Positions 1 through 33,226 of a stretch of DNA of 33,226 nt are shown here, one piece after another. Below the pieces are notes generated by a model, which did no database searches, was not told where the DNA came from, and saw only the letters and a program-made list of their open reading frames with translations. The DNA is from Flavobacteriaceae bacterium (lineage in GTDB: Bacteria > Bacteroidota > Bacteroidia > Flavobacteriales > Flavobacteriaceae): contig JAJUIC010000006.1 of assembly GCA_029265595.1 (NCBI GenBank), forward strand, positions 1 to 33,226. Direction: 5' to 3'. The translations under genes and the position numbers were made by a program. Numbering within the stretch: position 1 is the stretch's first letter; each line of letters begins with the position of its first letter.

Positions 1-1
1 A

Positions 2-82
2 TTTATGGAATATTATAATAATAGACGCCATAGAGGCATCCAACGGAACAGACCATCACAGCTATATTTCAATGCTGCTTGA
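2..82 (+). pseudogene. C-terminal end of an integrase-core (IS3/IS481-like) transposase, cut by the window edge
   Basis: Frame 2 reads FMEYYNNRRHRGIQRNRPSQLYFNAA*, resembling the YYN..R.H.....P...Y tail of rve-type transposases. The 5' part is outside the window, so it may be intact rather than a pseudogene. Confidence 0.5.
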
Positions 83-176
83 TACTTTCAAAAACACCTT
101 AAATAATGAACTGGTGGTCTAGTAAATGGGTAGTACTACAGGGAAGTAAATTCTTAGGGTTGTTAATTTAGTCATT

Positions 177-1475
177 TTACCTTCTTTTACTTTTTATTTC
201 AGATAATGGAAGTCCCTTTTCTCTTGTATAGATTGAATGTTTAGGACTTCCTATGATTTGTGAAGAATAAACTCCGGAATGGCCTGAAAATAAATACGAA
301 GTACTACAGGCTATTGCGATAAAAACTCCGGCTTCGATTCCAAATAGTTCTATTCCCATTATGGTACAAGCAATAGGAGTATTGGTGGCACCAGCAAAAA
401 CAGCTACAAAACCCATTCCCGCTAACATACTCATGGGCAATGGAATAAACCACACCAACACATTTCCTAATGTTGCCCCTATAAAAAATAGCGGTGTAAC
501 TTCTCCTCCTTTAAATCCAGCGCCCAGGGTGAAAGATGTAAACAAAATTTTAGCTAAAAAATCATAGGAATTCAACTCAATCTGAAAAGCATTCACTATA
601 GTTGGTAATCCAAGTCCAATATATTTAGTCGTTCCAATGGCGAATATTGCAATAGCTAAAATTATACCACCAATAACAGGACGTAATGGGGGATATTTAA
701 TGTTTTTATTAAATAATGAGCTCCAGAAATGTGCAGATTTTGAAAATAACATAGCGGCTAAACCAAATATTATACCCGCAAGTAGCGCCCAAAGTAAATT
801 TATTGGAGTCATTTCAGCAACCGTGGTGATTTTATAATGGATATGCGTAACATCCCAGATATCTGTAAAATAGTCAGCAAGCACAGCCGCCATAAAACTG
901 GGTATGATGGCATCTAAACGAATTCTGCCCAACACCAATACTTCAAGTGCGAAAATTCCACCCGCCAGAGGTGTACCAAAAACAGATGCAAATCCTGCAC
1001 TTATTCCTGCTATTAAAAGTATTCTTCGATCCCTTTTCGATAATTTTAAAATTTTAGTAAATCTATCTGCAATTGCACCACCGATCTGAACTGCTGTTCC
1101 TTCACGTCCGGCAGATCCACCAAAGAGATGGGTTAAAATAGTTCCAAATAGAACAAGGGGCGCCATCCTGAAAGGTATAATTTTCTTTGGAGAATGAAAT
1201 TCTTCTAGCAAAAGGTTATTTCCTTTTACGACACTATTTCCATATAAGTGATAAGACAGCCCTATAATAAAACCACCTATGGGTAGTAAAGCAATAATCC
1301 AGAGATGGGTTTCTCTCCAATTGGTAGCCCATTCCAGGCTGATAAGAAAGAAAGCTGAGATACTTCCCACAATCGCACCGAGAACTATGCAAATAAATAA
1401 CCATTTGATTAAATAAATTAAGGAAGGAATTTGCTCAATTGAGGAGAGAAGTGTTTTGAAATTTCTAATTTTCAT
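177..1475 (-). CDS. CLC-family anion channel/antiporter, probably the fluoride-specific CLC-F subtype
   Basis: 432 aa multi-TM protein with GREGTAVQIG motif. It has GNNLL where chloride CLCs carry GSGIP, and a fluoride riboswitch lies immediately upstream. Confidence 0.9.
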   Translation of the reverse strand: MKIRNFKTLLSSIEQIPSLIYLIKWLFICIVLGAIVGSISAFFLISLEWATNWRETHLWIIALLPIGGFIIGLSYHLYGNSVVKGNNLLLEEFHSPKKIIPFRMAPLVLFGTILTHLFGGSAGREGTAVQIGGAIADRFTKILKLSKRDRRILLIAGISAGFASVFGTPLAGGIFALEVLVLGRIRLDAIIPSFMAAVLADYFTDIWDVTHIHYKITTVAEMTPINLLWALLAGIIFGLAAMLFSKSAHFWSSLFNKNIKYPPLRPVIGGIILAIAIFAIGTTKYIGLGLPTIVNAFQIELNSYDFLAKILFTSFTLGAGFKGGEVTPLFFIGATLGNVLVWFIPLPMSMLAGMGFVAVFAGATNTPIACTIMGIELFGIEAGVFIAIACSTSYLFSGHSGVYSSQIIGSPKHSIYTREKGLPLSEIKSKRR

Positions 1476-1493
1476 ATTGCCTTATATAAATGA

Positions 1494-1568
1494 TTCTACA
1501 GTGGCATAAGCCCTTATTTGTAGAAGTCATCAGTCGTTAAAGACGGTTCAAGGCAGACCTCATTGCCA
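1494..1568 (-). promoter_or_regulatory. Fluoride (crcB) riboswitch aptamer plus overlapping expression-platform hairpin
   Basis: Minus strand reads UGGCAAUGAGGUCUGCCUUGAACCGUCUUUAACGACUGAUGACUUCUAC, aligning across its length with the known crcB aptamer pattern GGGCGAUGAGGCCCGCC..AAACUGCCC...GGGCUGAUGGCCUCUAC. TTCTACA/TGTAGAA (1519-1525 / 1494-1500) forms a competing hairpin before the CLC start. Confidence 0.93.
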
Positions 1569-1792
1569 AATGAATCTCAAAATTAAATAATTTAGGTGAA
1601 TTGGAAACAAATTATAATAATATTCTTTTGGGTGGAAATTTTATCAAATTTTCCACCTTCCAATATATCAACTACGAGAGATCATAATCCCAGATTATCA
1701 TTGAAATCAACTTTTTTATTTCAAGGTATTTCCCGATGAAAAAGTTCCAAATAGAGGTTTATAAATCTTCTAAATAAACTACAATGTAAAAC

Positions 1793-1820
1793 TAAAGGGG
1801 AATAGCTAAAGGGGAATAGC
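1793..1820. repeat. Tandem duplication of TAAAGGGGAATAGC (2 x 14 bp)
   Basis: Direct reading: taaaggggaatagc at 1793-1806 and 1807-1820. Confidence 0.95.
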
Positions 1821-1855
1821 TAGACGACAACACGCGCTGCGATGTTGTATTCCCC
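1811..1855. repeat. Imperfect palindrome, copy A: GGGGAATA..ACAACACGC gct GCGaTGTTGT..TATTCCCC
   Basis: Nested inverted arms with one bulged base; a related hairpin occurs in the opposite orientation at 5415-5481. Confidence 0.75.
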
Positions 1856-2141
1856 CACCCTACTCATTACCAAATAATTACAATTAAAATTTCAGTGATA
1901 AATCTTTAAAAATTAGTAATATGCTCCAGGAGGCCCCTGAATGGGCAATAAATATTAGTAATAAGCCAGTTCGAAAGTAGCTTTTAGGGAAGAACCATAA
2001 AACAGACACAGAGAATTTCAGGCTACTAGACTTTATTCCAAATATTAGAATTATGAAGATCAAGCTCAGTTCGCTGCTCCGTTTATCGGAATGAATGACG
2101 TTATAAAAAGAGTTACTCGAACTTCATTATCCTTATACAAA

Positions 2142-2413
2142 TTCAGTTGCACTACCTTTTGATGCAAAAGATACTGGACATGGAACTAGCGGCCTGCATA
2201 AAGCCGCTTGCTGCGCCGCTATTTATAAGGCCTTTCCTAATTCCATATCCAGAAAGGGAAAGCCACATCAAAAGGTAATGCATACAGCACTGAAAGAAGT
2301 AAATGGAATTTAACCCAGGACATTTTCGTTCTTGATGGAAAGAATGCCCCAAAACTTTAGACGGGCAAAAAGAAAAAAATCAAAGGAAAATGCACCAGAT
2401 AAAAAAAGTAAAT
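2142..2413 (+). repeat. ~272-bp repeat, copy A, containing a nested palindrome (2149-2281)
   Basis: Near-identical in blocks to the reverse complement of 4781-5050. Outer arms GCACTACCTTTTGATG / CATCAAAAGGTAATGC, middle arms GGACATGGAACTAG / CTAATTCCATATCC. Confidence 0.9.
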
Positions 2414-2552
2414 GGTCAGAGCATCTGGATATAAGCCGCTTTTCCTGTTATACCGGTGATTAATCAGTCATTCTTACAAGTGTTCCTCAGGGGCAAATAT
2501 TACCGGCACCACTCCATGATAAAGTCTCTAAAGTCATTTCACCTATTTTCAG

Positions 2553-3049
2553 TTACCTTATTTACCTGTACCGTCGTTGTTGATCTGAGGGCAGGTTTGT
2601 AGTGTTTTCTACCCTTACCTTTTTTACCTGACCCCTGAGGTAGGAAAGGTAAATTCATTTTTTACTTTTCTTACCTCTCCTCTCTCTGCGTTTTAAAGCT
2701 CTCAAGCTCTATTAGGTAAGTAGGTAAGTTATTTTTATATTTTTTATTCATACCTATGGTATATGGTTCCATGGGATTTCCAGGGAAAAAACAGCAATTC
2801 TGTATTTTAAATGATGTCCCCATATCGTTTTTTTTCATCAGCACTTTAATTTATGTCAAGATATTCCGAAAACATCTACCCAATTACCCAAGGTTGATAT
2901 CCTAAGGGATTGAGCAAGAAAAAACCTTATTTTTGTATTTACCCAATTACCCAATTTCTGGCAGTGGTTTGGGTAGATTAGAAAACTCCAATCGACCCAG
3001 CCGAACATCCCTATATTAGAGACTTGTGGAGGATTGGGGTAAATGGGTA
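2553..3049. repeat. Short-repeat array A downstream of integrase A
   Basis: TTACC pairs at 9-bp spacing (2553/2562, 2615/2624). TACCCAATTACCC occurs at 2877-2889 and 2940-2952, with an inverted variant GGGTAAATGGGTA at 3037-3049. Confidence 0.7.
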
Positions 3050-3138
3050 ATTAGATTTCAAAGAAAATATATTATATACCTCTCAGGAAGATGGTTCTGA
3101 AAAACAAGAACAGTTCTTTCTTTTTTTGCCCGGAGGGT

Positions 3139-4347
3139 TTAAGATAATTTGGACTGCAAAAGGTCCATATCCTCTCCTATTTTCTGATCTACCACCCTGG
3201 CATATATTTGAGTGGTGGACAGTTTAGAGTGCCCCAGAAGCTTGGAAACGGTTTCTATGGGCACACCATTGGAAAGAGTGATTGTAGTGGCAAAGGTATG
3301 CCTGGCAACGTGGAAACTGAGCTTCTTAGGAATCTTACATTGGCTTGCAATTTCTTTAAGATAGTTGTTTGTTTTCTGGTTGCTGTAAACAGGAAGTAAA
3401 AACTCCGAAACTGGGTTCCGGTACTTTTGCAGTATATCCCAGGCCTTCTCCAGTAAGGGTATCTTCATAGGAGTCTGGCTCTTTTCTCGCCTACAGTAGA
3501 TCCAGTCCTTTCCATTGATTCCCTTGATCAGGTTTTCAGGAGTAAGGTTCTTTACATCTATATAGGAAAGACCGGTATAGCAGGCAAAAAGAAAAATATC
3601 TTTTGTGGTTTCCAGGGTGGCACGTGAGAATCGGGTCTCCTCAATATAATTTAGCTCCCTTTGATTTAAATAAGCACGATCAAACTTCTCGAACTTCATT
3701 TTGAAGTCCCGAAAGGGACTCTTTTCCATCCATCCCAGCTTGATCGCCAGGTTCATGAGCTTTTTGAATCGCTCCAGATGTTTCATGGTCCCGTTATTGC
3801 TTAGCTGCTTCTTTCCGCTCTTATCCTTTTGCCGCCTCAGGAAACTATCGAATCCTGTTACAAATTGATAGGAGATGTTCTTAAGGTAGATGTTAGAGGT
3901 CTTGTGAGCTTTGGTAAGGTAATCCATTAAATATTTTTCCGTAGCTCCATAATTCTTCAAGGTGCCTGGCTTGAGAACTTCTCCCATGGTCTGATTATGA
4001 TGCTGGATAACATCCTTTAATGTCTTGGAGGTAGCGTCTGATCCCAGAAATCTGGATTTAACCGCCTGGGCAGTAATCACCCGGTCTTCCTTTAGAAGCT
4101 CTTCATAGCACTGAAGGAGTCTTGCATATTTTGCATCCAGATAATTGTTCATCACTGTAGCCCCAGGATTCCTGCCCTTCAATCTTCGGGTGCGTTCATC
4201 CCAGGATTCCGGGAGGCATTGTCTTCTTAAGCTGATTTCGGCACGGCGACCGTTAATGGTCACCCTTGCATAAATAGGTGCGAGAGTGTCCTTCATTTTG
4301 GTGGTATTTAACCAGAATAAGATGCGAAAAGTTGCTTGTTGTTCCAT
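3139..4347 (-). CDS. Tyrosine-type site-specific integrase (Bacteroidetes type), integrase A
   Basis: Catalytic signature ACYTGLSYIDVKNL ... HVARHTFATTITLSNGVPIETVSKLLGHSKLSTTQIYARV. Start assigned to MEQQATF; the ORF extends to 4377. Confidence 0.95.
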   Translation of the reverse strand: MEQQATFRILFWLNTTKMKDTLAPIYARVTINGRRAEISLRRQCLPESWDERTRRLKGRNPGATVMNNYLDAKYARLLQCYEELLKEDRVITAQAVKSRFLGSDATSKTLKDVIQHHNQTMGEVLKPGTLKNYGATEKYLMDYLTKAHKTSNIYLKNISYQFVTGFDSFLRRQKDKSGKKQLSNNGTMKHLERFKKLMNLAIKLGWMEKSPFRDFKMKFEKFDRAYLNQRELNYIEETRFSRATLETTKDIFLFACYTGLSYIDVKNLTPENLIKGINGKDWIYCRREKSQTPMKIPLLEKAWDILQKYRNPVSEFLLPVYSNQKTNNYLKEIASQCKIPKKLSFHVARHTFATTITLSNGVPIETVSKLLGHSKLSTTQIYARVVDQKIGEDMDLLQSKLS

Positions 4348-4360
4348 AGCCTTTGTTTTT

Positions 4361-4467
4361 GGTAACCGATTTAACATGTGAGACGAAAGTCATATCATCT
4401 GTCAAGTCAGCCAGGCTAAAGGAAAGATAAGAAAAAACAGGTAACCGAATAGGTAACCGAATAGGTC
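4361..4467. promoter_or_regulatory. Putative arm-type integrase sites of element A (GGTAACCGA repeats)
   Basis: GGTAACCGAt at 4361-4370, then the tandem GGTAACCGAATAGGTAACCGAATAGGTCAC around 4440-4467, between integrase A and the 4571 att copy. Confidence 0.5.
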
Positions 4468-4570
4468 ACTTTTTAACTGATATCAAACAAAGAAAAATGA
4501 TTTCCAATTCTATTAAAGTACTGGAAATCATTGATTTAGGTATTATTTGATGTTGTTTGATACAACAAAA

Positions 4571-4585
4571 GTCGGGGTGGCAGGA
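4571..4585 (-). repeat. Internal att site: 15-bp copy of the tRNA-Pro 3' end
   Basis: GTCGGGGTGGCAGGA is identical to 8496-8510, the 3' end of tRNA-Pro plus 1 nt. Confidence 0.8.
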
Positions 4586-4642
4586 AACTGAAATATCTTC
4601 GTAATCAGTTTAAGCCCAGTACTTTACGCTTCACTAAAATGG

Positions 4643-4673
4643 ATGTATTCACTGAATCATTCACTAAATATGG
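4643..4673 (+). repeat. Putative integrase arm-type site, distal end of element B
   Basis: ATGTATTCACTGAATCATTCACTAAATATGG; direct copy with 2 mismatches at 8371-8401. Confidence 0.75.
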
Positions 4674-4780
4674 AAGAACATAGCATTCATTGTGAACAAT
4701 AGTCTTTAATACTATAAAGGTACAAATTTAATTAGAAACTATTTTTACCAACCAAACATTAGACCTCCAGTCACTCTAAA

Positions 4781-5050
4781 CATTTACTTTTTTTATCTGG
4801 TGCATTTTCCTTTGATTTTTTTCTTTTCGCGGTGCTGAGTTAATAGCCCTCTTCCAATCGAGAACGAAAATCCTGGAGGTTCCATTTCATTTACTTCTTT
4901 CAGAGCTGTATGCATTACCTTTTGATGTTGCTTTACATTTCTGGATATGGAATTAGGAAAGGTCTTATAAATAGCGGCGAAGAAGCGGCTTTATGCAGGC
5001 CGCTAATTCCATATCCGGTATCTTTTGCATCAAAAGGTAATGCAACTGAA
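4781..5050 (-). repeat. ~270-bp repeat, copy B (inverted relative to 2142-2413), with nested palindrome 4912-5043
   Basis: Perfect outer arms GCATTACCTTTTGATG (4912-4927) / CATCAAAAGGTAATGC (5028-5043). Perfect middle arms GGATATGGAATTAG (4943-4956) / CTAATTCCATATCC (5003-5016). Confidence 0.92.
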
Positions 5051-5414
5051 CTATTGAATGGAAATTCGAAGTTTGACAAATAATCTTTCCAAAGATCAGT
5101 TCTTTACCTAATAAGACGATTTCATAGCCGAGATATTATGATAAGAGATTTCCCTGTTTTTTTCCACTCAGTTTAATTTCTTCTGGCAAAAAGAAAAGCG
5201 AACGGAGCGAAGCGAAGTGCTGTAAGCCCCAAATCTACCAGAACTAATACTATTTTGCGAGGCAAGAATCGGAACGTAAATGGTCACTTTTTAGGTGGCA
5301 GATTTTTGTTATGGTGCAAATTTTCTCCGCTGAGCCCTTTAAAAACGGGAGGTTGATATTTTTTTGGCGCAAAAAATTAGTTGAAACACACTTTTTAAAA
5401 ACGTAAGTATCTGA

Positions 5415-5481
5415 AAATGAAGGGGGAATGAATTCTTAACATCGCACGGCGTGTTATCCTCTTGCTATCCCCCCTTCATTT
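5415..5481. repeat. Palindrome copy B, ~50 bp 3' of the Lnu-like gene
   Basis: AAATGAAGGGGG ... CCCCCTTCATTT outer arms; inner TAACATCGC acg GCGTGTTA with a bulged T. Confidence 0.8.
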
Positions 5482-5533
5482 GTACAATTCAGGATTTTCC
5501 TGGTCAAATTATATACCTGGTCATCATAAATTC

Positions 5534-6304
5534 TCAATCGATTCTTGTCAATAGTCTTTTCAGTTTAGAGTCAACATTCAAATGTTCAAAAAGTTTTCCG
5601 GAAAGTTTTAATGACTCCTGAAAAGCCGTTCTAATGTTTTCCCCATTTAGGTTCGATGTTGTCAGCTGAAATTGTGAATACCAGCCCCTACCAATATCCT
5701 TCTCTAAACTTTTGGTAGGGCTTTCCCAGTGTTCTGTTCGATTGGTTGCTATGCGGATTAACCAAAGTAAATATTTCTGAACATTCGCTAGGCTCTGATT
5801 AGCATGGGCAAATTCCTGTCTTTTTATTAAGTTACTTGTGGTCAGTAAAACGTTTAGCAGAGATTGACTCAGCCATAAAATATTCTTGTCTGTTGTTCTA
5901 TCAGGTTTCCTGGCTTTGATTTGGTTGAGCGTAGCAGCCAAAAATCCATCTTTATCCACTAGAATCATTTTGTCAAACTCACTAAACTCCACCACCCCAT
6001 CCCAAGACTTAATAATGTCTATTTCATCAATTGCCAAAAAATGAAATTCTCCTCTTACCATATTTTCAAAAATGGCGACTTCGCTGCCGTATTCATTAGT
6101 AAAATATAAGATTATAGGATGAATTTGATTTACCCAATTCTCAGCCAGGAAACTTTCCTTGTCTTTTAGAAAAAAATAAAATTCAATATCTGAATATTGG
6201 TCACCCTCATCTTTGGTAAATGAACCATACATTAAAGCGGCAGAAACGTTTTCATCTTTTTGAGCAATTGATTTTGTGGTACTAATCATCTGTAACTGTG
6301 TCAT
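5534..6304 (-). CDS. Nucleotidyltransferase, lincosamide nucleotidyltransferase Lnu(B/F/G)-like
   Basis: 256 aa with AALMYGSFTKDEGDQYSDIEFYFF (GS..x..SDxE nucleotidyltransferase core), then LYFTNEYGSEVAIFENMVRGEFHF and LVDKDG, as in Lnu(F)-type enzymes. Confidence 0.75.
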   Translation of the reverse strand: MTQLQMISTTKSIAQKDENVSAALMYGSFTKDEGDQYSDIEFYFFLKDKESFLAENWVNQIHPIILYFTNEYGSEVAIFENMVRGEFHFLAIDEIDIIKSWDGVVEFSEFDKMILVDKDGFLAATLNQIKARKPDRTTDKNILWLSQSLLNVLLTTSNLIKRQEFAHANQSLANVQKYLLWLIRIATNRTEHWESPTKSLEKDIGRGWYSQFQLTTSNLNGENIRTAFQESLKLSGKLFEHLNVDSKLKRLLTRID

Positions 6305-6679
6305 TGTTTTGATTTTAAAAGTTAATAAACAAACTTCCTTCTTCCTTTCGAAAGTAGAAGTTGTTATGGTTTTTTCTCTGTCGGACAGTTACTTATAGCT
6401 TCATTGGAGTTGAGTTCTTTCGTTTGTTGGTTTATTACTCGTGTTCGGGCAAAAGGGCCTTAAATCGTCTTAAAAAACGAATATAGCTATTTATCATATC
6501 ATGGCCGGCCCAAGAACTGCTGGAAATCCTGTAGGTTTAAGATATATTCCTGTGCTGACTGGAATGCAGCTCCTAAAATTCTGGAATTATGGACGGGAAA
6601 TAGGATCGATTCTAATGTTTATATCCTCCTCTCTGGAAGGAGAGAAATGTCTGCTGCTGAAAAGAAAAAGAATCCCTTT

Positions 6680-6775
6680 CTATTCTCCTATTTCTGCAAG
6701 GTGACTAGCTTTTCCAATACCAGAACGACACAAAATATCACGAGCTTTTGTCAAGGTTAATTTCTTTTTTTTCAT
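6680..6775 (-). CDS. Possible 31-aa small ORF or remnant in element B (MKKKKLTLTKARDILCRSGIGKASHLAEIGE)
   Basis: ATG start preceded by TGCTG. The string TGCTGATGAAAAAAAA is shared with the equivalent position of element A (ORF 2671-2838). Confidence 0.2.
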   Translation of the reverse strand: MKKKKLTLTKARDILCRSGIGKASHLAEIGE

Positions 6776-6806
6776 CAGCAATATTTTCTTAAAAAAAATG
6801 ATATTT

Positions 6807-7000
6807 TGATGACGAGCTCTTGAATCCCAATAATAATAAAGGTTTGGGAAGCATCAAAAAGTCATTGCTTCATCATTTCTGATTCTCTGAACTGTAGATC
6901 TGGCATCATTATTATTTTTGATGACATAATGATGACAAAATGATGACAGCCTTAGCCCCTACTATCACAGAGTTCAGCTCATTCCGTCATCGATTCATCA
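6807..7000. repeat. Short-repeat array B downstream of integrase B (TGATGAC)
   Basis: TGATGAC at 6807, 6919, 6930 and 6941 (the last three at exact 11-bp period), plus inverted GTCATCGATTCATCA near 6986-7000. Confidence 0.75.
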
Positions 7001-7047
7001 AAATTCTTGAGCAAAAACTATTTTTCAAAGCAAGTACTAATTAATAA

Positions 7048-8280
7048 TTATCTTGCCTTTTTATTCAAAATTTTTTGATCCAGGTTGGCGATATCGGAAC
7101 TGAGCTTACTTTCAAGTACTCTGGCATAAATTTGTGTTGTAGAGAGTTTAGTATGTCCTAACAGTTTAGATACCGTCTCTATTGGAACTCCATTGGAAAG
7201 TGTTACCACCGTGGCAAAGGTATGCCTGGCAGAGTGAAAGGTGATTTTCTTCCTTACTCCAATTGACTGCATGATCTCTTTTAAGTACTTGTTGATCTTC
7301 TGATTGGAAATAACTGGGAAAACGTCCTTTGCATCCTCTAGTCCATACCCTTGATATCTTTTAATAATGTCTTTGGCGGATTCGAGCAGAGGTATCTTAA
7401 CGGACTGCTGAGTCTTTTCTCGTTTGGTATAGATCCAATCCTTACCATCCATGCCTTTCACGATTTGGTCAGTAGTGAGTTCCTTTAGATCAATATAGGA
7501 CAGACCGGAATAGCATGAGAACAAAAACATATCCTTCACCCGCTCCAGGGATTCACTGGTAAAAATAGTTTCCTCTAGCATGTGCAGCTCCCGCTCGGTT
7601 AGAAATTGCCTATCATTCTTTTCAAATTTGAAGCTATAGCTTCTAAAGGCGTTCTTCTCAAGCCACTCTAATTTGATTGCTAGGTTCAGCAGTTTCTTTA
7701 AGCGTTCCAGATGTTTCATTGTTCCGTTGGTTCCACAGGTTTTTCTATTTTTTTTCGGGCTGTAGCTCCTCAGGTACATTTCAAACTCTGTAATGAACTG
7801 ATAATTGATGTGCTTCAGGTAAATATCATCTGTTTTCTTTTTCCTCTTTAAAAACTCCTCAAGATAGTTTGCTGTGGTATGGTAATTCTTAAGCGTTCCC
7901 CATTTAAGAATATCTTTCATTTTTTCATTATGGTAAGCCACGATATCCTTAATGGTTTTATGATCCTCATCTAATCCCAGGTAAGAAGCTTTAATCTTGG
8001 CAGCGGTAATAAGGGAATCTTTATCCAATAGGTTCTTGTGGGTGTCCAGTAATTTTGAATATACCTGATCCAAATAACTGTTCAATTTTTTGATTTTTGG
8101 AGTGCTTCCTCTGAGTCTTCCTTTGGAAGAATCCCATTCATTCACTGAAATCTTCCTTTTGAGGCTCATTTCAGAACATTTTCCATTCACGGTAATCCGG
8201 GTGTAAATGGACACATCTTTAGAATTCCCGTTTAACTTTCTGGTAAAGAAAAGCACGGAGAAGGTAGTAAAATCAGGCAT
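7048..8280 (-). CDS. Tyrosine-type site-specific integrase (Bacteroidetes type), integrase B
   Basis: CYSGLSYIDLKEL ... HSARHTFATVVTLSNGVPIETVSKLLGHTKLSTTQIYARV; clear paralogue of integrase A. Start assigned to MPDFTTF; the ORF extends to 8328. Confidence 0.95.
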   Translation of the reverse strand: MPDFTTFSVLFFTRKLNGNSKDVSIYTRITVNGKCSEMSLKRKISVNEWDSSKGRLRGSTPKIKKLNSYLDQVYSKLLDTHKNLLDKDSLITAAKIKASYLGLDEDHKTIKDIVAYHNEKMKDILKWGTLKNYHTTANYLEEFLKRKKKTDDIYLKHINYQFITEFEMYLRSYSPKKNRKTCGTNGTMKHLERLKKLLNLAIKLEWLEKNAFRSYSFKFEKNDRQFLTERELHMLEETIFTSESLERVKDMFLFSCYSGLSYIDLKELTTDQIVKGMDGKDWIYTKREKTQQSVKIPLLESAKDIIKRYQGYGLEDAKDVFPVISNQKINKYLKEIMQSIGVRKKITFHSARHTFATVVTLSNGVPIETVSKLLGHTKLSTTQIYARVLESKLSSDIANLDQKILNKKAR

Positions 8281-8370
8281 TTTGAGCGTCTTTAAATGAT
8301 ACAATGGTTTTGTAAAGACGAAAGTCAAATCAACGTAATGTTCTTCTAAGGTAGTGAATTGGTAGAAAGA

Positions 8371-8401
8371 ATGTATTCACCGAATCATTCACTAAACATG
8401 G
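8371..8401 (+). repeat. Putative integrase arm-type site, integrase-proximal end of element B
   Basis: ATGTATTCACCGAATCATTCACTAAACATGG, direct repeat of 4643-4673. Confidence 0.75.
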
Positions 8402-8496
8402 TGAATTCATATGATAACACCTGATATCAGTAAAAACGAAAAACACTGAAAATCAAGTGATTAACAGTGTTTTAGTTCCTATTTCAGTAAGGTTCG

Positions 8497-8571
8497 TCGG
8501 GGTGGCAGGATTCGAACCTGCGGCCTCCTGCTCCCAAAGCAGGCGCGATAACCGGGCTACGCTACACCCCG
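8497..8571 (-). tRNA. tRNA-Pro (anticodon TGG)
   Basis: Minus strand CGGGGTGTAGCGTAGCCCGG..CCTGCTTTGGGAGCAGG..GGTTCGAATCCTGCCACCCCGA; acceptor CGGGGTG/CACCCCG. Confidence 0.96.
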
Positions 8572-8606
8572 AAACTTAAATTTTAGTGCTCTTAAAGGCA
8601 CCTTTG

Positions 8607-8691
8607 CGGAGAGTGTGAGATTCGAACTCACGCGACGATTGCTCGTCGACAGTTTAGCAAACTGCTCCATTAACCACTCTGGCAACTCTCC
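8607..8691 (-). tRNA. tRNA-Ser (anticodon GCT)
   Basis: Minus strand GGAGAGTTGCCAGAGTGG..CAGTTTGCTAAACTG..long variable arm..GTTCGAATCTCACACTCTCCG. Confidence 0.96.
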
Positions 8692-8794
8692 GATGTGAAT
8701 GAACTTGCAACGTTTTTGCGGAGGCAAATGTAGCCCATTCCTTCATATCTTCCAAACTCGAACGGGAAAAATTCCAGTAAAAATTCCCGGGGTT

Positions 8795-8968
8795 TCACAA
8801 CCCTTTTGGCATCAGAAGATTACGAAAAATATTGATGTCATTATTCTTTTTACCTACGGCGGTATTCAGCGTGTTAATCACCAAAAACCACATACCACCG
8901 GATTTTCCGTCTCCTGTAAGAGTTCTTTCAATGGTCTGAAAGAACCAGGTTCCAGTCGAAGGGGTCAC
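8795..8968 (-). CDS. Possible 57-aa small ORF with GTG start overlapping the desaturase stop
   Basis: Reads MTPSTGTWFFQTIERTLTGDGKSGGMWFLVINTLNTAVGKKNNDINIFRNLLMPKGL*. ATGTGA overlap with the desaturase; GGGTT/AACCC hairpin at the stop followed by a T-rich run. Confidence 0.4.
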   Translation of the reverse strand: MTPSTGTWFFQTIERTLTGDGKSGGMWFLVINTLNTAVGKKNNDINIFRNLLMPKGL

Positions 8969-10056
8969 ATGGTCTCTTCGAAGATATTCATATCAACTGC
9001 ATTTTGTCTCAATAGTTGATAGTGGGATCTGAGGGACTGAAACAAACTCTGTTTTGAATAAGGTAAATCATGCTCCCTGGCAAAAGCTTCTAATAATTTC
9101 GTGATTTCCGGATAGAAGGCATGGTGAACATCCGGAAACAAATGATGGGCGATATGATAATTAAAACTACCCATGAAAAACCTGATGAAGAAACTGTCAT
9201 TGGTCACGTCATTGGTACATACCAGCTGGTGTTTAAACCAGGAATAAGGAAGATTCCCCTCGGGATCCGGCTGTGGAAATTCACTGTGGGTGTTGGCATG
9301 AGGCGATAACAGCACCACCAAAGAAAAGATACTGGCGGTGAAGACCATCAGGATCCACCCGGTAAGGATTATCCCCCAGTTCAGTCCTAGAACTAGTTTT
9401 GGAACCACCAGAGTATACGCAAAGAAAAGGATTTTGAATACAAATAATTTGACATATTCGATTCGGGGAATCTTAGCCACCTTATGTACGAGCGTATCCT
9501 TTTTAAAAAAATCTTTGAAGTCCCTAACCAACAGCCAATTGAAAAGATACATAGGGTACAAAAAAGGCAAATAGAAATGCTGGTACCGGTGGAACTTTTC
9601 TGCTTTAGCATGTGGAAATACCCGCACCAGAGGGCTCTGCTCAAAATCACTGTCCCAGTTCATGATATTGGGAAATGAATGGTGAAGCCGGATGTGACGA
9701 ATTTTCCAGATATAGCTGTTAGCTCCCAGTAGATCAAAAAAATGAAGATATATTTTATTTAAGGTAGTATTCTTAAAAACAACCCCGTGAACGGCATCAT
9801 GAATCAAATTCAGAAAGTTCATGATAATTAGAAGGCCCATGCTCAGGTAAGACAGGTAAAAAACCCACGGATGCTCCCCGAAAACCAGAAGCATGATATA
9901 GGCGGTGACATATAAGAGTGGGAAAAGTACAGCTTTTAATTTAATGAGGGGTTTCTTTCGAGGTTCGAGTCTCTTTACCAGAGTATCAACCTCCTTCCGC
10001 AGTCTTCGAAACTCCGGTTCAACAGGTCGTTTGTACTTTGGCAGATTGGTAGTCAT
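8965..10056 (-). CDS. Membrane fatty acid desaturase
   Basis: Three His boxes: HDAVHG, HIRLHHSFPN, HIAHHLFP. Confidence 0.93.
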   Translation of the reverse strand: MTTNLPKYKRPVEPEFRRLRKEVDTLVKRLEPRKKPLIKLKAVLFPLLYVTAYIMLLVFGEHPWVFYLSYLSMGLLIIMNFLNLIHDAVHGVVFKNTTLNKIYLHFFDLLGANSYIWKIRHIRLHHSFPNIMNWDSDFEQSPLVRVFPHAKAEKFHRYQHFYLPFLYPMYLFNWLLVRDFKDFFKKDTLVHKVAKIPRIEYVKLFVFKILFFAYTLVVPKLVLGLNWGIILTGWILMVFTASIFSLVVLLSPHANTHSEFPQPDPEGNLPYSWFKHQLVCTNDVTNDSFFIRFFMGSFNYHIAHHLFPDVHHAFYPEITKLLEAFAREHDLPYSKQSLFQSLRSHYQLLRQNAVDMNIFEETM

Positions 10057-10238
10057 AGTTCATTTTGAATTGAAGGTTCGGGGTAGAGTCCCACAATGCA
10101 ACTAATGAAATTACCCAATTTTTATTGGGTAACGACTGTGCCTTGTAAATTTTAGTAAAGGCTTAACACCACGAACCATCAGGTTTGGCACGAGACCACA
10201 TCCAAACTGCAGACAGCATCAATGGACTATAGGAATTT

Positions 10239-10742
10239 CTAGGGATAACTAATTTCCATTATTTCCAATCGGCGCACTTCTCCCCCCAGGTTCAACTCAG
10301 CCACCTCCCCTGCCTGTTTGCCATTGACGGCTCTTGCTATGGGAGCTACAAATGCTATTTTCTGTTTCCGAACATCGGCCTCATCCACTCCTACGATCTG
10401 AAACTGCTGCAGGGACTTATTCTGAAGGTTTTTCAGTTTTACCAAAGCTCCAAAACGCACTTCGTTCGGAGGTTGTTCTGTGAGATCCACTACCCTGGCC
10501 GAGGCAATACGCTCGTTGAGAAAATCAATCTTCCCGTTGAGCAGCGTCCGGGCATGCCGTTCGTCTTTCTCATCGTCCATTTTCAGATCAATCAATTGCT
10601 GCTCTAAATCTTCCCTTTCTTTCTCCAGGAGCTCCATCCCATAAGGTGTCACATAATTAGTAACTCCTGCAGGTAAAGGCGCACGGGGCGGGATAAACGG
10701 AGGTTCTTCCTGATCCCCCTCCTTTACAAAACCACGACTCAT
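10239..10742 (-). CDS. GreA/GreB-family transcription elongation factor
   Basis: 167 aa; MSRGFVKEGDQEE..VTNYVTPYGMELLEKEREDLEQQL coiled coil, then GreA/B C-terminal-like domain. Confidence 0.85.
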   Translation of the reverse strand: MSRGFVKEGDQEEPPFIPPRAPLPAGVTNYVTPYGMELLEKEREDLEQQLIDLKMDDEKDERHARTLLNGKIDFLNERIASARVVDLTEQPPNEVRFGALVKLKNLQNKSLQQFQIVGVDEADVRKQKIAFVAPIARAVNGKQAGEVAELNLGGEVRRLEIMEISYP

Positions 10743-10858
10743 GAAAATTAATTTTACCTCACAAGATCGTGAATTTCCTCTGATTTGAAAAACTTTCCTG
10801 CGGGATCAGCTTCACCCAAGTGGGCTTAAAATCCTATTTTTGAAAATAAAATAGTAGC

Positions 10859-12106
10859 ATGCCCAGAATCCTGGTAATTGGCTATGTCTGGCCCGAACCA
10901 CAATCTTCAGCTGCAGGTAAAAGAATGATGCAGCTCCTGGAATTCTTCCTGCAGCGTGGGTATGAGATTGTCTTTTCTTCTACGGCCGCTCCCTCCCCCT
11001 TTCAGGTGGATTTAACCGCCCTGGGGATTACCACCGAACAAATTACCCTAAACAGCAGTAGCTTCGACAGCTTTCTGGAGGACTGTCAGCCTTCCATAGT
11101 GCTGTATGATCGGTTTATGATGGAAGAGCAATTCGGGTGGCGGGTTCGAAAGCAGCTTCCTGATGCCCTTCAGATTTTGGATACCGAGGATCTGCATTTC
11201 CTTCGCAAAGCCCGCGCTGCAGCTGTTGCTGCCGGGGTGGCCCCAGACCAGGCCCAGCTGCAAACAGATCTGGCAAAGCGCGAAATTGCCAGTATGTACC
11301 GAAGTGACCTGAGTCTGATCATTTCCCCCCTGGAGATGCAGCTGCTTCAAGAGGAGTTTCAGATCCCCCGGCAACTGCTGTATTACCTCCCTATTATAAG
11401 GCAAGACCCCACAGTAGAACAATCTAAAATAAGTTTTGAGCAACGACAGGACTTCGTTTTTATCGGAAACTTTCGACACGACCCGAACTGGGATGCCGTA
11501 CTGGAGTTAAAGACCAAAATTTGGCCCCTGATTCGAAAAAGTCTGCCCCAGGCACGTTTGAATATTTATGGCGCTTATACTTCTCAAAAGGTCCATCAGC
11601 TCCACAATCCAAAAGATGGCTTTCTAGTACACGGGCGGGCAGAAAGTGCCAGAGTAGTTATTGAATCTGCCCGGCTCATGCTCGCGCCTTTGAGATTCGG
11701 AGCCGGAATAAAAGGAAAATTTCTGGATGCGATGGCCAATGGCACGCCCAGTTTAACCACTTCCATTGGAAGTGAAGGAATGACGGGGACGGTGGACTGG
11801 CCCGGACAAATAGAGGATGATGCAGCAGCGATTGCCCGTGCAGCTATAGACCTGTACAGCAATCCAAAAAAATGGAAGGAAGCCCAAAAAAGAGGTTATG
11901 AAAAGCTCCTGAAAGACTTTCCTGGATCCCAGGCGGGCGATTTGTTTGTGGATCATATGGAGTTTCTTTTAAAGGATCTGAAAGGGCACCGACAATCCAA
12001 TTTTGTGGGGCAACTTTTGCAACATCACCAGCACCAGAGTACCCGGTTCCTATCGCTCTATATTGAAGAAAAAAACAAGTCCCGGTTATTGCGGGGAGCT
12101 ACATAA
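10859..12106 (+). CDS. Glycosyltransferase (GT4-like)
   Basis: FIGNFRHDPNWDAV ... VHGRAESARVVIESARLMLAPLRFGAGIKGKFLDAMANGTPSLTT. Confidence 0.85.
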   Translation: MPRILVIGYVWPEPQSSAAGKRMMQLLEFFLQRGYEIVFSSTAAPSPFQVDLTALGITTEQITLNSSSFDSFLEDCQPSIVLYDRFMMEEQFGWRVRKQLPDALQILDTEDLHFLRKARAAAVAAGVAPDQAQLQTDLAKREIASMYRSDLSLIISPLEMQLLQEEFQIPRQLLYYLPIIRQDPTVEQSKISFEQRQDFVFIGNFRHDPNWDAVLELKTKIWPLIRKSLPQARLNIYGAYTSQKVHQLHNPKDGFLVHGRAESARVVIESARLMLAPLRFGAGIKGKFLDAMANGTPSLTTSIGSEGMTGTVDWPGQIEDDAAAIARAAIDLYSNPKKWKEAQKRGYEKLLKDFPGSQAGDLFVDHMEFLLKDLKGHRQSNFVGQLLQHHQHQSTRFLSLYIEEKNKSRLLRGAT

Positions 12107-12740
12107 AGTAATGTCCAAAGCCCACGGTAAACATTACCATCCCATAGAAATAATGCTCCACACTGACATTGAACAGGCTTTTGGACTTCAGATAATTAAA
12201 GATGAAAATCCAACTGACTAGAAAAGTGGCAACCGGTGCCACCCAATTCCCATAAATCAGGTGGGTTAGTCCGAATATAACCGCATTCCCAAGCATCAGA
12301 AGGTAAGTCTCCGGGATCAGTTTGCGGTACCTATGGAAAAAATACACCCTGTAGATAAGTTCTTGCGGAATTACAGAAACTAAGGGGTATAGGATGAGGG
12401 TGATGAGGTAGCTATTAAAGTCATGCAGCGGGTAGTTGAAGAACAGGTGAGGGAAAATCCACCAGGTGAACCACAGAAGAAGGATGCTGATTACCAGCAT
12501 GCGCGGTACCGAGCGCCGAAGATGTGCCTTGTTAATGCGGGTCAGTATTTTTTTGTCAAAGCTCGGATCCAGCAGTAGCAAGGGAAGAAAAATTAAAGCG
12601 ATTGCCAACAGCGGAAGAATCTTCAACCAGCCCTCCAGATAATACACACTTACAAAAGGGACGCTCATGTAGAAGACCAGAAATTCCAGTACCATAAAAG
12701 TATTGGAGTGGTATGCCGTTTTGAGTCTGCTATTTGCCAC
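12099..12740 (-). CDS. CPBP-family intramembrane metalloprotease
   Basis: VIPQELIYRVYFFHRY and NAVIFGLTHLIYGNW motifs in a multi-TM protein. Confidence 0.85.
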   Translation of the reverse strand: MANSRLKTAYHSNTFMVLEFLVFYMSVPFVSVYYLEGWLKILPLLAIALIFLPLLLLDPSFDKKILTRINKAHLRRSVPRMLVISILLLWFTWWIFPHLFFNYPLHDFNSYLITLILYPLVSVIPQELIYRVYFFHRYRKLIPETYLLMLGNAVIFGLTHLIYGNWVAPVATFLVSWIFIFNYLKSKSLFNVSVEHYFYGMVMFTVGFGHYFM

Positions 12741-12744
12741 AACT

Positions 12745-13467
12745 TTAAATTTCAGCCCGTTTCCTTCTTCTCAGAAGATCGATAATGTTGAAGAGCGTGA
12801 TACAAAACGCTACCCAAATTAGTCCGGCTATAAAGCCGCCTGCTACATCCGAAGGATAATGAACCCCCAGGTAAATCCGGCTCAGGCCAATGGAGAGGAT
12901 CATAAAGCTAAACAAGAAGACCAGGGTAATGCGCAGCCAGGTGGCCATTTGGATCTTAAACAGGAGGTAAATCAAAAATCCATAAAAGGCCATGGCACTC
13001 ATCGAATGGCCACTGGGGTAACTCAGGGTTTCCACCACTACCAAATGGTCGGCATCAGGTCTGGCGCGGTTGATGGCACGTTTGAGCGCGATATTAGAGA
13101 GAGAAGCCAGAATCAGCACTCCCAGAAGTTGTAAAATGAATTTCCAGTTTTTAAATTTAATCAGGAAGAAAGCTGTGGCTATAGCGGTAAGTACCAAATA
13201 CCCATACAAATCTCCCATGTCCGTGATGAACACCACAAACCGGGTGAGCTCAGGCGATCGAAGAGAAGCGAAATACTCCGTGACCCGCTGATCAATCTGA
13301 TCAATAGCAGGTCCTTTTAACTCCTCGGTAAGTTCCACAAAAAGGTTGGTGGCAATTATGAAAAACAGAAAGGACAGTCCGATCAGGATATAATAAGGCA
13401 GCTCCTTTCTATCCCTGGGCAGCAAAACCTTCAATTTTATAATGAGCTGTCGTATCCAGTCTCTCAT
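12745..13467 (-). CDS. PAP2-family phosphatase
   Basis: KRAINRARPD ... YPSGHSMSA ... SRIYLGVHYPSDVAGG. Confidence 0.95.
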   Translation of the reverse strand: MRDWIRQLIIKLKVLLPRDRKELPYYILIGLSFLFFIIATNLFVELTEELKGPAIDQIDQRVTEYFASLRSPELTRFVVFITDMGDLYGYLVLTAIATAFFLIKFKNWKFILQLLGVLILASLSNIALKRAINRARPDADHLVVVETLSYPSGHSMSAMAFYGFLIYLLFKIQMATWLRITLVFLFSFMILSIGLSRIYLGVHYPSDVAGGFIAGLIWVAFCITLFNIIDLLRRRKRAEI

Positions 13468-13493
13468 AATGTGCAGTTTATGGTGTTCTTTTT

Positions 13494-13913
13494 TTAGTTA
13501 TCAGGATAACAAATTTCGACTTCCCTACTGCCCCACTCCAGGGCCTTCTGTTGGTCGGTTCCCATATAAATGTCAATTTTCTTTTCCCAGCGACTGTGCA
13601 TTTTGTCATTGACCACAAAAATTCCCTCCAGTCCCTTGATCTTCACCGGGGTTCCATAATCCAAACCCTGCCGTAACAGGTCGCGGGAAATGGCTATGGA
13701 CTGGACCTTGGGATTTAAAGTATCCCCCCAGGCTGTCAGGCGGGGATTCCCTACCCCCTGTCCTGCGACCGAATTATATGCGGTGGCGGTAACCGTTATG
13801 GATTTCCAGTTGCCATAGGGATCCTGAGCAGCCAGTTCTGTAGGAGAATCGCAAAAACCGGTTGCTAAAACAACCAGAAGGAAAAAGGCGGGAATGGGAA
13901 GTTTCAGAAGCAT
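13494..13913 (-). CDS. 3D-domain protein, probably exported
   Basis: VTATAYNS..., DYGTPVKIKGLEGIFVVNDKMHSRW, DIYMG; N-terminal signal-like segment. Confidence 0.85.
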   Translation of the reverse strand: MLLKLPIPAFFLLVVLATGFCDSPTELAAQDPYGNWKSITVTATAYNSVAGQGVGNPRLTAWGDTLNPKVQSIAISRDLLRQGLDYGTPVKIKGLEGIFVVNDKMHSRWEKKIDIYMGTDQQKALEWGSREVEICYPDN

Positions 13914-14068
13914 TCGATTGTGATAAAGTTAATTAGAATCTGGCTCAAAACTGGTGCTTGCTGCTATAGCTAGACCACGTAAAAATGGCGGTAATTTTGA
14001 AGAAAAGAAAGTAAAAAATGATATAAGACTGTTAAAATCAGTGAAAGCGTCGGATTGATAGCGTAAAT

Positions 14069-14100
14069 TTTTGGGAGGGCAATTTTAAACTGTAACTTTG
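14069..14100 (+). promoter_or_regulatory. Bacteroidetes-type sigma-A promoter upstream of the FKBP gene
   Basis: TTTTG (14069-14073) then TAACTTTG (14093-14100), matching TTG - ~19 bp - TANNTTTG. Confidence 0.6.
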
Positions 14101-14208
14101 CAATCTGAAATGTGGAAAATTATCAAGCTCTGCTAAGGTTTTTCCTTCTTACCCTTTGTTTTTCTTTCCATTTCTTTTCTTTTAATTTAAATAGTAAAAC
14201 AAGGTTTT

Positions 14209-14637
14209 ATGAGTCAGGTTAAAGCAAATGACACCGTAAAAGTACACTACACTGGTAAACTAACAGACGGAACTGTCTTCGATAGTTCTGTGGACAGAGA
14301 GCCACTGGAATTTACCATGGGCCAGGGACAGCTTATTCCCGGGTTCGAGAAAGGGGTGCTTGATATGAAAGTAAATGAGAAAAAAACCATCAATATTCCT
14401 TCTGATGAGGCTTATGGAGAGCCTCGGCCGGAATTGATTCAGGAAGTCGGGAAGGAACAACTTCCGGAGGATTTAACTCCCGAGGTTGGAATGGCACTTG
14501 TTTCCAGAAGTCCTGATGGACAGGAAATGAATCTGGTAGTCAAAGAGGTCAAGGACCAATCCATCGTCGTAGATGCCAACCATCCTCTTGCGGGTCGCGA
14601 TCTTATTTTCGATCTGGAGGTACTGGAGATCAAATAA
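14209..14637 (+). CDS. FKBP-type peptidyl-prolyl isomerase (SlyD-like)
   Basis: VHYTGKLTDGTVFDSS..EPLEFTMGQGQLIPGFEKGVLDMKVNEKKTINIPSDEAYGEP. Confidence 0.95.
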   Translation: MSQVKANDTVKVHYTGKLTDGTVFDSSVDREPLEFTMGQGQLIPGFEKGVLDMKVNEKKTINIPSDEAYGEPRPELIQEVGKEQLPEDLTPEVGMALVSRSPDGQEMNLVVKEVKDQSIVVDANHPLAGRDLIFDLEVLEIK

Positions 14638-14665
14638 AGCGGTAATCTATCGCAGAAAATGACAG

Positions 14666-14692
14666 GCCTGCCATTGTGTGCAGGCTTTTTTT
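14666..14692 (+). terminator. Rho-independent terminator after the FKBP gene
   Basis: GCCTGC cattgtgt GCAGGC followed by TTTTTTT. Confidence 0.9.
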
Positions 14693-14773
14693 GTATCCAT
14701 GGTAAGGGTTTAACTTTAATTTAGTTATCCAAAGGGCGCAACTTTCGTACCTTCAATTAAAGCTTCAACCAAC

Positions 14774-15844
14774 ATGACCCAGGGCAAGAAAATCTTATTT
14801 TACACGACCATCAGTGTTTTATTACTTTATTTCGGTATTTCCGGTCTGGTCCAGGCAAGAACTTTTCTGATTCCTTTTACCACTGCCGTCATTCTGGCCT
14901 TACTGGTGCTTCCACTTTCTCAGAAGATGGAAAAAGGTTTCATAAACAGAGGCTGGGCTTCTTTCCTTAACACCATATTGCTTTTACTGGTCTCGTGGGG
15001 GTTTATGGCGCTGATATCCTTTCAGGTGAAAAATGTAGTGGATGACTGGCCAGAAATCAAACAAACCATGGAACCAAAAATTGCCCAGGCAAAATCTTTT
15101 ATTCTTGAACACACCCCCATAAGCGAAGAAGATTTGTCCTCGTCGGGTCAGAGCGGATCGGGAATATCCTTGCCTGGAGGCTCACAGGGGGCGGGTCAGC
15201 GAGCCGCCGGAATATTTGGATCGGTGTTGGGATTCCTGGGGGATTATCTCCTGTGTTTTATCTATATCTTTTTTCTTTTGAACTACCGTAGCCGCTTCCG
15301 GCAGTTCCTATTAAAGTTATTTTCAGATTCCAAACGCAAAAAAGTCAATACCGTAATTAGCAATTCGGCGGTAGTAGCTCAGAAGTATCTCATTGGAAAG
15401 CTATTTCTGATTGGCCTTCTGGCTGTATTATATGCTATAGGTCTGGGTATATCCGGGGTCAATAACTTCATACTGGTCAGTGCGCTCGCTGCCCTTTTCA
15501 GTATTATCCCATATGTAGGGAATATTATCGGGTTTGGCCTGGCTATGACTTTCGGGTTTCTGGTTTCCGGAGAAACCGGGGTGCTGTTGGGGATTGTGCT
15601 CACCTTTAGTATAGCCCAATTTGTAGAAAGCTATATTCTGGAGCCCTATATTGTAGGGGATCAGGTAGACCTCCACCCCTTCTTTGTGATTCTGGCCGTA
15701 ATCATTGGAGGAATGATTTGGGGAGTGATGGGCATGATTCTGGCCATCCCCATCCTTGCCATCATAAATGTAGTGCTGGTCAATATTCACTCCCTTAAAC
15801 CCTTCGGGTTCCTGATCAGTCAGGAGGAGGATTCCGAAGATTAG
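14774..15844 (+). CDS. AI-2E family transporter
   Basis: 356 aa multi-TM; FSIIPYVGNIIGFGLA ... ESYILEPYIVGDQVDLHPFFVILAVIIGGMIWGVMGMILAIPI. Confidence 0.93.
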   Translation: MTQGKKILFYTTISVLLLYFGISGLVQARTFLIPFTTAVILALLVLPLSQKMEKGFINRGWASFLNTILLLLVSWGFMALISFQVKNVVDDWPEIKQTMEPKIAQAKSFILEHTPISEEDLSSSGQSGSGISLPGGSQGAGQRAAGIFGSVLGFLGDYLLCFIYIFFLLNYRSRFRQFLLKLFSDSKRKKVNTVISNSAVVAQKYLIGKLFLIGLLAVLYAIGLGISGVNNFILVSALAALFSIIPYVGNIIGFGLAMTFGFLVSGETGVLLGIVLTFSIAQFVESYILEPYIVGDQVDLHPFFVILAVIIGGMIWGVMGMILAIPILAIINVVLVNIHSLKPFGFLISQEEDSED

Positions 15845-15991
15845 GATTGACAACTTCCACCTACTTCCTGATTTTCTCGAAAGACTTTTGCTATCGGCTG
15901 GACCGGAATTAAGGAAAGATTATGAGATTCTGCTAAGGGTATTCCTTTGAAAATCAGCTCAAATAAACTAACTTAAGTCCTCAAAACCAAC

Positions 15992-16026
15992 GGTGGATTA
16001 CCGGTCTTTAAGTTGGACCGCCCACC
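15992..16026 (+). promoter_or_regulatory. 5' leader hairpin ahead of the baeRF-like gene
   Basis: GGTGG..CGGTC tttaagttg GACCG..CCACC, 16 nt before the ATG at 16043. Confidence 0.45.
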
Positions 16027-16042
16027 ATAAAACAACATCAGT

Positions 16043-17200
16043 ATGCCTGTATTGAGTAAAGAAAATTTTGAAGAATTAGCGCGTTTCAACAACAATCTTT
16101 GTATTTCAATCTTCCTTCCCACCGAGAGGGCTGGACATGAAGTCTTAAATGAAAAATCAAAGATTCAGTTGAAATCCAGATGGAAAGAGGTATATGAAAA
16201 ACTGAAGGATCAGGGGTTACGGCAGGATGAAATTGATCAGCTGGGTGAACCTGTGGAGAAATTACTGGATGATCGTAATTTCTGGCGTCATCAGAGTGAA
16301 GGCCTGGCTCTTTTTATTTCCAAAGATTTTTTCCGATCCTACACCCTACCAGTTGATTTTGTAGAGATGAGTTACGTCTCAGATCATTTTTACCTGAAAC
16401 CTCTTGTTCCTCTGTTTTCCGGGGACGCTCGCTTCTATCTGCTGAGTCTGCAGCCTGATAAGGTCAGATTTTTTGAAGCTACCAGATATCGGTGTGAACC
16501 CATCGATATAGAAGATAAAGTACCTGCGCAGCTGGAAGACCGGGTCGGCCATGATTTTGAGGAAAGAGGTACCAAACGCAAAACTCAAAACAGTCGGATG
16601 GGGAGTTTTACCCAGCATGGATATGCTCCGGCATCCAAAGATGAGCGAAATGAAATTCTTCGATTCTTCAGGGCTGTGGATAAAGGCCTTGATGACATTC
16701 TGCATGATCAGCGGGTACCACTAGTATTGGCCTGTCAGGATTACCTCTATCCTATTTATGAGGAAGCCACCAGCTACCAGCATTTGTATCCAGATCACGT
16801 TTCTGGAAACCCTACGGCTGACTATCCGGATGACAAACAGTTGCATCAGAAAGCCGTTGAAGTTCTGGAACCCTTTTTTAATAAGGATAAGGATGAAAAG
16901 CTAGCTGCTTTTCAGGAATTAGGCCCGGAGCGGGTTTCCAGTAGTGTTTCGGAAATTATTCCGGCCCTGTATGAAGGAAAAGTAGATACTTTATTCTTGC
17001 AAAACCGGGAAGACATCTGGGGAAAATACAATGAGAAAATGGCGTCGGTGGAAGTCAATCCCGAACAACAAAACGGGGATGTTTCCCTGATGAATCTCGC
17101 AGCGGTTAAGGCCATAGAACAACAAGGAAAAGTCTTTTTAGTGGATCGGCAATTTATGCCGACCCAGGAGTCCAAAATATGTGCAGTATATAGGTACTAG
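16043..17200 (+). CDS. baeRF-family (bacterial archaeo-eukaryotic release factor-like) protein
   Basis: 385 aa; CISIFLPTERAGHE..., QSEGLALFIS, FYLLSLQPDKVRFFEATR architecture typical of baeRF families. Confidence 0.7.
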   Translation: MPVLSKENFEELARFNNNLCISIFLPTERAGHEVLNEKSKIQLKSRWKEVYEKLKDQGLRQDEIDQLGEPVEKLLDDRNFWRHQSEGLALFISKDFFRSYTLPVDFVEMSYVSDHFYLKPLVPLFSGDARFYLLSLQPDKVRFFEATRYRCEPIDIEDKVPAQLEDRVGHDFEERGTKRKTQNSRMGSFTQHGYAPASKDERNEILRFFRAVDKGLDDILHDQRVPLVLACQDYLYPIYEEATSYQHLYPDHVSGNPTADYPDDKQLHQKAVEVLEPFFNKDKDEKLAAFQELGPERVSSSVSEIIPALYEGKVDTLFLQNREDIWGKYNEKMASVEVNPEQQNGDVSLMNLAAVKAIEQQGKVFLVDRQFMPTQESKICAVYRY

Positions 17201-17220
17201 AGGGCCTGTGGCTTGAATGG

Positions 17221-17268
17221 AACCCTTGAAAGCGTGCAGTATCAACCACTGGTCTTTCAAGGGTTTTT
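17221..17268 (+). terminator. Rho-independent terminator after the baeRF-like gene
   Basis: AACCCTTGAAAG ... CTTTCAAGGGTT then TTT. Confidence 0.85.
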
Positions 17269-17316
17269 ACTTATTGAAACTGAAATACCTGCCCATCACA
17301 GTGCCAGCAGGTCCTT

Positions 17317-17859
17317 TCACCAGGAGTTTTCGGGTACTTTCCCTACAGCTCCCTTGTAGAAGGAATGCATGAATTGGAAGTCACTGGCCTTATCTTTGGT
17401 GGGATGAAAGGAAGAGGATATTTTAACTGTCTTTTTACTGTAGTCAAGTGCCACCATCACTATGGGGACCTGGGCCTCTCTGGCTATATAGTAAAATCCT
17501 GTCTTCCAATGGGTCACTTTCTTCCGGGTTCCTTCGGGAGCTATGGCCAGGCGCAGGTGCTTGTTCCGCTGCATGATTTGAGCAATGGCCTCTACCTTCC
17601 GCTGGCCGGGCGTCCGATCCAGGGGATAGCCTCCCATCCACCGGAGGTACCATCCCAGGGGTGGGCGAAATAACTCCTTCTTGGCCACAAAATTCACCTG
17701 AAGGTTTAAAATGCGCCGCACCAGTGCCCCTATATAAAAATCGTGCCAGCTGGTATGTGGCACGATGATTATAACACATTTTGGAGGAACCTCCTGGGGC
17801 GGTCCCTTACGAGTCCAACCCAGGAGCTTAAAGAATATTAACTTACTTAACCAATTCAC
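17317..17859 (-). CDS. 1-acylglycerol-3-phosphate acyltransferase-like protein
   Basis: PHTSWHDFYIG (HX4D-like) and APEGTRKK motifs. Confidence 0.85.
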   Translation of the reverse strand: MNWLSKLIFFKLLGWTRKGPPQEVPPKCVIIIVPHTSWHDFYIGALVRRILNLQVNFVAKKELFRPPLGWYLRWMGGYPLDRTPGQRKVEAIAQIMQRNKHLRLAIAPEGTRKKVTHWKTGFYYIAREAQVPIVMVALDYSKKTVKISSSFHPTKDKASDFQFMHSFYKGAVGKVPENSW

Positions 17860-19054
17860 TTTCCCGGTTACTCTTCATGATTTCTCCATTGCGCCGTTTG
17901 CGCTCTTCATGCAGCAGGGATAGCTCTCGGTTGGTCTGCCCTTTAACGGATGTGTTTTCCTCTGCTCTTCGGATCAAATAGGGGACGACTTCCTTAACAG
18001 GGCCGAACGGAACCAGTTTGGCTACATTATAGCCTGCCTCGGCAAGGTTGTAGCTGATGTGTTCACTCATTCCATAAAGCTGCGCAAACCATACCCGATC
18101 ATCATCTTTCATGATACCCAGCTGATCCATGAGCTGCATGGCGATGTAATTACTCATTTCATTGTGGCTTCCAATGAATACCTCAATGTCCTGGATGTTC
18201 TCCAGGCAGTAAGTCAATGCCCCATTAAAAGTGACATCCGTGGCTTCCTTATTCTCACAGATGGGAGAAAAATACCCCATTTTTTTCGCTCTGAGATTTT
18301 CAGCCTCCAGATAGGCGCCCCGGACAATTTTAGCTCCCACCACAAATCCCTGGTCTTTGGCCCTGGCGTGCAGATCTTTAAGGTATTGCAGCCGGTCCCA
18401 TCGGTAACACTGAAGGGTATTAAATACAATGGCCTCCTCCCGGTTGTACTTAAACATCATTTCTTCGATAAGAATATCAACGGCATCCTGGATCCAGCTC
18501 TGCTCGGCGTCTGCCAGCAGTTTTACCTTATGATTATAGGCCACTTCGCAGATTCGGTTCACCCGGTTTTTAACCCGTTGCCATTCCTCTTCCTCTTCCA
18601 GGGATAAGGAGGCACTGGCCGATACCTTTTGCCACAATTCAAACCGACCAATTCCCGTAGGTTTAAAAACGGCAAATGGAATTTCTTTCCTTTGGGCAAC
18701 AAACTTTACGATTTCAATCTTCTTCTCAATGGCACGCTCGAATTCTTCCTCCTTCTCATTTCCCTCCACTGAGTAATCCAGTATACTATGTACCCGTTTG
18801 GAATGCATCTGTTCAATGACCGGAAGGCAATCCTCCTTGGTAACCCCACCGCAAAACTGGTTGAATATGGTTTTGCGGATGATTCCTTCTACAGGAAGTC
18901 GAAATCTCAAAGAAAACTTGGTCAGGCCGATTCCCAGCTTCACCAATAATGGCCGATCGATGGTTTCAAATAGAAAAATCGCCCGCGCTAAATCAGAGTC
19001 GGATTTCAACCGGAATGCCGTCTCTGTATCATTGAATATTTTTTCTGTTATCAT
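17843..19054 (-). CDS. Proline dehydrogenase family protein
   Basis: FKPTGIGRFELWQK, LLADAEQSWIQDAVD, KIVRGAYLEAE, FIGSHNE, FAQLYGMSEHISYNLA, YLIRRAEEN. Confidence 0.93.
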   Translation of the reverse strand: MITEKIFNDTETAFRLKSDSDLARAIFLFETIDRPLLVKLGIGLTKFSLRFRLPVEGIIRKTIFNQFCGGVTKEDCLPVIEQMHSKRVHSILDYSVEGNEKEEEFERAIEKKIEIVKFVAQRKEIPFAVFKPTGIGRFELWQKVSASASLSLEEEEEWQRVKNRVNRICEVAYNHKVKLLADAEQSWIQDAVDILIEEMMFKYNREEAIVFNTLQCYRWDRLQYLKDLHARAKDQGFVVGAKIVRGAYLEAENLRAKKMGYFSPICENKEATDVTFNGALTYCLENIQDIEVFIGSHNEMSNYIAMQLMDQLGIMKDDDRVWFAQLYGMSEHISYNLAEAGYNVAKLVPFGPVKEVVPYLIRRAEENTSVKGQTNRELSLLHEERKRRNGEIMKSNRESELVK

Positions 19055-19143
19055 TGTAAATAGTTAATGTGCAAAGATACTTATTGGGCAAGTAATTGTT
19101 AGGAATTTTCTCCTTATTTTCGGCCCCTAGAAAGCGATACCAG

Positions 19144-20214
19144 ATGAAAATACAAGTCAATTCACAAGCAATTTCCCTGATCAAAAATGACGATTACAAG
19201 CAGGTAAATTCGTTTTTAGAAAAAGGGTTTACAAAGATTGGAATTTTGGTAGACACCAATACCCATCAGGAGTGTTTGCCACGCCTATTGGCAAGGCTAC
19301 ACACGGAGACTCCAATAGAAATCATTGAAATTCCTGCAGGCGAGCAGGAAAAGGAGCTGGATACCTGTATCGGGATTTGGGAGAGTCTTTCAGATCTGGA
19401 TTTTGACCGCAACAGTCTGCTGATCAATTTAGGTGGGGGCGTGCTGACGGATATCGGGGGATTTGTGGCCGCCACCTTCAAGCGCGGGATCTCGTTTATC
19501 AATATCCCCACCACCCTGCTGGCCATGGTAGATGCTGCTGTGGGAGGTAAAACAGGGGTGAATCTCGGAGCGCTTAAGAATCAGATTGGAGTCATTGAAC
19601 CTGCAGATTTGGTAGTTATTGATTCTTCTTATCTGCAGACGCTTTCTGCTCAGGAAATGAGAAGTGGTCTGGCAGAGATGCTTAAGCACGGGCTGATAGC
19701 AGATGAGGCTTATTGGCGTGAATTGGGAAGCCTCAGTGAGAAAGGCCTGGAGGATTTGGACGATCTCATTGTTCATTCCATCCAGATAAAAAGTGAGATT
19801 GTTGCTCAGGATCCGCATGAAAAGGGATTGCGCAAAAGTTTGAACTTTGGCCACACCCTGGGGCATGCCATTGAATCCCACTTTCTGGCCAGTGAAGATA
19901 AACCCAAATTATTGCATGGGGAAGCCGTTGCAATTGGGATGCTGATGGAGAGTTATATTTCATCAGAATTATTAGATTTGCCCCCACAACGGCTGGAAGA
20001 AATCAGCAAGCGTTTGCTAAACTTATATCCAAGGGTCGCGATCAGTTCCGGGGACTGGAAACAAATCCTGGACCTACTGAAATACGATAAAAAGAACAAG
20101 GGAGGCCGAATTAATTTTGTTCTTCTTAGTGATATCGGAGACCCTCGGCTGGATTGTGCGGTAACCCCCGAAATTTTGGAGGATGCCTATAAGTATTATA
20201 CTAGTACAGAATAA
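19144..20214 (+). CDS. aroB: 3-dehydroquinate synthase
   Basis: LINLGGGVLTDIGGFVAATFKRGISFINIPTTLLAMVDAAVGGKTGVN, SGLAEMLKHGLI, NFGHTLGHAIE. Start assigned to MKIQVNS. Confidence 0.97.
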   Translation: MKIQVNSQAISLIKNDDYKQVNSFLEKGFTKIGILVDTNTHQECLPRLLARLHTETPIEIIEIPAGEQEKELDTCIGIWESLSDLDFDRNSLLINLGGGVLTDIGGFVAATFKRGISFINIPTTLLAMVDAAVGGKTGVNLGALKNQIGVIEPADLVVIDSSYLQTLSAQEMRSGLAEMLKHGLIADEAYWRELGSLSEKGLEDLDDLIVHSIQIKSEIVAQDPHEKGLRKSLNFGHTLGHAIESHFLASEDKPKLLHGEAVAIGMLMESYISSELLDLPPQRLEEISKRLLNLYPRVAISSGDWKQILDLLKYDKKNKGGRINFVLLSDIGDPRLDCAVTPEILEDAYKYYTSTE

Positions 20215-20325
20215 GTTAACCCGCTTATATTTACCAAAGATTCAATCAATTTTATTTAATTTTAACGCCGAGACAAGAAAAGGTTTCCCTATTTTCGTGT
20301 TTACCGACAGATCAAAATTGCAATT

Positions 20326-20616
20326 ATGAAACGTATTATTGTTGATTATAAGAAGCTGACTCCGGAGATTCTGGGGCTCCTTGTAGAGAAGTATCCTGAC
20401 GGGTATGATGACGACCAGATTATCTCCTTCCGCAATGCAAAAAACGAGATTATTGATGCCGTTGAAGTCCGAACAGAGGATACGGTGTACCTGGTAAAGG
20501 TGAGTACCCGACTGGAAAACACCATGGCCAACTACGATGAGGACGATTATGATGAGTCCGACTTTAACGAGCCCATAGTGGAGATTCCGGATCGCTCGGA
20601 TGATGAAGAAGAATAG
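20326..20616 (+). CDS. Small acidic conserved hypothetical protein
   Basis: 96 aa ORF with good upstream spacing, acidic C-terminus, followed by a strong hairpin. Confidence 0.75.
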   Translation: MKRIIVDYKKLTPEILGLLVEKYPDGYDDDQIISFRNAKNEIIDAVEVRTEDTVYLVKVSTRLENTMANYDEDDYDESDFNEPIVEIPDRSDDEEE

Positions 20617-20640
20617 AACGCTGCTCTATAATAGCAACCA

Positions 20641-20670
20641 GAAAAGGAACCCCACCAAAGGTTCCTTTTC
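20641..20670. terminator. Terminator hairpin, possibly bidirectional
   Basis: GAAAAGGAACC ccaccaaa GGTTCCTTTTC, 11-bp arms. Confidence 0.85.
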
Positions 20671-20958
20671 ACCAATGCCCATCTCCCTTCTGGATTTTGC
20701 AGTACTCTACCATTAGGACCGGCCCGGAAGCAGAATTTGAATTCCTTTTTTTTCCCCAGAAGCAGTTCTCCTCTCCCCTCCTTTTTCTTACGGGGGGCCT
20801 TTGTCGGATTGGACCGGCATTAAGTTTCACCGGTAGTGCCTTTCATGACCCGCTACCTGTTTTTTTACGAACTACACCTTAAAGCATGATTTTTCCCTTT
20901 TTACCGGAGGGATATTAAAAAACACCCTATCAGCAGGTCAAAATGAGATTATAATGAA

Positions 20959-21969
20959 CTAAGCTTCATCTTGCTTTCCCGTCTCTTTTTTATGCTCAAT
21001 TTCCTGAGCCTTATCCTGAAAAATACTGATAATGCGGTCCCTGTCAACAAATTGGCTCTTTTTCTTCTCCAGTCTTTCCAGTTCCTGATAAATGGCAGGC
21101 TCTGCATATTGGTTGGGAACGATTTTTTCATTTTTATAGAGTGCATACTGTTGGGTGAACTCAGCGCCAAAAAAAACAATAAGACAGGTGTAATACACCC
21201 ACAAAAGGATTAAAATCACGGCAGAGGCCCCTCCATAGACGGATCCCGGCTGGGTTTGCCCAAAATAGAAACTGATTAGAAATTCGCCCAGTAGGAAAAG
21301 GAAGGTCGTCATGGCAGCCCCAAGGTAGGTGATCTTCCATCTCACCTGGACATCGGGTAACCATTTAAAGATAGCGGCGAAGAGTGAGGTTATAATGGCG
21401 AATGAAATAGCGAAATTTAATATGTTCAACATCAGCATGCTAAATACCTGAGAAATCTCGGCTAAATATTCGCCCACAACCTTCAGCAGGGTGGATATTA
21501 TTAGAGAAATTAGCAGCAACAAGCCCACAACCATTACCATCCCAAACGAAATCATCCTATTTATGACCGTCCTCCAGATGGTTTCTTTTTTAGCCGTGAC
21601 ACTCCAGATATTGTTCATGGCGGCCTTTAATTGAAAGAACAACCCGGTGGCACCGAATATAAGAGCTCCACCCCCGAAAATGATAGCAAGAGTGGAATTG
21701 GCATTAATAGCAGCATTGGCTACCATATCTTCTACGGCATTGGCTGCTTCCAGTCCAATGAAATTTCCAATTTCCTGGGTGATGCTACCCTGAACGGCCT
21801 CTGTACCGAAAAAATACCCGGCAGTATGAACTACAATGATTATCAGAGATGGCAGGGAGAACAACGCGTAATACGCAATTGTGGCACTTCGGGCCCACGG
21901 ATCATTGAGATTCCAACTGATATAGGATTCTTTGATTAACCGGAAAAATGTTCTGGGCTTTAGCTTCAT
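20959..21969 (-). CDS. YihY/BrkB-family inner-membrane protein
   Basis: 336 aa; DPWARSATIAYYALFSLPSLIII ... QPGSVYGGASAVILILLWVYYTCLIVFFGAEFTQQYA. Confidence 0.93.
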   Translation of the reverse strand: MKLKPRTFFRLIKESYISWNLNDPWARSATIAYYALFSLPSLIIIVVHTAGYFFGTEAVQGSITQEIGNFIGLEAANAVEDMVANAAINANSTLAIIFGGGALIFGATGLFFQLKAAMNNIWSVTAKKETIWRTVINRMISFGMVMVVGLLLLISLIISTLLKVVGEYLAEISQVFSMLMLNILNFAISFAIITSLFAAIFKWLPDVQVRWKITYLGAAMTTFLFLLGEFLISFYFGQTQPGSVYGGASAVILILLWVYYTCLIVFFGAEFTQQYALYKNEKIVPNQYAEPAIYQELERLEKKKSQFVDRDRIISIFQDKAQEIEHKKETGKQDEA

Positions 21970-22009
21970 AAGTAGACTGAAACTTTTTGAATTTAACCCC
22001 AGAAGTTAT

Positions 22010-22043
22010 AAAAAAAGCCCTTCAAACAAGATGCTTGAAGGGC
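22010..22043 (-). terminator. Terminator for the Lrp-family gene
   Basis: GCCCTTCAA acaagatgc TTGAAGGGC with an A-run on the + strand (T-run on the - strand). Confidence 0.85.
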
Positions 22044-22068
22044 CTTTAGTAAAACTTTAGCTTCTACC

Positions 22069-22548
22069 TTAAATGGTTTTAAAGATAGAGTGCATCAGTC
22101 GCTTTTTGTCATTGATACTTTCCTCAAGAGAAATCATAGTCTCGGTACGGTAAACTCCTTCAATATCATCGAGCTGGAAGATAACATCTTTTGCATGGTG
22201 TGTATCTCGTGCGCGAATTTTACAGAAGATATTGAATTTACCAGTGGTAACGTGTGCCACGGTTACAAACGGAATCTCATTGATGCGTTCCAGGACAAAT
22301 TTGGTCTGAGACGTGTTTTTCAAGAAAATACCAACGTATGCGATAAAAGCATACCCTAGCTTTTCATAATTAAGGGACAGGGTCGATCCAAGGATGATTC
22401 CAGCCTCTTCCATTTTCTTTACCCTTACATGAACGGTTCCTGCGGAGATGTTCAATCTTTTAGCAATATCCGTAAAGGGGGTTCTGGTGTTTTCGATCAG
22501 CATATCCAGGATATGGTGATCAGTCTCGTCTAATCTAAACTTTGCCAT
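22069..22548 (-). CDS. Lrp/AsnC-family transcriptional regulator
   Basis: LDETDHHILDMLIENTRTPFTDIAKRLNISAGTVHVRVKKMEEAGII. Confidence 0.95.
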   Translation of the reverse strand: MAKFRLDETDHHILDMLIENTRTPFTDIAKRLNISAGTVHVRVKKMEEAGIILGSTLSLNYEKLGYAFIAYVGIFLKNTSQTKFVLERINEIPFVTVAHVTTGKFNIFCKIRARDTHHAKDVIFQLDDIEGVYRTETMISLEESINDKKRLMHSIFKTI

Positions 22549-22630
22549 AATTTATTATTAAATCTTTCTCTTTTAAACCAGCTACAAAAATAATATAAAT
22601 GCTTTGAATAATTACCAAATTACCGAACTT

Positions 22631-23764
22631 TTATTCGATTTTGGATAACAAGTTATCACCATTTAACATTATTTGAGTGACTAAATCGTTTTCGACAGGT
22701 AGCCGTCCCTCTGTTAGGGTCACTTTCTGACCTTCACAGTCCTTTTGAAAATGACCAAAAAATGGTAAATCAGGCCCTATTTTATGAATTTTTGGTTCGA
22801 ATCGTATATTTTGTTGATATAGCTTTTCTTCAAATTGGATGCCAACGTCTATTATCTCTTCTCCTATTTGTGCATTCTTTAAAAGAATGTCGACAAAGTT
22901 CTTGCGGTTCTGGGGAATGTCGAAGTACCAGTCGCGGTTTTCCCAATGGAAAGATTGTGTGGCAATCTGGTATACGGCTGAAGAAATGGCAAGGAATATA
23001 TACCGCCGGGTTACTTCCCTGTGATAATCGACGTGGAAGTGTCCCGCTTCAAACAGAATGGTAGGAACCTGTTGTTGAAAGCGATCTCCCGTGCAATTTG
23101 GATTAAAGCTGTCATCATACCTTCCAATCTGCTGGGTGATGTCTGAGGGAAGTTGCCGCTTGATTCCCACGATTATTTTCATAGCCTCCTCTCGCGCGGT
23201 GGAAATACTTCTTCCGGGATCCACTGAGGGTGCCAGAAAAGAAATGGTGGCCGGGCGATGGGTGTCGCCAGCACTGAAAATGGTTCGCTGGTCGTGTAAG
23301 TTGAAGCAATAATGAGGTTGAATTTCCTGGAAGGCCTCTCGAAGGATTTTGCTCTCTGGTTGGGAAAGCTTCAGAGCGTCCCGGTTGAGATCCACTCCAT
23401 TTTGATTGGTGCGGGTATAATTCTGGGCTCCGTCCGGATTCAATATTGGAATGAGGTAGAGGGAAACTTTTGATAGAAGCGTCTTTACCTCAGAATCCGA
23501 GGAATGGGCCAGCCAATTAAAATAGTCCAGTGCTGCTTTGGTAGTGGTGGATTCATTTCCATGCATCTGCGACCAGGCAAGTATCCTAAAAGAACCCTGA
23601 CCGGCTTTTAAAACCCCGATGGGTTTTCCTGCAACTGATTTTCCAAGCTCCTTATAAGAGAACTTCGATTTTAAATTTTCAAGAACGGGCTGGAGATGGT
23701 CTAAGGTAATGTACTTTCCGGTGAGCGAATTGAGTCTTATACGATTGTAAACTTCCTCTTGCAT
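22631..23764 (-). CDS. M14-family zinc carboxypeptidase-like protein
   Basis: SQMHGNESTTTKA (HxxE), NPDGAQNYTRTNQNGVDLNRD, FNLHDQ, FEAGHF. Start assigned to MQEEVYN. Confidence 0.92.
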   Translation of the reverse strand: MQEEVYNRIRLNSLTGKYITLDHLQPVLENLKSKFSYKELGKSVAGKPIGVLKAGQGSFRILAWSQMHGNESTTTKAALDYFNWLAHSSDSEVKTLLSKVSLYLIPILNPDGAQNYTRTNQNGVDLNRDALKLSQPESKILREAFQEIQPHYCFNLHDQRTIFSAGDTHRPATISFLAPSVDPGRSISTAREEAMKIIVGIKRQLPSDITQQIGRYDDSFNPNCTGDRFQQQVPTILFEAGHFHVDYHREVTRRYIFLAISSAVYQIATQSFHWENRDWYFDIPQNRKNFVDILLKNAQIGEEIIDVGIQFEEKLYQQNIRFEPKIHKIGPDLPFFGHFQKDCEGQKVTLTEGRLPVENDLVTQIMLNGDNLLSKIE

Positions 23765-23780
23765 GTGGTCAAATTTTAAC

Positions 23781-23798
23781 TGTTTACAAAGGTAAACA
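23781..23798. promoter_or_regulatory. Operator-like inverted repeat upstream of the M14 gene
   Basis: TGTTTAC AAAG GTAAACA, perfect 7-bp arms. Confidence 0.7.
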
Positions 23799-24048
23799 AG
23801 TAAATAATTACAATTGTAAACAAGGGAAGGGTGGATCAAATTTACTTTTGTGCACAAACCGTTACTTTAGAAAAATCAGGAAGTGGAATTCCTCCTAAAT
23901 ACTGTTTTGAAACACTTATTAACCTCATTTCTAATCTATTGCGTCCTCCACCTAAAGCTTAACTTTAGCGCATAAGTGCTTAAAGCAGACTCATTATGAA
24001 CTATAATATACATTTGTTACATTTGTAAATTAATAACCGCGCTTAATT

Positions 24049-24066
24049 TGTTTACAATGGTGAACA
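24049..24066. promoter_or_regulatory. Operator-like inverted repeat overlapping the start of the XRE regulator gene
   Basis: TGTTTAC AATG GTGAACA; same arms and spacer as 23781-23798 with one mismatch, covering the ATG at 24057. Confidence 0.7.
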
Positions 24067-24482
24067 CCGAGGAGTTTACAAAAAGACTCAATCAGATTAT
24101 GGAACATTATGATCTGACGGCGGCTGCTTTTGCCGATAAAATTGAGGTAGGCCGGTCTTCTATCTCTCATCTTTTGTCGGGCAGAAATAAACCCAGCTTG
24201 GATTTTGTGCTCAAGGTGATTCAGCAATTTCCGGAAGTGGAATTATACTGGTTATTAAACGGAAAAGGAACCTTCCCTGCTACGGCCCCGGAAAAAACTC
24301 CCAGTGCTCCTGCTGCACAACCTTCTCTGGCGCCATCATCCAAACAGCCGGATTTGTTTTCGGAGGAAACCGCTGCCCCTAAAAGCAGTTTTGAAGGTGA
24401 ATCCAGGGTGGCGCCGGGTCGGAAAGTCGCAAAAGTCATTCTTTTCTATGAGGATGGGACCTTTGAGGTGTATGAGAATTGA
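24057..24482 (+). CDS. XRE-family helix-turn-helix regulator
   Basis: FTKRLNQIMEHYDLTAAAFADKIEVGRSSISHLLSGRNKPSLDFVLKVIQQFPEVELYWLLNGKG. Confidence 0.92.
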   Translation: MVNTEEFTKRLNQIMEHYDLTAAAFADKIEVGRSSISHLLSGRNKPSLDFVLKVIQQFPEVELYWLLNGKGTFPATAPEKTPSAPAAQPSLAPSSKQPDLFSEETAAPKSSFEGESRVAPGRKVAKVILFYEDGTFEVYEN

Positions 24483-24525
24483 CATCTTCCCGGAAATTGG
24501 GTTTCTTTGCAGAAAACTCCTTCTG

Positions 24526-24900
24526 ATGAAAAAATTTTGGCTTTTAGTACTTCCCCTGCTGGGTCTGAGTTCTTGTTATACCCCGCAGCGAAATTGCAAT
24601 GACTTTAGAACCGGTACATTTGAATTTGAATCCTTTTTGGATGGAGAGCTGCAAAAGACCACTTTCGTGCGTAATGACACCCTTGAAATCGATTATTTCA
24701 GAGGCAGTCAGGATAGTTCATCGATCCGCTGGATCAATAACTGCGAATACATTCTGACAAACCTGAACCCTAAAAACAGAGCGGAGGAAAAACCCATTCA
24801 TATGAAGATCCTAACCACCGACGGCGATACCTATACATTCGAGTACGGCCTGGTTGGAGAGACCCGTAAGGAACGTGGTACCGCCAAAAGGATAAAGTAA
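24526..24900 (+). CDS. Small lipoprotein (hypothetical)
   Basis: MKKFWLLVLPLLGLSSCYTPQRNCNDFRTG.. lipobox LSSC; 124 aa. Confidence 0.85.
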   Translation: MKKFWLLVLPLLGLSSCYTPQRNCNDFRTGTFEFESFLDGELQKTTFVRNDTLEIDYFRGSQDSSSIRWINNCEYILTNLNPKNRAEEKPIHMKILTTDGDTYTFEYGLVGETRKERGTAKRIK

Positions 24901-27558
24901 CTATTCCGTATCGAAGAGCGTCGGTTGAGATTCCTCCCCGGAATCTTCTTTGCCCTTAGGTTTCAGGGGTTTTTCAGTTGGCGCCTCTGTGGTTGATTCG
25001 TCTATGTCTTCCTGGTCTTCCTCTTGATCTGGGGCCGTCTGCTCGGGTGTTACATAAGGTTTGGGATCCAGTAAATTGATCTCCTTTATTTTTTCTGTAG
25101 TTAGCTGGTTTCCAATAGCTTTAATCCCCTTGACTGCAATGAAAGATTCAAGGTCGATGACATCGGATGGTTTTTGAGGTTTTCCTCTGAGCTTGCTGTA
25201 AACCAGTTCCGCTACAGGAAGGTAGTCGGTGGAAATCACCTCCAGAAAAGACTTTGGGTGCTCCCCTAGAATATTTTCCTCCCGGTCCGGATTCTCTACC
25301 AGGAATCGTTTTACATAATAACGCTCCCGTTCGGCCTCCCAGTAGATTGCTGTGATGGGTTTCTTGGGAACCCATTTTTCCAGTACAAGGGTGTCTTCGC
25401 TGAAATGGGTGCTGAGTTCCGGTTTAATGGTTTTGACAATTCCATTTTTATCAATAACCAGAATGCGATCTTCTCCCTTGAACTCACCCAGAAGCTCTCC
25501 GCGTTCATCCACATTAAGACGGTGAACCACCGGATCGAACCAGATTCGGCGTGGCTTCAGGGTAGAAACCCCTTCCTCTTTCAGCTCAATGCGCTTTACG
25601 GGGTATTTTGTGACGATATTTCCCTTCACGCCTCTTCCGCGGATGGCCATGTCTGCAAAGTCCACATCGAACTTCAGTTTTTTGGCCTTACCCACCTGGC
25701 GTAGTAATACCGTGACCACTTCGGCCTCTCCGTTGGGATTTGCGGTGAAGTACAAAATCTCAGAGCCTTTATTGCCCTGAGTTAGGTCATATTCCCGGTC
25801 TCTGGTAACGGAGGTCACCGCAAAACGCTTGATATAGGAGGTGCCTTTCTTCCCGTCGCGATAGATTAAATTGTAAATCGTGCGCTTGTCTTTTTTCTTA
25901 AAGACGGCCACGTGTATGATGTCCTTTCCGATGAAGGTTTTGGGCTCTACCTTGGTCACCATCATCTTTCCGTCTCTGGTAAAGCAGATGATGTCATCAA
26001 TGTCTGAGCAATCGGTGACATATTCATCCCGGCGCAGTGCCGTTCCGATAAAACCTTCCTTGCGGTTTACGTATAGCTTCGTGTTGCGAATCACCACTTT
26101 GGTGGCTTCGATATCCTCAAAAATCCGCAGCTCGGTCTTTCGCTCCTTTCCTTTGCCGTAATCCTTCTTCAGTCGGGTGAAATAAGCAATCGCGTACTCC
26201 ACCAGATGGTCCAGATGGTGCTTGACCTGGGCGATTTCATCTTCGAGGGCCTCAATCTTCTGCTGGGCTTTCTCCAGGTCGAATTTTGAGATGCGCTTAA
26301 TGCGGATTTCTGTTAATCGTACGATATCTTCCTCAGTAACCGCTCTTTTCAAATGAGTGGTATGGGGTTTGAGGCCTGCATCAATAGCTGCAATAACCCC
26401 TTCCCAGGTTTCTTCCTCTTCAATATCCCGATAGATCCGGTTCTCAATGAAGATGCGCTCCAGAGAAGAGAAATGCCATTGTTCTTCTAAATCTCCCAGC
26501 TTTATTTCCAGGTCTTCCTTGAGCAGGCTCAAAGTGTGGTCTGTGGAGCGTCGCAGAATTTCTGAGACGCCTAAAAAGGCCGGTTTGTTGTCTATAATGA
26601 CACAAGCCAAAGGAGATATGGACATCTCACAATTAGTGAAAGCATATAAGGCATCAATGGTTTTGTCGGGAGAAATATTTCCTGGCAGGTGAACCAAAAT
26701 TTCTACCTCACTGGCGGTATTGTCTTCAATTTTCTTGATTCGGATCTTCCCTTTATCGTTGGCTTTCAGGATAGAATCAATTAAAGTAGAGGTGTTAGTG
26801 CCAAAGGGTATCTCCTTTATAACCAGCGTGTTCTTATCCAGCTGCTGAATCTTTGCCCGGATGCGTATCCTCCCTCCTCGCTTTCCATCGTTGTAATTGC
26901 TCATATCGGCAATTCCACCTGTAGGGAAATCAGGGAACAACTGAAATTTCTTTCCTTTTAGGTGGTTGATGCTCGCCTCAATCAGTTCCAAAAAGTTGTG
27001 CGGAAGAATCTTTGTACTTAAACCCACTGCAATTCCCTCAGCACCCTGAGCCAGCAATAAGGGAAAGCGTACCGGCAGGTTCACCGGTTCATTCTTTCTT
27101 CCGTCATAGGATAATTGCCACTCGGTGACTTTGGGGTTATACACTACATCCAGGGCGAACTTAGACAGGCGAGCCTCAATATACCGCGGAGCAGCTGCGC
27201 CGTCACCCGTGAGGAGGTTTCCCCAGTTACCCTGGGTGTCAATAAGCAGATCCTTCTGGCCAATTTGTACCATGGCATCGCCAATACTGGCATCCCCGTG
27301 AGGGTGGTACTGCATGGTGTGGCCCACAATGTTGGCGACCTTGTTGTACCTCCCATCATCAAGGTCCTTCATGGAATGCATAATCCGGCGCTGTACTGGC
27401 TTGAAACCATCTTCAATTGCCGGTACGGCCCTTTCCAAAATAACATAGGAAGCATAATCCAGGAACCAATCCTTATACATGCCGGTGACTTTCATCAATC
27501 CGGTATCCGAAGATTGCTGATTATTGGTATTTTCAATAGGATCGTATTGTTCTGCCAT
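24901..27558 (-). CDS. parC: DNA topoisomerase IV subunit A
   Basis: YASYVILERAVPAIEDGFKPVQRRIMHSM ... QYHPHGDASIGDAMVQIGQ...APRYIEARL; paired with a ParE-type subunit. Start assigned to MAEQYDP. Confidence 0.93.
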   Translation of the reverse strand: MAEQYDPIENTNNQQSSDTGLMKVTGMYKDWFLDYASYVILERAVPAIEDGFKPVQRRIMHSMKDLDDGRYNKVANIVGHTMQYHPHGDASIGDAMVQIGQKDLLIDTQGNWGNLLTGDGAAAPRYIEARLSKFALDVVYNPKVTEWQLSYDGRKNEPVNLPVRFPLLLAQGAEGIAVGLSTKILPHNFLELIEASINHLKGKKFQLFPDFPTGGIADMSNYNDGKRGGRIRIRAKIQQLDKNTLVIKEIPFGTNTSTLIDSILKANDKGKIRIKKIEDNTASEVEILVHLPGNISPDKTIDALYAFTNCEMSISPLACVIIDNKPAFLGVSEILRRSTDHTLSLLKEDLEIKLGDLEEQWHFSSLERIFIENRIYRDIEEEETWEGVIAAIDAGLKPHTTHLKRAVTEEDIVRLTEIRIKRISKFDLEKAQQKIEALEDEIAQVKHHLDHLVEYAIAYFTRLKKDYGKGKERKTELRIFEDIEATKVVIRNTKLYVNRKEGFIGTALRRDEYVTDCSDIDDIICFTRDGKMMVTKVEPKTFIGKDIIHVAVFKKKDKRTIYNLIYRDGKKGTSYIKRFAVTSVTRDREYDLTQGNKGSEILYFTANPNGEAEVVTVLLRQVGKAKKLKFDVDFADMAIRGRGVKGNIVTKYPVKRIELKEEGVSTLKPRRIWFDPVVHRLNVDERGELLGEFKGEDRILVIDKNGIVKTIKPELSTHFSEDTLVLEKWVPKKPITAIYWEAERERYYVKRFLVENPDREENILGEHPKSFLEVISTDYLPVAELVYSKLRGKPQKPSDVIDLESFIAVKGIKAIGNQLTTEKIKEINLLDPKPYVTPEQTAPDQEEDQEDIDESTTEAPTEKPLKPKGKEDSGEESQPTLFDTE

Positions 27559-27643
27559 AAAATTTAGTGCCCTAAGCTGCTCTTGCGGCAATGGATTGCC
27601 ATAGAGCGGTCAATTATATCTTAATTTCGAAATGGGGTGTGAA

Positions 27644-29554
27644 TCAGGCTTCCACGGGTTTGGATACTGACTCTTCAATTACTTTTTCTTTAATTTCCTC
27701 CACTTCTTCTACCAGGTCCAGCTCGACTCTGAGGTTGTCGATAATGAACTCCTGGCGGTCCGGAGTATTCTTACCCATATAGAACTCCAGCATTTCATCA
27801 ATGGATTTTTCTTTGTCCAGCATCACGGGATCCAGGCGGATATTGTCTCCGATGAAGTTTTTGAATTCATCCGGTGAAATCTCTCCCAGCCCCTTAAATC
27901 GCGTAATTTCAGGTTTGCCTCCGAGTTTTGCAATGGCTTGCCTTCGCTCCTCTTCGCTGTAACAGTAAATCGTTTCCTTTTTATTGCGTACCCTAAAAAG
28001 AGGGGTCTGCAGAATATACAGGTGATTCTCTTTTATCAGTTCCGGGAAGAACTGCAGGAAAAACGTGATCAGCAGCAATCGAATGTGCATTCCGTCCACA
28101 TCGGCATCGGTAGCGATCACGATGTTGTTATACCGCAAGTCCTCCATGGACTCCTCGATATTCAAAGCGGCCTGCAGCAGATTGAACTCCTCATTTTCAT
28201 AGACAATCTTTTTTGACATGCCATAGGAGTTCAGGGGTTTTCCCCTGAGACTGAATACCGCCTGAGTATTGACATCCCGGCTTTTGGTGATTGATCCACT
28301 GGCAGAGTCCCCCTCGGTTATAAACAAGGTGCTCTCCAGGTACCGTTCTTTTTTATTATCCGTTAGATGAATCCGGCAGTCCCGAAGCTTCTTATTGTGA
28401 AGGCTTGCCTTCTTGGCCCGATCTCGGGCTAGTTTGCGGATTCCGGAAAGTTCCTTGCGTTCCCGCTCAGCCTGTAGAATCTTGCGCTGTAACTGATCGG
28501 CTGTTTCGGGATTTTTATGCAGGTAGTTGTCGAGTTGCGTCTTGACAAAGTCATTGATATAGGTTCGAACCGTAGGAAGGTCCCCTCCCATATCGGTAGA
28601 ACCTAATTTGGTTTTGGTCTGGCTCTCAAAAACCGGTTCCATAACTTTAATGCTGACAGCGGCTACAATGGATTTGCGCACATCGCTGGCATCAAAATTT
28701 TTGTTGTAGAACTCTCGCAGGGTTCGCACGACCGCCTCTCTGAAAGCCGCCAGGTGCGTTCCTCCCTGGGAGGTGTGCTGGCCGTTCACAAAAGAGTGGT
28801 ACTCCTCACTATATTGGGAGCGGCTGTGGGTCATGGCAAGTTCGATATCTTCCCCACGCAGGTGGATGATGGGATATTGCTGGTCATCCGGGTGGATGCT
28901 GTCGTCGAGCAGGTCTTTTAATCCGTTCTCGGAATGAAACTTTTCCCCGTTGAATATAATGCTGAGTCCCGGGTTGAGATACACGTAGTTTTTGAGCATC
29001 TTTTCGATGTACTCACTACGGAAGACAAAGCTTTTGAATATTTCCTCGTCTGGTATAAAGGTGACTTTGGTACCCCTGCGCCGGGAGGTTTCTTCCAGTT
29101 CCTCCTCCGTTACCAGTGCTCCCTTGGCAAATTCAGCGGATTTGGACTGTCCGTCACGGGTGGATTCGACCCTGAAATACGACGAGAGCGCATTGACTGC
29201 CTTGGTTCCTACTCCGTTAAGTCCGACCGCTTTTTTAAAGGCGCGGGTATCATACTTTCCACCGGTGTTCATTTTAGAAACCACGTCCACCACCTTACCC
29301 AGAGGAATTCCGCGTCCGTAATCCCGGACGGTTACCCGCTGGTTCTGAACTGAAATTTCGATGGTTTTTCCGGCTCCCATCACAAACTCATCTATGGAGT
29401 TGTCGATGACCTCCTTCAGGAGAATGTAAATACCGTCATCTGCACTGGACCCATCCCCTAACTTTCCGATATACATACCCGGACGCATCCGGATATGTTC
29501 TTTCCAGTCTAGGGAACGGATATTGTCTTCAGTATACTTGGTCTCTGAACTCAT
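27644..29554 (-). CDS. parE: DNA topoisomerase IV subunit B
   Basis: [41 protein letters not shown] (ParE-like rather than GyrB-like), [23 protein letters not shown]. Confidence 0.94.
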
Positions 29555-29736
29555 AGGTATAAGTAGGTTTCGCAGCTAATATACAGTTATTACCGAAAAA
29601 GCAGAAATACGCTCCTGATAAAGTATTAACAAAAGGTTCACAAAAATCAGGACCTCCCACCAGACCCCCGGAAATCTTCCCTCTGTAAGAGGGAAAACCC
29701 CGCCTGCAACTCAAGTACGTGTAGAAGAAGAGGCGG

Positions 29737-30831
29737 TTAGACGTTGAAGCGGAAATGCATCACATCTCCGTCCTTTACCACGTATTCCTTTCCTTCCACT
29801 CTCATTTTTCCGGCCTCTTTGACCTTGGCCTCGCTTCCCAGGGAAATGAAATCCTCATAGGCGATGACCTCGGCACGAATGAAACCTTTTTCAAAGTCGG
29901 AGTGAATGACTCCGGCTGCTTGTGGTGCGGTGGCGCCTACGGGAATGGTCCAGGCACGCACTTCTTTTACTCCGGCTGTAAAATAAGTCTGAAGATCCAG
30001 AAGCTTATAAGCCGACCGGATCATTTTGGAAGATCCGGCTTCATCCAGACCAATATCCTGTAGGAACATTTGGCGCTCCTCATAGTCCTCCAGCTCGGCG
30101 ATATCAGCCTCTGTGGCAACCGCCAGCACAAGCACCTCTGCTCCTTCTCCTTTTACGGCTTCCCGAACCTTTTCCACATACTCATTCCCTGTTGCTGCAG
30201 ATTCTTCATCTACATTGCAGACATACATGACCGGCTTGTCCGTGATAAACTGCAACGGCGCCACGAATTCTTCCCGCTCGGCCTGGCTCAGTTCAATGGC
30301 TCGTACAGACACTCCTGCTTCCAGACCCTGCTTTACTTTTAGCAGTGCGGCTTCTTCCTTCTGTGCTTCTTTATTGCCTGTTTTGGCTGCCCGCTTTACT
30401 TTGTCGAGCTTCTTTTCTACCGTCTCCAGGTCTTTTAGCTGGAGCTCCATATCAATGGTTTCCTTATCCCGGATGGGATCGATCGATCCATCGACGTGTA
30501 CGATGTTGTCGTTCTGAAAACAGCGCAGCACATGCAGGATCGCATCTGTTTCGCGGATGTTCCCCAGAAACTGGTTGCCCAGACCTTCCCCCTGACTGGC
30601 ACCTTTTACCAGGCCGGCGATGTCTACTATTTCCACCGTGGCAGGCAGTACCCGTTCAGGATTTACCAGGCTTGCCAGCTTTTCCAAACGTGGATCCGGT
30701 ACGTTGACCACCCCTACGTTGGGCTCAATGGTACAAAAGGGAAAATTCGCACTTTGCGCCTTGGCATTAGACAAACAATTGAACAAAGTGGACTTTCCAA
30801 CATTGGGCAGTCCTACGATTCCTGCTTTCAT
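29737..30831 (-). CDS. ychF: Redox-regulated ATPase YchF (Obg-like GTPase family)
   Basis: [63 protein letters not shown]-terminal TGS-like domain. Confidence 0.97.
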
Positions 30832-31102
30832 TGAATTTACTGCTATAATTTAAGGGGGCAAAGATACGGATTCCCTCTCATAATTACAGGCGGTAATTAA
30901 AGGGATTATCAGCCTGGGGTTAAAAAGCCGGGACCTTCCCCAGGAGGGATTTCCTGAAAAGAAAAGGATCACCTATAAATGGTTTACTCTTGAGATGGAA
31001 GTTCAGCCTTGATAATTATATAGCACCTATCTTATTGGTATTTAACGCTTTATTAAAAACAGCCCGACTTAATATTTTGTAACTTGACTTAAAATTAAAA
31101 TC

Positions 31103-31531
31103 ATGAAGCACCTACTGATAGTTTTGTTCTGTCTTTTTGGAACGGTCTGCCTTCATGCCCAGGACAGCCTGAGTCAGAGCAGGGACTTTTCTGATCAACA
31201 CCTGACCTCGGGGGAGCCGGAAATCTATGTCTTTGATAATGTTGAGTATACCTTCACTCCTAACGGACTTGGATTTACTATTACCCGGATTGAGAATGGG
31301 CAGGAGATTACCTACGGGCAGTTACATCAAACCACCGACGACGGTTACTTTATGCTTTCCACAGCGGATGAGGAGGAAGCGGCTTTTGGCCGATTTGATG
31401 AGGAAGGGAATTTTCGTGCTCTTCGTTTCGACCAGGAGAGCGATACGGTCATAGAAGAGCACTTTGAAATTCAAAATCCCGTGGAGCGGCGGAATCAACA
31501 AAGAATATCCCGAGACACCATAAACCAATAA
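31103..31531 (+). CDS. Exported hypothetical protein
   Basis: 142 aa with N-terminal signal peptide MKHLLIVLFCLFGTVCLHAQ. Confidence 0.75.
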   Translation: MKHLLIVLFCLFGTVCLHAQDSLSQSRDFSDQHLTSGEPEIYVFDNVEYTFTPNGLGFTITRIENGQEITYGQLHQTTDDGYFMLSTADEEEAAFGRFDEEGNFRALRFDQESDTVIEEHFEIQNPVERRNQQRISRDTINQ

Positions 31532-31544
31532 AAATCTGAAGAAC

Positions 31545-31865
31545 ATGAAAAATCAAGAAATTTTAGATACGCTTTCAAACTGTATTAACCATTGCAATCA
31601 TTGTGCAGATGCCTGCCTTGAGGAAGATAATGTTAAGATGATGGTGGACTGCATCCGAACCGACCGCACCTGCGCGGCAGTATGCTCCGCCCTGGCAGAC
31701 GTACTGGCGACCAATTACAGCAATGTCCAGGGTCTTATTGACTATTGTATCGAAGTGTGCGAGGCTTGTGCAGAGGAATGTGGCAGGCACGACCACGACC
31801 ACTGCCAGGCATGTGCCGAGGCCTGTAGAAAGTGCGCTGAGGCTTGCAGAGCCTACGCGGCCTGA
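31545..31865 (+). CDS. Four-helix-bundle copper-binding (Csp/DUF326-like) protein
   Basis: Cys-rich CxxxC pattern: CINHCNHCADAC, CAAVCSALADVL, CIEVCEACAEECGRHDHDHCQACAEACRKCAEAC. Confidence 0.9.
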   Translation: MKNQEILDTLSNCINHCNHCADACLEEDNVKMMVDCIRTDRTCAAVCSALADVLATNYSNVQGLIDYCIEVCEACAEECGRHDHDHCQACAEACRKCAEACRAYAA

Positions 31866-31890
31866 ATCGATCTAACTAAAAAGAAAGGCT

Positions 31891-32712
31891 ATGGCTATGG
31901 ACCAAGAAAATAAATTTCCCAAATCCTCTTCTACCCCTGAATCGGGGCAGAATGAACCTAAAAAATCGGGTTCCGTCAAAGGGCCCATGGGAGTAGGATC
32001 TCCGGCTTCCTCATCGGGAGGCCGGGTAACAAAACAGGATCCCCATGATCGCATGCCTGAAGACAAACGGGAGATTTCGGCCACTCCTGCCGGTGGAACG
32101 ATGGAAGAGCCGGCTCAGGAGCCCGATTCAGCCAGCTCCACCTCGCAGGAACCCTTGAAACTCAAACCCTCCAAACGCGATCAAAAAACCCAGGAAAAAC
32201 CACGGGAACTGGCTTCCGGGGACCCTATCGAGCTTCCGGATCGGAAAAAAGAACAAGGCCCGGAAGGTAAGGCTGAAAAAGAAGCACCTGCGCAACAGCA
32301 GGCACCTGAAGAAGAACCGCCAGCCCGTAAGGCCGCCAAGAAGATGTCCCGACGCAAGCACGTCCCAGGCATAAGTGCAGAAGAAAAGCTCAAACTGGGT
32401 AACTCCTCGCCCACTGAACAGCTTAAAGATCGAGTGAAAGATTCCACTAAGGAGCTATTTGATGCAGTAAAACCCCAGGAAGAATTGCAGGATGAATTGG
32501 CTAAACTCTTATTGCAGTTAGTACCTTCCTCGGAGCACATAAAATCTGCTGTTCCTTCCCAGGATCAACTGACCAAAGTGGTGCGGATGGTGAATGAAAA
32601 GCTTTCTGAAGGCCGTGACAATCTGGACCAACTGCTCAATCAGATTCAGGATGTAGAGCTTCGCGAGCAAATTCGAGCAGCGATCAGAAAGCAACGCAGA
32701 GGTACTGCCTAG
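31891..32712 (+). CDS. Hypothetical protein, disordered charged N-terminal half and helical C-terminus
   Basis: 273 aa, Pro/Glu/Lys/Ser-rich first half, amphipathic helical tail; follows the Csp-like gene on the same strand. Confidence 0.7.
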   Translation: MAMDQENKFPKSSSTPESGQNEPKKSGSVKGPMGVGSPASSSGGRVTKQDPHDRMPEDKREISATPAGGTMEEPAQEPDSASSTSQEPLKLKPSKRDQKTQEKPRELASGDPIELPDRKKEQGPEGKAEKEAPAQQQAPEEEPPARKAAKKMSRRKHVPGISAEEKLKLGNSSPTEQLKDRVKDSTKELFDAVKPQEELQDELAKLLLQLVPSSEHIKSAVPSQDQLTKVVRMVNEKLSEGRDNLDQLLNQIQDVELREQIRAAIRKQRRGTA

Positions 32713-32827
32713 TGAATTTAAAGATGGGCTGAGGGAAAGTTATAAAGGGGCCACTTCCAACACGAAATGGGGTGGCCCTCATTATCACAAAATGCTTACC
32801 ATATTACCGCCTATGAGGAACTGGGCT

Positions 32828-33226
32828 TTAAACCTGACACAGCGGAAACACCTGTAAAACCTCCCATCGCTTTCGATTGTGCCGCAGCAGGTGAACCTCC
32901 CTTACCTGAAATGATCCTTTAAACCTTCTTTTTTGAAATTCCCTCCAGGCTTCCTGGAAATGCTCAGGAGTCAGATCCCGATTGGCAATGCTAATATGAG
33001 GTACAAACTTTTTGTTTTCCAGATTCCCCTCTTCTTTTACCCCGATGGCCTGATCCACTACCTGATCGAGTTGGTGCTTTATCCTGGTCAGGTGCTCATT
33101 GGGTGTCACCTTGACGTAAATGGTTCTGGGCGTAAAAGCTCCGAAATCCTCAAGTTCTATAGAAAAGGGATGCTGATCCTTTAGAAACGCGGCGACCTGT
33201 GTCACCAATGGCCCTTCCAGTTGCTC
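32828..33226 (-). CDS. 2'-5' RNA ligase-family protein, 5' end beyond the window
   Basis: FVPHISIANRD (HxS/T motif). The frame stays open to the window edge (EQLEGPLVTQVAAFL). Confidence 0.8.
   Translation of the reverse strand, partial: EQLEGPLVTQVAAFLKDQHPFSIELEDFGAFTPRTIYVKVTPNEHLTRIKHQLDQVVDQAIGVKEEGNLENKKFVPHISIANRDLTPEHFQEAWREFQKRRFKGSFQVREVHLLRHNRKRWEVLQVFPLCQV

Follow-up and report, generated by a model that had tools for sequence, protein, structure and literature searches.

A covarying nested hairpin of fixed strand polarity near oriT-like sites in mobile elements of Flavobacteriaceae: a candidate single-strand origin

Two copies of a nested palindrome of about 130 bases, one inverted with respect to the other, lie in the window analysed here (33,226 nucleotides of contig JAJUIC010000006.1 from a Flavobacteriaceae bacterium). 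An original prediction, made from the sequence alone, took them to be a structured RNA or a folded single-stranded DNA substrate rather than a product of random decay. This raises the question of which strand folds, what kind of element carries the structure and what it does there. The two copies and the strand of each that is called functional below are:

2148 to 2279, minus strand (functional strand): nested hairpin, copy A; covariance model 105.5 bits, fold z -6.7
4914 to 5044, plus strand (functional strand): nested hairpin, copy B; covariance model 106.3 bits, fold z -8.2

Copy B has perfect outer arms of 16 bp (GCATTACCTTTTGATG / CATCAAAAGGTAATGC) and perfect middle arms of 14 bp (GGATATGGAATTAG / CTAATTCCATATCC) that enclose a GC-rich apical hairpin, just as had been predicted. 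Copy A is copy B inverted, and the three differences between the arms all fall on one arm and become G-U pairs on the minus strand, also in agreement with the prediction. The plus strand of copy B folds at -64.3 kcal/mol (z -8.2) and the minus strand of copy A at -67.0 kcal/mol (z -6.7), and in neither case did any of 200 shuffled sequences fold as well. The repeat unit is longer than had been recognised, with homology between the copies (2142-2429 in A, 4766-5055 in B) running on past the palindrome for about 140 nt, and this on a single side. This extension holds two direct repeats:

2280 to 2306, minus strand: direct repeat 1, copy A; from sequence reading and the conserved 5' flank
2378 to 2414, minus strand: direct repeat 2, copy A; from sequence reading and a strict-pattern scan of loci
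4781 to 4817, plus strand: direct repeat 2, copy B; read from the sequence, strict pattern in 49 of 84 loci
4888 to 4913, plus strand: direct repeat 1, copy B (CATTTACTTCTTTCAGAGCTGTATGC); 5' flank conserved in 75 of 84 loci and absent from the 3' flank

The conserved flank formed by the two repeats is thus one-sided and, where an ssb gene is present, lies between the hairpin and ssb; on the 3' side neither conserved sequence nor a U-run was seen across the 84 loci. On the hairpin-to-ssb side of four loci (L068, L022, L075 and L062) a short ORF, MKSY...KKENALDIISKS, overlaps direct repeat 2. This ORF is present in several elements, not in all, and it is therefore doubtful that it is coding.

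Relatives were collected with BLASTN and a covariance model, the route that the prediction had proposed. The genome of origin, which is 75% complete, contains the two hairpin copies and otherwise a single fragment match of 24 bp. A BLASTN search of 398 genomes of the order found homologues in further genera of the Flavobacteriaceae, and a scan of GTDB contigs for the apical motif recovered about 50 flavobacterial copies. A covariance model based on 32 sequences detected copies in 81 of the 400 Flavobacteriaceae genomes scanned, with at least 155 relatives listed and at most eight per genome; in a sample of the whole class only four of 395 genomes had copies, one of the four being outside the family. 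Neither hairpin matches an Rfam family at E values of up to 1, which bears out the view that no known RNA family is represented, and BLASTN of the element against 72,556 plasmids and against phages gave no match.

Across these relatives the shape of the hairpin is kept more than its sequence. An outer stem (P1) leads through an asymmetric internal loop to a middle stem (P2), a purine bulge, a further stem (P3) and an invariant apical module, TATAAAWAG...CGG.TTTATGC, with an invariant U-G pair, a bulged C and a UA/GG loop. The sequence of P2 varies freely with pairing kept, and the apical UAUAAA/UUUAUG, including the U-G pair, is nearly without variation. In 84 distinct rows selected by the model, 91.3% of cells pair, compared with 80.5% after shuffling and 40-55% when slid; this alignment favours the model, and an alignment made with MAFFT agrees with it (87.6% paired vs 73.8%). 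The same 84 rows show changes on both sides in 26 of 36 pairs, and 332 compensated cells compared with 104 in shuffles. The absence of covariation that would have told against a folded nucleic acid was not seen, and the case for one, which had begun with G-U pairs at three sites, now stands on covariation over 84 distinct copies.

The polarity of the fold can also be read from these copies. The apical U-G pair is invariant in 88 of 88 copies, where the opposite strand would have A-C, and among the variable pairs there are 165 G-U pairs compared with 40 A-C. The functional strand, plus for copy B and minus for copy A, is the more stable in 84 of 84 copies with RNA parameters and in 75 of 83 with DNA parameters. 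Because the U-G pair is invariant, G-U pairs outnumber A-C pairs and stability is biased in the same direction, the hairpin is shown to work in single-stranded, folded form with one polarity, and the earlier choice of the minus strand of copy A was correct. These strand computations fit RNA and single-stranded DNA alike.

Clustering of the neighbouring genes, with names assigned by Pfam and NCBIfam, revealed a backbone in the order hairpin with two direct repeats, ssb, radC, oriT-like site, bfmA (BfmA/BtgA mobilization protein), MobB relaxase and type IV secretion coupling protein. Among 84 loci selected by the model, ssb is present in 67 and in the same direction in all 67, its start lying mostly at about +260 nt, and the direction is likewise constant for radC (47 of 47), BfmA (63 of 63) and MobB (63 of 64). 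Both ssb and radC point towards the oriT-like site, and the strand from which they are read lies opposite the functional one of the hairpin. MobB was present in 73 of 81 genomes with the hairpin compared with 38 of 319 without it. Small elements that have neither ssb nor mob genes retain the hairpin, the repeats and usually the oriT-like site. It is well supported that the hairpin and its direct repeats form a cis-acting site of a family of Flavobacteriaceae ICE/IME elements, and the hairpin is part of a conserved conjugative-element module with an oriT-like site nearby, a context that could not be seen from the window alone.

The oriT-like site is a conserved site upstream of bfmA, consisting of GGAATAGCAAGAGGGTAAC and a short imperfect inverted repeat. 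It lies within 3 kb of the hairpin in 69 of the 84 loci, which had been picked by the hairpin model alone, and a control with reversed sequence gave no hits in 704 kb. Two layouts are found. In one the hairpin precedes the oriT-like site; the distance is mostly +1.2 to +2.2 kb, a stretch that holds ssb and radC, and in some cases +230 to +900 nt. In the other, which is mainly that of small elements lacking transfer genes, the oriT-like site precedes the hairpin, at about -400 to -950 nt. Orientation relative to the hairpin is identical in both layouts and the same in 70 of 71 sites, on either side, a constancy that may stem from few independent rearrangements. The functional strand of the hairpin reads, at the oriT-like site, the inverted repeat and then CCCTCTTG followed directly by CT. 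Presumably, by analogy with MOBP oriT sites, the nick would fall between CCCTCTTG and CT on the functional strand, and that strand would then be the transferred one. In the window each oriT-like site lies about 400-490 nt from its hairpin, as in the class of small elements:

1813 to 1831, plus strand: oriT-like site of copy A; one mismatch to the consensus upstream of bfmA, short inverted repeat follows
5453 to 5471, minus strand: oriT-like site of copy B; one mismatch, short inverted repeat follows on the minus strand

MobB loci without this hairpin have the oriT-like site with zero mismatches in 20 of 20 cases. At about 500 nt upstream of ssb some of these loci (L251-L270) have different nested palindromes, for example CGGTTTTCTTAACAGGATTTTCG...CGAAAATCCTTAAAAACCG in L254, perhaps an analogous site that arose there.

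The elements that carry the two copies in the window can be outlined from the following features:

3139 to 4377, minus strand: tyrosine recombinase (integrase 1); PF17293, PF13102, PF00589
4571 to 4585, plus strand: 15-bp copy of the 3' end of tRNA-Pro, probable attachment-site repeat; exact direct repeat of 8496-8510
4635 to 4673, plus strand: 39-nt repeat upstream of integrase 1; 87% identical to 8363-8401
5534 to 6304, minus strand: lincosamide nucleotidyltransferase-like cargo gene; lnu(H) model 440.8 bits, under the cut-off of 540; PF21418
7048 to 8328, minus strand: tyrosine recombinase (integrase 2); PF17293, PF13102, PF00589
8363 to 8401, plus strand: 39-nt repeat upstream of integrase 2; pairs with 4635-4673
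8496 to 8510, plus strand: probable attachment site within the 3' end of tRNA-Pro (gene 8496-8571)

Since the 15-bp tRNA-Pro repeat bounds both ends, 4571-8510 is probably a complete mobilizable element of 3.94 kb with an integrase, the lnu(H)-like gene, an oriT-like site and hairpin B; in the control for this repeat, at least two matches with no more than three mismatches arose in 10 of 100 shuffles. Both 39-nt repeats sit just inside the probable attachment repeats and are perhaps integrase arm sites. Next to the 3.94-kb element lies another, which contains integrase 1 and copy A; its left end was not found. The inverted arrangement of the two hairpins is most likely the result of side-by-side insertion at one tRNA and not of a transposon. 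Elsewhere in the window a fluoride riboswitch (Rfam RF01734, 1514-1576, minus strand, above the gathering score) lies directly upstream of a gene for a CLC-type channel or transporter (177-1475, minus strand), which for this reason is probably a fluoride exporter. A match to a plastid UTR family at 8607-8657 (plus strand), under the Rfam gathering score and antisense to tRNA-Ser, is almost certainly an artefact of the model.

The reading that we prefer, to which we give about an even chance, is that the hairpin is a single-strand origin (sso), or a promoter of the Frpo type that works on single-stranded DNA, located on the transferred strand. The relaxase would nick at the nearby oriT, and the transferred strand would enter the recipient as single-stranded DNA on which the hairpin would fold. 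A host enzyme, probably RNA polymerase, would recognise the folded hairpin, and the RNA made there would prime synthesis of the second strand. In elements with ssb and radC the hairpin might also launch early transcription of these genes from the single strand. Such sso-like behaviour is suggested because the hairpin folds on one strand, is fixed in orientation to the oriT-like site and not in position, and is kept, together with that site, in elements without transfer genes, while taking a fixed place upstream of ssb where ssb is present. The nearby MobB relaxase, BfmA and coupling protein indicate that its carriers move as single-stranded DNA.

Comparison with known systems gives partial likenesses. 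The sso of ICEBs1 is orientation-specific and lies downstream of oriT, that of most rolling-circle plasmids lies upstream of the double-strand origin, and elements may differ as to which side of the origin their sso occupies (PMC4595007). The flavobacterial hairpin is like ICEBs1 sso1 and the sso of rolling-circle plasmids in its one-strand fold, its occurrence in conjugative elements and its orientation, fixed relative to oriT in 70 of 71 sites over both layouts with the hairpin on either side (PMC4595007). It differs in that the ICEBs1 sso consists of three stem-loops, whereas here a single nested hairpin of 130 nt has an invariant apical module and is accompanied by two direct repeats, in another phylum. 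Frpo-like sequences occur just upstream of ssb, and the Frpo / ssi sites of F-like plasmids share with the present site a long hairpin in that position (PMC11541004). The hairpin stands immediately upstream of ssb, which has the same direction in 67 of 67 cases and starts mostly at about +260 nt, and, with ssb and radC read opposite to it, the functional strand would be their template. Unlike Frpo, the hairpin is found also in small elements that have no gene to express, no sequence likeness was detected by BLASTN in 72,556 plasmids, and no promoter elements could be clearly assigned at the hairpin. A position in the leading region agrees with the layout with ssb if the nick falls on the strand proposed above, and disagrees with the small elements; because these place the hairpin across oriT, a leading-region location can hold for one of the layouts at most, and a leading-region promoter as the sole function was rejected. 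The oriT of BfmA/BtgA-MobB elements resembles the hairpin in its occurrence in the same elements, its orientation and its short distance, but is a distinct conserved site.

Three other readings have to be weighed against a single-strand origin. The chief rival, possible although doubtful, is that the functional strand encodes a structured non-coding RNA which regulates transfer or establishment, the direct repeats being tandem promoters. The sRNA RteR of the Bacteroides element CTnDOT, likewise a structured feature of a Bacteroidota conjugative element, is a possible parallel. A strong RNA fold with covariation and many G-U pairs, a strand bias that is bigger with RNA than with DNA parameters and a flank conserved only on the 5' side, like a promoter, would all suit such an RNA. 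However, the 3' side, with neither conserved sequence nor a U-run, offers no terminator, Rfam has no match, a trans-acting RNA would be needless in each small element without transfer genes, and the constant orientation to oriT would be a coincidence. The likeness to RteR is also limited, since the hairpin and the oriT-like site stay together in cis, no sequence relation is known and transcription of the hairpin is a prediction.

A site bound by a protein on double-stranded or cruciform DNA, such as one accessory to the relaxosome or one through which the ssb operon is regulated, seems to us improbable. Two direct repeats beside a palindrome are typical of binding sites and the position upstream of ssb is constant, but a double-stranded site predicts no strand bias, which is at odds with the invariant U-G pair and the excess of G-U over A-C. 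The sequence of P2 is moreover free while its pairing is kept, and copies without ssb are also retained. It is less credible by far that the hairpin is oriT itself, or the end of an IS, a REP element or a MITE, even though it is multicopy and palindromic and a recombinase gene in the window lies between inverted copies of it. Its identity with oriT, our first candidate, is opposed by the separate conserved site upstream of bfmA, which is free of mismatches in 20 of 20 MobB loci that lack the hairpin. The genome of origin (75% complete) contains no Y1 transposase (PF01797), several proteins with HUH motifs near copies are relaxases, and a RAYT/REP origin was rejected on these grounds. The conserved neighbours are conjugation genes, and two adjoining elements, one of them with tRNA repeats at its ends, account for the inversion in the window; identification as terminal repeats of an IS or MITE, the outcome that would have overturned the original prediction, did not follow.

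In Victivallaceae, Lentisphaeria, Eggerthellaceae, Bacteroidales and Sinomicrobium there are long palindromes, otherwise unrelated, that are tipped by the apical module, and a Sphingobacterium contig on which mobilization genes are present has one too. Unrelated long palindromes of other phyla that carry the motif were noted at L102, L114, L036, L085, L129 (Victivallaceae), L028, L018, L039, L078, L035 and L118; those at L028 and L078 lie near mobilization and relaxase genes with the same reading direction, and a gene of the GIY-YIG type follows within about 110 nt at L018 and L039. An association with GIY-YIG genes was dropped, as it concerns two Bacteroidales loci only and a motif scan of all loci was too strict for counting, missing even those two. 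A 28-bp identity to IncI plasmids was set aside likewise, as it covers one arm of the Sphingobacterium palindrome only and lies inside a coding gene with no matching palindrome. We consider it a long shot that the module is a signal read on single strands by widely conserved machinery, the flavobacterial element being one branch of a cross-phylum class of folded start sites. Such a class remains a lead because the exact motif with GCGG was found, in a phylum-wide sample, in the genome of origin only.

As of 2015 virtually nothing was known of second-strand synthesis for any ICE (PMC4595007). A search of the open literature, outside which most subscription papers lie, yielded nothing relevant on single-strand origins or single-stranded DNA promoters in Bacteroides or other Bacteroidota. 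The conversion of the transferred strand of an ICE to double strand is a largely unknown step, for which the hairpin gives a covariance-modelled site with known strand and position. Together with the oriT-like site it also marks tiny mobilizable elements that have no transfer genes, and one such element in the window carries a lincosamide nucleotidyltransferase-like gene.
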